From contig JADQBR010000025.1 of assembly GCA_016278515.1 (NCBI GenBank), positions 1-50,858 of the forward strand: a stretch of DNA of 50,858 bases. Direction: 5' to 3'. This document shows, piece by piece, positions 1-50,858 of the stretch. Positions within the stretch are counted from its first letter, which is position 1. Each line of letters begins with the position of its first letter. The stretch is from Bacillota bacterium. Its GTDB lineage: Bacteria; Bacillota; JADQBR01. The translations under genes and the position numbers were made by a program. Under the pieces are notes generated by a model. That model made no database searches. It saw nothing but the letters and a program-made list of their open reading frames with translations, and was not told where the DNA came from.

Positions 1-219
1 TTGCGGCAGGCACTCTATGCTATCATATTGCTTGTACTTTTGCAACTGGCTTTTCTTGGCTTTTGCTTGCTTCTTTCTTTAACGGCCGGATGTATATCCT
101 ATCATGTCTTGTGCCGCTTGGCTACTGGTAAGTGTTGTATATTATTTACCGTTTCCGTTTTAGCGACGCTTAGTAATATAACATTTTTGATTCTTCTTGT
201 CAAGCAACTATATCCTTGA
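1..219 (+). CDS. possible small membrane protein, maybe 5' truncated
   Basis: A 72-codon frame opens with TTG on the first base of the window and stops with TGA before position 220. It is almost entirely hydrophobic, with two likely membrane segments (about residues 5-30 and 42-67) and several cysteines. I recognise no family. The true start may lie outside the window, so this could be the C-terminal end of a longer membrane protein. No ribosome binding site can be judged. The stretch 220-320 after it shows no gene and no clear terminator. Hydrophobic frames can arise by chance in AT-rich DNA, so confidence is low. Confidence 0.25.
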   Translation: MRQALYAIILLVLLQLAFLGFCLLLSLTAGCISYHVLCRLATGKCCILFTVSVLATLSNITFLILLVKQLYP

Positions 220-320
220 GTTTCCGCAAAATACATTGGGGTTTATTTATACTTACACATAAAAACTAAATTATACGAAGAGAGATGCATTTTACACTTC
301 AGCCATTTTTAATGTATGCC

Positions 321-1013
321 CTATTTAGGAAAACCAAACAGTGCACCCCCTGAATCCAAATTAATTTTCATATAAGTTTCAGGCACTTCTCCTACTATTA
401 CTGTGTCTGCTATGGGGACCTGCGTAGTTACACTAACATTTGAGGCTATTAATGGAATTACCACGCGGATGTCGCTTTTAATATTAAGGTATATCTTATG
501 ACGGGTCTGATTTATTCCTGCATCTTCAAAACGATCTTGTATTTTTACCGAAACAGTTCCTAACGGCAACAACCATAAACCTATATCCGGTCCGTAGTTA
601 GCGATAAGCTTACTGCCAGTAATTTGACCTAACGGAATAGAAAAATTTCTATTCTTTAGCTCCTCAAGAGACTTTTGAATCTCCAATGTAGCCTTTGCAT
701 TAATTTTATTTAGCTGAAGAAGATTTTGCTGCATATACAATATTTGATTTTGCTCGTTTCTTTCTATATGAACCAGTTTGTCATAGTCCATATCTGCAAC
801 AACAGTATTCAACACCGCTTGGTTAATGGCTTCTGTCGCCCTCCATTTTGCCTCAGCTTCGCTAAATGCAATGATTGTTGGTTTTAAAGTAAGTTCTATC
901 GCCGTAAAGATTAGGACAAACACTACTATGCTAAAAATTATTACTTTTATAAAACGCCTATTTTTCTTGCGTCGTGCCTTTGACCTTCTCGGTCTTTTTT
1001 TACGGCGCAGCAT
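321..1013 (-). CDS. yunB: sporulation protein YunB
   Basis: The product of about 230 residues has a very basic N-terminus (RRKKRPRRSKARRKK), one membrane anchor at about residues 22-42 and a large extracytoplasmic part. The later segments, including 'IPLGQITGS', 'GTVSVKIQDRFEDAGINQTRH' split over residues 150-175, and 'VPIADTVIVGEVPETY' near the C-terminus, are the pattern of the YunB family, which is restricted to endospore formers. YunB is part of the mother-cell sporulation set in Bacillus; its biochemical role is not known. I chose the ATG at 1013 because GAGG lies nine bases upstream; an in-frame TTG two codons earlier is too close to it. It stands alone between the tyrS terminator and the window edge. 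Confidence 0.85.
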   Translation of the reverse strand: MLRRKKRPRRSKARRKKNRRFIKVIIFSIVVFVLIFTAIELTLKPTIIAFSEAEAKWRATEAINQAVLNTVVADMDYDKLVHIERNEQNQILYMQQNLLQLNKINAKATLEIQKSLEELKNRNFSIPLGQITGSKLIANYGPDIGLWLLPLGTVSVKIQDRFEDAGINQTRHKIYLNIKSDIRVVIPLIASNVSVTTQVPIADTVIVGEVPETYMKINLDSGGALFGFPK

Positions 1014-1085
1014 GCACAATCACCTCTTCATTGTAATATATGTACTTACCTTGAAAAGGTGCAAAAAATTACGGGTTTTATAAAG

Positions 1086-1121
1086 AATAACCGGCGCTCT
1101 AAAATTCGCACCGGTTATTCA
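1086..1121 (-). terminator. tyrS terminator
   Basis: Immediately after the tyrS stop there is an inverted repeat with ten-base arms, GAATAACCGG and CCGGTTATTC. On the minus strand it is followed by a T-rich run (TTTATAAAA). This is a plausible intrinsic terminator separating tyrS from yunB. Confidence 0.6.
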
Positions 1122-2345
1122 TTATTTTATTTTAACTCGCGCAAAACGACGTTTACCTACTCTCAGCACCATACCTTCTTTAGCCTGCAGATGACAGTCA
1201 ACATCGTCAATTCGCTCATCGTCCACCTTGACCGCACCTTGTTTAATCAATCTCCGCGCCTCACTTGTACTCGACGTTAACCCTGCATGTACAATCAACT
1301 TAGGCAGCCAAACTTTTCCATCCTCAAGCATATCTCCATTCACGCCCACTTCAGGCATATCATCTGGCAAGTCTCTTTTTTGGAAAACTTTCTTAAAGTG
1401 AGCCTCAGCCGCATCTGCAGCGTCTTCACCGTAATATTGGGTAACTAATTGGCGTGCCAGTTTCATCTTAACATCCCGCGGGTTGAGTCCTGCTTGCATT
1501 TGGTTTTTAAGATTTTCTATCTCTTTTAATTCCAGCGATGTAACCAACTCATAGTATCTAATAATTAAGTCGTCCGAGAGAGACATCGTCTTCCCGTATA
1601 TTTCGATTGGCGGTTCATTTATTCCAATATAATTCCCTAAACTCTTGCTCATTTTTTGCACACCATCTAAGCCCTCAAGGATGGGCATCGTTAATGCGAT
1701 TTGAGGTTCTTGACCATACTCTTTCTGTAACGTACGGCCCATTAGCAGGTTGAACTTTTGGTCGGTGCCTCCCAATTCCACATCAGCTTCCAACGCAACA
1801 GAATCGTAGCCTTGCATCAGCGGATAGAAAAATTCATGAATACTAATAGGCTTATTATTCTTGTATCTATTTGAAAAATCTTCTCTTTCCAGCATTCTGG
1901 CCACAGTTACTTTGGCAGCTAATGCAATAACATCTTCGAAAGTTAAAGATGCGAGCCATTTACTATTGAAAACTACTTCTGTCCTATTAATATCCAGCAC
2001 TTTAAATATTTGCTCTTTATATGTTTCGGCATTCTCAAGGACTTCTTTCTCTGTTAACTGTTTTCTGGTTTCGGACTTTCCGGTAGGGTCACCGATGCGC
2101 CCTGTAAAATCACCAATTATAATAATCACCTGATGCCCTAAATCTTGAAATTGACGAAGTTTTTGCAGGACTACAGTATGCCCAAGGTGAATGTCCGGTG
2201 CAGTAGGATCCAAACCGAGTTTGATCTTGAGCGGCTTATTTTCCAATATTGCTTTCTTAAGTTTCGCCACCAATTCTTCTTCAGGAACTATTTCTTCCGT
2301 TCCGCGTCTAATAATTGCAAGTTGCTGCTGAAGGTTAGCTTTCAC
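1122..2345 (-). CDS. tyrS: tyrosine--tRNA ligase
   Basis: This 407-residue class I aminoacyl-tRNA synthetase charges tRNA-Tyr with tyrosine in the cytoplasm. The HIGH-like motif is HLGH ('[15 protein letters not shown]', about residues 52-56) and the KMSKS motif is intact ('QKMSKSLGN', about residue 232). The C-terminal 65 residues form an S4 RNA-binding domain ('[19 protein letters not shown]'). Length and HLGH-type signature fit the longer TyrZ-like bacterial form rather than the B. subtilis TyrS with HIGH. Expression should depend on tRNA-Tyr charging through the T-box leader upstream. The gene is monocistronic, flanked by its own terminator and divergent from the penicillin-binding protein gene. 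Confidence 0.95.
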
Positions 2346-2405
2346 GCATAAATCACTCCTTTATTATTTAATGAAGTAACTATTGAAACAAAATTAGCTG
2401 CACTT

Positions 2406-2630
2406 TGCCCAAATAAAAAAAACACTTATCCCGGTAGGGACGAAGTGTTTCGCGGTACCACCCTAATTGCCGTTTTTTAAACGACCACTCTAATGCCTGA
2501 TATCGGAGGCAGCCAGTCGTAAAACCAGGGACGTAATTCCCTTTTGACCTGGTCGAATTTTCAGCAACATCGACTTTCTGTGTTTCAGGCACCCAAAAGG
2601 TACTGTATCCATGTCAACTATTATTAGTTT
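2406..2630 (-). promoter_or_regulatory. T-box riboswitch, tyrosine specifier UAC
   Basis: On the minus strand the leader carries the T-box element AATTAGGGTGGTACCGCG (plus-strand 2451-2468). A terminator follows, with arms AACACTT (2443-2449 and 2421-2427 regions) and a run of eight T. In stem I, AGTA is followed by CCTTTTG, which can pair with CAAAAGG just before GAA-T-TAC. The same AGUA / helix / GAA-N-codon arrangement occurs in the other two T-boxes of this window. The specifier is therefore UAC (Tyr) at 2535-2533, matching tyrS. Uncharged tRNA-Tyr would stabilise the antiterminator and allow read-through. Confidence 0.93.
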
Positions 2631-2635
2631 GTGTT

Positions 2636-2665
2636 ATTGTACCACGTACAAACTTGGTAATTCAA
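2636..2665 (-). promoter_or_regulatory. tyrS leader promoter
   Basis: On the minus strand TTGAAT (2665-2660) and TACAAT (2641-2636) are separated by 18 bases. They sit about 100 bases upstream of the tyrosine specifier codon, the distance expected between a T-box transcription start and its specifier. Vegetative sigma-A type. Confidence 0.65.
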
Positions 2666-2679
2666 GTAATTTTTTGTCG

Positions 2680-2708
2680 TTTCGAATGTATTTCCTTTGT
2701 GTTATAAT
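2680..2708 (+). promoter_or_regulatory. promoter of the class A PBP gene
   Basis: A perfect TATAAT (2703-2708) is preceded by an extended -10 TG dinucleotide (2700-2701). The -35 at 17 bases spacing (TTTCGA, 2680-2685) is weak. It lies about 60 bases before the PBP start and back-to-back with the tyrS promoter. Confidence 0.6.
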
Positions 2709-2770
2709 GTCCAAGAAGAATGGGGTAGGAGAAAATAAATTTAATCATATAAGGAGGTAGAAAGTGCCTC

Positions 2771-5674
2771 ATGGGGAAAAAAAGAAAAAACAAAACTAAA
2801 CGCAAACTTAATATATTTAGACTGTTTATTTTACTTTCTTTAATTGCAACTTTTATTGTTGCAGGTGCAGGAATTGGTTTTTTGGTAGGGGTGGTTAATA
2901 AACTGCCCGAATTCAAGAACCCTGGCGAGCCTGATTGGAATTTAACTACCTTTGTTTACGATAGTTCTGGACAAGAAATTGCGAAGCTGCACGGAGTAGA
3001 GAATAGAGAACCGGTCGCATTTAAGAAAGTACCCCAAAACCTGAAAGATGCTTTTATAGCTATCGAGGATAACGATTTTGAAAATCATTTTGGTATTAAT
3101 CCCAAAGCTATTGCCAGAGCAGTTTGGGCAAATATTAAATATGGTTTTGGCGCTGAAGGAGGTAGTACCATTACCCAACAGTTAGCGAAAAACGCTTTTT
3201 TGAAAAACCCGGAAAAAAAATTAAAAAGAAAAATACAGGAAGCACTATTAGCAATTCAATTAGAACGCACTTATACTAAAGATGAAATTTTTGAGTTCTA
3301 TCTAAACACTATTTATTTTGGTCATGGTGCTAACGGCGTCCAAGCAGCATCCCAGACTTATTTCGGGAAAAATGTTGAGGATTTGGATTTAGCCGAATCA
3401 GCTCTTTTGGCCGGCGTTGCGAACTCACCCGGCAGGTACTCCCCGTATATTGATGAAGATGCCGCTACCAAACGTCGCGCCAGGGTTTTGGATAAAATGG
3501 TTGAATTGAGTTATATCAGTAAAGCACAGGCCGAAGAAACTACAAAAGAACCTTTTAGCCTTGTTGGATTAAAAAAAGGTAGACAGTACAACTTTCCATA
3601 CTTTCTGGACCATGTTATAGAAGACGCCGAAAAATTGTTACGCGAAAATAATCTTGATCCTATGGCTCTATATACCGGCGGTCTAAAAGTATATACGACG
3701 CTTAATACAGACGTCCAACAGAAAATTGAAGAAGTATATAATAATCCAGATAATTTCCCAAAAGTAGATACTGAGGAGCCGGTGCAAAGTGCAATGGTAA
3801 TACTAGATCCTCATACCGGGGCCATTCAGGGTTTAGTCGGTGGTAGAGAGCACGTGACAAAACGTGGTTTAAACCGAGCTACTCAAATGAGATCTCGTCA
3901 GCCCGGATCCGTATTTAAACCGTTAGCAGTATACGGACCGGCCCTGGAAAACGGACTATCTCCTGCAACAACTATTGATGATGTGCCTGTCAGCATCCCG
4001 CTTCCAATAGGTGAATCATATGAGCCGAGTAATTATGATGGTAGATACCGCGGCCTTATTAGTCTGCGGGAAGCAGTTCGTTATTCTGTCAACGTACCTG
4101 CAGTAAAGGTATTAGATCAAATTGGTACCGGCACCGGTTACGATTTTGCTACTAATCTGGGTTTAACTCATCTTGCCAAGCAAGATAGAAACTATTTAAG
4201 TATTGCACTAGGCGGATTAACATCTGATCAGAGCAAAGGCTACGGTGTTACACCTCTGGAACTGGCAGCATCTTACGGAACGTTTGCTAATAAGGGTGTC
4301 TATGTTGAACCGTACGCAATAACAAAAATTACTGATAAAGAAGGTAATGTTATAGTTGAAACTAAACCGGAAAAACACATTGCCATGACAGAAGAAACTG
4401 CTTATTTAATGACAGATATTTTGACGACAGTGGTAAAAGACTCCAAGGGTAGAACGGGCACCGGTTGGCGCGCCGCAATACCTGGTTGGCAGGTCGCTGG
4501 TAAAACCGGCACTACTCAGTTAACAGGCAGTCAGTTTAACAATGTAACGGGAAATAAGGATGCTTGGTTTGCTGGATATACTCCGGAATATGCCGGTATA
4601 GTATGGATGGGCTATGATAAAACTGATAAAGATCATTATTTGGACCAAGTGTATGGTGGAAAATACCCGGCAATGCTTTGGAAGGCTGCTATGGAAGCAG
4701 CTTTGAAGGACAAGGAACCGAAACCGTTTGAACGGCCCAATGGCATTGTGAATGTAACGATAGATTCTAAGACTGGATTATTGCCCAGCGAATTAACTCC
4801 TCAAGAGTTTGTCACAACCGAGTTATTTACTAAGAATGCTGTGCCGCAACAAGTATCGGATATATGGCAGGAAACGGAGGTATGTGCGGAGTCAGGAAAG
4901 CTGCCTACCCCCTTCTGTCCGGACGTTATAACAGGCATATTCTTTCAGCGGCCTATACCGTATAGAGCTGAGAATAAAAATGAAGTTCCATTGGATGTAA
5001 ATTGGGAAGTACCCAGAGAGCTTTGTGACATCCACAACAATTCAACAACGGTCTTACTAAGCACATGTACCGACCCTAGGCACGAAGGTAAGCTGGTGTT
5101 GGCAAATATCTCCGGGCCGGGGCAAGAAGGCGGCTGCTCCGAAGAATACATTGTTCATCGGGTATTTCCACCGGGAACAGCACCAAGTGCTTTCTGCAAT
5201 ATAGAAGAACACCAAGTTGTTGACCAGTCAACAGGCAAACAAGTGAACCCGCATTTTCCCGGTAACTGGAATAGTGGTGCGACTAAACCGGATAAGAATA
5301 ACCAGACTTATCCCAACGAGCCTTTGGAGAAACCGGAGCGTACAAAACCGCCGGAACCAGTATTATCGGGAGAAAATGCAATTACGGACATCAATAACCC
5401 TAACATGCTGGGGGTTCAGTTGCAGTGGGAAGTTGACCAGACTCAACTGAAACCTGGGCAGCAAATTGTATACTTCATTGAGCGATGGACTGATACAAGT
5501 CAAAATAAGCTCAATATTGCTTTGACCAATACTACCACCTGGCTCGACGAAGAAGTAAAGACTGATAACACATATTTTTATCGTGTTACTGCAATAGATG
5601 TTAATACCAGTTTAACTGCGCTTTCTAATAGCGTTGAAGTTCAAGTTAAAGAAATCAAAGTTGAAACAGATTAA
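2771..5674 (+). CDS. ponA: bifunctional class A penicillin-binding protein (PBP1A type)
   Basis: This 967-residue membrane-anchored enzyme polymerises and cross-links peptidoglycan on the outer face of the membrane. A basic tail and one membrane segment (about 17-43) are followed by a GT51 glycosyltransferase domain with the catalytic Glu in 'AIEDNDFENHFG' (E99) and 'GGSTITQQLAKN'. The transpeptidase domain has all three motifs: SVFK (S380), SVN (439-441) and KTGTT (578-582). After about residue 830 there is a Pro/Lys-rich linker and a fibronectin type III-like domain ('YFIERWTDTSQNK...FYRVTAID'), as in several Firmicute PBP1 proteins. The ATG at 2771 follows AAGGAGG with a somewhat long 13-base spacer; a GTG closer to the site is out of frame. 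Monocistronic, with its own promoter and terminator. Confidence 0.95.
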   Translation: MGKKRKNKTKRKLNIFRLFILLSLIATFIVAGAGIGFLVGVVNKLPEFKNPGEPDWNLTTFVYDSSGQEIAKLHGVENREPVAFKKVPQNLKDAFIAIEDNDFENHFGINPKAIARAVWANIKYGFGAEGGSTITQQLAKNAFLKNPEKKLKRKIQEALLAIQLERTYTKDEIFEFYLNTIYFGHGANGVQAASQTYFGKNVEDLDLAESALLAGVANSPGRYSPYIDEDAATKRRARVLDKMVELSYISKAQAEETTKEPFSLVGLKKGRQYNFPYFLDHVIEDAEKLLRENNLDPMALYTGGLKVYTTLNTDVQQKIEEVYNNPDNFPKVDTEEPVQSAMVILDPHTGAIQGLVGGREHVTKRGLNRATQMRSRQPGSVFKPLAVYGPALENGLSPATTIDDVPVSIPLPIGESYEPSNYDGRYRGLISLREAVRYSVNVPAVKVLDQIGTGTGYDFATNLGLTHLAKQDRNYLSIALGGLTSDQSKGYGVTPLELAASYGTFANKGVYVEPYAITKITDKEGNVIVETKPEKHIAMTEETAYLMTDILTTVVKDSKGRTGTGWRAAIPGWQVAGKTGTTQLTGSQFNNVTGNKDAWFAGYTPEYAGIVWMGYDKTDKDHYLDQVYGGKYPAMLWKAAMEAALKDKEPKPFERPNGIVNVTIDSKTGLLPSELTPQEFVTTELFTKNAVPQQVSDIWQETEVCAESGKLPTPFCPDVITGIFFQRPIPYRAENKNEVPLDVNWEVPRELCDIHNNSTTVLLSTCTDPRHEGKLVLANISGPGQEGGCSEEYIVHRVFPPGTAPSAFCNIEEHQVVDQSTGKQVNPHFPGNWNSGATKPDKNNQTYPNEPLEKPERTKPPEPVLSGENAITDINNPNMLGVQLQWEVDQTQLKPGQQIVYFIERWTDTSQNKLNIALTNTTTWLDEEVKTDNTYFYRVTAIDVNTSLTALSNSVEVQVKEIKVETD

Positions 5675-5707
5675 ACGAGATGCCGGGTGACACCGGCATC
5701 TCGTTTT
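5675..5707 (+). terminator. terminator of the PBP gene
   Basis: A 12-bp perfect stem (ACGAGATGCCGG / CCGGCATCTCGT) with a six-base loop begins on the base after the stop codon and is followed by TTTTT. Strong intrinsic terminator. Confidence 0.9.
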
Positions 5708-5741
5708 TATAACATAAGAAACTACCAACGTTCCAGCAAGT

Positions 5742-6224
5742 CTAAGTATCGTCCACGCGAGCAAGCACTTCCGTATCTGCTAATAATTCATTGACCTCTT
5801 CCACAATACTTGCTAAGAGAGTTTTTAGTGTTCCACTTAAATTTGTACTATATTCAATGCATTCCGGTTCTATTCCTACAATAGTGATTGGCTTATCAAA
5901 GCCTGATTTGCGAGCAAAAGATACTGTTTCAAAGACTCCTAATTGATGCATAGATATAACCGATCTTTCCACCCAATTTACATCTTCATCAGAAACAATG
6001 TAGCAACTTCCAGGAGGGCCATCACCGGCCATAGCATCTACAATATAGAGGTGATCCACCCCATCCAAGTAGCCCAATAACGCCGGACCTAAAGTACCAC
6101 CATCTAGTATTTGGACGTCAGGAGGCAAACTCATTCTGCTTAGTTGTTGAATAACATGAAGGCCGATTCCTTCATCCCCTAAAAGTAGGTTTCCCAGCCC
6201 TACTACCAACCTGATTGCAATCAC
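5742..6224 (-). CDS. hydrogenase maturation protease (HyaD/HybD/HycI family)
   Basis: A 160-residue cytosolic protein of the family that trims the C-terminus of [NiFe] hydrogenase large subunits after nickel insertion. The N-terminal signature is present ('VVGLGNLLLGDEGIG'), as are the acidic metal ligand in 'YIVDAMAGDG' (about D59) and the later histidine in 'SVISMHQLG'. These three positions correspond to the nickel-sensing ligands of HybD. No hydrogenase subunit or hyp gene is in the window. The gene follows the NapH-NapG fusion by 109 bases in the same direction, so it may be the tail of the nap transcript or a separate unit. Its substrate, if the family role holds, must be encoded elsewhere. 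Confidence 0.8.
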   Translation of the reverse strand: MIAIRLVVGLGNLLLGDEGIGLHVIQQLSRMSLPPDVQILDGGTLGPALLGYLDGVDHLYIVDAMAGDGPPGSCYIVSDEDVNWVERSVISMHQLGVFETVSFARKSGFDKPITIVGIEPECIEYSTNLSGTLKTLLASIVEEVNELLADTEVLARVDDT

Positions 6225-6313
6225 CTCCCAAGTTTTTATTAGTATTTACAGTTTTACAAGAAACATGCACTGATTTTTAATAACCAATTCATCTATAAAT
6301 TATAATCAAATAA

Positions 6314-6325
6314 CAATGATCATTG
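6314..6325. repeat. 12-bp perfect palindrome between napHG and the protease gene
   Basis: CAATGATCATTG is a perfect palindrome in the 109-base gap after the NapH-NapG stop. It is too short and T-poor to be a terminator, but has the form of a dimeric regulator site. Function unknown. Confidence 0.35.
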
Positions 6326-6333
6326 CTTACTTC

Positions 6334-7710
6334 CTAACCGTTGTAAAACTCTATCTTTATTGCTGGTTCCTCCATAACGCAGACATACTCGCAAATACCG
6401 CATCCCGTACATTTATCTGTAACTATTACGGGATACTGAAATTCCTCCATGTAGATAGCTTCATCTATCAAAGGGCAATTATTATAGCAAGAACGGCAAA
6501 TGTCGCCCTGGTGTGCATAACAGAGTTTCTCATTTACCACTGCAGTTCCAATCTTTACATCATGCACATCAATTATCTCTAAAGCTCCCGAAGGACACAC
6601 AGGAGGACACTCCATGCATAAGGAACAAGGCTGTTCTCTAGGCCTAAAATAAGGTGTACCTAAAGCAAAACCTTGGTCTGCATGGGCAATGAGCAAGGTC
6701 TTCTCTGGGCATATTTGAATACACTTTCCGCAACGGATACATCTAGCCAAAAACTCTTCCTCAGGCCCGGCACCCGGTGGTCTAAAAACTTTTGGACCAT
6801 GAGTACCTACCAAGTTTATACCAGCATAAAGTGTACCTGTGGCCATAAACACCCCACTTGCTTGTAATAATTTACGCCGTGATAACTTCACCCCTAGCCT
6901 TTTACCCTCTGTTCTATTTGTATCTATAGCAGACTTTGATCCTCTTCCAATTTTCCAAGTAAAGCATAGTGCCTTAGTCGGACATACATCCAGACATTGC
7001 CCACACTTTGTGCAGAGCGCAGAATTTACATATTGTTGTGCATCCTGACCAAGAACTATTTCTTCTAATGCACCACAACAGTGGTCACAATTATTAAAAC
7101 ATGTCCGACACTTAACACATTTCCTGTCATCAAATTTTACTGTCAAAGGGCTAAAACGCCCTAATATTGCATAGAAGTTACCAAGTGGGCAGACAAGCCT
7201 GCACCAACCTCTTCGATAACCTGCAACTTCCAAACAAACTATTACTATAAGAATAAACACTTCAATTCCCAAACCCACCACAAGACTTCTAAATAAGATA
7301 TTCATAGGTGATACCATTTGAAACAACGGAATACTAACTAATAAGCTTCCAACTAGTATTAGCGGCAAAGCATAATAATATTGATTCTGTGTCACTTTTA
7401 CCCTTTTATTATTAACCCTTAAGCTACTTACTGCCTCTACTATAAGCCCAATTGGACATATCCAGGCACAGAAAGCTTTTCCTACTACCAAATACATGAG
7501 CAACACCGGAACTGTGCTTAAAATTAAAGTTACAGTAACCCCTTTAGAAGCTGCTACTACCTCTAATGTTGCCAAAGGATCAGTTAACACAATTCCCCAT
7601 ATACTACTTGAAGACAAGTTGCCTATCACAGCAGTTGCACCAAACAAAGGAAGCATAAATAGTAATATTATACCTACCTGCACAAACCTGCGAAACTCTT
7701 TCCACTTCAT
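6334..7710 (-). CDS. NapH-NapG fusion: polytopic quinol-oxidising iron-sulfur protein
   Basis: The 458 residues join two proteins that are normally separate. Residues 1-250 are NapH: about four membrane segments, two CxxxCP motifs (C81-C85, C170-C174) and a polyferredoxin tail (from C198 and from C233). Residues 277-282 read SRRKLL, followed by a hydrophobic stretch to about 302, which looks like the Tat signal that normally begins NapG. Residues 310-458 are NapG/MauM-type, opening with 'RPPGAGPEEEFLARCIRCGKC' at 310-330 and carrying up to four 4Fe-4S clusters. NapGH is known to pass electrons from menaquinol toward NapB/NapA. The gene lies 61 bases after napA across a strong inverted repeat. 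The fusion looks genuine: one frame, no stop, coherent motifs on both sides. Confidence 0.88.
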   Translation of the reverse strand: MKWKEFRRFVQVGIILLFMLPLFGATAVIGNLSSSSIWGIVLTDPLATLEVVAASKGVTVTLILSTVPVLLMYLVVGKAFCAWICPIGLIVEAVSSLRVNNKRVKVTQNQYYYALPLILVGSLLVSIPLFQMVSPMNILFRSLVVGLGIEVFILIVIVCLEVAGYRRGWCRLVCPLGNFYAILGRFSPLTVKFDDRKCVKCRTCFNNCDHCCGALEEIVLGQDAQQYVNSALCTKCGQCLDVCPTKALCFTWKIGRGSKSAIDTNRTEGKRLGVKLSRRKLLQASGVFMATGTLYAGINLVGTHGPKVFRPPGAGPEEEFLARCIRCGKCIQICPEKTLLIAHADQGFALGTPYFRPREQPCSLCMECPPVCPSGALEIIDVHDVKIGTAVVNEKLCYAHQGDICRSCYNNCPLIDEAIYMEEFQYPVIVTDKCTGCGICEYVCVMEEPAIKIEFYNG

Positions 7711-7732
7711 TGCATATATCTCCCTTAAATTA

Positions 7733-7760
7733 AGGTAGCTGCCAATATTGGCAGCTACCT
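7733..7760 (-). repeat. 28-bp perfect inverted repeat between napA and napHG
   Basis: The two 14-base arms (AGGTAGCTGCCAAT / ATTGGCAGCTACCT) abut with no spacer, so in RNA the stem would close with a small central loop. On the minus strand it is followed by TTAATTTAAGG rather than a clean U tract. It looks more like an intercistronic stability element or weak attenuator than a full terminator. It could set the ratio of NapA to the NapH-NapG fusion. Confidence 0.6.
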
Positions 7761-7771
7761 CCCCCAGTTAA

Positions 7772-10039
7772 TTATACTTTTTCTACACGTACTGCACATA
7801 TTTTAAATTCCGGCTCTTTCGAACCCGGGTCAACGGCATCAATAGTAACACTATTAACTAATCTATCTGCTTCAAACCAAGTAGCAAATAACATTCCCGG
7901 TTGAGGTATACCAGGTCTCTCTACTTGAACAGGTAATTCCACAGATCCTCTTCGAGATACCAAACGCACGATATCACCATTTTTTATACCCAACTGCGTA
8001 GCATCCTTTGAATGAACTTCCACATATGATGATGGCACAGCCCTATTTAGCGCTGGGCACTTTCCAGTCATAGTCCCAGTATGCCAATGTTCCAAAATAC
8101 GCCCCGTTGTCAGGCAGAACGGGTACTCCGCATCTGGCATTTCTTCTCCTTCTTTATATGGCCGGGCAAAGATCACGGCCCTGTTGTCCGGCTTGGCGTA
8201 GAAATCTATTTTACCTTTCTCTTTGATATACGGATCCTCTCCACCTATAAATCGACGAACCGTACCTTGTATCCCTTTATGGTCTTTAACCGGCCATTGA
8301 ATTCCATGCGCCTCTTTAAGCGACTGGTAAGTAGCCAGCTCCATATCCGTCCCTGTTGTACACTTTAGATATTCATTCCAGACATCTTCAGGCCCATCAT
8401 ACTGGAAAAGACTCCCATAGCCTAAACGATGCGCAAAGTCAATCAGCATATCCAGATCGGGGCGCGCTTCTCCTGGTGGGTCAATTGCCTTAGCTAAATG
8501 CTGGGTGCGCCTTTCAGTATTACCGTAAACTCCTTCCTTCTCACACCACAAAGCTGCCGGAAGTACCACATCAGCATACTTCGAAGTTAACGTAGGGTGG
8601 TATGTCTCTGCAACCACTAAAAAGGTTTTTTCCAACCCAGGATTATAATGCGTCGCATTAGGTAAGGATTGAGCCGGATTGGTACACATGACCCATAGTG
8701 CCTTCACATCGCCATCTACGCATTTCTGAAATAGTTGCATTGTATGATACCCTGGTTTAGGACTGATCCTATCAGCGCTAATACCCCAAATTTTAGCGAT
8801 CTCTTCACGGTGTTTAGCATTGGCTACTCCACGGTGCCCCGGCAGAAGATGGCACAATGCACCCACCTCCCTGACGCTACCACAGGCACTTGGCTGACCA
8901 GTTAGCGAGAAGGGCGTACTTCCAGGTCTACATATTTTTCCTGTTAATAAGTGTAGATTGTGTAACATATTGTTTGCCCAAACCCCTGCAACCCGTTGGT
9001 TAATACCCATAGTCCACATAGACATGGTGTTTTTACCAGGCTCCGCAAAAATCCGCGCCAATTCCCTAATTCTATCTACAGATAGATTGGTTTTCTTTTC
9101 AGCAAACTCTGGGGTAAAATCCTTAATAAACTCTTTAAATTGATCATAAGTTATTTTTGCTTGCCCGTTAGAAAAACTGGTATGCTTAGCAATAAAATCC
9201 TCATCAGTCAAACCCTCTTCAATAATAACGTAAGCCATGGCATTTAACAGTGCCAAATCCGTTCCAGGTTTAAAAGGTACTGAAATATCCGCAATTTTAT
9301 GGGAACGATGTCTCCGTGGATCCGCAATAATAATCTTCGTATGAGGATCTTGTCTTTTCTTATCCGTTAAACGGGCGAAAAGCACCGGATGGCATTCAGC
9401 CATATTAGACCCAATTATAAAGAAGACATCCGCGTGCTCAAAATCTTCATACGCCCCCATAGGCTCATCCGCACCAAAGGTGGTAGTATAACCCCCAACC
9501 GCACTTGCCATACAAAGCCGTGGATTCCCCTCCACATTATTGCTACCAATGGCGCCTTTGAAAAGTTTATTGGCTACGTATTCCTCCTCTGCCAACGCCT
9601 GACCCGATCCATAAAAACCAACTGAGGCCGGGCCGTACTCATCTATAGCGTTACTAAATTTTTCGGTAATAAGGTTCATTGCCTCTTCCCAGCTTGTTTC
9701 AACAAACTTACCATTTTTCTTCACAAGCGGTTGCGTTATACGATCATCTGCAGTTAATATCTGCGGTAGATAGTACCCCTTTGCACAAAGCAACCCTTTA
9801 TTAACTTCATTATCCGGGTCTCCTTTTACAGCAATTACCTTTCCATTGGTCACTCCTATAAGCACGCCACAACCTGTGCCGCAATAGCGGCAAACCGACT
9901 TGACCCATGAATCCGCATCTGACTTATTTAATTTTTGGGATTCGGTTTGAGTACCTGATTTATTCACTGAGCATCCTGCGGTTAACATAGCTGTAGATAC
10001 TGCACAGGCTTTAATAAAATTTCTTCTTGTAAAATTCAT
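7772..10039 (-). CDS. napA: NapA-type molybdopterin nitrate reductase, Tat lipoprotein
   Basis: A 755-residue molybdopterin oxidoreductase predicted to reduce nitrate to nitrite on the outer face of the membrane. The N-terminus carries a Tat motif (TRRNFIK, 4-10), and the same signal ends in a lipobox (LTAGC, C23), so the mature enzyme should be lipid-anchored. The 4Fe-4S ligands are C50, C53, C57 and C85. The molybdenum ligand is most likely C176 in 'NPRLCMASAV', the NapA context, followed by 'FIIGSNMAECHPVLF'. Formate dehydrogenase and cytoplasmic NasA are less likely given this motif and the napD and napB neighbours. The substrate is inferred from family and context. It lies in the middle of the nap operon, 30 bases after napB. 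Confidence 0.92.
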   Translation of the reverse strand: MNFTRRNFIKACAVSTAMLTAGCSVNKSGTQTESQKLNKSDADSWVKSVCRYCGTGCGVLIGVTNGKVIAVKGDPDNEVNKGLLCAKGYYLPQILTADDRITQPLVKKNGKFVETSWEEAMNLITEKFSNAIDEYGPASVGFYGSGQALAEEEYVANKLFKGAIGSNNVEGNPRLCMASAVGGYTTTFGADEPMGAYEDFEHADVFFIIGSNMAECHPVLFARLTDKKRQDPHTKIIIADPRRHRSHKIADISVPFKPGTDLALLNAMAYVIIEEGLTDEDFIAKHTSFSNGQAKITYDQFKEFIKDFTPEFAEKKTNLSVDRIRELARIFAEPGKNTMSMWTMGINQRVAGVWANNMLHNLHLLTGKICRPGSTPFSLTGQPSACGSVREVGALCHLLPGHRGVANAKHREEIAKIWGISADRISPKPGYHTMQLFQKCVDGDVKALWVMCTNPAQSLPNATHYNPGLEKTFLVVAETYHPTLTSKYADVVLPAALWCEKEGVYGNTERRTQHLAKAIDPPGEARPDLDMLIDFAHRLGYGSLFQYDGPEDVWNEYLKCTTGTDMELATYQSLKEAHGIQWPVKDHKGIQGTVRRFIGGEDPYIKEKGKIDFYAKPDNRAVIFARPYKEGEEMPDAEYPFCLTTGRILEHWHTGTMTGKCPALNRAVPSSYVEVHSKDATQLGIKNGDIVRLVSRRGSVELPVQVERPGIPQPGMLFATWFEADRLVNSVTIDAVDPGSKEPEFKICAVRVEKV

Positions 10040-10069
10040 TTCCTACCCTCCCAGTTATAATAGCTTATA

Positions 10070-10366
10070 TTATTCCGAAAGCACATGACACTGACGACAC
10101 GGAATATTTTCAGGGTGAGGTGTTTTGGGAGCTTCTCCAACTTCTCCCTGTCGATGACATACTAAACAATCATCTCCCCTATCAAGCTTATGTGGAATAG
10201 GTGGCGGAAAACCTGTTAATACTTCTTGTTGTAATCCTGTTTTTGAAATGTCAGCAATTTCTCCAGATTGAGGTTGACTGCTACACGCAGTGAGTGTCAG
10301 TACCCCTAACATTAATAAAAAAACGCTGCAAACAATAAAAAACAGTAGTCTCTTATGCTGCTCCAC
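10070..10366 (-). CDS. napB: NapB-like diheme cytochrome c lipoprotein
   Basis: A 98-residue product with two CxxCH motifs (CLVCH 67-71, CRQCH 90-94). The spacing and flanks match NapB: 'PPPIPHK' before the first heme and 'TPHPENIPCRQCHV' at the second, where the extra histidines would be distal ligands. NapB passes electrons to NapA. It has a signal peptide ending in a lipobox (LTAC, C28), so like NapA it should be anchored to the outer leaflet. I chose the GTG at 10366, nine bases after AAGGAGG. An ATG 40 codons upstream would add a sequence overlapping the preceding gene and lacking a ribosome site. It is short for NapB, keeping only the heme core. Confidence 0.85.
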   Translation of the reverse strand: MEQHKRLLFFIVCSVFLLMLGVLTLTACSSQPQSGEIADISKTGLQQEVLTGFPPPIPHKLDRGDDCLVCHRQGEVGEAPKTPHPENIPCRQCHVLSE

Positions 10367-10400
10367 GTATCGTACCTCCTTACTAATTATTTTCACTTCT

Positions 10401-10967
10401 TTAATCCAAAGGGTCAATGGCGATGGCCGGCGCAGGAGCAATACATGCCTTAGCACAACAACCGCATCCGGTGCATATCTTGCCATTAACTATGGGAAAA
10501 CCTAAATCTTGAAACTCAACTGCTGAAGGATATTGACTACAGGCGTCTGCACACACTCCACACATTTGGCTATTCCATGCCAAGCAAAGCTCTCTATTAA
10601 TCTTGGCCTTGCCAATTTTGACTTCGCTACCCTCTTCCGGCTCTTCAAGGGCCCCGGTGGGGCAGGCTCTAGTACATTGCAAGCAAAGCGTACATGATTG
10701 ATGTTCAGGTTTTAAATATGGAGTACCGATAGCCGGGCCACGGACAGCGCCAGTAATTCTAACTATATTCTCCGGACATGCATCCACACATGAGCCACAG
10801 CGCTTACAGGTACTTATAAAGGCCAGTTCCTCCAATGCACCAGGCGGCCTAACAACGGACCTTTTAATCTCCATTCTCGAAGCAGCCTCCGCTCCCAGAT
10901 ATTTTACTTCTTGTAACATCAATGATAAAAACTGCCTGCGACCTACATGGGTTTCCGCCAAAGCCAC
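10401..10967 (-). CDS. soluble NapG/MauM-family ferredoxin-type protein
   Basis: The 188-residue protein has four CxxCxxC-type 4Fe-4S motifs starting at C54, C92, about C128 and C165. The 'RPPGALEELAF..CKRCGSC' entry into the first cluster is the NapG/MauM pattern and closely parallels the C-terminal half of the NapH-NapG fusion. The N-terminus keeps a twin arginine (GRRQFLS, 9-15), but what follows is charged and amphipathic, without a hydrophobic signal core. Export by Tat therefore looks unlikely and the protein should be cytoplasmic, as NapF is. It could help load clusters into NapA before export or serve as a second electron carrier. It sits nine bases after napD and 34 bases before napB. 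Confidence 0.8.
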   Translation of the reverse strand: MALAETHVGRRQFLSLMLQEVKYLGAEAASRMEIKRSVVRPPGALEELAFISTCKRCGSCVDACPENIVRITGAVRGPAIGTPYLKPEHQSCTLCLQCTRACPTGALEEPEEGSEVKIGKAKINRELCLAWNSQMCGVCADACSQYPSAVEFQDLGFPIVNGKICTGCGCCAKACIAPAPAIAIDPLD

Positions 10968-10976
10968 TCACCTCTT

Positions 10977-11231
10977 TTAGTTAACGCTAAATTCATCCCC
11001 ACAATGAATATACGCTGGGTATGCACCCAAAACTCCTGGAGCCTCTTTTATATCTTGCTCTATTATCTTACCGGCTTCCTTTAAGGAATGTGTTTCTAAT
11101 ACTAATACAAGCTGTCCCTCTAATATGCTTTCGACCGAAATACCAGGCAGTTTACTAATAGTATTTTTTGCCAAGAGCTCTTGACCTTGTCTGCATTTAA
11201 CAATGAGGCTGGATATAACTATTATGATCAC
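10977..11231 (-). CDS. napD: NapD chaperone for the NapA Tat signal
   Basis: A protein of about 84 residues with the NapD fold pattern: 'VISSLIVKC' at the start, 'ISKLPGISVES' and 'LVLVLETHSLKEAGKIIEQDIKEAPGV' split over residues 39-70. NapD binds the twin-arginine signal of NapA and holds it until the cofactor is inserted. Start choice is uncertain. A longer frame to 11270 adds a hydrophobic tail not seen in NapD. GTG at 11231 gives the right length but has a weak upstream site, while the best Shine-Dalgarno match (GGAAGGTGATC) overlaps it and would suit an ATA codon two to three codons later. It lies 89 bases after the HAO-like gene. Confidence 0.8.
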   Translation of the reverse strand: MIIIVISSLIVKCRQGQELLAKNTISKLPGISVESILEGQLVLVLETHSLKEAGKIIEQDIKEAPGVLGAYPAYIHCGDEFSVN

Positions 11232-11320
11232 CTTCCACAAAATAATTTTTAGGGGAAAAGAGACAACCAAGACTCTCTCCCCCTTTTAGGTAGTTCAAGG
11301 AGGAACCACTTTAAAAAAAT

Positions 11321-12541
11321 TTAGTTTGCTAAAGTATCCAACTCGCTTCCTGTTTCCTTTTCATATTTGAACATTGGATATTCTATCGGATCTATATCAA
11401 GATTCTCCTTAATCCCGGCTTCCAAAATAAGCCGTTCGGCTTCCTCTTTGATGGCAAGATATTTTGCCCAGAGGTCCCCAGCACCATGCCAATGAGTATA
11501 ATCCGGCGAGAAGTGTTGTGCCCCTTTAATGGTGGTAGCATTAGCATATTTAAATAACTCAAACATTAGACTTTCTATATGACTAACATGACTATAACTG
11601 GTGCCCTTAGCATTAAGCATCGGCAGTCCATCTTCATTTAATAATGAACCAGGACTAGGTTCAAGCACACCTTTCTTATATAGGTCTTGTATGATTTGAC
11701 GTGCTGCTTCTACCATGCGGTTGGCTTCTTTCTTAATTTGATTTACATTTTCTCTAGCATCGGCAACATATTCTTCACTATGACACTGCAGACAATTATT
11801 CCACAGCTTCTCCCTACCCTCTTCCTCAAAGTCACCTTTTAATTGAATAATTAAATGTTTGTTGTCAGGGTCAGTGTGACATGTATTACATGTAGGCTCA
11901 CCTGTCGCCTGGGCAACTTGATAATGAACACTTGACTCATAAGCCTCGCGTTGAGGGTGGTCTGGACCCATGTGACAGTTTTCGCATCCATTAGTAAAGT
12001 TTCCAGTTACTACTTGCCCTGCATGTGCTTGTTTCTCCGGTTTAGGTAAATCTGTGACGTGAGCCTGATGACAACTGGTACATGTGTTTCCTACCTTGGT
12101 ATGACAGGCATCACAACCTTGGCTTTGCATAGCAGGCCAAGCATCGAGTAATTTAAAGCGAACATTTTTCTGTGAATAACCTACTGCTTCAACATGTCTT
12201 GTCTGCTTAAATCCTTCCAATTCCTTTTCATGACATTCACCACATGTTTCAGGATCAACCTTAGCAAAATTCTCATATGATAGATCCTCTTCTCCCAAAA
12301 GTTCTGTGCCGTGACAGTTTATGCAGGTTACCCCTTCTTGGCCATGGGCGCTTTCCTGCCATATCTGAAACTTCATTGGCATTTTATCTTTATAGAAGTC
12401 TTCAAAGGCTACGGCATCCGCTTTAGTAGTCCCGGCAGGTATCACAACATTAGCACTTGTAGACAAACTTACTAAGGTAATACCACCAATAACTAAAATT
12501 CCGATAACAATCCATAAAAATCTACTCCATTTTCCTTTCAC
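11321..12541 (-). CDS. heptaheme HAO-like multiheme cytochrome c
   Basis: A 406-residue exported cytochrome with an N-terminal membrane anchor (about 8-30) and seven CxxCH motifs at residues 73, 100, 143, 154, 186, 218 and 250. The central segment (CDACH, CTSCHQAH, CENCHMGPDHPQ) and the HWHG at 350-353 in a helical C-terminal domain are the signature of the hydroxylamine oxidoreductase family. D194-H195 match the catalytic Asp-His pair of HAO. HAO itself is octaheme; here no other cysteines exist, so one heme is missing. There is no CxxCK, so it is not NrfA. It overlaps its NrfH/NapC-like partner by four bases, the arrangement known for the reductive epsilon-HAO type. It probably reduces nitrite or hydroxylamine; this is inference. 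Confidence 0.8.
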   Translation of the reverse strand: MKGKWSRFLWIVIGILVIGGITLVSLSTSANVVIPAGTTKADAVAFEDFYKDKMPMKFQIWQESAHGQEGVTCINCHGTELLGEEDLSYENFAKVDPETCGECHEKELEGFKQTRHVEAVGYSQKNVRFKLLDAWPAMQSQGCDACHTKVGNTCTSCHQAHVTDLPKPEKQAHAGQVVTGNFTNGCENCHMGPDHPQREAYESSVHYQVAQATGEPTCNTCHTDPDNKHLIIQLKGDFEEEGREKLWNNCLQCHSEEYVADARENVNQIKKEANRMVEAARQIIQDLYKKGVLEPSPGSLLNEDGLPMLNAKGTSYSHVSHIESLMFELFKYANATTIKGAQHFSPDYTHWHGAGDLWAKYLAIKEEAERLILEAGIKENLDIDPIEYPMFKYEKETGSELDTLAN

Positions 12542-13080
12542 CTGATTTCTCCCTCCTTTTTAATTTCTCTTGGTGCGTGTCCCACCCACTGGTGGCAAGA
12601 AACACACGCTGCAGTTCCAACGGATGTAGAGTGCGCAATCTGCTGCGTCTCACTATTGGGAACCTGCCTCTTTAAATCATGACAAGCCAAGCAATTTTGA
12701 TCGTCAATTTTACTTCTTGCACGATCCGCCAGTTCGGGTGTCATTCTTCTAAATTCAAAATTAGTGGGCCTAACAACCGAATGGACGTACAGTTCCTTAA
12801 GCTTTCCTGCTTTTACAACCAATTTGTTACCCAAGTTCCGCGGAATATGACAATCTTTGCACTCAGCAACTATACCAGATTCATTGGCGCCGTGAATAGA
12901 ATTCTGCCAAGTACTAACAACCTTATTCATTTCATGGCAGGACTGGCAAAAATCAGTTTGAGAGGTATACTCACTGGCACCAGTCAGGAAAAACAGAGTC
13001 GCCAGAGCCAAACATACAGGCAACAACCACGCAATACGCATTTTAATAAAAGATTTGCTTTGACCCGTTTCTGTTTTCAA
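12538..13080 (-). CDS. NapC/NrfH-type tetraheme cytochrome c, quinol dehydrogenase
   Basis: A 180-residue protein with one N-terminal membrane anchor (about 15-35) and four CxxCH motifs (45-49, 74-78, 130-134, 159-163). The first is followed by the methionine typical of the NapC/NrfH family (CQSCHEM). Such proteins take electrons from menaquinol and pass them to an exported partner. The last four bases overlap the HAO-like gene, so the two are probably translationally coupled and form a complex like NrfHA or HaoC-epsilonHao. It is the first gene of the minus-strand nap operon; 254 bases separate it from the response regulator gene upstream. It may also feed NapAB. Confidence 0.88.
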   Translation of the reverse strand: MKTETGQSKSFIKMRIAWLLPVCLALATLFFLTGASEYTSQTDFCQSCHEMNKVVSTWQNSIHGANESGIVAECKDCHIPRNLGNKLVVKAGKLKELYVHSVVRPTNFEFRRMTPELADRARSKIDDQNCLACHDLKRQVPNSETQQIAHSTSVGTAACVSCHQWVGHAPREIKKEGEIR

Positions 13081-13201
13081 TACTTACCCTCCCCTCGTGA
13101 AAAGTGACAACAATACCAACTCCGAAACTACTCATTAATACCCCCTTTTGTGATAGTGATGTTTTTCTCAAGATGCTTAGTTTAGTATACTGAATAAAAT
13201 T

Positions 13202-13236
13202 AGAAGCCTTCTTAATATAAGATTAAGAAGGCTTTA
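13202..13236 (-). terminator. terminator of the two-component operon
   Basis: A 13-bp perfect stem (AAGCCTTCTTAAT / ATTAAGAAGGCTT, 13204-13216 and 13222-13234) with a five-base loop lies 100 bases after the response regulator stop. On the minus strand it is followed by CTAATTTTATT. It separates the regulator operon from the nap operon, which starts downstream at 13080. Confidence 0.8.
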
Positions 13237-13334
13237 TTATTTTCTTAAATATTTCTTAAATTGTATTGCCTGCTACTTAACACAGAAAGAGTCTCTCTTT
13301 AGCGTTTCTGGCTCCGGAGTAATCCCTTTTAAAA

Positions 13335-14018
13335 TTAAACTTGAGAAGTACGGTAGCCTACCCCCCAGACTGTTTCTAAAATTTTGGGTTTAGCCGCATC
13401 CAGCTCTATTTTCTGCCTTAGCTTACGAATATAAACGGGGATGTTATTGGCTTCATCAATATACGGATCACCCCACACATTTATTACCATCTGTTCCCTA
13501 GTAAATACTCTGCCAGGTTGAGAGCATAATAGATAAAGAATATCAAACTCCTTAGGCGTAAGGTTTATTTCGTTTCCCCTAACCCATGCCCTACGAGTTT
13601 CTTTGTTAATCTTTATCTGATCCAATATAATGGCTTCCTCTTTATTATCTCGATGGCCTCGAAATCGTCTGAGGACAGCCTTAACGCGCATTACCAACTC
13701 TTGAGGACTAAAAGGTTTGGTCAAGTAGTCATCGGCACCTAAGTTGAACCCTACGCTTTTATCAACTACATCTCCTTTAGCAGATAAGATAATAATCGGA
13801 ACATCAGATATCTCCCTAATTTCACGACATAGGGTGAACCCATCCACCTTAGGAAGCATTAAATCCAAAATAACTAAATCCGGTTCATTCTTTTGATATA
13901 ACTTCATTACATGGTCCCCTTCAGTCGTATAAAGCACTTCCATATCTTCCTTAACAAGGGCCTGTTCAATTACCTTAACTATACTGATTTCATCATCCAC
14001 CACTAGTATTTTAGGCAT
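13335..14018 (-). CDS. OmpR/PhoB-type response regulator
   Basis: The 227 residues form a receiver domain (1-120) with acidic pocket 'VVDDE', phosphorylation site Asp in 'DLVILDLMLPKVDG' (about D52) and Lys in 'YLTKPFS'. A winged-helix DNA-binding domain follows ('LTPKEFDILYLLCSQPGRVFTREQ' over 148-172, ending 'VWGVGYR'). Its start abuts the end of the sensor kinase gene, so the two are one operon. Its position directly before the nap-HAO operon suggests it controls that operon, which the sequence alone cannot prove. Confidence 0.95.
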   Translation of the reverse strand: MPKILVVDDEISIVKVIEQALVKEDMEVLYTTEGDHVMKLYQKNEPDLVILDLMLPKVDGFTLCREIREISDVPIIILSAKGDVVDKSVGFNLGADDYLTKPFSPQELVMRVKAVLRRFRGHRDNKEEAIILDQIKINKETRRAWVRGNEINLTPKEFDILYLLCSQPGRVFTREQMVINVWGDPYIDEANNIPVYIRKLRQKIELDAAKPKILETVWGVGYRTSQV

Positions 14019-15674
14019 TTAATCTCCCTCCCCCTTAGACCTCAGCGGCAATATTACTGTAAAAAGACTACCTTTCCCAGGTTCACTATCAACCGTTATT
14101 GACCCACCGTGCAAATCTATCCATTCCTTGGCTAGTGCCAAGCCTAGGCCGGTACCTTTAAAGCGCCGCGCATCAGAAGATTCGACCTGATAAAACATTT
14201 CAAATATGCGCTCTTGCTGTTCACTTCCCATGCCTATCCCACTGTCTTTAACCTTCACTACAACCTCTTTATTATGGTAGTTCTCAACGGTGACTTTCAC
14301 TTCTCCTCCCTCCGGAGTGAATTTAATAGCATTACCTACCAAATTGAGAAATGTTCGCTGTAGTTTTTCTTCGTCCCCCGTGATCATTGGTATATCTTTA
14401 TCTATGTTCCATATTACTTTAATTCCCTTTCTTTCAGCTAATGGCGCACAAGTAGCTTCAATAGTAGAGAAAACATCCAGCATATCAACCATAATCAGAC
14501 GTAGTTGTTCGTGACCTGCCTCTAGTTTAGCCATATCCAAGAGATTATTTATCAAACGCAGCAAGCCGCTGCCCTGTTCCAGAATGTCCTTAAGGTTATT
14601 ACGGGCTTGTTGGGGTAAATTTTCATTCACTATTGTAATTTCTGCAAATGCTAAAATCGCTGTTAAGGGTGTTCTCAATTCATGAGTCATAGTCGCTAAA
14701 AATTGTGACTTCATCTTGTTCGAACGTTCCAGTTCTGCATTAATTAGTTCAAGCCTATCATGGTGATCCTCAAGTTGTTTGTTTGCTGCCGCAAGCTCTT
14801 TGGTACGCATGGCAACCCGTTGTTCCAAATTTTTATATAGTTCATTAAGCTGCCCCGCCATATTCTGAAATTCTTTAGTTAGATCTTTGATTTCCCCTTG
14901 AGCATTAATCTGCTCGGTATTTACCTCTAAATTTCCCTGCCCAAATCGTTTTGTTTGGTCACGCAACTGTGTTAAGGGATTAGTAACCATCCTTGCCATA
15001 ATGAAATATATGGCACCAAGGGTAAGCCCGATTAGAAGAAGCATGAAGCCTAAATCTCTGTAGATATTATTTTGTAAATTAGCTAAAAATCTGTTCATAG
15101 GCAGCACAACACTTATTGCGCCGCCAAAATCTCCTAGTTTATATCCTTCCTTCTGATACCCTGATATGTCAATTTTTCCTTTTGGTTCACCATGACAATC
15201 AATGCACTCTGTTTTAATTTCCAATGGGTACAAATAACGAAATACTCTTTGTCCATTAAGTGTTGTCTCTTGCCAATATTCGGTCAGATCTTTCTCTGTG
15301 GCAAATTTATTTAAGACTTCTTTTTCAAATTCATCAGGGGCGTTTTTGACATCTCTAAAATCGATACGCGTCTGCTTTATTTTATATGATGATTTCTCAT
15401 TAAATATTTCTGCTACTCCACCGCCTACTGCTGCAGGGTTTAAATGTTTAAACTCAAAATGCCCGTCAGTATCGTAATTGATTCTGTTTTGATTTTCAGC
15501 AATAAAATGACGCATTGAAAGAAATTGAGAGGTGATTAGTTGAGCCTTTTCCAACAGTTCCTCTCTTATCTGCTTATTTTGTTCCCGAACATCCCAGCTA
15601 AAACTGACAGCCATAATAATTACAATAATTAGGGTGAGATAACCCATCAGTTTAAAACTAAGCCTGTTGCCCAT
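14019..15674 (-). CDS. sensor histidine kinase with c-type heme (DUF3365-like) sensor domain
   Basis: The 551 residues are, in order: a membrane segment (about 10-27), an extracytoplasmic domain (28-205), a second membrane segment (208-230), HAMP, a coiled coil (280-318), HisKA with the phospho-acceptor in 'ATMTHELRTPL' (H331), and a HATPase domain ('NLVGNAIKF', 'DSGIGMG', 'GTGLGLALAKEW'). The outer domain contains CIDCH at 157-161, a covalent heme motif, in the setting of the DUF3365/Tll0287-like sensor family. A heme there could sense redox state, oxygen or nitrogen oxides. It is followed without a gap by the response regulator. Regulation of the adjacent nap-HAO operon is inferred from position and from the heme. 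Confidence 0.9.
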   Translation of the reverse strand: MGNRLSFKLMGYLTLIIVIIMAVSFSWDVREQNKQIREELLEKAQLITSQFLSMRHFIAENQNRINYDTDGHFEFKHLNPAAVGGGVAEIFNEKSSYKIKQTRIDFRDVKNAPDEFEKEVLNKFATEKDLTEYWQETTLNGQRVFRYLYPLEIKTECIDCHGEPKGKIDISGYQKEGYKLGDFGGAISVVLPMNRFLANLQNNIYRDLGFMLLLIGLTLGAIYFIMARMVTNPLTQLRDQTKRFGQGNLEVNTEQINAQGEIKDLTKEFQNMAGQLNELYKNLEQRVAMRTKELAAANKQLEDHHDRLELINAELERSNKMKSQFLATMTHELRTPLTAILAFAEITIVNENLPQQARNNLKDILEQGSGLLRLINNLLDMAKLEAGHEQLRLIMVDMLDVFSTIEATCAPLAERKGIKVIWNIDKDIPMITGDEEKLQRTFLNLVGNAIKFTPEGGEVKVTVENYHNKEVVVKVKDSGIGMGSEQQERIFEMFYQVESSDARRFKGTGLGLALAKEWIDLHGGSITVDSEPGKGSLFTVILPLRSKGEGD

Positions 15675-15760
15675 ACTTTAACCCCCAAACTACCTAAGGT
15701 GATTTAATTCACAACATGGAAAATGCTTGAGCCGGTTTAGCTAGCCTCTAATTTCAGCTA

Positions 15761-15778
15761 ATGTGTATTTCTTCACAT
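15761..15778. repeat. inverted repeat upstream of the sensor kinase gene
   Basis: ATGTG and CACAT are separated by eight bases, about 90 bases upstream of the kinase start. The form resembles a site for a dimeric regulator, but arms are short and the spacing is not that of a classical FNR or CRP site. The surrounding 15675-15914 has no convincing gene; one minus-strand frame of about 40 codons there lacks a start and ribosome site. Confidence 0.3.
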
Positions 15779-15908
15779 AGTAGTTCGCCATTTTATCCCA
15801 TAAACCTGTTAATTCGTCTTTGGTAATTATAGAAAATAGAATATATATGTTATTTAAGCCCCTACCACAACCTTAAGAGAAGTCCCCATACCCGTATTTC
15901 CAGAACAA

Positions 15909-15937
15909 CAAAAAAGAACTAGCTCATGGCTAGTTCT
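15909..15937 (-). terminator. mutS2 terminator
   Basis: A nine-base stem (AGAACTAGC / GCTAGTTCT, 15915-15923 and 15929-15937) directly follows the mutS2 stop and is followed on the minus strand by TTTTTTG. Strong intrinsic terminator. Confidence 0.85.
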
Positions 15938-15940
15938 GTA

Positions 15941-18307
15941 TTAACCTAATTTAACTTCTGTGGCACCGCTTCCTCCTTGCCTGCTATCCGCTAAAAAGAA
16001 CTCCTTTACTTGAGGATGACCGCCAAGTAATTCTCTTACTGCACTACGCAACGCACCGGTTCCCTTTCCATGGATTATTCTCACCTGATTAAGGCCCGCC
16101 AGTACAGCGTCATCTAAATATTTTCCCGTTTGGTCTAGTGCCTCCTCTACAGTAACACCTCGCAGGTCCAATTCCGGAGAAATTGTACTTGTCTTAGCGG
16201 AAACCAACTTACCAATTCCGGTTTTTTGGGTCTCCTGATTAATATTTTCTTTTACAGGTCTCAACTCTGCTTTTTTTACCTTGATTTTCATAATACCTGC
16301 CTGTATTAGCACTTCATCCTGACCGTCAGCCGCTTCAAGAACGTAACCTTTTTGGTTCAGTGTAGGAATAAACACTTCCATACCCGGTTTAAAACTCTGC
16401 GGTGCCTTACCAGGCAATTTTTCCTGATATTTCTTCTGTTCTTTTTCTAATATTTTTTCCTTTTCAAATAGCTTGGTTTTAGCCGTCTCTGCTGCTTCCA
16501 TATGGGACTTATCAAGCTGTTTGCTAAACTGCTGTCTCATCTCACGAATTAAATGTTCAGCCTCACGGCGAGCTTCTCTCACAAGCATCTCCGCTTCCGC
16601 AAGCGCCTTACGCAATATCTCGGCCTGTTTGTTCTCTAATTTAATGCCCTCTTCTTCTAAACGCATACGTTCTTCCGTCAGTTGATCCCGCAGACTCTCA
16701 GCTTTTTCGCGCTCATGAGTACTAATCCGTTGGTTTTCCTCTAAACTCTGAATTAGATCAGACACTTTCACCTGTTCACTGGATAGAAACTCCCTGGATC
16801 GGTTCACTATTTCTGAAGGCAGGCCTAATCTTGACGCAATCTCAAACGCATTACTACCTCCCGGAACTCCAATCATCAACCGATAAGTAGGTCTTAAAGT
16901 AGCGACATCAAATTCCACCGAAGCATTTTCTATCCCCTCTGTGCTGTAAGCATAGGCCTTCAACTCGCTGTAGTGAGTAGTGGCAATGGTAGTTGCCCCA
17001 TATCTATGCAGGTATTCTAAAACCCCCATGGCTAGAGCAGCACCTTCGGTCGGGTCGGTCCCGGCCCCCACTTCATCTAATAAAACTAATGTTTGAGAAT
17101 CTACCTGCTGAACTATATTTATAATATTGGTCATATGGGAAGAAAACGTACTGAGAGACTGCTCAATGCTTTGTTCATCACCTATATCAGCAAAAACTTT
17201 CTTAAAAATTGATACTTCTGTTCCTTCTTCCGCAGGCAAATGCAAGCCGCACTGGGCCATTAGAACTAATAATCCTACAGTTTTTAGTGTAACGGTTTTA
17301 CCCCCGGTATTTGGCCCGGTAATTAACAACGTATGAAAATCCCTACCGAGATAAACACTAATAGGAACTACATGTCCTTCAATCAGCGGATGCCGCGCAG
17401 AAATAAGACTAACGTTCCCCCTATGATTAATCGCAGGAGCCCCGGCATCCATTACCTCACTGAGTCTACCTTTAGCAAAAATCACATCCAAGCGTGCTGC
17501 TGCATCAGTGGAAGACACTAACTCCATCAAATAAGCTTTCACTTGGTCAGTCAAGCGCCGCAGAATAGCTTCTACCTCTTTCTTTTCCGCCGCTTCCTGC
17601 TGTCTCAGGTCATTATTCATTTCTACTACCGCCATGGGTTCTATGAATAGTGTCGCACCACTTGCCGATTGATCATGAACCAGTCCGGGAAATCTAGGTC
17701 TGTATTCCTGTTTGACGGGGACTACATATCTTCCGCTGCGAATAGTAACAATAGGATCCTGCAAAAGTTTTTGCGTCTCAGTAGATCGAATTATGGAGTT
17801 AAGTTTTTCTTTAACTCTAACCTGTAGGGATTTAATCTTTTGACGTAAGCTGTATAGTTTTTCTGAAGCTCTATCAGCTACCTCTCCCTCATCCGTAATA
17901 GACTTTTCTAACACTCGTTGTAATGTTGGTAAAATAGTAATTAACTGAGCGTGTTCTTTAATCTGGGGAATATCTGCCTCCACTCGCAAAAGGAATTGCT
18001 TCAGACGCTTGCTCCCCCTAAGGAATTCACTAATATCCAATAATTCCGATGATAAGAGCAGTGCACCCTTATCACTACGATGAAGACTTTGTCTAATATC
18101 TTTTATCCCGCCAAAAGGCGGTATGCCTTTAACCCGAAGCACCTGACGCGCTTCCGAAGTCTCAGCCATCCTAATAGCAACTAGTTTCTCGTCAGAGACA
18201 GGCATTATCTTTAATGCTTGTTCCTTACCAAAATTAGTAGCACAATGTCTTGATAATCTGTCTAAAACCTTATTTAATTCCAACTTCGTCAATGATTGTT
18301 TATTCAA
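15941..18307 (-). CDS. mutS2: MutS2 family ATPase/endonuclease
   Basis: A 788-residue MutS2. The N-terminal core and lever region are followed by the ATPase with Walker A 'GPNTGGKTVTLKT' (about 330-342) and 'LVLLDEVGAGTDPTEGAAL', then a long Glu/Arg/Lys coiled coil (about 510-630). The C-terminal Smr nuclease domain includes 'LDLRGVTVEEAL' and 'VRIIHGKGTGALR'. In Bacillus, MutS2 acts on collided ribosomes, and in other bacteria it suppresses recombination. It does not take part in mismatch repair. The start is a TTG preceded by an AGGGTG-type site. It lies 76 bases after the U32 gene and may share its transcript. Confidence 0.95.
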   Translation of the reverse strand: MNKQSLTKLELNKVLDRLSRHCATNFGKEQALKIMPVSDEKLVAIRMAETSEARQVLRVKGIPPFGGIKDIRQSLHRSDKGALLLSSELLDISEFLRGSKRLKQFLLRVEADIPQIKEHAQLITILPTLQRVLEKSITDEGEVADRASEKLYSLRQKIKSLQVRVKEKLNSIIRSTETQKLLQDPIVTIRSGRYVVPVKQEYRPRFPGLVHDQSASGATLFIEPMAVVEMNNDLRQQEAAEKKEVEAILRRLTDQVKAYLMELVSSTDAAARLDVIFAKGRLSEVMDAGAPAINHRGNVSLISARHPLIEGHVVPISVYLGRDFHTLLITGPNTGGKTVTLKTVGLLVLMAQCGLHLPAEEGTEVSIFKKVFADIGDEQSIEQSLSTFSSHMTNIINIVQQVDSQTLVLLDEVGAGTDPTEGAALAMGVLEYLHRYGATTIATTHYSELKAYAYSTEGIENASVEFDVATLRPTYRLMIGVPGGSNAFEIASRLGLPSEIVNRSREFLSSEQVKVSDLIQSLEENQRISTHEREKAESLRDQLTEERMRLEEEGIKLENKQAEILRKALAEAEMLVREARREAEHLIREMRQQFSKQLDKSHMEAAETAKTKLFEKEKILEKEQKKYQEKLPGKAPQSFKPGMEVFIPTLNQKGYVLEAADGQDEVLIQAGIMKIKVKKAELRPVKENINQETQKTGIGKLVSAKTSTISPELDLRGVTVEEALDQTGKYLDDAVLAGLNQVRIIHGKGTGALRSAVRELLGGHPQVKEFFLADSRQGGSGATEVKLG

Positions 18308-18383
18308 ACCTTTTCACCCTTAATAACCCCAAAATCTTATGTCCTTGGTTTACCAGAACAGCTCTTAAATACCGCTCGTTACA

Positions 18384-20891
18384 TTATAGCACACCCCTAT
18401 AATAATGTCCTTTTGTATAACCCTGGGTGCTTATTCCTTCAAGCAGAGCTTTCGCATGTTCAACACTCAGCTTGCCATCCATCACTTTTCTGTAACTGTC
18501 TACAATTCTTGCTACTTGATTCTCGTCCTTTTCTTTTACTAATATGCGCAACCATTTAACATCCATAGCCTTAAATTTGTCAAGGTCATCAATCAGACAC
18601 AACTCTTTTGCGTTAAAAATATGCATTCTGCAGTACTCGTCAGTTTCTACAGGAAAGATCATGTTAATCCTGTCCTTTAACCCAACTGCTTGTTTCTTAC
18701 ACGACCTGCTGCAGGCACGACTTTCAGTCCTCCCCCCTGTTAAGGCACCCTGCAGACAGTGCTCCGAAAGCATCAAAGGAATCCGCCCATGAGCAATGCA
18801 CTCACTATTTGAATGTAATTTAAGCTCAGCTATTTGTTCGAAAGTTAATTCTGGAGAAAGAGTCACATGATCTGCACCCCAGTTAATCAACTGCTTGATT
18901 GCCAGACTATTAAACGCGTTCAGAGTATAATCTACAGCCATCTTTATGTCCGGAGTTAATTCTTTGATTAAGCCAATGCTGCCTATATTACCTGCTAAGA
19001 TTCCATCCGGCTTCCATTCTTTTACCACTGATAAATAGTCTCTGACTTGTTTTTTTTGCCTTTCCAACCAGATTCGCGGCAGCGCAATGAAAACTGAGCA
19101 GTCCGCTTCCCTTGCCATTGTAGTAATTCTCTGCTGTGATTGAAGTGTGAATTCCGCATGCCTGTTATAACGCTCTCCACCAATAATTATCCTGTCGGCA
19201 CCGGCATTCAATGCAGCTTTCGCAGCAGCAAATGAACCAACTTGCACAGCCAATCCCGGTTTCAACTTAGTTGGCTGTTTTATTGACTTTTCAAATTCCT
19301 GATAGAATGTTTCAAGCCTGCCATTAAAAATTACTTCTTGGACACGGGTATTGGCCGATTTTTTTTGTCTTTCAGCCATCAATCGTTCAACCACTTGACG
19401 CCTCAGTTCGTTAATCTCACTTATAGGGTACATAACCCCTTGTTCCATTTCCGTCGACAATTCGTCCAGAACATATGGAGTATTTCCCAGCCGCACCAGT
19501 TGCTTTTCCAGCACTTCTTTTGTTATGGGTCTTGACCTAGCAGTTTCACCAATAAATGTGCCAAACACTGTTGCTTGGCCACCGTGTCCCGTAACAGCAG
19601 TCAACCTTAATGGTTTACCTATTGCCCCAGTCACTTTAAATGAAATACCGGTCACTCGTTCTTCCTTGGGAGAAGTGTAGGACTTTTTTGCCTGTTCCAT
19701 CAACTGGGCGTCAGATGTCTTAAACACCCTGTCCCCACGCCTTACTTTAGGTAATTCTAATAGAACCAGTTCACCAGGTGCCCCAGTCTGAATCTTCTTT
19801 CCTTCCCGTATTATCTCACCGATTCTTGTGCCTAATCTCCCACTGGAGACCCAGATTTCGACTCCGTCACCTACTGATAAAGGTATTTCCAGCTTCACCA
19901 AAGCTCTCTTTCCCTTTATCTCTTTAATTCTACCGAGAAATAGACCGCGATTATTCGGCCTGGAGTAACTCATTAAATCGCTGCCAGGATTTTTCTCTAG
20001 ATGGCCTGTAGTAAAATCTCTATTAAATGCCTGTGCCAGCTGCCTTTCTTCTTCTTCTGAAATATAAAATTCGTTCTGAGATTCTTTCATTGCCCGGTCC
20101 AGTGCGGCTCGATAGTTTTTTACTACCACGGCAACATATTCCGGGCGTTTCATCCGCCCTTCCAACTTAAAAGCAGCAATCCCCGCGTCCACTAATTGAG
20201 GAAGCAGTTCTATAGATTTAAGATCTTTAGGACTAAGCAGATGTTCTCCATCAACATCGACTTGAATTAATTCACCGTCCTCGTTCACCAGTTGATATTT
20301 CATTCTGCATGGCTGCGCGCATCTTCCTCTGTTTCCACTTCGGCCGCCAATCATACTGCTCATGAGACACTGTCCCGAATAACTAATACACAATGCACCG
20401 TGAATAAAAGTTTCTATTTCCACGTTTGTCTCTGCAATAATCTCTTTAGTTTCTTTTATAGAGACTTCTCTAGCCAGAACTGCCCTGTCTATACCTGACT
20501 GCTTCGCCAATGCTACACCGGATGAATTGTGCAGCGTCATTTGAGTACTAGCATGCAGCTCAAGTTCAGGCAGTACTTCATTACTTAATAACAGTAAGCC
20601 CAGGTCCTGAATTATTACGGCATCAATACCGATATTATAAAGCCAGTGCATGTATTTTAGCGCGTCCTCAATTTCAACATCATTTAATAATGTATTAACT
20701 GTAATGTAAATCTTTACGCCTCTTGCATGAGCAAATTTTACAGCTTCTTCCATCTCTTCTCTTTCAAAGTTTGCTGCATAAGCCCTAGCGCTAAACTCTT
20801 TTCCACCCATGTAAACTGCATCTGCTCCGTTCTCTACTGCTGCTTTTAACGCTTCAAGCGATCCGGCCGGTGCCAATAACTCAGGTTGCAT
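18384..20891 (-). CDS. U32 family peptidase with DUF3656, duplicated barrel
   Basis: This 835-residue protein begins with the U32 signature 'ELLAPAGSLEALKAAVENGADAVYMG' (split over residues 4-30), and around 160-200 contains 'FIHGALCISYSGQC' and 'RGRCAQPCRM', the cysteine cluster of the family. A middle region fits DUF3656. A second, weaker barrel starts near residue 565 ('GLAVQVGSFAAAKAALNAGADRIIIGG') and has its own Cys motif ('SRACSRSCKKQ'). E. coli RlhA, a relative, is needed for 5-hydroxycytidine in 23S rRNA, so an RNA-modification role is at least as likely as proteolysis. The long two-barrel form is common in Clostridia. A GGAAGG site precedes the ATG. Confidence 0.88.
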   Translation of the reverse strand: MQPELLAPAGSLEALKAAVENGADAVYMGGKEFSARAYAANFEREEMEEAVKFAHARGVKIYITVNTLLNDVEIEDALKYMHWLYNIGIDAVIIQDLGLLLLSNEVLPELELHASTQMTLHNSSGVALAKQSGIDRAVLAREVSIKETKEIIAETNVEIETFIHGALCISYSGQCLMSSMIGGRSGNRGRCAQPCRMKYQLVNEDGELIQVDVDGEHLLSPKDLKSIELLPQLVDAGIAAFKLEGRMKRPEYVAVVVKNYRAALDRAMKESQNEFYISEEEERQLAQAFNRDFTTGHLEKNPGSDLMSYSRPNNRGLFLGRIKEIKGKRALVKLEIPLSVGDGVEIWVSSGRLGTRIGEIIREGKKIQTGAPGELVLLELPKVRRGDRVFKTSDAQLMEQAKKSYTSPKEERVTGISFKVTGAIGKPLRLTAVTGHGGQATVFGTFIGETARSRPITKEVLEKQLVRLGNTPYVLDELSTEMEQGVMYPISEINELRRQVVERLMAERQKKSANTRVQEVIFNGRLETFYQEFEKSIKQPTKLKPGLAVQVGSFAAAKAALNAGADRIIIGGERYNRHAEFTLQSQQRITTMAREADCSVFIALPRIWLERQKKQVRDYLSVVKEWKPDGILAGNIGSIGLIKELTPDIKMAVDYTLNAFNSLAIKQLINWGADHVTLSPELTFEQIAELKLHSNSECIAHGRIPLMLSEHCLQGALTGGRTESRACSRSCKKQAVGLKDRINMIFPVETDEYCRMHIFNAKELCLIDDLDKFKAMDVKWLRILVKEKDENQVARIVDSYRKVMDGKLSVEHAKALLEGISTQGYTKGHYYRGVL

Positions 20892-20919
20892 CCATTAACC
20901 TTCCTTTCCAGTTACGACT

Positions 20920-20954
20920 GATATCTATGAAAATGACGTGCCATAAGGCACGTC
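20920..20954 (-). terminator. terminator after the NIF3-family gene
   Basis: An eight-base stem GACGTGCC / GGCACGTC (20935-20942 and 20947-20954) with an ATAA loop lies 37 bases after the NIF3 stop, followed on the minus strand by ATTTTC. Moderate intrinsic terminator. Confidence 0.65.
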
Positions 20955-20990
20955 CTAAATATACTGCCTAACCTTCAACCATTTAAACCA

Positions 20991-21944
20991 CTAATTTCTT
21001 TCTACTCTTGTTAGTCCTGAACATGGTATTATTTCTACACCTTGAGTGGTGAATCTGCCCAACAGTAAGTTCATTCCCAAAGAATCGCTAGCAATATGAC
21101 CTGCAATAACTACGTTAATATGGTTCTTTTCCGCCTCTTTACGGTGCTTTTCACCGATGTGCATGGTAACGATAGTACCCACGCCGGCCTGGGCTAACTT
21201 TTCATAAGCATCTTCGGAGCCGCCGGTTCCACCAGTCATATCTACAAAAACCTTACCTGCCCGCTTATCCTTACTTCCGACAACTACAGCAGGCCCTGAT
21301 TTATCCTTAACAGCCTGTTTATACTCAGGTATTTCCTTGATGATAGAAACAACATCTCCAACTGTCTCCGGATTACGTTCATTAAATAAATCATCTAAAA
21401 ATTTGGTTACCAGGTTGTCCGCTGGGGTGTGAATACAGGCCATGGGGATATCAAGGGTCTTCGCTGTGTCGATTGCACGATTATGGTTTAACGGCATCAA
21501 CCCGCGTTGAACTTCACTAATTCTACTACTTAGGATTCCTTCAGCAACATTGATAGGCACACCTAATAAATTGAGAATGTCTTCCTGTAAATGCATCACA
21601 TCATACAAAGCAGCCAATGCCTTTCCTTCCGGATGATGGGCTAAAACTAAGTCAATCTTTTTCCCTTTTTCTTTTAAGCGATCTGCTAAAAGAACTTCTC
21701 CAACTTCCATATCTATGCCACATAAAATAGTCTTTATTTCTCTTTCTCCATCACCGTATAAAATTCGGGTATCACTGTAGGGATTGGTCAGCGTTTCAAC
21801 ATCGAACTCCTCTTTTTCGTCATCTTTTAGTTTCTGATACTTCTCTTCCTGTTTAGCCAGTAATTTCTTAATAGCTTCTTCGCTTCTAAAATCTGCTTTA
21901 ATCCCAATCTCAACGGCTTGCTGATAAATCTCCTTTAATTTCAT
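20991..21944 (-). CDS. NIF3 family protein
   Basis: About 317 residues of the NIF3/YqfO-like family of dinuclear-metal proteins whose substrate is not settled. Family features include 'VLAHHPEGK' and 'PMACIHTPADN' early on, the 'VVGSKDKRAGKVFVDMTGGTGGS' region (split over 220-245), and 'VTMHIGEKHRKEAEKNHINVVIAGHIASDS' with metal-binding histidines near the C-terminus. I chose the ATG at 21944, ten bases after AGGAGG; another ATG three codons earlier is only one base from that site. It overlaps the upstream metalloenzyme gene by 35 bases, so the two are probably coupled. Confidence 0.85.
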   Translation of the reverse strand: MKLKEIYQQAVEIGIKADFRSEEAIKKLLAKQEEKYQKLKDDEKEEFDVETLTNPYSDTRILYGDGEREIKTILCGIDMEVGEVLLADRLKEKGKKIDLVLAHHPEGKALAALYDVMHLQEDILNLLGVPINVAEGILSSRISEVQRGLMPLNHNRAIDTAKTLDIPMACIHTPADNLVTKFLDDLFNERNPETVGDVVSIIKEIPEYKQAVKDKSGPAVVVGSKDKRAGKVFVDMTGGTGGSEDAYEKLAQAGVGTIVTMHIGEKHRKEAEKNHINVVIAGHIASDSLGMNLLLGRFTTQGVEIIPCSGLTRVERN

Positions 21945-22842
21945 GAAAATCATTCCTCCTATGCATTTCTTCTATTAGTGGCGTTATTTCACAAATGTTT
22001 GAAACATCTCTCAACGCCCGATGTCCATAGCCTATGCCCACTAACGGGACTAAATTGGAAGTATGTCTGCTATGACTCAAATCTTCCATATTTCCATGAT
22101 CACTGATTATTATAACCAAATCTTCAGCCAAATTTATATTAGTCAGAAGACCTCCAAGAAATTCGTCCAATAAAGTCCATATTTCAAGTGCTTTTATAAA
22201 ATCACGTTTATGACCGACAATATCGCTCTGAAAGAATTCGAAAACTGTAAGGTCAAATTGCTTGCTAATCTGCCCCAAATTCTTTCCGGCAGATACAGGC
22301 GGTACTAATGGCACATCTTCACCCATCCTTTGCAGTGCTTTATTGGTAATATCCTGATAAACCGCAGTTCCCATTTTAAGATCATCAACTGTACATAAAC
22401 ATAAACCTGCACTAATGGCCGCAAACGTTGATACAGAAACGTAGCTATGATTACTCGAAAAAAAGCTGGGGCGGTAGGCATTTGCAAAAATCACCGACTT
22501 TCCAAGTGCTTTTAATCGCCTATAAATATTATGTTCGATTATAATGCTTTTTAATTGTGAGTTAGGCAAACCGTGCAGATGATATCCTAGTCTTTTTTGA
22601 GCATTAATCCCCGTCCATATTGCGGTCTGCCCAGTTGCACTCTGGGGAATTCCTTCTACCCCCAGTTTTGCATCCACAGCCTTGGCAGTAACTGCATTGG
22701 AAAATAACGGCATGCTGCTGGCGTAAAAATGATGCCCTTCTAATAAATTGTCTAAACAAGGGGTAGCCGCAAAAAAATAGGGATTGGTGGTTACCGGCTC
22801 ACTCAGACCAAACCCATCAATGAATATTAATATAATTCCCAT
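21910..22842 (-). CDS. alkaline phosphatase superfamily metalloenzyme, iPGM-like
   Basis: The 310 residues start with 'IILIFIDGFGLSEP', which contains the first metal-binding Asp. They continue with 'PQSATGQTAIWTG', where Ser/Thr would be the nucleophile, and end with 'SDHGNMEDLSHSRHT' and 'VPLVGIG'. These are the motifs of cofactor-independent phosphoglycerate mutase and phosphopentomutase. The protein is far shorter than either (about 510 and 390 residues), so its substrate is unknown. AAGGGG lies eight bases before the ATG. It overlaps the glycosylase gene upstream by 26 bases and the NIF3 gene downstream by 35. Confidence 0.8.
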   Translation of the reverse strand: MGIILIFIDGFGLSEPVTTNPYFFAATPCLDNLLEGHHFYASSMPLFSNAVTAKAVDAKLGVEGIPQSATGQTAIWTGINAQKRLGYHLHGLPNSQLKSIIIEHNIYRRLKALGKSVIFANAYRPSFFSSNHSYVSVSTFAAISAGLCLCTVDDLKMGTAVYQDITNKALQRMGEDVPLVPPVSAGKNLGQISKQFDLTVFEFFQSDIVGHKRDFIKALEIWTLLDEFLGGLLTNINLAEDLVIIISDHGNMEDLSHSRHTSNLVPLVGIGYGHRALRDVSNICEITPLIEEMHRRNDFHEIKGDLSASR

Positions 22843-23434
22843 GGCGTATCCCCTTATAAGTAGATATGTATCTATTGTTTGCTATGTAGAAACGTAGTGG
22901 TAAATCTGCATCTCTAGTAATACCTATCCTCGTAGTTGCTACAATTTCCGAGGATAGCCCATTATCCTCTGTCACTAATAATGATGTTCCCAACATGCTC
23001 GCACCATCTAGGCTTAGATCAAAGCCCATAGCCTGGGCAAGTTTCCCTGGACCGCTGCACAATTCTACCAGTTTTTCTTTATGTCGACGTTGTTTCATGA
23101 TTTGAATGCCTTGTCTAGGTTCCAAAGCCCTAATAAGTACCGCAGACGGAACAGTCTTCTTATCAGTTGTTATGTTAAAGCAGTAATGGACCCCATAGAT
23201 CAAGTAGACATAAGCCCTGCCGGCAGACCCAAACATAGTAGCATTACGTTTTGTTTTTCCCCGTGTCGAATGACTGGCCGCATCGCCTGGCCCTAGATAA
23301 GCCTCAGTTTCTACAATGATCCCCGAGGTAGTACCTTGGGGCGAATTAAAAATAAGCTCTCTGCCTAATAATTCCTTTGCGACAACAACCACAGGGCGTT
23401 CATAAAAATCACCGGACAATTTATTAGCTGCCAA
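22817..23434 (-). CDS. DNA-3-methyladenine glycosylase (AAG/MPG family)
   Basis: About 205 residues of the Pur_DNA_glyco family, which removes alkylated purines from DNA. Motifs include 'VAKELLGREL', 'IVETEAYLGPGDAASHSTRGKTKRN' (split across 39-64, containing the catalytic Glu), 'SAGRAYVYLIYGVHYCFNI' and 'LCSGPGKLAQAMG'. I favour a TTG start at 23434, which follows AAGGGGTGG at proper distance. An ATG at 23458 would add eight residues but has only a poor site. It is the first gene of an overlapping trio with the metalloenzyme and NIF3 genes. The 120 bases to polX show no terminator that I can see. Confidence 0.9.
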   Translation of the reverse strand: MAANKLSGDFYERPVVVVAKELLGRELIFNSPQGTTSGIIVETEAYLGPGDAASHSTRGKTKRNATMFGSAGRAYVYLIYGVHYCFNITTDKKTVPSAVLIRALEPRQGIQIMKQRRHKEKLVELCSGPGKLAQAMGFDLSLDGASMLGTSLLVTEDNGLSSEIVATTRIGITRDADLPLRFYIANNRYISTYKGIRHGNYINIH

Positions 23435-23554
23435 GTCGCCACCCCTTAATTCCCACATTAGTTATTCCATATTTCCGGAAAGAATCCTCTTGCAGCTGGC
23501 CAAAAAATCCCCTATTTGTCTTGTCTGGAATTATAAAACTGATTATATTTACTG

Positions 23555-25285
23555 TCACTTAAGCCATTTAATTATTCTATCCAATGGCCAAGTATTAATA
23601 ATATCATTTGCCACCAGCCAACCCCGGCGGGCAGTTATTATGCCATAAAGCATTTCAGGCAGCCGGATAATATCATGGGCATCAGTATTAATTGCTATGG
23701 GAATGCCTCTTTCTTTTGCCTGAAAAACGTGTTCATCCCTTAAATCCAATCTATCAGGGGATGAATTTATTTCCAGAGCCTTCCCGTAATCACAAGCTGC
23801 CTGCATAACCTTTACAATATCTACTTCATACCCTGGCCTCCTACCGATCAGTCTGCCCGTCGGGTGGGCAAAGAAATGCACCCAAGGGTTAGAAATTGCC
23901 TTAATAATGCGTTGGGTCATGACCTTTTTATCCATCCGGAAATTACTATGAATTGAAGCTATTACCAAGTCTAACTCTTTCAGTATATTATCGGGATAAT
24001 CTAAGGTTCCATCGGCTAAAATATCCGCTTCAACTCCAGTAAACACTCTAAATGGTGCCAATTCTTCATTGAGAGCAGCAATCTCTTTGTGCTGTTTTCG
24101 TAATATTTCTATACTCAATCCCCCAGCAATTTTTAATGACCGGGAATGGTCCGTTATAGCAATGTACTGATAGCCCAGTTCCCTTGCCGCCAATGCAACC
24201 TCTTTAATTGTATTTACTCCATCACTCCAATCAGTATGCAAATGCAGGTCACCTTTAATATCAGAGAGCTGCACCAATTCTGGGATTAAATTTTCCTGAG
24301 CTGCCTCCACCTCACCCTGGTCTTCCCTTAATTCAGGTGGTACATACTGGAGTCCTAATGTCTTGTAGATATCTTGTTCACTCTTAACCATCAATCTGTC
24401 CTCGCCGTGAAGGATGCCATACTCATTAATCTTAATATCCTTTTCTTTCGCCAATTGCCGCAGGCGCACGTTATGCTCCTTAGACCCGGTAAAATGATGC
24501 AAAGTAGTAATGAACTGATCTTTTGTCACCAAACGCAAATCCACCTGTGAGCCTAACCAAGTACGCACGCTCACTTTGGTTTCACCTTCAGCCAACACTT
24601 CTTTTACCTGGGGATATTTTGTAAACGTTTCTCCCACTTTTTTCGGATAGTCAGTAGCTAATACCAAATCTATATCCCCAACTTCATCCTTCCCTCTTCG
24701 CACACTTCCGGCGACGTCTACTGAAATTACCTCAGGCATTGAATTTAGGAAGGTGGCTATTTCTTCCGCTAGCGGTTTTGCCACCCCCAAAGGAGTCGCC
24801 CCACTCCCTCTTCGCAATAATTCTATACCCCGAATAATTGCTATTTCAGTTTTTGCTCCCATACCGGGCAAATTTCTAATTCTGCGTTTCTTAGCTAATT
24901 GGGCCAAATCATCTAGAGTTTCTGGCTGAAAATTGTCATAAATCGCACGAGCTGATTTGATCCCTATAGCTGGAATACGCACCATCTCTATTAGTATTTC
25001 TGGTGTTTCTTCTTTTAAATTAGCATAGTAAACACTGCTGCCTGTTTCCAGAAGCTCTGCAACCTTAGCCGAGATATTCTTCCCAATCCCGGGTATTTCC
25101 TTAAGTCTATTCTCCTGATACACTTTTAAAATGTCTTCGGGCAGCTTCTGGATTGTCCGGCTGGCTTTACGATAAGCCCTTATTTTAAAAACGCTTTCCT
25201 GCTTTATCTCTAGTAAAGCTGCTATGTCCGCTAACACCCAAGCGACCTCCAAATTCGTCACAATTGTCAATCCTTTCTTTTCCAA
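23555..25285 (-). CDS. polX: PolX family DNA polymerase with PHP domain
   Basis: The 576-residue protein is a bacterial family X DNA polymerase for base-excision-type gap filling. An N-terminal helix-hairpin-helix region ('LKEIPGIGKNISAKVAELLETG', split at 43-65) precedes the nucleotidyltransferase site with paired aspartates ('VGDIDLVLATD'). The C-terminal PHP phosphoesterase domain opens with 'DLHLHTDWSDG' and includes 'YIAITDHS', 'ADILADG' and 'NTDAHD'. The PHP domain supplies 3'-5' exonuclease or phosphatase activity in characterised relatives. It stands between the glycosylase and zapA, with terminator-like hairpins upstream. Confidence 0.95.
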   Translation of the reverse strand: MEKKGLTIVTNLEVAWVLADIAALLEIKQESVFKIRAYRKASRTIQKLPEDILKVYQENRLKEIPGIGKNISAKVAELLETGSSVYYANLKEETPEILIEMVRIPAIGIKSARAIYDNFQPETLDDLAQLAKKRRIRNLPGMGAKTEIAIIRGIELLRRGSGATPLGVAKPLAEEIATFLNSMPEVISVDVAGSVRRGKDEVGDIDLVLATDYPKKVGETFTKYPQVKEVLAEGETKVSVRTWLGSQVDLRLVTKDQFITTLHHFTGSKEHNVRLRQLAKEKDIKINEYGILHGEDRLMVKSEQDIYKTLGLQYVPPELREDQGEVEAAQENLIPELVQLSDIKGDLHLHTDWSDGVNTIKEVALAARELGYQYIAITDHSRSLKIAGGLSIEILRKQHKEIAALNEELAPFRVFTGVEADILADGTLDYPDNILKELDLVIASIHSNFRMDKKVMTQRIIKAISNPWVHFFAHPTGRLIGRRPGYEVDIVKVMQAACDYGKALEINSSPDRLDLRDEHVFQAKERGIPIAINTDAHDIIRLPEMLYGIITARRGWLVANDIINTWPLDRIIKWLK

Positions 25286-25358
25286 CCCTGATCATTTCGT
25301 TTCCGTTATAGTATTTAATTTGTCTCATTACTAAAAGAACTATCCTCTAGAAAAGATT

Positions 25359-25382
25359 AAGAAAACTTGGCTTACGCCAAGT
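25359..25382 (-). terminator. hairpin/terminator between zapA and polX
   Basis: The perfect seven-base stem ACTTGGC / GCCAAGT (25365-25371 and 25376-25382) with a four-base loop is followed on the minus strand by TTTCTTAATCTTTT. It looks like a second intrinsic terminator, about 85 bases beyond the zapA terminator. Confidence 0.6.
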
Positions 25383-25449
25383 CTTTAGACGACGGCGAAG
25401 CCTTAGTTGCATTTATGCTAATCAGAAAGTTATACTTTCTGATAGTGCT

Positions 25450-25476
25450 AAGAAAAATAGGCGCTTTAAAGCGCCT
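25450..25476 (-). terminator. zapA terminator
   Basis: The 18-base palindrome AGGCGCTTTAAAGCGCCT (25459-25476) begins just after the zapA stop and is followed on the minus strand by ATTTTTCTT. Confidence 0.8.
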
Positions 25477-25478
25477 AT

Positions 25479-25736
25479 CTATTCCCATTCTTCTTCTAGT
25501 AGTTTAGCCAGTTCCTGATGCTGCTTTCTTAATTTCTCACACTCGTCCGCAAAGTTAAGCGCAATAAGAATAGCTGCTTGGGTGGTGCTTAACGTCGAAT
25601 CTTGGCTCAGTTGCCGCATTTTCTCGTCAACCTTGACAGCTAAACTTTGAATGTAATCCGCTGGCTCTGTTCCACGCACCACATAATTCTGACCAAGAAT
25701 ATTAACTGTTACCCGGTTCTTTCCATTTTCAGGCAT
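25479..25736 (-). CDS. zapA: cell division protein ZapA
   Basis: An 85-residue ZapA, which binds FtsZ polymers and promotes Z-ring bundling. The N-terminal part 'NRVTVNILGQNYVVRGTEP' and the following 'YIQSLAVKVDEKMRQL' are the family core; the rest is an amphipathic helix for coiled-coil dimerisation ('DECEKLRKQHQELAKLLEEEWE' over the last 22). I chose the ATG at 25736, seven bases after GGAGG. The reading frame extends six codons further, but those overlap the ribosome site. zapA following pheT is a common order in Firmicutes. Confidence 0.9.
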   Translation of the reverse strand: MPENGKNRVTVNILGQNYVVRGTEPADYIQSLAVKVDEKMRQLSQDSTLSTTQAAILIALNFADECEKLRKQHQELAKLLEEEWE

Positions 25737-25804
25737 ATTATTTCCTCCGCACATACTAGTTACCTAAATTACTATTTTAACCATCAGGCGACAAATTCCT
25801 GCTT

Positions 25805-28237
25805 TTATCGAACTTTTGCCCGGAATTTTTCCAATAAACTATCCTGTATTTTATCATGTAGTTGGGATACTTCATCATCAGTCAAAGTTCTATCCAAGGC
25901 CTGATAAGTCATAGAATAAGCTAGACTTCGATAACCTTCCGAAATCTGCGTTCCCTTATAAACGTCAAACAATGTGATCCCTTTTAACAATTCACCGCCC
26001 ACTTCTCGAATTAATTCATCAATAGCGTCAGCCGATACAGCGTCCTCTACAACAATCGCCAAATCACGACTAACAACAGGAAATTTAGGTAAATTCACAT
26101 AGCTTGGTACCAAATTAACATGTTCTAATAATAGTCTTCCATCCAGCTCCATGACAGTTGCCCGTTGCTGTAAACCCACATTGCTTAAGGCCTGGGGATG
26201 AACTTCACCAATATAACCAATGCACTCACCGCTTAAGATAACTTCTGCCGCACGCCCCGGATGCAGGGAAGGATAGTCCTCTGGCACTGCTGCAGCTTTA
26301 AACTCTACGTCTTCCACATCCAATTGCTGCAGTAGACTTTCGACTATACCTTTCAAATGAAAGAAATCCAACGGTGTCGATTTCTGAACCCACCCATTAA
26401 ATTGTTCACCGGAAACTATTGCCCCAATTTTTACTCTTTCATCCGGCAAGCGGTCTTCTGAGAGTAAGAATACCCTGCCAATTTCAAAAAACTGCAGATT
26501 AAGTTGACGCCGCTTGAAATTTTTTGCAGCAGTTTCTAATAATCCGGGTAAAAGAGAAGTGCGCATAACGCCTTGCTCTTCCGTCAGGGGATTTTGAATT
26601 TCGACATAGGTGCGCCATGGGTGTCCTTCCGTAACCAAGAGCTTATCCATTGCCTTTGGACTAATGAAACTATAACTTATCATCTCGTTTAACCCGCAAC
26701 TTATCAAACCTTTAGTAACCTTAGTCTTAAGTATTTCCTCAGGTGTTATGGGTTCAGCAGACGGTTCTCCTTTAGGCATGGTGGTGTCAATGTTCCCATA
26801 CCCGTAAAGCCGTGCTATTTCCTCAACCAAGTCTATTTCTGAGGTTAAATCATTTCTATATGAAGGAACTTTTGCTTTAAGAACTCCCGTCTCAACTTCC
26901 TCCACTTCCATCCAGAGCCTTCTTAATAATACTTTCATATCGTCACATGAGATACTCGTGCCTAATAATTTATTTACCCGCTCACTTCGCATAGTAATTA
27001 CAGGTTGTTCCCAAGGTTTAGGGTAAACATCAATAACACCTGGTGCCACCTGCCCGCCACCCAACTCGGCAATTAATTGGGCTGCTCTGTCCGCTGCAGC
27101 TGCGCTCTGCGCTTTATCTATTCCCTTTTCAAACCTGGCAGAAGACTCCGATCGAAGTCCGACTTTTTTTGCAGTTCGTCTAATAGATTCTCCTTGAAAG
27201 TAAGCAGACTCTAACAGAATGTTTGTAGTTTCCTCCGTCACCTCACTGTCAAAACCGCCCATTACTCCTGCAATAGCCACAGCTTTCTCAGCATCTGCTA
27301 TTACTAACGTATCTTTATCCAACTCTCGTTCTTCCTCATCTATAGTTGTTATCTTCTCCCCTTGAACCGACTTTCTGACAACTATTCTATTGTCAGCCAG
27401 TTTATCATAATCAAAAGCATGGAGCGGTTGACCCAATTCCATCATGATAAAATTAGTGACATCCACGACATTATTTATTGGACGCACCCCTGACGCTTTA
27501 AGATGCTGTTGCATCCACAAAGGAGACGGTCCGATGCTGATATTTCTTATTACCCGAGCTACATAACGGTGACAGAGATCCTCTTCTACGATTTGTACAT
27601 CTGCTAACCGGCTTACCGATTGACCCTCAGTTTCCTCAATCGCCATACTGGGCAGTCTAAATTCCCCTCCGGTTAAGGCAGCAATTTCCTTAGCAACGTT
27701 CACCATACTCATACAGTCAGCTCTATTGGGAGTTAGGCCTAATTCCAATACATAGTTATCTAATCCCAATGTTTTCTTTACATCATCTCCTACTACCGCT
27801 GCATCATTTTGAAAAATAATAATGCCTGTTTGCTGCTCCTCAGAAAAGTTTTTAGGGTCTAATCCCAGTTCTTGAGCAGAACACATCATCCCTTGGGACA
27901 CTTCGCCTCTTAGCTTGGCTTTCTTAATTTTGACACCATTTGGTAAATGACATCCTATTATTGCTACAGCGACTTTTCCATCCTTAACTACGTTCGGTGC
28001 ACCAGTGACTATTTGAAGTACATCTGTGCCAATATCTACCTTACAAATGACTAACTTATCTGCATTGGGGTGATCAACAACGTCAATGATTTGACCTATT
28101 ACTACATTATCGATACCTTCCCCTAAGTACTCAACACTATCTACCTCAATACCAGCCATAGTCAACTTATGAGCTAGTTCCTGGGGTGATATGTCCAATT
28201 CAACATATTCTTTCAACCAATTATATGAAACCCGCAT
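25805..28237 (-). CDS. pheT: phenylalanine--tRNA ligase beta subunit
   Basis: The 810 residues have the full bacterial PheT architecture: an EMAP-type tRNA-binding domain (about 40-150, 'VVIGQIIDVVDHPNADKL'), B3/B4 editing domain ('ELGLTPNRADCMSMVNVAKEIA' around 163-185), B5 domain (400-475), a catalytic-like core and a C-terminal anticodon-binding FDX-ACB domain ('PSYVNLPKFPVVSRDLAIVV'). With PheS it forms the alpha2-beta2 enzyme that charges tRNA-Phe; PheT edits Tyr-tRNA-Phe. It follows pheS by 12 bases and shares its T-box control. Confidence 0.97.
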   Translation of the reverse strand: MRVSYNWLKEYVELDISPQELAHKLTMAGIEVDSVEYLGEGIDNVVIGQIIDVVDHPNADKLVICKVDIGTDVLQIVTGAPNVVKDGKVAVAIIGCHLPNGVKIKKAKLRGEVSQGMMCSAQELGLDPKNFSEEQQTGIIIFQNDAAVVGDDVKKTLGLDNYVLELGLTPNRADCMSMVNVAKEIAALTGGEFRLPSMAIEETEGQSVSRLADVQIVEEDLCHRYVARVIRNISIGPSPLWMQQHLKASGVRPINNVVDVTNFIMMELGQPLHAFDYDKLADNRIVVRKSVQGEKITTIDEEERELDKDTLVIADAEKAVAIAGVMGGFDSEVTEETTNILLESAYFQGESIRRTAKKVGLRSESSARFEKGIDKAQSAAAADRAAQLIAELGGGQVAPGVIDVYPKPWEQPVITMRSERVNKLLGTSISCDDMKVLLRRLWMEVEEVETGVLKAKVPSYRNDLTSEIDLVEEIARLYGYGNIDTTMPKGEPSAEPITPEEILKTKVTKGLISCGLNEMISYSFISPKAMDKLLVTEGHPWRTYVEIQNPLTEEQGVMRTSLLPGLLETAAKNFKRRQLNLQFFEIGRVFLLSEDRLPDERVKIGAIVSGEQFNGWVQKSTPLDFFHLKGIVESLLQQLDVEDVEFKAAAVPEDYPSLHPGRAAEVILSGECIGYIGEVHPQALSNVGLQQRATVMELDGRLLLEHVNLVPSYVNLPKFPVVSRDLAIVVEDAVSADAIDELIREVGGELLKGITLFDVYKGTQISEGYRSLAYSMTYQALDRTLTDDEVSQLHDKIQDSLLEKFRAKVR

Positions 28238-28249
28238 ATTAGTTCCCTC

Positions 28250-29272
28250 CTAAAACTGCTGCAAAAAGCGCAAATCATTATCAAACAATAGCCTTAAATC
28301 GTCTATGCCGTATTTTAACATGGTAATTCGTTCTACACCCATTCCAAAAGCAAAACCGCTCACCTCTTCAGGATCATAGCCTGCCATTTCCAAAACCCTA
28401 GGGTGTACCAGACCGGAACCAAGAATTTCTAACCACCCTGTGTGAGAGCAGACGCGACAGCCGCTGCCGCCGCAGTTAATACAGGATACATCTACTTCTG
28501 CACTAGGCTCAGTAAAAGGAAAATAACTTGGGCGAAGCCGTATCTTGCGATCTTGACCAAATATTTGCCTTGCGAATGTTAAGAGAGTCCCCTTTAAATC
28601 CCCGAATGTAACGTGCTTGTCTACCAACAGACCTTCTACTTGATGAAACATAGGGGAGTGGGTGGCGTCATCATCTCGACGGTAAACTTTCCCCGGAGCT
28701 ATGATTCTAATGGGCAACTGAGAATTTTTTCGCTCCATAGTCCTAATCTGTACTGGCGACGTATGGGTACGCAATAATACTTCTTCCGTTATGTAAAATG
28801 AATCTTGCATGTCACGGGCTGGATGATCTTTTGGTAAATTTAATGCTTCAAAATTGTAATAATCCAACTCTATTTCCGGCCCTTCAACTACAGAAAAACC
28901 TAGACCTCTAAATATGTCTATGATTTCGTCCAAGATTTGATACAGAGGATGCCTAGTTCCTAAATTAAAATCCCGCCCAGGTAACGTGATATCTATCCGT
29001 TCCTCTTCCAGTCTTTTTGTTTGAACAACTTTTTCCAGATCCTGGCGTTTAACTTGCAGCTGCTCTTCAATTTGATCACGAATTTGATTAGCCAATTGCC
29101 CAATTAGGGGCCTTTCTTCAGGGCTTAATTTCCCCATCCCCCGCAATACCTGCGTCAACTCGCCTTTTTTGCCAAAATACTTAATACGAAGGCTTTCCAG
29201 TTGATCCAGGTTAACAGCTTTCGATAACTCATCCAAAGCCGTTGCTTTGATTTCCTGCAACTTGTCTCGCAT
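28250..29272 (-). CDS. pheS: phenylalanine--tRNA ligase alpha subunit
   Basis: A class II synthetase catalytic subunit of 340 residues with an N-terminal coiled coil (1-85) that contacts tRNA. Class II motifs are visible: '[19 protein letters not shown]', motif 2 ('[21 protein letters not shown]' around 200-220) and motif 3 ('[14 protein letters not shown]'). Some family members have a Cys-rich loop, here '[17 protein letters not shown]'. I chose the ATG at 29272 because GGAGG lies eight bases upstream; the frame extends five codons into the ribosome site. It is the first gene of pheST behind the T-box. Confidence 0.97.
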
Positions 29273-29327
29273 TTTCCCAACCTCCAAATTTAATTAATAG
29301 GCACCTTTTCAATCCCGCAATTTATTA

Positions 29328-29578
29328 CAAAAAAAAGCCTTCATCCAAAGGGACGAAAGCGTTTCTTCCGCGGTACCACCCTAATTAACCTACTGCGTTC
29401 TCTTTTCGGTATTTACTACGATACCATCTTTCTAATAACGGCGAAAGTTCCGGCCCATCTAGTAACTATTATTCCGCGTTCAATGGGCAGCTCATAGGGG
29501 AACTTCGTTAACCCATCCTTAAAAAGCTCCCAGTCAATGGCTTTTATTCCCTTCAAAGGAACATGGTTAATTACTCTT
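29328..29578 (-). promoter_or_regulatory. T-box riboswitch, phenylalanine specifier UUC
   Basis: On the minus strand the T-box element AATTAGGGTGGTACCGCGG (near 29370-29387) precedes a terminator whose arms pair GCTTTCGTCC with GGATGAAGGC and end in eight T. In stem I, AGTA is followed by ATTAACC, which pairs with GGTTAA just before GAA-G-TTC. The specifier is UUC (Phe) at 29502-29500, in agreement with pheS. The region holds no gene. Confidence 0.94.
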
Positions 29579-29582
29579 CCTA

Positions 29583-29611
29583 ATCATAGCTAGTTTAAAC
29601 AAGTATGTTAA
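29583..29611 (-). promoter_or_regulatory. pheST leader promoter
   Basis: TTAACA (29611-29606) and TATGAT (29588-29583) lie 17 bases apart on the minus strand, just after the stop of the YqzL-like ORF. The predicted start falls about 75 bases before the T-box specifier. Confidence 0.7.
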
Positions 29612-29617
29612 ATCGGA

Positions 29618-29728
29618 TTATTGAATAATAAGCTTACGGTACATCATGTAAGCCTTGATTGATCCAGTTAGCTCGAATACCCGCCAAAAAAATTCTGCAG
29701 GTGGTAGCATACATTCACAACCTTTCAT
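29618..29728 (-). CDS. YqzL-like small protein
   Basis: This 36-codon frame is short but protein-like: 'PPAEFFWRVFELTGSIKAYM' followed by 'MYRKLIIQ'. The order aromatic-W-x-V/L-F-x-x-TG-x-x-x-AY-x-x-YRKL matches my recollection of the YqzL family of small Firmicute proteins of unknown role. A promoter (TTGCCA 29780-29775, 18-base spacer, TATAAT 29756-29751) lies just upstream. Two starts are possible: the ATG at 29728, or the ATG at 29710 with AAAGG ten bases before it, giving 30 residues. The second has the better ribosome site. It sits between the SpoU methyltransferase gene and the pheST promoter. Confidence 0.6.
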   Translation of the reverse strand: MKGCECMLPPAEFFWRVFELTGSIKAYMMYRKLIIQ

Positions 29729-29750
29729 AGGCTGACTTCTACCTGTTAAA

Positions 29751-29780
29751 ATTATACCATAAGCCTTTCGTCATTGGCAA
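29751..29780 (-). promoter_or_regulatory. promoter of the YqzL-like ORF
   Basis: TTGCCA and a perfect TATAAT are separated by 18 bases on the minus strand, 23 bases upstream of the first possible start of the YqzL-like frame. No other gene begins nearby, which supports the small ORF being expressed. Confidence 0.65.
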
Positions 29781-29814
29781 GCAAAGCAAGCCTAATCAGT
29801 AATTAGTGAATTAT

Positions 29815-30615
29815 TCAAGCCTGACCCTCTTTGTTTCTCTCTTTGTTTCTTTGTCTTAATGCTTCATACAAGACAATACTGCCTGCTACTGCTGCATTTA
29901 AGGAGTCAATTTTGCCTATCATTGGTATATTTATAAGTTTATCAGCTACCGCTATAGTTTCCTCTCTCGGCCCCTGATTTTCATTGCCTACTACTAAAGC
30001 AAAGAGTTCAGTCAAATCAACGTCATAATAGGCCTCTTCAGCCCCAACATCTGCTACCAACACTTTAATACCTTGTTCCTTCAGTCGTGTCATTATTTGA
30101 GCAAATGTCCAACTGTCTATCACTGGAATATTAAATATGGCGCCCATGGTAGATCTAAGTACTTTAGGGTTATAAACATCAACCGTTCCTTCTGTGGTCA
30201 TCACCGCGCAGCAGCCAGATGCCACAGCCGTTCGGATTAGTGTTCCCATATTACCCGGATCCTGAATCCCATCAGCAATAACCACATTCCCACTGTTTAA
30301 GATTACTTCCGTCTGTTTTTTCTTAACCACAGCAAGTATCCCCTGAGGCGTTTCCGTATCTGTGAGTGCTGCGAACAGTTTTTCTGGTACTTCCAATAAT
30401 TGTATTTCAGATGTTTCAAATTGCAGCATATCACTGTGTGCACTGGTGTAACTATCTGACATGACAATTACTCGGACCTGACCAAATTCTATAGCATCTT
30501 CCACCATACGTTGGCCTTCCACTACAAACAAACCATTTTTCTGTCTATATTTTCTTTTACTTAATGCACGGATTTCCTTAAGTCTATTGTTGGATAAGGA
30601 AAATATTTTTTCCAT
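29815..30615 (-). CDS. TrmH/SpoU family RNA 2'-O-ribose methyltransferase
   Basis: The 266-residue protein has an N-terminal L30e-like substrate-binding domain ('RKYRQKNGLFVVEGQRMVEDAI', split at 21-43) and a C-terminal SPOUT domain with a deep trefoil knot. The motifs are 'VIADGIQDPGNMGTLIRTAVASGC' (split at 131-155), 'VVGNENQGPREE' and 'IPMIGKIDSLNAAVAGSIVLYEALRQR' near the end. It transfers methyl from S-adenosylmethionine to a ribose of rRNA or tRNA; which one is unclear. YsgA of B. subtilis, next to pheS, is the closest functional and positional match. It is preceded by GGAG and its own promoter. Confidence 0.92.
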   Translation of the reverse strand: MEKIFSLSNNRLKEIRALSKRKYRQKNGLFVVEGQRMVEDAIEFGQVRVIVMSDSYTSAHSDMLQFETSEIQLLEVPEKLFAALTDTETPQGILAVVKKKQTEVILNSGNVVIADGIQDPGNMGTLIRTAVASGCCAVMTTEGTVDVYNPKVLRSTMGAIFNIPVIDSWTFAQIMTRLKEQGIKVLVADVGAEEAYYDVDLTELFALVVGNENQGPREETIAVADKLINIPMIGKIDSLNAAVAGSIVLYEALRQRNKERNKEGQA

Positions 30616-30686
30616 AGATATACTCCTCTAATAATAGTCGCTGCAAATTGTTTCAAGCTGACCCTTTGTTATATTATAAAATATTT

Positions 30687-30715
30687 ATGATAGAATACGC
30701 AACAGAGCTTTTCAA
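30687..30715 (-). promoter_or_regulatory. promoter of the SpoU methyltransferase gene
   Basis: TTGAAA (30715-30710) and TATCAT (30692-30687) are 17 bases apart on the minus strand, about 70 bases upstream of the start and just after the rplT terminator. Confidence 0.55.
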
Positions 30716-30741
30716 TTATAGGGTCAGCAAATTTTTGATAA

Positions 30742-30784
30742 CAAAAAAGAAGCTAGTGTTATCTTTTTAGATACTAGCTTCTTG
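30742..30784 (-). terminator. terminator of infC-rpmI-rplT
   Basis: A long imperfect stem pairs AAGAAGCTAGTATC with GATAACACTAGCTTCTT and on the minus strand ends in TTTTTTG. It follows the rplT stop by 23 bases. Confidence 0.85.
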
Positions 30785-30807
30785 CCGTTATTAAATTTAG
30801 TTTATTA

Positions 30808-31161
30808 TTATAGACTTTCTTTAGCTACTGCTACTAAATCTGCAAACGCCTCTTGGTCACTAATAGCTAACTCAGCAAGGATCTTACGATTTATTTCAAC
30901 ATCCGCCTGCTTTAGGCCATTGATGAAACGACTGTAAGATAAACCATTCATTCTTGCTGCAGCGTTGATGCGTGCAATCCAAAGTTTGCGAAAATCGCCC
31001 TTACGCTTTTTGCGGTGGGCATAAGCATATGATAAAGATCTCATTACCGCTTGGTTAGCAGGTCTGAAAATCTTAGATTTCATTCCAAAGTAGCCTTTAG
31101 CCAGCTTCAAGACCTTCTTATGGCGCTTGCGAGCGGTAACACCTCTTTTGACGCGTGCCAT
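30808..31161 (-). CDS. rplT: 50S ribosomal protein L20
   Basis: A 117-residue L20, an assembly-initiator protein of the large subunit. The basic N-terminal extension '[25 protein letters not shown]' (split at 2-27) and '[18 protein letters not shown]' are diagnostic, and the length is typical. L20 also represses its own operon in Firmicutes by binding the leader RNA upstream of infC. It follows rpmI by 14 bases. Confidence 0.98.
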
Positions 31162-31175
31162 GACTTATTCCTCCT

Positions 31176-31370
31176 TTATTTAGGTAACACTGCTTTTATT
31201 CTTTTCAGGTCAGCCGGACCCAGTAAGCCAGACTTTCTTAGTTGACGTTTCCTTTTTGTCGTTTTCTTTCCTAAAATGTGACTTTTGAAAGCTTTTTTGT
31301 ACTTAACTTTACCGGTAGCTGTTTTCTTAAATCTTTTAGCAGCACCACGGTGACTTTTCATTTTAGGCAC
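31176..31370 (-). CDS. rpmI: 50S ribosomal protein L35
   Basis: A 64-residue, strongly basic L35 beginning '[20 protein letters not shown]' after the initiator Met and containing '[18 protein letters not shown]'. Full length for the family. It lies between infC (24 bases upstream) and rplT (14 bases downstream) in the classical operon. Confidence 0.98.
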
Positions 31371-31394
31371 AAAAATCCTCCTCTCTGCTTCTGC

Positions 31395-31910
31395 TTATTT
31401 TATCTCTTTAGGAGCTAAAATCATAATCATATTTCTTCCTTCAACTTTAGGTCTCTTTTCAACTGTAGATATATCTGTTAGCTGCTCAGCTAATTTGTTA
31501 CAAATATTTTTACCTAAGTCAGAATGAGTAATTTCCCTGCCACGGAACATAATAGTAACCTTTACCTTATCTCCACCTGTTAAAAACTTCTCAGCATTTC
31601 GTGCTTTTGTTTGAAAATCATGTTCTTCGATGTTAAGACGAAATTTAACTTCTTTTACATTGATTATTCTTTGATTTTTTCTTGCTTCTCGGTCTTTCTT
31701 ACTTTGTTGATACCTAAACTTACCATAATCCATCACACGACATACTGGCGGGCGGGCTTGAGGCGCAACTTCAACCAAATCCTGGCCTTTAACTCTTGCA
31801 GCTTGCATAGCTTCTTTAGTAGGCATAACGCCAATTTGTTCCCCATCAGCTCCGATTAGGCGAACTTCTTTTACCCTAATATCCTCATTAATTCTTAACT
31901 CCTTGCTAAT
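31395..31910 (-). CDS. infC: translation initiation factor IF-3, AUU start
   Basis: IF-3 binds the 30S subunit and checks the start codon. The first ATG in this frame (31826) would give only 143 residues and cut off the conserved N-terminus. Reading upstream in frame gives ISKELRINEDIRVKEVRLIG before 'ADGEQIGVMPTKEA', the normal IF-3 N-terminal domain. This leads to an ATT codon at 31910-31908 that lies nine bases after GGAGG. I therefore set the start at this AUU, giving 171 residues. AUU starts are known for infC in E. coli, where IF-3 rejects its own start codon as autoregulation. Linker and C-domain ('GRNMIMILAPKE') are intact. Confidence 0.95.
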   Translation of the reverse strand: MSKELRINEDIRVKEVRLIGADGEQIGVMPTKEAMQAARVKGQDLVEVAPQARPPVCRVMDYGKFRYQQSKKDREARKNQRIINVKEVKFRLNIEEHDFQTKARNAEKFLTGGDKVKVTIMFRGREITHSDLGKNICNKLAEQLTDISTVEKRPKVEGRNMIMILAPKEIK

Positions 31911-31924
31911 GTTGTGTCACCTCC

Positions 31925-32077
31925 ATTTTTTTTTAGAAACACCAAAAATAAAACGACGGATGAATCCATCCGCCGCGAAATAACGTTAATTTCATAATTG
32001 ACCTTATTAACAACTAAAACCAGCGTCATAAGGTGAGAAGCGGATGGCTTCTACTTTGTTGTTATTATTTATGCACT
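31925..32077 (-). promoter_or_regulatory. L20-type leader of the infC operon
   Basis: The roughly 150-base leader contains GTAGAAGCCATCCGCTTCT-type stems (plus-strand 32036-32056). It closes with a hairpin pairing CGGCGGATG with CATCCGTCG around 31953-31975, followed on the minus strand by TTTTATTTTT. This matches the Firmicute L20 leader, in which free L20 protein stabilises the terminator. The position directly before infC supports it. The L20-binding structure itself was judged by eye only. Confidence 0.8.
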
Positions 32078-32082
32078 AAAAA

Positions 32083-32111
32083 ATTATACCACAGCCGTTT
32101 AGTTCAGTCAA
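32083..32111 (-). promoter_or_regulatory. promoter of the infC operon
   Basis: TTGACT (32111-32106) and TATAAT (32088-32083) with a 17-base spacer: a near-consensus vegetative promoter placed just before the L20 leader. Confidence 0.85.
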
Positions 32112-32149
32112 TAGAGGAAAACTTTTCAGAAAAATAGTTTATCTTGCGT

Positions 32150-34063
32150 TTATCTTGCCTCACCAGCTATTTCAGCTAACATGTCCGTTATGAACTGCCC
32201 AACTGAAACCGCCCCAATATCTCCCTCACTACGTTTTCTAACTGCAACTGTCTTATCATTTTCTTCCTTGTCTCCAACTATTAGCATGTACGGTAGTTTA
32301 GCTAACTGTCCTTGGCGAATTTTATAGCCAATTTTTTCATTCCTATCATCCACTTCAACTCGCAATCCATTTTCGGACATTTCCTTAGCTAACCGGTGTG
32401 CATATTCGTTATTTCGATCTGCAATGGAAAGAATTTTAGCCTGCACAGGGGCTAGCCAAGTCGGAAACGCACCGGCATAATGCTCAATTAAAATACCAAT
32501 AAACCGTTCAATACTGCCAAATATCACTCTATGAATCATGACAGGGCGATGTTTGTTTCCATCTTCCCCAATATAAGTTAAATCGAATTTCTCCGGCATC
32601 AGAAAATCTAATTGAATTGTTCCACATTGCCAGGTTCTTCCTAAGCAGTCTTCCAGATGAAAGTCAATTTTGGGACCGTAGAATGCACCATCACCTTCAT
32701 TTATAACGTAATCAAATTCTTTTTCCTTCAGCGCCAGCTCTAAAGCATCAGTTGCTTTTTCCCATGTTTCATCCGATCCCATTGCCTTTTCCGGCTTAGT
32801 AGATAGTTCTACATGATAACTAAATCCAAATTTTTTATAGAATTTATCCACCAAATCAATTACACCTTTAATTTCATCGGTGATTTGTTCCGGCAGCATG
32901 AAAATATGTGCGTCATCCTGGGTAAATGCTCTCACCCGCATTAATCCGTGAAGAGCACCCGACATTTCATGTCGATGCACCAACCCCAGCTCAGCAGTGC
33001 GCAGAGGCAGTTCTCGATAGCTATGCTGCTCCTGTCTATAAACTAACATTCCGCCTGGACAGTTCATTGGTTTAATCGCAAAGTCTTGTTCATCTATAGT
33101 AGTAAAATACATGTTCTCTTGATAATGGTCCCAATGGCCGGAACGTTCCCACATGCCGCGGTTTAGAATAATAGGAGTTTTTATTTCCAAATAACCGGCT
33201 TTAACATGTTCCTTACGCCAGTAATCCTCTAATAGATTGCGCAGCACCATCCCTTTAGGTAGAAAAATGGGGAAACCTGGTCCTTCTTCAACTAAAGTAA
33301 ACAAACCTAGCTGAGTGCCGAGTTTCCTATGATCCCTTTTCTTAGCTTCTTCCAATTTCTCTAAATACTCTTCCAACTGAGATTTTTTCGCAAAACTAGT
33401 GCCGTAAATTCTTTGAAGTTGAGGGTTCTTTTCGCTTCCCCGCCAATATGCTCCAGCTAAACTTAGCAGTTTCACAGCCTTAATATAACCGGTATTTGGA
33501 ATATGAGGGCCTGCACAAAGATCCGTAAAATTTCCTTGAGTATAAGTACTGATTATTTCATCCGGGGGAAAATCTTTTATTAACTCCACCTTATAATCCT
33601 CGTCTTTATCGTTGAAATACTCGACTGCCTCTTCTTTTGCTAACTCTTTACGCGTAAATTCCTGCTTTTCTTTTCCTAAGCGAATCATTTCCGCTTCAAT
33701 TTTTTCCAAGTCCTCCGGCGTAAATGTATGTTCACTATCAAAATCATAATAAAATCCATCCTCAATTGCCGGTCCAATTCCTAACTTAGTATCAGGAAAC
33801 AGATTCAGCACCGCTTCCGCTAAAAGGTGCGCGGAGCTATGACGGAATACATGCTTACCTTGATTATCTTGAAAGGTAAATATCTTAACTGCTGCATCCT
33901 CTTTTAATTGATAATTCAAATCAACAATTTTTCCATTCACCTCTGCCGCTAAGGCCTCTTTCGCCAATCTACCGCTGATCGACTTAGCAACTTCCCTAAT
34001 ATTTGTTCCTTCCGCAAATTCCTTTTTAGATCCATCAGGAAAAGTAACGTTAATTATCGCCAT
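32150..34063 (-). CDS. thrS: threonine--tRNA ligase
   Basis: The 637-residue class II synthetase has the complete bacterial layout: TGS domain (1-62, 'INVTFPDGSKKEFAEG'), editing domain with 'HSSAHLLAEAV' (about 74-84) and 'CAGPHIPNTG', catalytic core with zinc ligands ('KPMNCPGGMLVY', 'HRHEMSGALHGLMRVRAFTQDDAH' split at 365-390), and a C-terminal anticodon-binding domain ('EVDDRNEKIGYKIRQGQ'). I chose the ATG at 34063, eight bases after GAGGAGG; the frame continues 15 codons upstream into the leader. It is monocistronic behind a threonine T-box. Confidence 0.97.
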   Translation of the reverse strand: MAIINVTFPDGSKKEFAEGTNIREVAKSISGRLAKEALAAEVNGKIVDLNYQLKEDAAVKIFTFQDNQGKHVFRHSSAHLLAEAVLNLFPDTKLGIGPAIEDGFYYDFDSEHTFTPEDLEKIEAEMIRLGKEKQEFTRKELAKEEAVEYFNDKDEDYKVELIKDFPPDEIISTYTQGNFTDLCAGPHIPNTGYIKAVKLLSLAGAYWRGSEKNPQLQRIYGTSFAKKSQLEEYLEKLEEAKKRDHRKLGTQLGLFTLVEEGPGFPIFLPKGMVLRNLLEDYWRKEHVKAGYLEIKTPIILNRGMWERSGHWDHYQENMYFTTIDEQDFAIKPMNCPGGMLVYRQEQHSYRELPLRTAELGLVHRHEMSGALHGLMRVRAFTQDDAHIFMLPEQITDEIKGVIDLVDKFYKKFGFSYHVELSTKPEKAMGSDETWEKATDALELALKEKEFDYVINEGDGAFYGPKIDFHLEDCLGRTWQCGTIQLDFLMPEKFDLTYIGEDGNKHRPVMIHRVIFGSIERFIGILIEHYAGAFPTWLAPVQAKILSIADRNNEYAHRLAKEMSENGLRVEVDDRNEKIGYKIRQGQLAKLPYMLIVGDKEENDKTVAVRKRSEGDIGAVSVGQFITDMLAEIAGEAR

Positions 34064-34084
34064 TTTAAATCCTCCTCGTAATAA

Positions 34085-34337
34085 TATAAATAAAGGCCTT
34101 ATCGTCAAAGGGACGATAAGGCCGTGGTTCCACCCTAATTAAGAAGGTAATATCTCATCTTAGTTGACCGGTAACGAGGTCAATCGGCTTTCTTACTTTT
34201 ACTAAATTCAGAAAAGCACTCAGGGATGGTTTTCTGTCAAACAGCGGTTTAAAGGACTCCCAGCCATAGGTCCTTATTCTCTAAAAACTTGTTTAACCTA
34301 CTCTTTCCCTTCATAGGTTTGTCAATCTTTACTTGTC
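34085..34337 (-). promoter_or_regulatory. T-box riboswitch, threonine specifier ACC
   Basis: The element AATTAGGGTGGAACCACGG (34122-34140 on the plus strand) precedes a terminator with a 12-base stem around GGCCTTATCGTC and a T-rich tail. In stem I, AGTA is followed by a helix that pairs TTAAACAAG with CTGTTTGA, then GAA-A-ACC. The specifier is therefore ACC (Thr) at 34230-34228, agreeing with thrS. The 311-base gap before the next gene is fully used by this leader and its promoter. Confidence 0.93.
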
Positions 34338-34343
34338 CAAATA

Positions 34344-34373
34344 ATTATACGCTGATACAGACACATTTGTCAA
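34344..34373 (-). promoter_or_regulatory. thrS leader promoter
   Basis: A perfect TTGACA (34373-34368) and a perfect TATAAT (34349-34344) are separated by 18 bases. The -35 box starts two bases after the stop codon of the upstream DUF445 gene. Confidence 0.85.
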
Positions 34374-34374
34374 A

Positions 34375-34977
34375 CTAGCCCCAATAATAAAATACTCCTA
34401 CCTGCACCAAGCCAATTAAAAAACCGAGAATAGCACCTAACACTTCAATATGTTTTAACTCTTTTGACGCTACACTAAAAATTAAATGTTCCAATTGTAG
34501 CAGGTCGAAGTTTCGCAGTTTTTCCTCGACTAAGTGATCTACTTTTACCTCTTTTAAAAGATCCTGAGAAATACTTTCCGTCAATTGTTCAAATAAGATC
34601 GGCGCTTCTTTGTTTACCGTATCCTCAACTAAGGCAATTACCAGACTTTTTACAGAATACGGTACGAAACCTGGCATTTTTTGGTTGACCCGCTCTTTTA
34701 GCAAATCACTAACAACTTCAACAAGATGTTTTTTTCTCGATTGATTATTTAGTTCACCAATAATTTCTTCCATAGATATTAGCTCATTTTCAACGACCCT
34801 GCCCACATTAACGGCAATCTCATCTTGTCTTTTAGGTATTAGGCCCTGAATACTCCAAGGAGTAAAAGGAATACGCTTGGGGACAAACGGACGAAAGATT
34901 AGTTTTATGGCTATATAATTGGTCAGCCAGCCAATAAGTGCACCTATCACAGGTATTATTATAAATTCCGGCCACAT
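34375..34977 (-). CDS. DUF445 family membrane protein
   Basis: A 200-residue protein with a membrane segment at each end. The N-terminal 'IIPVIGALIGWLTNYIAIKLIFRPF' (split at 7-31) is the DUF445 hallmark; the C-terminal segment is 'VLGAILGFLIGLVQVGVFYYW'. The middle (about 35-175) is helical and charged. Bacterial DUF445 proteins such as YheB are of unknown function, and some are linked to sporulation or envelope processes. This is a short version. No terminator separates it from the thrS promoter. Confidence 0.85.
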   Translation of the reverse strand: MWPEFIIIPVIGALIGWLTNYIAIKLIFRPFVPKRIPFTPWSIQGLIPKRQDEIAVNVGRVVENELISMEEIIGELNNQSRKKHLVEVVSDLLKERVNQKMPGFVPYSVKSLVIALVEDTVNKEAPILFEQLTESISQDLLKEVKVDHLVEEKLRNFDLLQLEHLIFSVASKELKHIEVLGAILGFLIGLVQVGVFYYWG

Positions 34978-35042
34978 ATGCCTACCTCATTTCTCCTTCT
35001 GAATATACCAAAATACCTGCGTTAATGCAATTTTTTGCGCAA

Positions 35043-35079
35043 TAAAAAATGGCCAACATCAGTTGTTGCGTTGGCCATG
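35043..35079 (-). terminator. ytxC terminator overlapping the stop codon
   Basis: Arms ATGGCCAAC (35078-35070) and GTTGGCCAT (35057-35049) enclose a 12-base loop that contains the ytxC stop codon (35061-35059), followed by TTTTTTATT on the minus strand. The terminator stem thus includes the last coding codons. Confidence 0.85.
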
Positions 35080-35949
35080 TTCGCTGCAAAATTCGCACCC
35101 GGAACATTCTTCTGCACGGTCCCCGAAGACATTTTTGATAGTTTTAATAGCATCCCGAACAGTACGTTTATCTGGAAAATGCAAAACCACCCGCCGTGGT
35201 GCAATAGTAATCAAGGCACTAATTAATAAATCTTCATAATTAATTTCGTTATCTATAAACTCTAGAATAAAACCCTCCAGATAGTCATTGTCTATAGGTT
35301 TGCGGTTACCATCAAATAGTTCAAAAACACCTGTTTTTTTTAATAGAACATTAACAGTGTCCACCCTTGGATCCTGAATGTCCACAAAATACCTAAGCAA
35401 TCTAATGAATTCATCATATTCTCTTTCCATAATAAATTCATCAACAGCCTGATCGACTGCTTCTTCCAGAATATCTCGGTATTCCTTCAATCGAAAATTA
35501 ATAAATCCTTCCAGATTTATGCTGCTATTTTGCTCTAAATATTCCTGTGTTTTTCGTAGAACCCGCTGCAATCTAATATTCTTGTTATATATGTCCTGGC
35601 AATTTTCCAGCAGATTAAAAGTTCTGAGCAATACCTTATTTTTTTCTTCTTCTTTCAAATAATAATACTGATCTTTAATTATTTGGTAGACTATCTGAAA
35701 TTCCCAATTGTCCAAGATAACTTCGGTTATTAGCTTGGATAGTTTATAGATAAATAAAACCCCTGTTTCTTCCTCGGGGTGACCGTCCCTAATATTTAAC
35801 GTTAAAAACTTATATTTTCCTTTATTCTCTTCAATTATGTCTATTTCTCCATCAGGAATGAGCGTTTTTGGACAGCTCTTTATCCGTTTCATCAGGGTAG
35901 GAAAATGACTGGCAGAACCTACTTGAAAATTTAGGTTCAAATTTATCAC
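35059..35949 (-). CDS. ytxC: putative sporulation protein YtxC
   Basis: The 296-residue protein matches the YtxC-like family, which is confined to spore-formers and often lies near thrS. Visible family features are a variable N-terminal third, the central 'FINFRLKEYRDILEEAVDQAVDEFIMEREYDEFIRLLRYFVDIQ' region (152-195), and the C-terminal 'VVLHFPDKRTVRDAIKTI' (255-272). The final residues carry a Cys/His cluster ('CSGCEFCSEHG') that could bind a metal and is less usual. No membrane segment or signal peptide. Molecular function is unknown. It ends in a terminator that overlaps its stop. Confidence 0.82.
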   Translation of the reverse strand: MINLNLNFQVGSASHFPTLMKRIKSCPKTLIPDGEIDIIEENKGKYKFLTLNIRDGHPEEETGVLFIYKLSKLITEVILDNWEFQIVYQIIKDQYYYLKEEEKNKVLLRTFNLLENCQDIYNKNIRLQRVLRKTQEYLEQNSSINLEGFINFRLKEYRDILEEAVDQAVDEFIMEREYDEFIRLLRYFVDIQDPRVDTVNVLLKKTGVFELFDGNRKPIDNDYLEGFILEFIDNEINYEDLLISALITIAPRRVVLHFPDKRTVRDAIKTIKNVFGDRAEECSGCEFCSEHGQRNN

Positions 35950-36117
35950 CTCTCTTCAAGATTAGTATATGTGAGGTAATTTCCACATATACAATCCAAA
36001 ATATTAACCTTGTGGCTCTAAAGACATTTTTGCCCTAATTTAGCTAACACATACAATGTATTATTTCTTATGCGCCTGTACATAATGATATTAAATTATT
36101 AATGGAGGTGTTTTCAT

Positions 36118-36306
36118 TTGAAAGTAAAAGTGGATCCGGATGAATGTATTGAATGTGGAGCCTGTATCGATATATGCCCGGAAGTTTTTGATTGGGACGA
36201 AGATGGAAAAGCAGTGTCTATAGTGGATGAAGTTCCATCTGATAGCGAAGACGACGCTGTTGAAGCAGTGGAAGGTTGTCCTACAGAAGCCATTAGCAAA
36301 CATTAA
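36118..36306 (+). CDS. small single-cluster 4Fe-4S ferredoxin
   Basis: A 62-residue, very acidic ferredoxin with one cluster motif, CIECGACIDICP (C10, C13, C16), and a distant fourth ligand in 'EGCPTEAI' (C54). The remote Cys is typical of monocluster ferredoxins of the Fer type in Bacillus and Clostridia. The start is a TTG six bases after GGAGGTG. It is an electron carrier for unspecified redox partners. It is followed 56 bases later by a 41-codon ORF in the same direction. Position 35950-36117 upstream holds no gene; I see no consensus promoter there. Confidence 0.92.
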   Translation: MKVKVDPDECIECGACIDICPEVFDWDEDGKAVSIVDEVPSDSEDDAVEAVEGCPTEAISKH

Positions 36307-36362
36307 TCCCTTTTGAATTAAAGTACTTAAATTTGAAATACTATCAATAGGAGGGATGCTGA

Positions 36363-36488
36363 ATGTGGTTTAAAATGAAACACAATCTGCACAAAATGAA
36401 AAAGTACTCTTTTCTCGCCTATCCTTTGGCCTTTATTAAAGGCCTGTTTGTCGGTCAATTAATTGGCAAGAAATTAGGCAGAGATTAG
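36363..36488 (+). CDS. small basic single-membrane-segment protein, unknown
   Basis: A 41-codon ORF with a strong ribosome site (AGGAGG, eight bases before the ATG). The product begins 'MWFKMKHNLHKMKKYSFLAY' and contains 'FIKGLFVGQLIGKKLG'. It has a basic N-terminus and one short hydrophobic stretch, so it could be peripheral or single-pass. I do not recognise a family. It probably shares a transcript with the ferredoxin upstream, and a strong terminator begins 25 bases after its stop. Ribosome site, compact placement and terminator support a real gene. Confidence 0.6.
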   Translation: MWFKMKHNLHKMKKYSFLAYPLAFIKGLFVGQLIGKKLGRD

Positions 36489-36512
36489 GTTAGGTTCCCT
36501 TCTTTAACAACT

Positions 36513-36549
36513 AGATTAAGGCCTGCAGAAATCTGCAGGCCTTAATCTT
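36513..36549. terminator. bidirectional terminator
   Basis: A nearly perfect 36-base inverted repeat (arms 36513-36529 and 36532-36548, core GGCCTGCAGA / TCTGCAGGCC) sits between the plus-strand ferredoxin unit and the end of the minus-strand Tad operon. T-rich flanks on both sides suggest that it serves both. Confidence 0.85.
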
Positions 36550-37673
36550 TAAATGGCCATTTTATTGCTGCCAAATTGCCCTACCGCTCCTTCCAAATTG
36601 GTCGTCGCTTGCAGTAAATGCTGTACATTAGTTCTTAAAGATAATTTTTCCAAAGGTTTCAACCATTTGGTTACTTGATCAAGCCCTTGTTTCAAATTCT
36701 CCAATTCATCCCCCATCTCTATGGGCATACCTTTCATTACTTTAAAATCATCTAGTATTGGTACTATCAAATCATAAAACTCAGCAAACTCCTTTACGGT
36801 ATTCTGCCCTAAGCGGACTGCATCATCTGACTTATGGACAATTTGTTCAGTCAGTTCGTTTCCTTCACCTAATTGTCTGCGGAGAACAATTAAAATGTCA
36901 CACATCTTAGATACTTCTTCTTCATCCAGTTCCCTAGATATATAATTTATGGTTTTTTCCTCAAGTTCTTCTATTAATACAGCCATATCATTATAAAGAG
37001 AAGAGAAAAGCCTGTGTTTATCTTTTATTACAGTCGCTGAATCTGTTCCTTTGTTTGCATAGTACATCATGGATTGCGGTAGGTTATCAGAAAGTTTGAT
37101 AAATTGCTCTTGCCGAAGACAATTTGCCCATTCGTCAAAATGAGTACTGATTTGGTCTGCCAGAACTTTAACATTACCCGCCTTACCATCACATCCGGAA
37201 AGTCCTCTTATTGCCTCTGAAATACCTTCTTCCGTCTGCCCGACACCGCTCATTAGCTTTAATGTCATAGTTTTAAAATGCTTTGCTTTTTCTTCAACTA
37301 TCCCCACCAGATTTTTCAGAAATCTTGTTAGCACTTCAACTCTTTGACCTGCTTGAGATATCTCATCCAATCCTTCCAATTCATCTTCTCTAATATTGGA
37401 AAAATCCCCATCTACACATGCATTTAAGTAGTTTAGAAAAACATCAAACCGCTTTCCTACGGTTCGCATATAAATAAACCTAAACAACAAGGCAAAAATA
37501 AACCCTTGTATAACTAACCCAGGCAGAATTTCCCGATAAAACATATGCTGTGTTTCCACGCCTAAAGGTACTAACTTCAGATAAAAATAGAGAGCCCAAA
37601 TGACAATAAAAAAAGTCACGCTGCCAGCGGATAAGAAAAACATTTTGTTAGTTAATTGCTTTTTCCCACTCAA
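36549..37673 (-). CDS. unknown membrane protein at the end of the Tad operon
   Basis: The 374 residues have two membrane segments (about 11-32 and 47-69) and then a long, mostly helical cytoplasmic part of 300 residues with regularly spaced hydrophobic positions. The layout (two membrane spans, a linker, a helical body) resembles a HAMP/methyl-accepting sensor. However, I see no convincing HAMP or signalling-tip motif, so I do not assign it there. It overlaps the DUF192 gene by four bases, which makes it the last gene of the pilus operon. It may be a pilus-linked sensor or scaffold. Function unknown. Confidence 0.75.
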   Translation of the reverse strand: MSGKKQLTNKMFFLSAGSVTFFIVIWALYFYLKLVPLGVETQHMFYREILPGLVIQGFIFALLFRFIYMRTVGKRFDVFLNYLNACVDGDFSNIREDELEGLDEISQAGQRVEVLTRFLKNLVGIVEEKAKHFKTMTLKLMSGVGQTEEGISEAIRGLSGCDGKAGNVKVLADQISTHFDEWANCLRQEQFIKLSDNLPQSMMYYANKGTDSATVIKDKHRLFSSLYNDMAVLIEELEEKTINYISRELDEEEVSKMCDILIVLRRQLGEGNELTEQIVHKSDDAVRLGQNTVKEFAEFYDLIVPILDDFKVMKGMPIEMGDELENLKQGLDQVTKWLKPLEKLSLRTNVQHLLQATTNLEGAVGQFGSNKMAI

Positions 37674-38041
37674 TTTATACCACCCTTTCCCATACTAATT
37701 TTATCACCTACACGTATCTTGGTCTTTTCTATGGTACCAGTTGGTAATTCAACAGTTTTATATGCCCCGATGGCACCAATAAACAATTTATTTGGTTTAA
37801 CATCCAACACCTTTTTAATGACGTAATTATCTTGATCCAAAAAAAGCACATCAATATTAAAACGCATAAACATGGTATGAACCATGCTGCAAGGCTTAAT
37901 AATCAGCGCACTGTTTTTCGGCAAATGTTTTTTTCCCAAGAGGCCTTTCAGCCTCTTTAAAAAACTATCAGCAGTAGCAACGTTTTGAGCTATAACGATC
38001 CTTTGTGTAAGATTCATAAGCGAATCTTTTCTAAACTTCAT
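37670..38041 (-). CDS. DUF192 family protein
   Basis: The 123-residue protein shows the DUF192 pattern: 'RLKGLLGKKHLPKNSALIIKPCSMVHTMFM' (split over 31-60), 'FNIDVLFLDQDNYVIKKVLDVKPNK' and 'YKTVELPTGTIEKTKIRVGDKIS'. DUF192 proteins are small beta-rich proteins, often exported; this one has no clear signal peptide. It overlaps tadC by four bases and the following membrane-protein gene by four bases, so all three are translationally linked. I recall DUF192 genes near Tad-type systems in other bacteria, but its role is not established. Confidence 0.85.
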   Translation of the reverse strand: MKFRKDSLMNLTQRIVIAQNVATADSFLKRLKGLLGKKHLPKNSALIIKPCSMVHTMFMRFNIDVLFLDQDNYVIKKVLDVKPNKLFIGAIGAYKTVELPTGTIEKTKIRVGDKISMGKGGIN

Positions 38042-38952
38042 TGCTGCCCCAGCACTCTAATTATTTGAATTGCTGCTGGTCCCAGAAGCACTATAAACAT
38101 TGTTGGAAATATAAAAAATATTAAGGGTATTAACATTTTAATTGGTGCCTTCATTGCTAATTCCTCAATTCTCTGGCGTCGCTTTTGCCTTACTTGATCG
38201 CCCTGGCTGCGCAGCACACCTGCTAGCCCAACGCCCAACTGATCTGCCTGAATAACTGCTGACGCAAAATTTCTAATGTTTTCCGTGCCAGTCCGTTGCG
38301 CAAAATTACGCCAAGCCTCTTTTCTCGGTTGCCCCACTTGGAGTTCCCTCAGGAGGTACGCCATTTCTTGTGCCAAATGTCCATTGCTTTTATCCACTAC
38401 ACGCACTAGGGCTGAGTCAAAACCAAGACCTGCCTCCACGCTGACCGTCAATAAATCCAATGAGTCAGGAAGTTCTTTATCTAGCTTATATTTTCTTACA
38501 ACTATATTCCTCTTAATAATTAAGTCAGGTAATAGATAACCGACTAATGTTCCTGTGATAACCCATCTTAACATGTATAGTACTTCTAAACTAAGAAGCA
38601 TGGTAAGAACGATGGGTATTAAACCTAGAGCGGTTGCAAAGAATAGTTTAGCGGCCATCAGATCAGCAGGTTGCGCTGTCATAAAGCCTGCTTGCCATAG
38701 TTTTTCCTGCCAAACTTTTGACTTTTCTTTTGGCAGGAAAAAGGATGCTTTGGCCTTCATCCAACCTCTAAGCGGTCTTAAAATCCTTTGCGAAAATGGC
38801 TCCTTCAAGTGTTCGGGATATTCGCTTAAACTCAACTGTTGTTCAGCTAGCCTCTCCTTCAGCTTAGCTTCAAGATTTGACCGTTCACCGTAAGCTAAGA
38901 CCAAGAAAAATGATGTTAAAGAAACCAACACTGCGGTTAGCAACACTTCCAC
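38038..38952 (-). CDS. tadC: TadC, type II/IV secretion system F-domain inner membrane protein
   Basis: The 304-residue T2SSF-domain protein has membrane segments near 3-20, 105-145 and 265-295. The conserved cytoplasmic stretch 'ELPDSLDLLTVSVEAGLGFDSALVRVV' lies at about 163-190. It forms the platform of the Flp pilus machine together with TadB. It follows tadB by 13 bases and overlaps the DUF192 gene by four. Confidence 0.92.
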   Translation of the reverse strand: MEVLLTAVLVSLTSFFLVLAYGERSNLEAKLKERLAEQQLSLSEYPEHLKEPFSQRILRPLRGWMKAKASFFLPKEKSKVWQEKLWQAGFMTAQPADLMAAKLFFATALGLIPIVLTMLLSLEVLYMLRWVITGTLVGYLLPDLIIKRNIVVRKYKLDKELPDSLDLLTVSVEAGLGFDSALVRVVDKSNGHLAQEMAYLLRELQVGQPRKEAWRNFAQRTGTENIRNFASAVIQADQLGVGLAGVLRSQGDQVRQKRRQRIEELAMKAPIKMLIPLIFFIFPTMFIVLLGPAAIQIIRVLGQQ

Positions 38953-38965
38953 CTCCTCATTACAA

Positions 38966-39901
38966 TCAGACGTCGATGGTTACAACTTTCTTAATAAAGA
39001 ATAATCCCAGCAGTTGTGAGGTAATGCCACCCACAATTAAGAAAGGGCCTATAGGGTCTGAAATTAATACGCTTATATAGTTCGGATTAATAAGAGTTAG
39101 AACAAAAGCTAACACAATAGGCAGCATGCCAATTATTAAGCCCGATATTTTACCTTGGGCAGTTAACGTTTTAATCTCTCCTCTCATGCGCGCACGCTCC
39201 TTAATAGTTGTGGCAATTTTGTTTAATACTTCAGCTAAATTCCCGCCGACCTGCCGCTGTATTAGCACGGCTGTAACTACCATATCCAGATCGTCACTCG
39301 CTATCTGTTTAGCTAGGTTATCCAATGCAATTTCAACAGGCAGTCCTAATTGAACCTCGTTCATCACTTTTGAAAACTCTTTTCCCAAGGGCGCAGGCGT
39401 TTCCTTCCCCACCAATTCCATGGCCTGAAGAAAGCTAAATCCTGCTTTTAATGAATTAGCCATAAGAATTAATGCGTCTCCCAATTGTTCATTAAACACC
39501 CGCAGTCTTTTTCGCCTGGCACTACTAACCCAAAGCGGTGGCATTATCAAAGAGACAACTACTAAAACAAAACCAAAGTATATCTTGCCATATATTACGA
39601 GAGCCATTGAAACAATGAAGATAACTAGATAAATACCAATAAACTCTTCAATCCGCAAGGGCAATCCGGCTTGATACAAATACTTGGATATCTTATCAGT
39701 AACACTTATTTTAGCTATTGCGGACGCTATCTTTTCTTTAGGCTTTCCGCCTTTTTCGGTGGCAATATTTTTATTGTTTTTTCTAAAGCCGGCTTCTTGC
39801 AGTAACTTATTAAACTGCCTTCTCTCTTCCATGTGGTGCAGCAAGCCCATTATCACCACGCCAACCCATCCAGTTGCAAATAAACTTATTAGTATTACCA
39901 T
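38966..39901 (-). CDS. tadB: TadB, pilus assembly inner membrane protein
   Basis: About 311 residues, T2SSF family. An N-terminal membrane segment is followed by two more near 90-130 and two at the C-terminus. The conserved core is 'FNEQLGDALILMANSLKAGFSFLQAME' (about 143-170) and 'ERARMRGEIKTLTAQGKIS'. I chose the ATG at 39901, with GAGGTG nine bases upstream; the frame runs 25 codons further into tadA, which is unlikely to be translated. It starts seven bases after tadA ends. Confidence 0.92.
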   Translation of the reverse strand: MVILISLFATGWVGVVIMGLLHHMEERRQFNKLLQEAGFRKNNKNIATEKGGKPKEKIASAIAKISVTDKISKYLYQAGLPLRIEEFIGIYLVIFIVSMALVIYGKIYFGFVLVVVSLIMPPLWVSSARRKRLRVFNEQLGDALILMANSLKAGFSFLQAMELVGKETPAPLGKEFSKVMNEVQLGLPVEIALDNLAKQIASDDLDMVVTAVLIQRQVGGNLAEVLNKIATTIKERARMRGEIKTLTAQGKISGLIIGMLPIVLAFVLTLINPNYISVLISDPIGPFLIVGGITSQLLGLFFIKKVVTIDV

Positions 39902-39908
39902 GAATTTA

Positions 39909-41225
39909 TCACCTCGACAATCCTGGTGAAAAGATATTCGCCGGCAAAGTAATCCCCTCCGCCAGTATTCTGTCAACGAATTTGGGCCTAATTCCGGTAG
40001 GAGTAAAGCCTTTTTCCAGACCCTGATTGTTGTATTTAAATATATCTTGTAAAACTATTACATCACCCTCCATTCCCTGTACCTCAGTAATATGAGTAAT
40101 GCGCCTAGTTCCATCGCTTAATCTTGCTTGTTGAATAATTATATCAATGGCAGAAGATATCTGCTCCCTAATAGCTCGGATTGGTAGTTCCATGCCTGCC
40201 ATTAACACCATCGTCTCCAACCTCGAGAGAAAGTCTCTGGGAGTATTAGCATGGCCTGTTGTTAAAGAACCGTCATGTCCGGTATTCATAGCTTGGAGCA
40301 TGTCCAATGCTTCTCCACTCCTAACTTCTCCAACCACAATGCGGTCCGGTCGCATACGCAGACCATTTCTCACCAAGTCACGAATACTGACTGCACCCCG
40401 TCCCTCAATGTTTGGGGGTCTAGTCTCTAAAGTTACCACATGGTTTTGTCTTAACTGCAGTTCAGCGGCATCCTCAATGGTTACTATCCGCTCATCCGGG
40501 GGAATAAATGATGACAACACATTTAAAGTGGTTGTCTTGCCCGAGCCTGTTCCCCCGGAAACCACAATATTTAATCTTGCCTTAACGCTAGCCTCTAAGA
40601 TAGTAAGCATTTCACTAGACAACGTTCCAAATTCGAGAAGGTTTTCTGTTGTAAATGGATCTTTGGAAAACTTACGTATTGTCAAGACTGGTCCTACCAG
40701 AGACAAAGGGGGTATGATTGCATTAACCCTGGATCCATCCTTTAAACGAGCATCCACCATAGGCATGCTTTCATCAATACGGCGGCCTAATGGAGATACG
40801 ATCCTTTCGATTAGGTTTACCACCTGATCAGCACTCTCAAACTTGACGGAGGTTATTTCAAGGCACCCCTTGCGTTCAACAAAAACCTTATTGGGGCCGT
40901 TTACCATAATCTCGGTTACTGTCTCATCCTGCAACAATTCCTCTAATGGACCATAGCCCATAGAATCGTTAACAATCTCTTGAATAAGTTGTTCTTGTAA
41001 GGATCTTGATAGATTACCTTCTTCCTTTAAAACTTCCTGGGCAATCTCTTTAATCTTAACCGCCAGGTCAATTTCTTTAGACTGTTCGGTATAACTTGAT
41101 TTGCCTATTTCCTCAATGACTGCCTGGTGTATTTTTTTCTTCAATCTTCCCTTAGATTGACTGGCACTGCCTACGGATAATGGTTTGCTAACTTCTTTTT
41201 TTTCTAAGCGTTCCAGCAAAGACAT
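39909..41225 (-). CDS. tadA: TadA/CpaF pilus assembly ATPase
   Basis: The 438-residue hexameric ATPase powers Flp pilus assembly. The N-terminal domain includes 'GYGPLEELLQDETVTEIMVNG', and the ATPase has Walker A 'SGGTGSGKTTTLNVL' (about 232-245), an Asp box/Walker B region ('IVTIEDAAELQL', 'DRIVVGEVRSGEALDML') and the His box ('TGHDGSLTTGHAN'). All catalytic motifs are intact. GGAGGAGG precedes the ATG. It lies between tadZ (32 bases upstream) and tadB. Confidence 0.96.
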   Translation of the reverse strand: MSLLERLEKKEVSKPLSVGSASQSKGRLKKKIHQAVIEEIGKSSYTEQSKEIDLAVKIKEIAQEVLKEEGNLSRSLQEQLIQEIVNDSMGYGPLEELLQDETVTEIMVNGPNKVFVERKGCLEITSVKFESADQVVNLIERIVSPLGRRIDESMPMVDARLKDGSRVNAIIPPLSLVGPVLTIRKFSKDPFTTENLLEFGTLSSEMLTILEASVKARLNIVVSGGTGSGKTTTLNVLSSFIPPDERIVTIEDAAELQLRQNHVVTLETRPPNIEGRGAVSIRDLVRNGLRMRPDRIVVGEVRSGEALDMLQAMNTGHDGSLTTGHANTPRDFLSRLETMVLMAGMELPIRAIREQISSAIDIIIQQARLSDGTRRITHITEVQGMEGDVIVLQDIFKYNNQGLEKGFTPTGIRPKFVDRILAEGITLPANIFSPGLSR

Positions 41226-41257
41226 ACCTTAACCTCCTCCTTCACAAACTGGTAGTC

Positions 41258-42451
41258 TTAGAAGCTAAAAATCTTTCTAATTAAACCCTTACCACTTTTG
41301 TCTGGTACAGCTTTGCCCGCCACAGTTTCAGCCAGCTTTTCAAAAGCTTGATTAAGGGCATTACTTGATCGGACTAAAGTTGGTGGAACTCCCTTATTAA
41401 CAGCAGTTAAGACCGTTTTCTCGTCGTAAGGAATAGAGGCTACCACGGTTTGTTCCAATGTTTTTTCCACCATCTGCTGTTTAAAAGCGCCGTTCCGGCC
41501 AGCAAAGTTTTCCAGTGTAAGAACTTTATGCCCGTTGCCTAAAGCTTCAAATAATCTCTGGCTGCTTATAGCAGATTTCAAGGAAAGTAGGTCGGGTGTT
41601 ACCATTTGGACAATAACATCAGCACATTCTAACGCAAACAAATTCGTTTCATTAAATCCAGTAGTTAAATCCAATATTAAGTAATCAAAGTGCTCCTTTA
41701 GGCAGTTAACCAATTTTTCTATCAAATTCCGCTCTATCTTTTCATTATGCTCCACACTTCCTAACCCCGGCATTACCTGAATTCCCGACAGATGATGGAG
41801 TAGGTAACCCTGCAATACGTCCCAATCAATTATTTCCTCTTCTAATAAATGTTCCAAATTTCTCTTTGAATTCAATCCCAGCATTAAGGATATATCACCA
41901 AACTGCATGTCCAAATCTACAAGAGCAACTTTAAAAGACCTGCCTAATACTATGCTCAAGTTAGTGGCTGCTAAACTTTTACCCGTACCGCCCTTACCTG
42001 AAAAGAGCGTCACTACCTTGGCCTGACTTTTCTTTTCAATCTCGGCGGAACCAATCGCCTGCCCAAAAGAATAACTGCGTTTAACTTTGGCCACCTGTCT
42101 AATAGTACTTGCCACGTCATCTCCACTGAAAGGCTTAATAAGATATTCTCTCGCGCCGGCCATCATTGCTTTTTTCAAGTACTCCTGCTCACCTTGAATA
42201 GAAATAATAATAATGGCCGTTCCAGAAAAATGGCTGGTAATTTCCTCCGTAGCCTGAATCCCGTCCATACCCGGCATATTAATATCCATTAAGACCACAT
42301 CAGGCTTGACTTCTTTTACAACCTCTATGGCTTCTTCACCGGTTGCCGCCTCCCCTACCACCGAGATATCATCTTCGAAATATAGCAACCGAGATATGTC
42401 TTGACGGGTCTGTTCCACATCGTCCGCTACAACCACACTGATTTGTTCCAT
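41258..42451 (-). CDS. tadZ: TadZ/CpaE: receiver domain fused to a MinD-like ATPase
   Basis: Of the 397 residues, 1-125 form a response regulator receiver and 145-390 a ParA/MinD ATPase with the deviant Walker A 'SGKGGTGKSLAATNL'. TadZ localises the Tad machine at its site. In many CpaE proteins the receiver is degenerate. Here the pocket looks complete: the acidic pair in 'VVADDVEQ', the phosphorylation Asp in 'DVVLMDINMPGMDG' and the Lys in 'EYLIKPFSG'. Phosphorylation control is therefore possible. It starts three bases after the cpaB stop. Confidence 0.92.
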   Translation of the reverse strand: MEQISVVVADDVEQTRQDISRLLYFEDDISVVGEAATGEEAIEVVKEVKPDVVLMDINMPGMDGIQATEEITSHFSGTAIIIISIQGEQEYLKKAMMAGAREYLIKPFSGDDVASTIRQVAKVKRSYSFGQAIGSAEIEKKSQAKVVTLFSGKGGTGKSLAATNLSIVLGRSFKVALVDLDMQFGDISLMLGLNSKRNLEHLLEEEIIDWDVLQGYLLHHLSGIQVMPGLGSVEHNEKIERNLIEKLVNCLKEHFDYLILDLTTGFNETNLFALECADVIVQMVTPDLLSLKSAISSQRLFEALGNGHKVLTLENFAGRNGAFKQQMVEKTLEQTVVASIPYDEKTVLTAVNKGVPPTLVRSSNALNQAFEKLAETVAGKAVPDKSGKGLIRKIFSF

Positions 42452-42454
42452 GTT

Positions 42455-43171
42455 CTACACTCCCCCAGAAAATAGTCTCTGAATATTCATGGCTGGCAAA
42501 CCCGTAGTCTCTTCATCATTAAACCCACGCAAGGACAAATGAACCTTGCCATAGTTAGTAGCTAATACAATAGCTTGAGCCTGTTTCGGCGTCACCTCTA
42601 AGGTAGCCGTCGCCATGTCAACCCCCTTATCTGTTCTATCCAACAACTGATTAACTGCTAGCAGCTTAATATTTTGGGCGACAATTACAGTCTCGGGGTA
42701 TGCCTCTACAGCTCCTGATGTATTAGGCGGTGTAATAATAGCCATTACATCCACAGCATCACCCGGCTTAGCTAGCCCCGCAATACCCTGAACATTATCG
42801 ACTCCAATGGTTACAGCTCTTTTGTTCGCATTTACTTTAAAGCTTAATCCTGCAATCGATTGAGAGGTTTTCATTAACTTTGGCTTAACTATTTGTTCCC
42901 CTGGGTAAATGGTAGTATTGGTTACCGCATCTTCCAAATAAGCTTTATCAATTACTGCTCCTGGTAGAATGTCTTTTTTATTTATATCTTGTAAGGCAAT
43001 ATTTTCTTCAGGTATTCTTTGCCGAATTCCAATTTGTTTAACTGCCACCAGTACTTGGGTTGTTTCCAAACCATCTTCAGCTTTTGCTTCCAGGTTATCT
43101 AGGAAGAAGTATGTACTAGCTCCAGCTGCGATTGCAAATATTAGAGAAATTAATATTAGTTTTTTCCTCAT
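42455..43171 (-). CDS. cpaB: CpaB/RcpC family Flp pilus assembly protein
   Basis: About 238 residues with an N-terminal signal anchor (about 3-24) and SAF domain ('TTQVLVAVKQIGIRQRIPEENI', split at 37-59). 'GYPGEQIV'-like and 'LAKPGDAVDVMAIIT' motifs and the family's 'AQNIKLLAVNQ' follow. CpaB stabilises the Flp export apparatus in the periplasm of diderms; in this monoderm setting it should sit outside the membrane. I chose the ATG at 43171 because GGGAGG lies nine bases upstream; the frame extends six codons across the tadG stop. Confidence 0.88.
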   Translation of the reverse strand: MRKKLILISLIFAIAAGASTYFFLDNLEAKAEDGLETTQVLVAVKQIGIRQRIPEENIALQDINKKDILPGAVIDKAYLEDAVTNTTIYPGEQIVKPKLMKTSQSIAGLSFKVNANKRAVTIGVDNVQGIAGLAKPGDAVDVMAIITPPNTSGAVEAYPETVIVAQNIKLLAVNQLLDRTDKGVDMATATLEVTPKQAQAIVLATNYGKVHLSLRGFNDEETTGLPAMNIQRLFSGGV

Positions 43172-43172
43172 T

Positions 43173-44129
43173 TTATTGTCCCTCCCCATTTACTAAGCGC
43201 AAAGTGTGCAATCCAAAATCCGGTGCAGCATCAGACGGTATGCCCGCTGTTACTGTTTTAACGAAATAGCCGGTTATTTCACTGTTAATACCGCCCCCAC
43301 TTGTTTCCGTCACCATGAATGATGCAAAACCAACAATTTCTATTTGCTTCACTTGACTAGACACGTATCCTAAATCCTTATAGACTGGAATAAGCAAAAT
43401 CCTAGGGCAACCCGGTTCAAAATTCTCCGGCGTACATGGGGGGCTGCTATTGCACTGGCTTAGTACATAGTCAACGCCTCTTTTAGTCGGACCTGCCATA
43501 TTCCCGGTTTCTGTTTCCACAATGTCGCCAATCGTTAAAAGCTCCGAATATCCATATTTTAGATTATCTTCATAAGTTGATGATCCTGATTGACCTAATG
43601 ATAATGCTCCAAAATTTCCCGGTCCTAAATAGTTGCTGAATGAAAAGCCGTTGGGGGACTGTCTGAGGACATAAGGTATATCAAATGAAAAATTATGCTG
43701 TTCAACTGCCAGGGGTGCTGCCCGCTTAACAGCTGATATATTAGAAACCCGCGCAGAAGATTTAGCAGCAACATTTCCCTTGATAAACCCGATAATTGGT
43801 GCAAAGAAATAGTTTACTTTTTGAAGGCCTTTAGCATCAAGACCCTGCCCAAAAGCATTTTTCGTTATTTGATATGAAGAGACAGTATCAATATTTTTCA
43901 TTAAATAATTTTCTGCTACCGTAAGTGCTTTGGTCGGATGCTCAACCAATTCTCTGGTACCGGCTAGCACTGCCGCATCCAGACCATGCTGTAGTTTCTC
44001 CTGCCCAAGCATAGAAAGGCCCAGATCTACCACTACTGCGGATAAAGCTAATAACAGCGTTAAGCTGATAGCGACAAGTACTAAGGCATTACCTTGCTCA
44101 TCTGTAAAATATTTGAATAACCCACCCAT
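43173..44129 (-). CDS. TadG-like pilus assembly protein
   Basis: About 318 residues. The N-terminus 'FTDEQGNALVLVAISLTLLLALSAVVVDLG' (split at 9-38) is a prepilin-like segment of the TadG/Tad_N type. It is followed by 'QHGLDAAVLAGTRELVEHPTKA', the usual motif after that helix. The rest is an extracytoplasmic domain without an obvious vWA fold. It may be a minor structural or adhesive component of the pilus. The ATG at 44129 follows GGGGGTG with seven bases spacing. A frame extension of seven codons overlaps the tadE end. Confidence 0.85.
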   Translation of the reverse strand: MGGLFKYFTDEQGNALVLVAISLTLLLALSAVVVDLGLSMLGQEKLQHGLDAAVLAGTRELVEHPTKALTVAENYLMKNIDTVSSYQITKNAFGQGLDAKGLQKVNYFFAPIIGFIKGNVAAKSSARVSNISAVKRAAPLAVEQHNFSFDIPYVLRQSPNGFSFSNYLGPGNFGALSLGQSGSSTYEDNLKYGYSELLTIGDIVETETGNMAGPTKRGVDYVLSQCNSSPPCTPENFEPGCPRILLIPVYKDLGYVSSQVKQIEIVGFASFMVTETSGGGINSEITGYFVKTVTAGIPSDAAPDFGLHTLRLVNGEGQ

Positions 44130-44146
44130 AATCCTCACCCCCTTAA

Positions 44147-44542
44147 TCATTCCACCCGCATAGTAACTTCTGATTTAACAATAAACGGATTAGATAGCAA
44201 CTTACCTATCAACGGAGTATACATGGTAACCGGAAAGCGAACCTCCACAGTGACACTTTGACCCGCTTGACGGTTTACTTCGCTTGGCTCGATAAAAATT
44301 TCCGTTTGACCATTATCAATCGCCAATAGTGCTTGGTTTACCTTAGAAACTATTTCACTATCTTGGGCGTTAAGCGCACCCGCTCGCGCTCCCGCTCTGG
44401 CAGCATGGTTTACTACTAAAGACGCATTAATTATTCTCCCTACCTCCAACGTCCCAAGTATTAACACCAAAACTACCGGAAGCACCAATGCCATTTCAAC
44501 CATAGCTTGTCCTTTAGAATTACGTAAGTTCCGCAACCACAC
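44147..44542 (-). CDS. tadE: TadE-like pseudopilin
   Basis: The 131-residue protein begins with a class III prepilin-like segment ('NSKGQAMVEMALVLPVVLVL', including the conserved Glu after the Gly). It continues with 'GRIINASLVVNHAARAGARAG', typical of TadE/TadF proteins. It is processed by the TadV peptidase and is a minor pilus component. The start is a GTG ten bases after GGAGG. Its first 23 bases overlap the end of tadV. Confidence 0.9.
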   Translation of the reverse strand: MWLRNLRNSKGQAMVEMALVLPVVLVLILGTLEVGRIINASLVVNHAARAGARAGALNAQDSEIVSKVNQALLAIDNGQTEIFIEPSEVNRQAGQSVTVEVRFPVTMYTPLIGKLLSNPFIVKSEVTMRVE

Positions 44543-45059
44543 TTAGCACTCGCCTCCCATATAACAGGATAAAGACACTGACGCCAATAAATGCACCATA
44601 AGGTATCGTCTCTGTGACCCGGCTCTGTTCCAGCTCCGGCAGCGTATTAATCTTAAACCTACTTAACACAAGCATCCCAAGCCCAACAATGGATGTTTTG
44701 GCTGTCACAAAAAAGCGTTTGCGGTATAGCAGCACTCCAGTGGCATAGAGTCCCCCTAAAATCGCTGTAGCCAAAAATGTCTGCCAAACAAAGCCCGGGC
44801 CCATGAATGCCCCCACCGTTCCTAAGAGCTTGGCATCGCCGGCGCCCATACCTCCCAGCGCATAGGGAATAGCAAACAGTACAACACCAATCAACCATCC
44901 CAATAGCGCGGTGCGAAAGCCAGCTAGTCCGAAGTCATATGTATTAAGTCCCATCCCCAACAGCGCTCCGCCCAAGGAAGCCAAGTTGGAGATCCTGCGC
45001 TTAAATATATCGGTATAAAAAGAAATTATTAAGATAAGTCCGAAAAAAAACATCAGCAT
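44520..45059 (-). CDS. tadV: TadV/CpaA prepilin peptidase (A24)
   Basis: About 179 residues with five to six membrane segments. The two catalytic aspartates are in 'ISFYTDIFKRRISN' near the N-terminus and in 'GMGAGDAKLLGTVGAFMGP' (GxGD type). It cleaves the leader peptides of Flp, TadE and TadG-like precursors at the cytoplasmic face of the membrane. I chose the ATG at 45059, eight bases after a GGGGG site; an upstream GTG overlaps that site. A 22-base hairpin separates it from the second flp gene. Confidence 0.92.
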   Translation of the reverse strand: MLMFFFGLILIISFYTDIFKRRISNLASLGGALLGMGLNTYDFGLAGFRTALLGWLIGVVLFAIPYALGGMGAGDAKLLGTVGAFMGPGFVWQTFLATAILGGLYATGVLLYRKRFFVTAKTSIVGLGMLVLSRFKINTLPELEQSRVTETIPYGAFIGVSVFILLYGRRVLSVVAELT

Positions 45060-45089
45060 ACCTAATACCCCCTTCACTGGGATAGAGAA

Positions 45090-45111
45090 GCCCTACTTGC
45101 TAAAGTAGGGC
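45090..45111 (-). repeat. hairpin between flp2 and tadV
   Basis: A perfect nine-base stem (GCCCTACTT / AAGTAGGGC) with a four-base loop lies 22 bases after the second pilin stop. No T run follows on the minus strand (TTCTCTATCC), so it is more likely a 3' stabiliser or partial attenuator than a full terminator. It would let pilin mRNA exceed mRNA for the machinery. Confidence 0.6.
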
Positions 45112-45132
45112 CCATAAATAGCTTCACACCTA

Positions 45133-45318
45133 TTAAGTAGTACCGTTTATCCCATTATTCAGGTCAGTCTCTACACCTTCAAAAATATTTAACAAAGTAT
45201 CTTTGAGGGCCACCAAAGAACCAATCAATAATACCGCCACCAGTGCTATAATCAAACCATATTCCGTCATTCCCTGTCCCCGTTCATCCTTAACAAAATT
45301 CGCTACCCATGTAAACAT
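45133..45318 (-). CDS. Flp-type pilin (second copy)
   Basis: A 61-residue prepilin. Leader 'MFTWVANFVKDERG', cleavage after the Gly, then 'QGMTEYGLIIALVAVLLIGS', the Flp motif with Glu-Tyr at +5/+6 and a hydrophobic helix. The C-terminal tail differs from copy 1 ('GVETDLNNGINGTT'). The product is a structural subunit of the Tad pilus. GGAGGTG precedes the ATG. It lies 18 bases after the first copy. Confidence 0.93.
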   Translation of the reverse strand: MFTWVANFVKDERGQGMTEYGLIIALVAVLLIGSLVALKDTLLNIFEGVETDLNNGINGTT

Positions 45319-45336
45319 TTTTTAACACCTCCAAGT

Positions 45337-45510
45337 TTATTGTTGTGCAGTTAACCCAGCAGTTACACTGTCGAAAATGCTCGCTATGGTTCCCTTTAGC
45401 GCTACCAACGACCCAATCAACAGCACTGCTACCAATGCAATAATCAAACCATATTCTGTCATTCCCTGTCCCCGTTCGTCTCTCATAAATTCCGCCAACC
45501 AGGTAAACAT
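45337..45510 (-). CDS. Flp-type pilin (first copy)
   Basis: A 57-residue prepilin with the same leader type and the identical 'DERGQGMTEYGLIIALVAVL' core as its neighbour. It diverges after 'LVALK' ('GTIASIFDSVTAGLTAQQ'). I chose the ATG at 45510, eight bases after GGAGG; an ATG three codons upstream overlaps the site. It is the first gene of the Tad operon, 177 bases downstream of the DegU-like gene. Confidence 0.93.
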   Translation of the reverse strand: MFTWLAEFMRDERGQGMTEYGLIIALVAVLLIGSLVALKGTIASIFDSVTAGLTAQQ

Positions 45511-45623
45511 TCTTAACACCTCCAGTTTCTATTTCCCTGATGTTCTAACTAAATTTTACCAATAGCCTGGATATTTTGATATCCATCGCTAGTCTCAATT
45601 TAAGTGGGACTGTGGTCCTAAAA

Positions 45624-45655
45624 AACAACAAAAAGCGACCCCATTGGATCGCTTT
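45624..45655 (-). terminator. terminator of the DegS/DegU-like operon
   Basis: AAAGCGATCC pairs with GGGGTCGCTTT around a short loop (45632-45655), and on the minus strand TTTTTGTTG follows. It ends the regulator operon before the pilin genes, so the Tad operon needs its own promoter in 45511-45623. I see no consensus promoter there, but there is a small palindrome, GGATATCAAAATATCC, at 45568-45583. Confidence 0.8.
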
Positions 45656-45687
45656 AAAGAACTAATTTGTTTGAAATTCGTCATCAT

Positions 45688-46332
45688 TCATACTTTTACC
45701 AGATTATTTTTCACCGCAAAAATGGCAGCTTGCGTTCGGTCATGCAAATCCAGCTTTCTCAAGATATTTGTAATATGGTTCTTGACTGTCTTTTCACTAA
45801 TGTATAGTTGTTCTCCGATTGCCTTATTGGATAGGCCCTTTACGATAGACTGAAGGACTTCTTTTTCTCTACTGGTTAGTTTAGGAATATCAGTTTCATT
45901 TCTGTGTAGGCGTTTAAATTCATCCAGCAGCTTAGCAGTAATATCGGGATGAATTATAGACTTGCCTGCTGCTACCTGTTTAACAGCATCAATTAAGGTT
46001 TCAGCCTCCACATCCTTAAGAACGTATCCTGAGACGCCTATATTAACCAATTCAAAAACATATTCTTCATCATCATGTATGGTAAGTGCGATGACCCCAA
46101 TTTCCGGATACTCTTGCTTAATTATTCGCGTTGCTTCCAACCCGTTCATAACCGGCATATTGATATCCATCAATACCACATCGGGTTGATGTTGACGCAC
46201 ACTTGCCACAGCTGCTGCTCCATCAGCAGCCTCCGTAACAATTTCCAGCTCCGGGTCCAAGCCTAGTATTTTACCCAATCCTTGTCGGATTAAGGCATGA
46301 TCGTCCACAAGCATAATCTTAATCGTATTCAT
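45688..46332 (-). CDS. NarL/FixJ-type response regulator, DegU-like
   Basis: A 214-residue regulator. The receiver has 'MLVDDHALIRQGL', phosphorylation Asp in 'PDVVLMDINMPVMNG' and Lys in 'GYVLKDVEAE'. The C-terminal LuxR-type helix-turn-helix is 'LTSREKEVLQSIVKGLSNKAIGEQL' (split at 149-174), then 'SEKTVKNHITNILRKLDL'. I chose the ATG at 46332 with GAGGAG ten bases upstream; the open frame runs 20 codons further without a ribosome site. It is 68 bases after its kinase partner. Placement just upstream of the pilins suggests, but does not prove, control of the Tad operon. Confidence 0.93.
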   Translation of the reverse strand: MNTIKIMLVDDHALIRQGLGKILGLDPELEIVTEAADGAAAVASVRQHQPDVVLMDINMPVMNGLEATRIIKQEYPEIGVIALTIHDDEEYVFELVNIGVSGYVLKDVEAETLIDAVKQVAAGKSIIHPDITAKLLDEFKRLHRNETDIPKLTSREKEVLQSIVKGLSNKAIGEQLYISEKTVKNHITNILRKLDLHDRTQAAIFAVKNNLVKV

Positions 46333-46400
46333 GTCTCTTTTGCTCCTCTTTACAGATTTTTCGACAAGAAAAACAAATTTCTGGGGGTACATTAATATTT

Positions 46401-47534
46401 TTAAGAATTTTCTTCCAGAGGAATGCTGAATTTTACTTCAGTACCCTGTTCAGGTGCACTGTTAATGGCAAATTTTCCTTTCAGCAATTCTACCCGTTCT
46501 CGCATACCTAACAATCCAAATTTATCCTGGCCCATCTTTTCTTTAACATTAAAACCAACTCCGTCGTCTTTAATGCTGCAATTTACCACCTTAGGAGTCA
46601 TCTCCAACCTAACCAAAACTCTATAGGCCTTAGCATGTTTGTTAACGTTATTGACAGCTTCTTGAATAACTCGGAATATTGCTACCTCCATGCCCGATGA
46701 AATACGCTTTTCTTGACCAAAGGCTACCAACTCAATAATTATTCCGTTCCGCTCCTGGTACTCACTGAAGTAGCGTTTCAAAGTAGGTATAATCCCTAAA
46801 TCATCCAGAGCCATGGGCCGCAAATCGAATATAATTTTACGTACATCTTGCAGACTGTTTTTTACAACAGTCTTTAACTCTCTTAATTCTTTGGGAACCT
46901 GAGCCGGATTTTTATCCAGCAGTTTTTCACAAATTTCCGCCCTTAAAATTACATTTGCCATTGACTGAGCCGGACCGTCGTGAATGTCCCTAGCCACCCT
47001 TCTTCTTTCTTCCTCCTGAGCTCTAATCACCTGCACGCCAAAGTTCTGACGTTGCTGAATTTCTTCCAACTTACTAGAAATTCCTTGAAGATTTCCGCCA
47101 AGCAGATTTAGCGCAGCACCAACCTGTCCAACCATATTTTCGGCCTTTTTCACTGTTTCATCCAGCTTCCTTAAGCTAATTTCCAACTGGTTGCGCCGAA
47201 GTCTTAATTGGCTTTCGCGCTCTCGCAGCAGACCCAGTTTAACCTGAAGTTCCCTGGCATGATCGTATGCCTCTTTAATATCCTTTTCAGTGTATCGGTT
47301 AAAGTTCCTGCTCACATCCATTAAGCGAAAGCGAGCAGTCTTTTCCGAACGTTCCAGTTCATCTACTTCTCTAATTGTTTCCACCGTTTTGTTTTGAATG
47401 TCATCCAGTTCTAACGCTACCCGTTGTTTCTCCACACGTGCATTTTCCGCAATATCATAAATCTGTTCCTTGCTTTTTGCAACTACAGTAATGGTATCCT
47501 TTATAATTTGGTCCAATGCTTTAATATCGAACAT
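46401..47534 (-). CDS. DegS-like cytoplasmic sensor histidine kinase
   Basis: About 377 residues without membrane segments. A long N-terminal coiled coil (about 10-175, DegS sensory type) is followed by HisKA_3 with the phospho-acceptor in 'RRVARDIHDGPAQSMANV'. The HATPase domain has 'IFRVIQEAVNNVNKHAKA', 'DDGVGFN' and 'FGLLGMRERVELLKG'. I chose the ATG at 47534, ten bases after GGGAG; a GTG three codons upstream overlaps the site. It is the partner of the DegU-like regulator downstream. Confidence 0.93.
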   Translation of the reverse strand: MFDIKALDQIIKDTITVVAKSKEQIYDIAENARVEKQRVALELDDIQNKTVETIREVDELERSEKTARFRLMDVSRNFNRYTEKDIKEAYDHARELQVKLGLLRERESQLRLRRNQLEISLRKLDETVKKAENMVGQVGAALNLLGGNLQGISSKLEEIQQRQNFGVQVIRAQEEERRRVARDIHDGPAQSMANVILRAEICEKLLDKNPAQVPKELRELKTVVKNSLQDVRKIIFDLRPMALDDLGIIPTLKRYFSEYQERNGIIIELVAFGQEKRISSGMEVAIFRVIQEAVNNVNKHAKAYRVLVRLEMTPKVVNCSIKDDGVGFNVKEKMGQDKFGLLGMRERVELLKGKFAINSAPEQGTEVKFSIPLEENS

Positions 47535-47839
47535 AACGGTCACACTCCCATGTTGTCTTCATTTAGATGTCAAAAAACACTACTTAGTTTTGTTATGAAA
47601 GTATTTAGCGATACGCTTTGAAAATACCTTTTTCCCTTGAAAATAAGTTTTTAAAGGTACCGTTGAGACAGCTATCGGAACAATTGAAGATGGCACAGGC
47701 GAAGATGTCCCAAATGCCGATTTACGTGAATAAAAACTGTTATGCCGCGACTCCGGTCGCGGCATTTTTAATGAACCAAAATACTGTCAAATGAATATCA
47801 TTTATTATAGATTGATTTCATTTGCGAGGTGATACTAAT
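47535..47839 (+). other. 305-base intergenic stretch with an orphan terminator
   Basis: The region holds the divergent starts of the kinase gene (minus) and the LysM gene (plus). On the plus strand, 47595-47732 shows scattered coding-like pieces: MKVFSDTL from an ATG at 47595, then in another frame about 28 residues ending 'TIEDGTGEDVPNADLRE' before a TAA. They are not joined in one frame, so this may be a decayed small gene. A terminator follows it. Confidence 0.35.
47741..47772 (+). terminator. intrinsic terminator upstream of the LysM gene
   Basis: TGCCGCGAC and GTCGCGGCA form a nine-base stem with a TCCG loop, followed by TTTTT on the plus strand. No intact plus-strand gene ends before it, which is unexplained. 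It could also work in the other direction. Confidence 0.7.
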
Positions 47840-48169
47840 ATGCGCTACTTACTTCAGCCAGGCGAAAGCCTGGAAACTGTCGCGGCCCGTTTTGGAGTAC
47901 GTCTAAGTGAATTACGCGCCGCTAATCCCGTGCTGCCTGACGGCAGGGCTTATCCCGGCATGATTATTAAAGTTCCTGGTTATAACCAACCTAGTTTGCC
48001 AGCTGAAGGTTATATCACCTATGTGATTCAACCAGGCGATACATTAAGCAGTATAGCTCGGCGGTTTAACCTTGATTTAAGCCGAATTATTGCTCAAAAC
48101 CCACAAATCACAAATCCCGATGTAATCTGGTCAGGTCAAATAATATACCTAATATATTTAGGCTACTAA
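47840..48169 (+). CDS. two-LysM-domain protein
   Basis: The 109-residue protein consists of two LysM domains: residues 1-45 ('YLLQPGESLETVAARFGVRLSELRAANP', split at 3-30, then 'PGMIIKVPG') and 58-107 ('YVIQPGDTLSSIARRFNLDLSRIIAQNP', then 'IWSGQIIYL'). LysM binds N-acetylglucosamine-containing glycans such as peptidoglycan. No signal peptide is present, which is usual for spore-coat/cortex proteins made in the mother cell (SafA type), but not for secreted wall enzymes. I chose the ATG at 47840, eight bases after GAGGTG. The Gln-rich repeat gene follows 92 bases downstream. Confidence 0.88.
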   Translation: MRYLLQPGESLETVAARFGVRLSELRAANPVLPDGRAYPGMIIKVPGYNQPSLPAEGYITYVIQPGDTLSSIARRFNLDLSRIIAQNPQITNPDVIWSGQIIYLIYLGY

Positions 48170-48261
48170 TATTCCATAAATTCCATATCTTTACACGAAT
48201 ATTTACCAAGAATAAGCAAATCCTATAGAAGAACAAAAACAAAGGGAGGCGCTTTATTCTT

Positions 48262-49047
48262 ATGCAGCAATATCAAACTCAACCATTGGGCATCCAAAAT
48301 AGTCAATACACTGGACAATTCGCCCAAGAACCGCAAAGACAGCAGCAAAATAACATTAACGCACAGCAATTTAACCAAGCTAAAATGCAGTCTGAACAAC
48401 CACAGTACGGCCAACAAATGACAACCGGTCAGTATGGACAAACCTATGGACAACAAAATGAAATGCAGCAGCGTCAATTGCAGAACCAGCAAAACGCTCA
48501 ACAATTCAACCAAGCCAAACAACAATTTGGTCAGTATAATGCCAGCATCCAGCCTTTTGGGCAACAGATGAATGCTAATCAATTTGGCCAAAACTACGGG
48601 CAGCAAAATGAATTGCAGCAGCGTCAGCTGCAGAACCAACAGAACGCCCAGCAATTTAACCAAGCCCAGGCTCAGCAACAAAATAACCCGTATGCTGGCG
48701 GACAATCCTTTGGTCAGCAAAACATCGGGCAATTTGGCCAGAATTACGGGCAACAAAATGAATTGCAACAGCAACAGCGTCAGCTTCAGAACCAACAAAA
48801 TGCCCAACAGTTTAACCAGGCCCAACAACAGTATAATCAAAACACGACCGGCCAACCCTTTGGTCAGCAAATGACCACCGGGCAATTTGGCCAAAATTAT
48901 GGCCAGCAAAACGAAATGCAGCAGCGTCAATTACAGAATCAGCAAAATGCTCAGCAGTTCAACCAAGCCCAACAGGGACAGGGGCAGTATGGACAGCAGT
49001 TTAGCCAGTATGGACCCGTGTCGCCCTCACAAATTCGTACCTTTTAG
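48262..49047 (+). CDS. Gln/Asn-rich repeat protein, prion-like, gamma-SASP-like spacing
   Basis: The 261 residues are dominated by Gln, with Asn, Gly, Phe and Tyr. Four repeats of about 50 residues begin near 57, 107, 157 and 208, each with (F/Y)GQ(N/T)YGQQNE(M/L)QQ, then QLQNQQNAQQFNQA. A half repeat lies at 32-41. There is no signal peptide or membrane segment, and almost no charge. The aromatic-Gly-Gln plus Gln-Asn-Gln pattern recalls the repeats of gamma-type small acid-soluble spore proteins, whose Gln-rich units contain FGTEFA. The match is by spacing, not identity. GGGAGG lies 12 bases before the ATG. Role unknown; a spore storage or coat protein is my guess. Confidence 0.8.
   Translation: MQQYQTQPLGIQNSQYTGQFAQEPQRQQQNNINAQQFNQAKMQSEQPQYGQQMTTGQYGQTYGQQNEMQQRQLQNQQNAQQFNQAKQQFGQYNASIQPFGQQMNANQFGQNYGQQNELQQRQLQNQQNAQQFNQAQAQQQNNPYAGGQSFGQQNIGQFGQNYGQQNELQQQQRQLQNQQNAQQFNQAQQQYNQNTTGQPFGQQMTTGQFGQNYGQQNEMQQRQLQNQQNAQQFNQAQQGQGQYGQQFSQYGPVSPSQIRTF
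48419..48985 (+). repeat. four ~150-bp tandem repeats inside the Gln-rich gene
   Basis: The codon-level repeats have a period of about 150 bases (starts near 48430, 48580, 48730 and 48883). DNA identity is high in the block coding for QLQNQQNAQQFN and lower elsewhere, with synonymous CAA/CAG and AAC/AAT changes. That points to old duplications held by selection on the protein rather than a recent expansion. Confidence 0.8.
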
Positions 49048-49067
49048 TATCAAATAATCATATAAAA

Positions 49068-49105
49068 AACCCTCTAAAGGCAAAATTCTTTAGAGGGTTT
49101 TTTTA
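49068..49105 (+). terminator. terminator of the Gln-rich repeat gene
   Basis: A 12-base perfect stem (AACCCTCTAAAG / CTTTAGAGGGTT) with an eight-base loop is followed by TTTTTTT, 20 bases after the stop codon. Confidence 0.92.
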
Positions 49106-49226
49106 TTATGCAGGCATTTTATTCATAAACCTAAATTGCAGTCACGAGGCTAAGGAAGTTTCCCTAGACAAACACAAAAAGTCTTCCTATGCATACTTTA
49201 ATACAGACAGAAGGAGGGAGGAAAAA

Positions 49227-50009
49227 TTGGTTTCATATTTACTTAACTTCGATAACATAATTTTGCTAGGCCTCTTAGCCAGTCTAACGGCGGGATTAGC
49301 CACTGGTGTGGGCGCAATACCCATATTTTTCACTCGCAAAATATCAAAAAATCTGATGGATATCCTACTGGGCTTCGCTGCCGGGGTTATGTTAGCCGCT
49401 ACCTCTTTTAGTCTGATCATCCCTGCCCTAGAGGCAGCAGGCGGAGGGATTAAAGCTGCAGCTATCGTTCTTGGCGGCATCTTGATTGGGGGAATTTTTT
49501 TAGATAAGGTAGACACATTTTTTCCTGATACCAACTTATTGAAAGGACCTGGGAAAAATCATGACAACTTACGCAGGGCGTGGTTATTCGCAGCTGCAAT
49601 AACTATCCATAACTTTCCCGAAGGGTTAGCTGTTGGCGTCGGTTTTGGCAATGGTGACATTGCTAACGGTTTAAGTCTAGCAATAGCTATTGGATTACAG
49701 AACATTCCGGAAGGCCTTGCAGTAGCACTACCTCTGTTACGTGAAGGGCTAGACTCTTGGAAAGTGTATCTCATTGCCTTGGGCACAGGATTAGTGGAGC
49801 CCGTGGGCGGCCTAATAGGTGTAGGACTTGTACAGATTGCTGCCCCATTGTTACCTTGGGCTCTAGCATTTGCAGCAGGTGCAATGTTATTTGTTATTAG
49901 CCATGAAATTATTCCAGAAGCGCATAAGAATTCTGCATCCAAAGCATCTACCCACGCGTTGCTTATTGGTTTTGTAATTATGATGTTTTTAGATAATGTA
50001 TTAGGGTAG
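49227..50009 (+). CDS. ZIP family divalent metal transporter (ZupT-like)
   Basis: The 260-residue membrane protein has about eight spans. The ZIP signature motifs are both present: 'TIHNFPEGLAVGVGFG' (span IV) and 'GLQNIPEGLAVALPLL' (span V). They provide the histidine and glutamate metal ligands, although the second has Asn-Ile-Pro in place of the usual His start. The family imports zinc, iron or manganese. 'ISHEIIPEAHK' near the end is also conserved. The start is a TTG after AGGAGGGAGG. It is a stand-alone gene with no visible regulator. Confidence 0.9.
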   Translation: MVSYLLNFDNIILLGLLASLTAGLATGVGAIPIFFTRKISKNLMDILLGFAAGVMLAATSFSLIIPALEAAGGGIKAAAIVLGGILIGGIFLDKVDTFFPDTNLLKGPGKNHDNLRRAWLFAAAITIHNFPEGLAVGVGFGNGDIANGLSLAIAIGLQNIPEGLAVALPLLREGLDSWKVYLIALGTGLVEPVGGLIGVGLVQIAAPLLPWALAFAAGAMLFVISHEIIPEAHKNSASKASTHALLIGFVIMMFLDNVLG

Positions 50010-50122
50010 ATTTAATATGAGAAAAACTCAATCTTTCAGATAGGATAATAGTAATAGCTATATTCTAAGTAGATAAGCAACCGTCAATGCAATAATTTCA
50101 CGAGCATGAAACAGGAACAGCT

Positions 50123-50629
50123 TTAAAATTTGTAGATAGGCTCAATAGACGTCCATCCTTTTAATTTACCATATTTGCACAGCATATCATATAAATATAT
50201 CTCGTTTTTAAGAAACCCAAATATCATTTGCCTCAAGGAATCGGTAGTAACCATCGAGCGACCTACTCGGGCTGAATAATCGATAAAGTTATTACACCCA
50301 ACGAATATCTTTTGGAATATAAACCGATCATTAGGCTGACTATTTTCAGTATTTATTGATTTGGGAGGCCTTTCCGGTAGAGGCACTTTATATTTGTCCA
50401 GCTGCTCCTCCAATTTGTTGACTTGATCCTCCAATATGTTTTTTAAGCCATAATTTATTAATTGCTTGAATTCTTTGTCGTGGGCATGATTATGGTAAAA
50501 TTGAGTTTCTTCAATACATATATATCTGGCAACTAGAAAGTCCCAAAGAAGACCAGCCTCCAAAATACCTATTTCTGGCCCTACTGCTGTATCAGTTTTC
50601 CCAATGTGAAAATTATTTATTTGGACCAT
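50123..50629 (-). CDS. DUF3231-like protein (CotF/ferritin-like helical bundle)
   Basis: The 168 residues resemble one module of DUF3231: 'AGLLWDFLVARYICIEET' in the first helix, 'VNKLEEQLDKYKVPLPERPP' in the middle (the LPLP-x-x-P turn is typical) and C-terminal helices. Histidines and glutamates (ETQFYHNHAHDKEF, 42-55) could bind metal. DUF3231 proteins usually have two such modules; this has one. Related CotF-like proteins are found in spore coats of Bacilli and Clostridia. AGAAGG lies six bases before the ATG. No operon partners are visible. Confidence 0.65.
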   Translation of the reverse strand: MVQINNFHIGKTDTAVGPEIGILEAGLLWDFLVARYICIEETQFYHNHAHDKEFKQLINYGLKNILEDQVNKLEEQLDKYKVPLPERPPKSINTENSQPNDRFIFQKIFVGCNNFIDYSARVGRSMVTTDSLRQMIFGFLKNEIYLYDMLCKYGKLKGWTSIEPIYKF

Positions 50630-50769
50630 AACTAACCTTCTCTCTAAACATAGAATTAGCCGAACATTTAGGGCCCTATCCCTTTATATATTTATATTCT
50701 GCAAATAACCAACTTTTAATTCGCCCCGGCACAAAATATTGTGCAGAATAGCTCTAGATCCCAGAAATG

Positions 50770-50795
50770 CAAAAAATCCCGCCGAATGGCGGGAT
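50770..50795 (-). terminator. terminator after the tRNA gene
   Basis: ATCCCGCC pairs with GGCGGGAT around a four-base loop (50776-50783 and 50788-50795), and on the minus strand TTTTTTGC follows. It lies 11 bases after the tRNA 3' end, so this tRNA is the last in its transcript. Confidence 0.88.
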
Positions 50796-50806
50796 AATAA
50801 ACATTT

Positions 50807-50858
50807 TGGTGGGCGATACTGGATTTGAACCAGTGACTTCTACGATGTCAACGTAGCA
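50807..50858 (-). tRNA. tRNA-Val (anticodon GAC), 3' part only
   Basis: The minus strand shows the end of a tRNA: anticodon stem CTACG/CGTAG around the loop TTGACAT (anticodon GAC at 50849-50847), a five-base variable loop, T arm ACTGG-TTCAAAT-CCAGT and acceptor strand ATCGCCC, discriminator A and an encoded CCA. The D arm and 5' acceptor strand lie outside the window. Confidence 0.93.

Follow-up and report, generated by a model that had tools for sequence, protein, structure and literature searches.

The gene at 6334..7710 on the minus strand of the window (the whole stretch of DNA analysed, 50,858 nucleotides) raises the question of how a single chain composed of NapH and NapG, with a twin-arginine motif in its middle, could be assembled in and across the membrane. 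The initial annotation had named no strand for this gene but had claimed a NapH-NapG fusion, and one frame does span both families, NapH first and then NapG, in a single ORF with an ATG start that encodes 458 amino acids plus the stop. Residues 2 to 256 matched the NapH model NF007013 with 206 bits, and residues 278 to 453 matched the NapG model NF007012 with 163 bits. As both scores lie below the NCBI curated equivalog cut-offs (234 and 269 bits, respectively), we take these matches at the family level.

The NapH part (residues 1 to 256; 6943..7710, minus strand), delimited by its family match and by cysteine conservation, comprises four predicted transmembrane segments (TMD1 to TMD4), two CX3CP motifs (C81/C85 and C170/C174) and two presumably cytoplasmic 4Fe-4S sites (C198-C208 and C233-C243). 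The NapG part, which runs from the RPPGA motif to the C terminus (residues 310 to 458; 6337..6783, minus strand) and is covered by the NF007012 match, contains 16 cysteines in four 4Fe-4S sites, all of them kept in seven of seven close fusions. Taken over both parts, all 28 cysteines of the CX3CP and 4Fe-4S sites are conserved across these seven closest fusions. A search of solved structures returned generic ferredoxin-domain matches alone, with no NapGH structure among them.

A search for the same fusion in other genomes had been proposed as a check, and it identified one-chain homologues. NapH and NapG are present as one chain in 12 genomes, two more distant groups counted in. A relative from the same family carries a one-chain gene with 46% identity over residues 1 to 453, and independent genomes, some of them assembled as a single contig, have a one-chain gene with 44-54% identity and the same junction. 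A scan of the genome contigs for relatives yielded unfused ones only.

The twin-arginine motif SRRKLL is located in mid-protein at residues 277 to 282 (6865..6882, minus strand; RR codons at 6874-6879), the position given initially. The hydrophobic stretch placed there at residues 277 to 302 also exists, but it is weakly hydrophobic and its best-scored bounds are residues 279 to 301. We estimated insertion free energies with an approximate formula that was roughly calibrated (in a poly-Ala segment, about three leucines bring the value to zero), and obtained, all on the minus strand, -1.72 kcal/mol for TMD1 (residues 6 to 28; 7627..7695), -0.83 for TMD2 (residues 58 to 80; 7471..7539), -1.16 for TMD3 (residues 111 to 133; 7312..7380), -2.83 for TMD4 (residues 138 to 160; 7231..7299) and +2.02 for TMD5 (residues 279 to 301; 6808..6876). 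By this measure TMD5 stands well apart from the other four spans as the least favourable one, and it is presumed to depend on Tat. With the same approximate formula, TMD5 is near zero or positive throughout the 12 fusions (-0.24 to +2.03 kcal/mol), and the values of TMD1 to TMD4 are clearly favourable in most of them; the exceptions are G001 and G108, in which TMD1 is no stronger than TMD5.

An RR pair immediately precedes the fifth hydrophobic segment in all 12 fused proteins. Among the seven closest fusions, its spacing to PPGA is constant at 33 residues, and the only invariant positions from C243 to the RPPGA motif (residues 310 to 314) are F250, R278-R279 and P306, the linker and the fifth helix being otherwise variable in sequence. 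Judged from the sequences, the conservation of the junction is greater than expected by chance. That the RR pair is nearly alone in being conserved within a variable junction argues that it is used. Just C-terminal of TMD5, before the NapG domain, lie two positive charges, K307 and R310.

The gene belongs to an operon with the order NapC/NrfH-type cytochrome, multihaem cytochrome, NapD, unfused NapG/NapF-like ferredoxin, two-CXXCH protein, NapA and fusion. On the minus strand, we located the genes for the NapC/NrfH-type cytochrome c (12538..13080; PF03264, E 8.8e-33), for NapD, of the NapA chaperone family (10977..11270; PF03927, E 3.7e-12), for the second, unfused ferredoxin (10401..10967; 112 bits with NapG and 73 bits with NapF) and for a small two-CXXCH protein that resembles a lipoprotein (10070..10486). 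Directly upstream of the fusion lies a napA-like gene (7772..10039, minus strand) for a molybdopterin oxidoreductase of 755 residues with its own RR signal (MNFTRRNFIKACAVSTAMLTAGC); it matched Pfam molybdopterin domains and scored 770-805 bits with NapA models, lower than the curated NapA cut-offs of 930 and 904 bits. The locus thus has a NapA catalytic subunit with a Tat signal and napD alongside it, as in Nap operons, and the gene order from NapD onward is repeated in relatives. The genome also encodes TatC and five TatA-type proteins.

The multihaem cytochrome (406 residues; window positions 11321-12541), which lies between NapC and NapD, has a counterpart with 64% identity in the same-family genome (L056), and no homologue was found in the operons of G345 and G385. 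Between napA and napHG, a strong stem-loop with a 13-bp stem is predicted at 7732-7761 (-24.5 kcal/mol, z -4.4); the intergenic gaps at this place in L052, L054 and L056 measure less than 35 bases, too short for such a structure. A gene for a hydrogenase maturation protease (TIGR00072; 5742-6224) is found directly downstream of the fusion, and also in the same-family genome.

Two proteins of the operon bear on where NapG works. The initial annotation had reasoned that NapG must lie outside to reach NapB. An outside location is plausible, but no operon protein matched the NapB family, which many but not all Nap systems possess, in family-model and Pfam searches, and the candidate for that role is the two-CXXCH protein, proposed from its sequence and from homologues that sit likewise in other nap operons. 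This protein has a lipobox-like sequence, and its true start is probably downstream of the listed ATG. The second ferredoxin contains RRQFL without a hydrophobic stretch, its best N-terminal segment scoring +5.0 kcal/mol, which suggests that it is probably cytoplasmic. Bacillus azotoformans has been reported to have a comparable pair, with a NapG1 devoid of a Tat signal (PMC3475470).

We consider it about 90% probable that the fusion, with NapH and NapG in one chain, is the quinol dehydrogenase subunit encoded by an operon for a periplasmic-type nitrate reductase (Nap) and belongs to the dual Sec/Tat-targeted polyferredoxin type. TMD1 to TMD4 would be inserted co-translationally by Sec, leaving the 4Fe-4S domain of NapH in the cytoplasm, and TMD5, with a hydrophobicity too weak for Sec to keep it, would be released. 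The NapG domain would then fold in the cytoplasm with its four 4Fe-4S clusters, and SRRKLL would pass TMD5 and folded NapG to Tat, giving a protein with five spans, the N terminus inside and the C terminus outside. Electrons would flow from menaquinol through the NapHG module, then probably through the small two-CXXCH lipoprotein, to exported NapA. Assembly of the fusion protein thus probably needs two export machines. Sec insertion of the first spans followed by Tat export of the folded C-terminal domain, as initially put forward, is well supported at the sequence level.

The alternative that survives best, although we regard it as unlikely, is that the RR pair and the weak stretch are the remnant of a once-separate NapG and that TMD5 never crosses the membrane, so that NapG stays in the cytoplasm. 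At +2.02 kcal/mol, TMD5 is indeed too polar for spontaneous insertion by Sec; in several unfused NapGs of relatives, the N-terminal segment lacks RR and a net positive charge comes after it, favouring a cytoplasmic domain, and the second NapG-like protein of the operon has no hydrophobic stretch at all. However, a remnant does not fit well with an RR pair retained in 12 of 12 fusions as nearly the sole invariant part of a variable junction, and weak hydrophobicity of the last span is typical of the known dual-targeted family. Moreover, the Tat signal of NapA places the electron acceptor outside.

We deem it very improbable that TMD5 is an ordinary fifth span and that NapG is exported unfolded, with its clusters assembled outside. 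Five spans with the C-terminal end outside could formally be made by Sec, but we know of no established route for the extracytoplasmic assembly of 4Fe-4S clusters in such proteins. The conserved RR pair and the weak hydrophobicity of TMD5 also argue against this possibility, as does the requirement for Tat of the homologue type that was tested (Tooke et al. 2017, PMC5449189). Finally, although E. coli, W. succinogenes and several of the sampled genomes encode NapG and NapH separately, a merger of two genes by sequencing or assembly error can be dismissed because the one-chain gene recurs, with 44-54% identity, in independent genomes, the same-family and single-contig ones included.

How often such proteins arose is a further question. 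Whether built from NapH or from NapG, the tree splits the 12 fusions into three groups with unfused proteins between them: the Nap-operon group of seven that includes the window protein, a group made of G108, G146 and G405, and the pair G143 and G317. The group of seven has full support in the NapH tree (100/100), but its NapG counterpart lacks such support (60/16). A single clade of all fusions was not rejected by the AU test (p 0.065 for NapH and 0.31 for NapG), and repeated fusion is therefore suggested rather than established. At less than even odds, we tentatively propose that the NapH-NapG fusion, together with its dual Sec/Tat targeting, had more than one origin and that the working side of NapG may differ between lineages.

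Unfused NapGs encoded beside NapH (L058:9231-9830, L066:6355-6963, L068:4163-4738, L030:883-1476 and L063:8832-9362) have a hydrophobic or semi-hydrophobic N-terminal segment without RR, followed by net positive charge. This charge would favour a cytoplasmic NapG in those organisms, and as several unfused relatives have no RR pair, NapG may not lie outside in all lineages. In G298 (L057:7852-9194), the unfused NapH frame precedes and overlaps the NapG frame, the order seen in the fusion, and this NapG has no signal of any kind. Multiple origins, if true, would bear on whether fusion or splitting came first, a question left by Tooke et al. (PMC5449189), and the relatives assembled here, both fused and unfused, could serve to ask how often the handover from Sec to Tat evolved.

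The NapH-NapG arrangement is not without precedent. The initial annotation knew of no description of this route for NapGH, but Tooke et al. (2017; eLife e26577, PMC5449189) described a polyferredoxin family whose members have five spans and an RR pair ahead of TMD5; its type member, Q1NSB0 of delta proteobacterium MLMS-1, is stated to be a NapH-NapG fusion, and they showed its dependence on Tat. In E. coli, MBP or AmiA reporters fused after TMD5 of this protein were exported only with Tat and the twin arginines, the RR-to-KK substitution that had been suggested for the window protein being already part of that work, and membrane insertion was independent of both (PMC5449189). Homologues occur in several phyla and include one from the Firmicute Anaeroarcus burkinensis (PMC5449189). 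We found no other description of the fusion in the literature searched on NapHG and napCMADGH.

The window protein is a further member of this already described dual-targeted kind, and its junction is conserved and looks functional. Compared with Q1NSB0 through the published description of its features, it shows the same NapH-then-NapG order in one chain, five predicted spans, an RR pair directly before a weakly hydrophobic TMD5 and four C-terminal 4Fe-4S sites. Its TMD5 is less hydrophobic than its TMD1, and in the published family the energies range from -3.56 to -0.98 for TM1 and from 0.30 to 1.72 for TM5 (PMC5449189). The MLMS-1 protein differs by a longer N-terminal part, which places TMD5 near residue 355 instead of 279-301 (about 60-70 residues further), and it is credited with three cytoplasmic and four extracytoplasmic clusters, whereas we found two classic sites and two CX3CP motifs in NapH and four sites in NapG. 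The present case is mostly a confirmation, adding from a Nap operon one well-conserved example of this known type of dual-targeted membrane protein in anaerobes of a Gram-positive lineage.

Other systems share some of these features. The quinol dehydrogenase of E. coli and Wolinella succinogenes has the same two families, cofactor motifs and link to NapA, but there NapG and NapH are two polypeptides, not one chain. In these bacteria NapG is equipped with a Tat signal at its own N terminus, and the gene order is G then H, the reverse of that in the window. The actinobacterial Rieske proteins (QcrA), which the initial annotation had invoked, are likewise single chains with the first spans inserted by Sec and the last by Tat, but their fold is unrelated, and they have three spans with a 2Fe-2S domain. 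The gene order around NapA is matched by the nap operon of Desulfitobacterium hafniense DCB-2, NapDFBAG (Dhaf_1286-1290; PMC3306737), in which NapD, an NapF/G-like ferredoxin, a NapB-like protein and NapA are followed by an annotated NapG (Dhaf_1290) at the place of the fusion; the gene called NapB there occupies the position of our two-CXXCH lipoprotein-like protein, and the window operon differs by its additional upstream NapC/NrfH-type and multihaem cytochromes.
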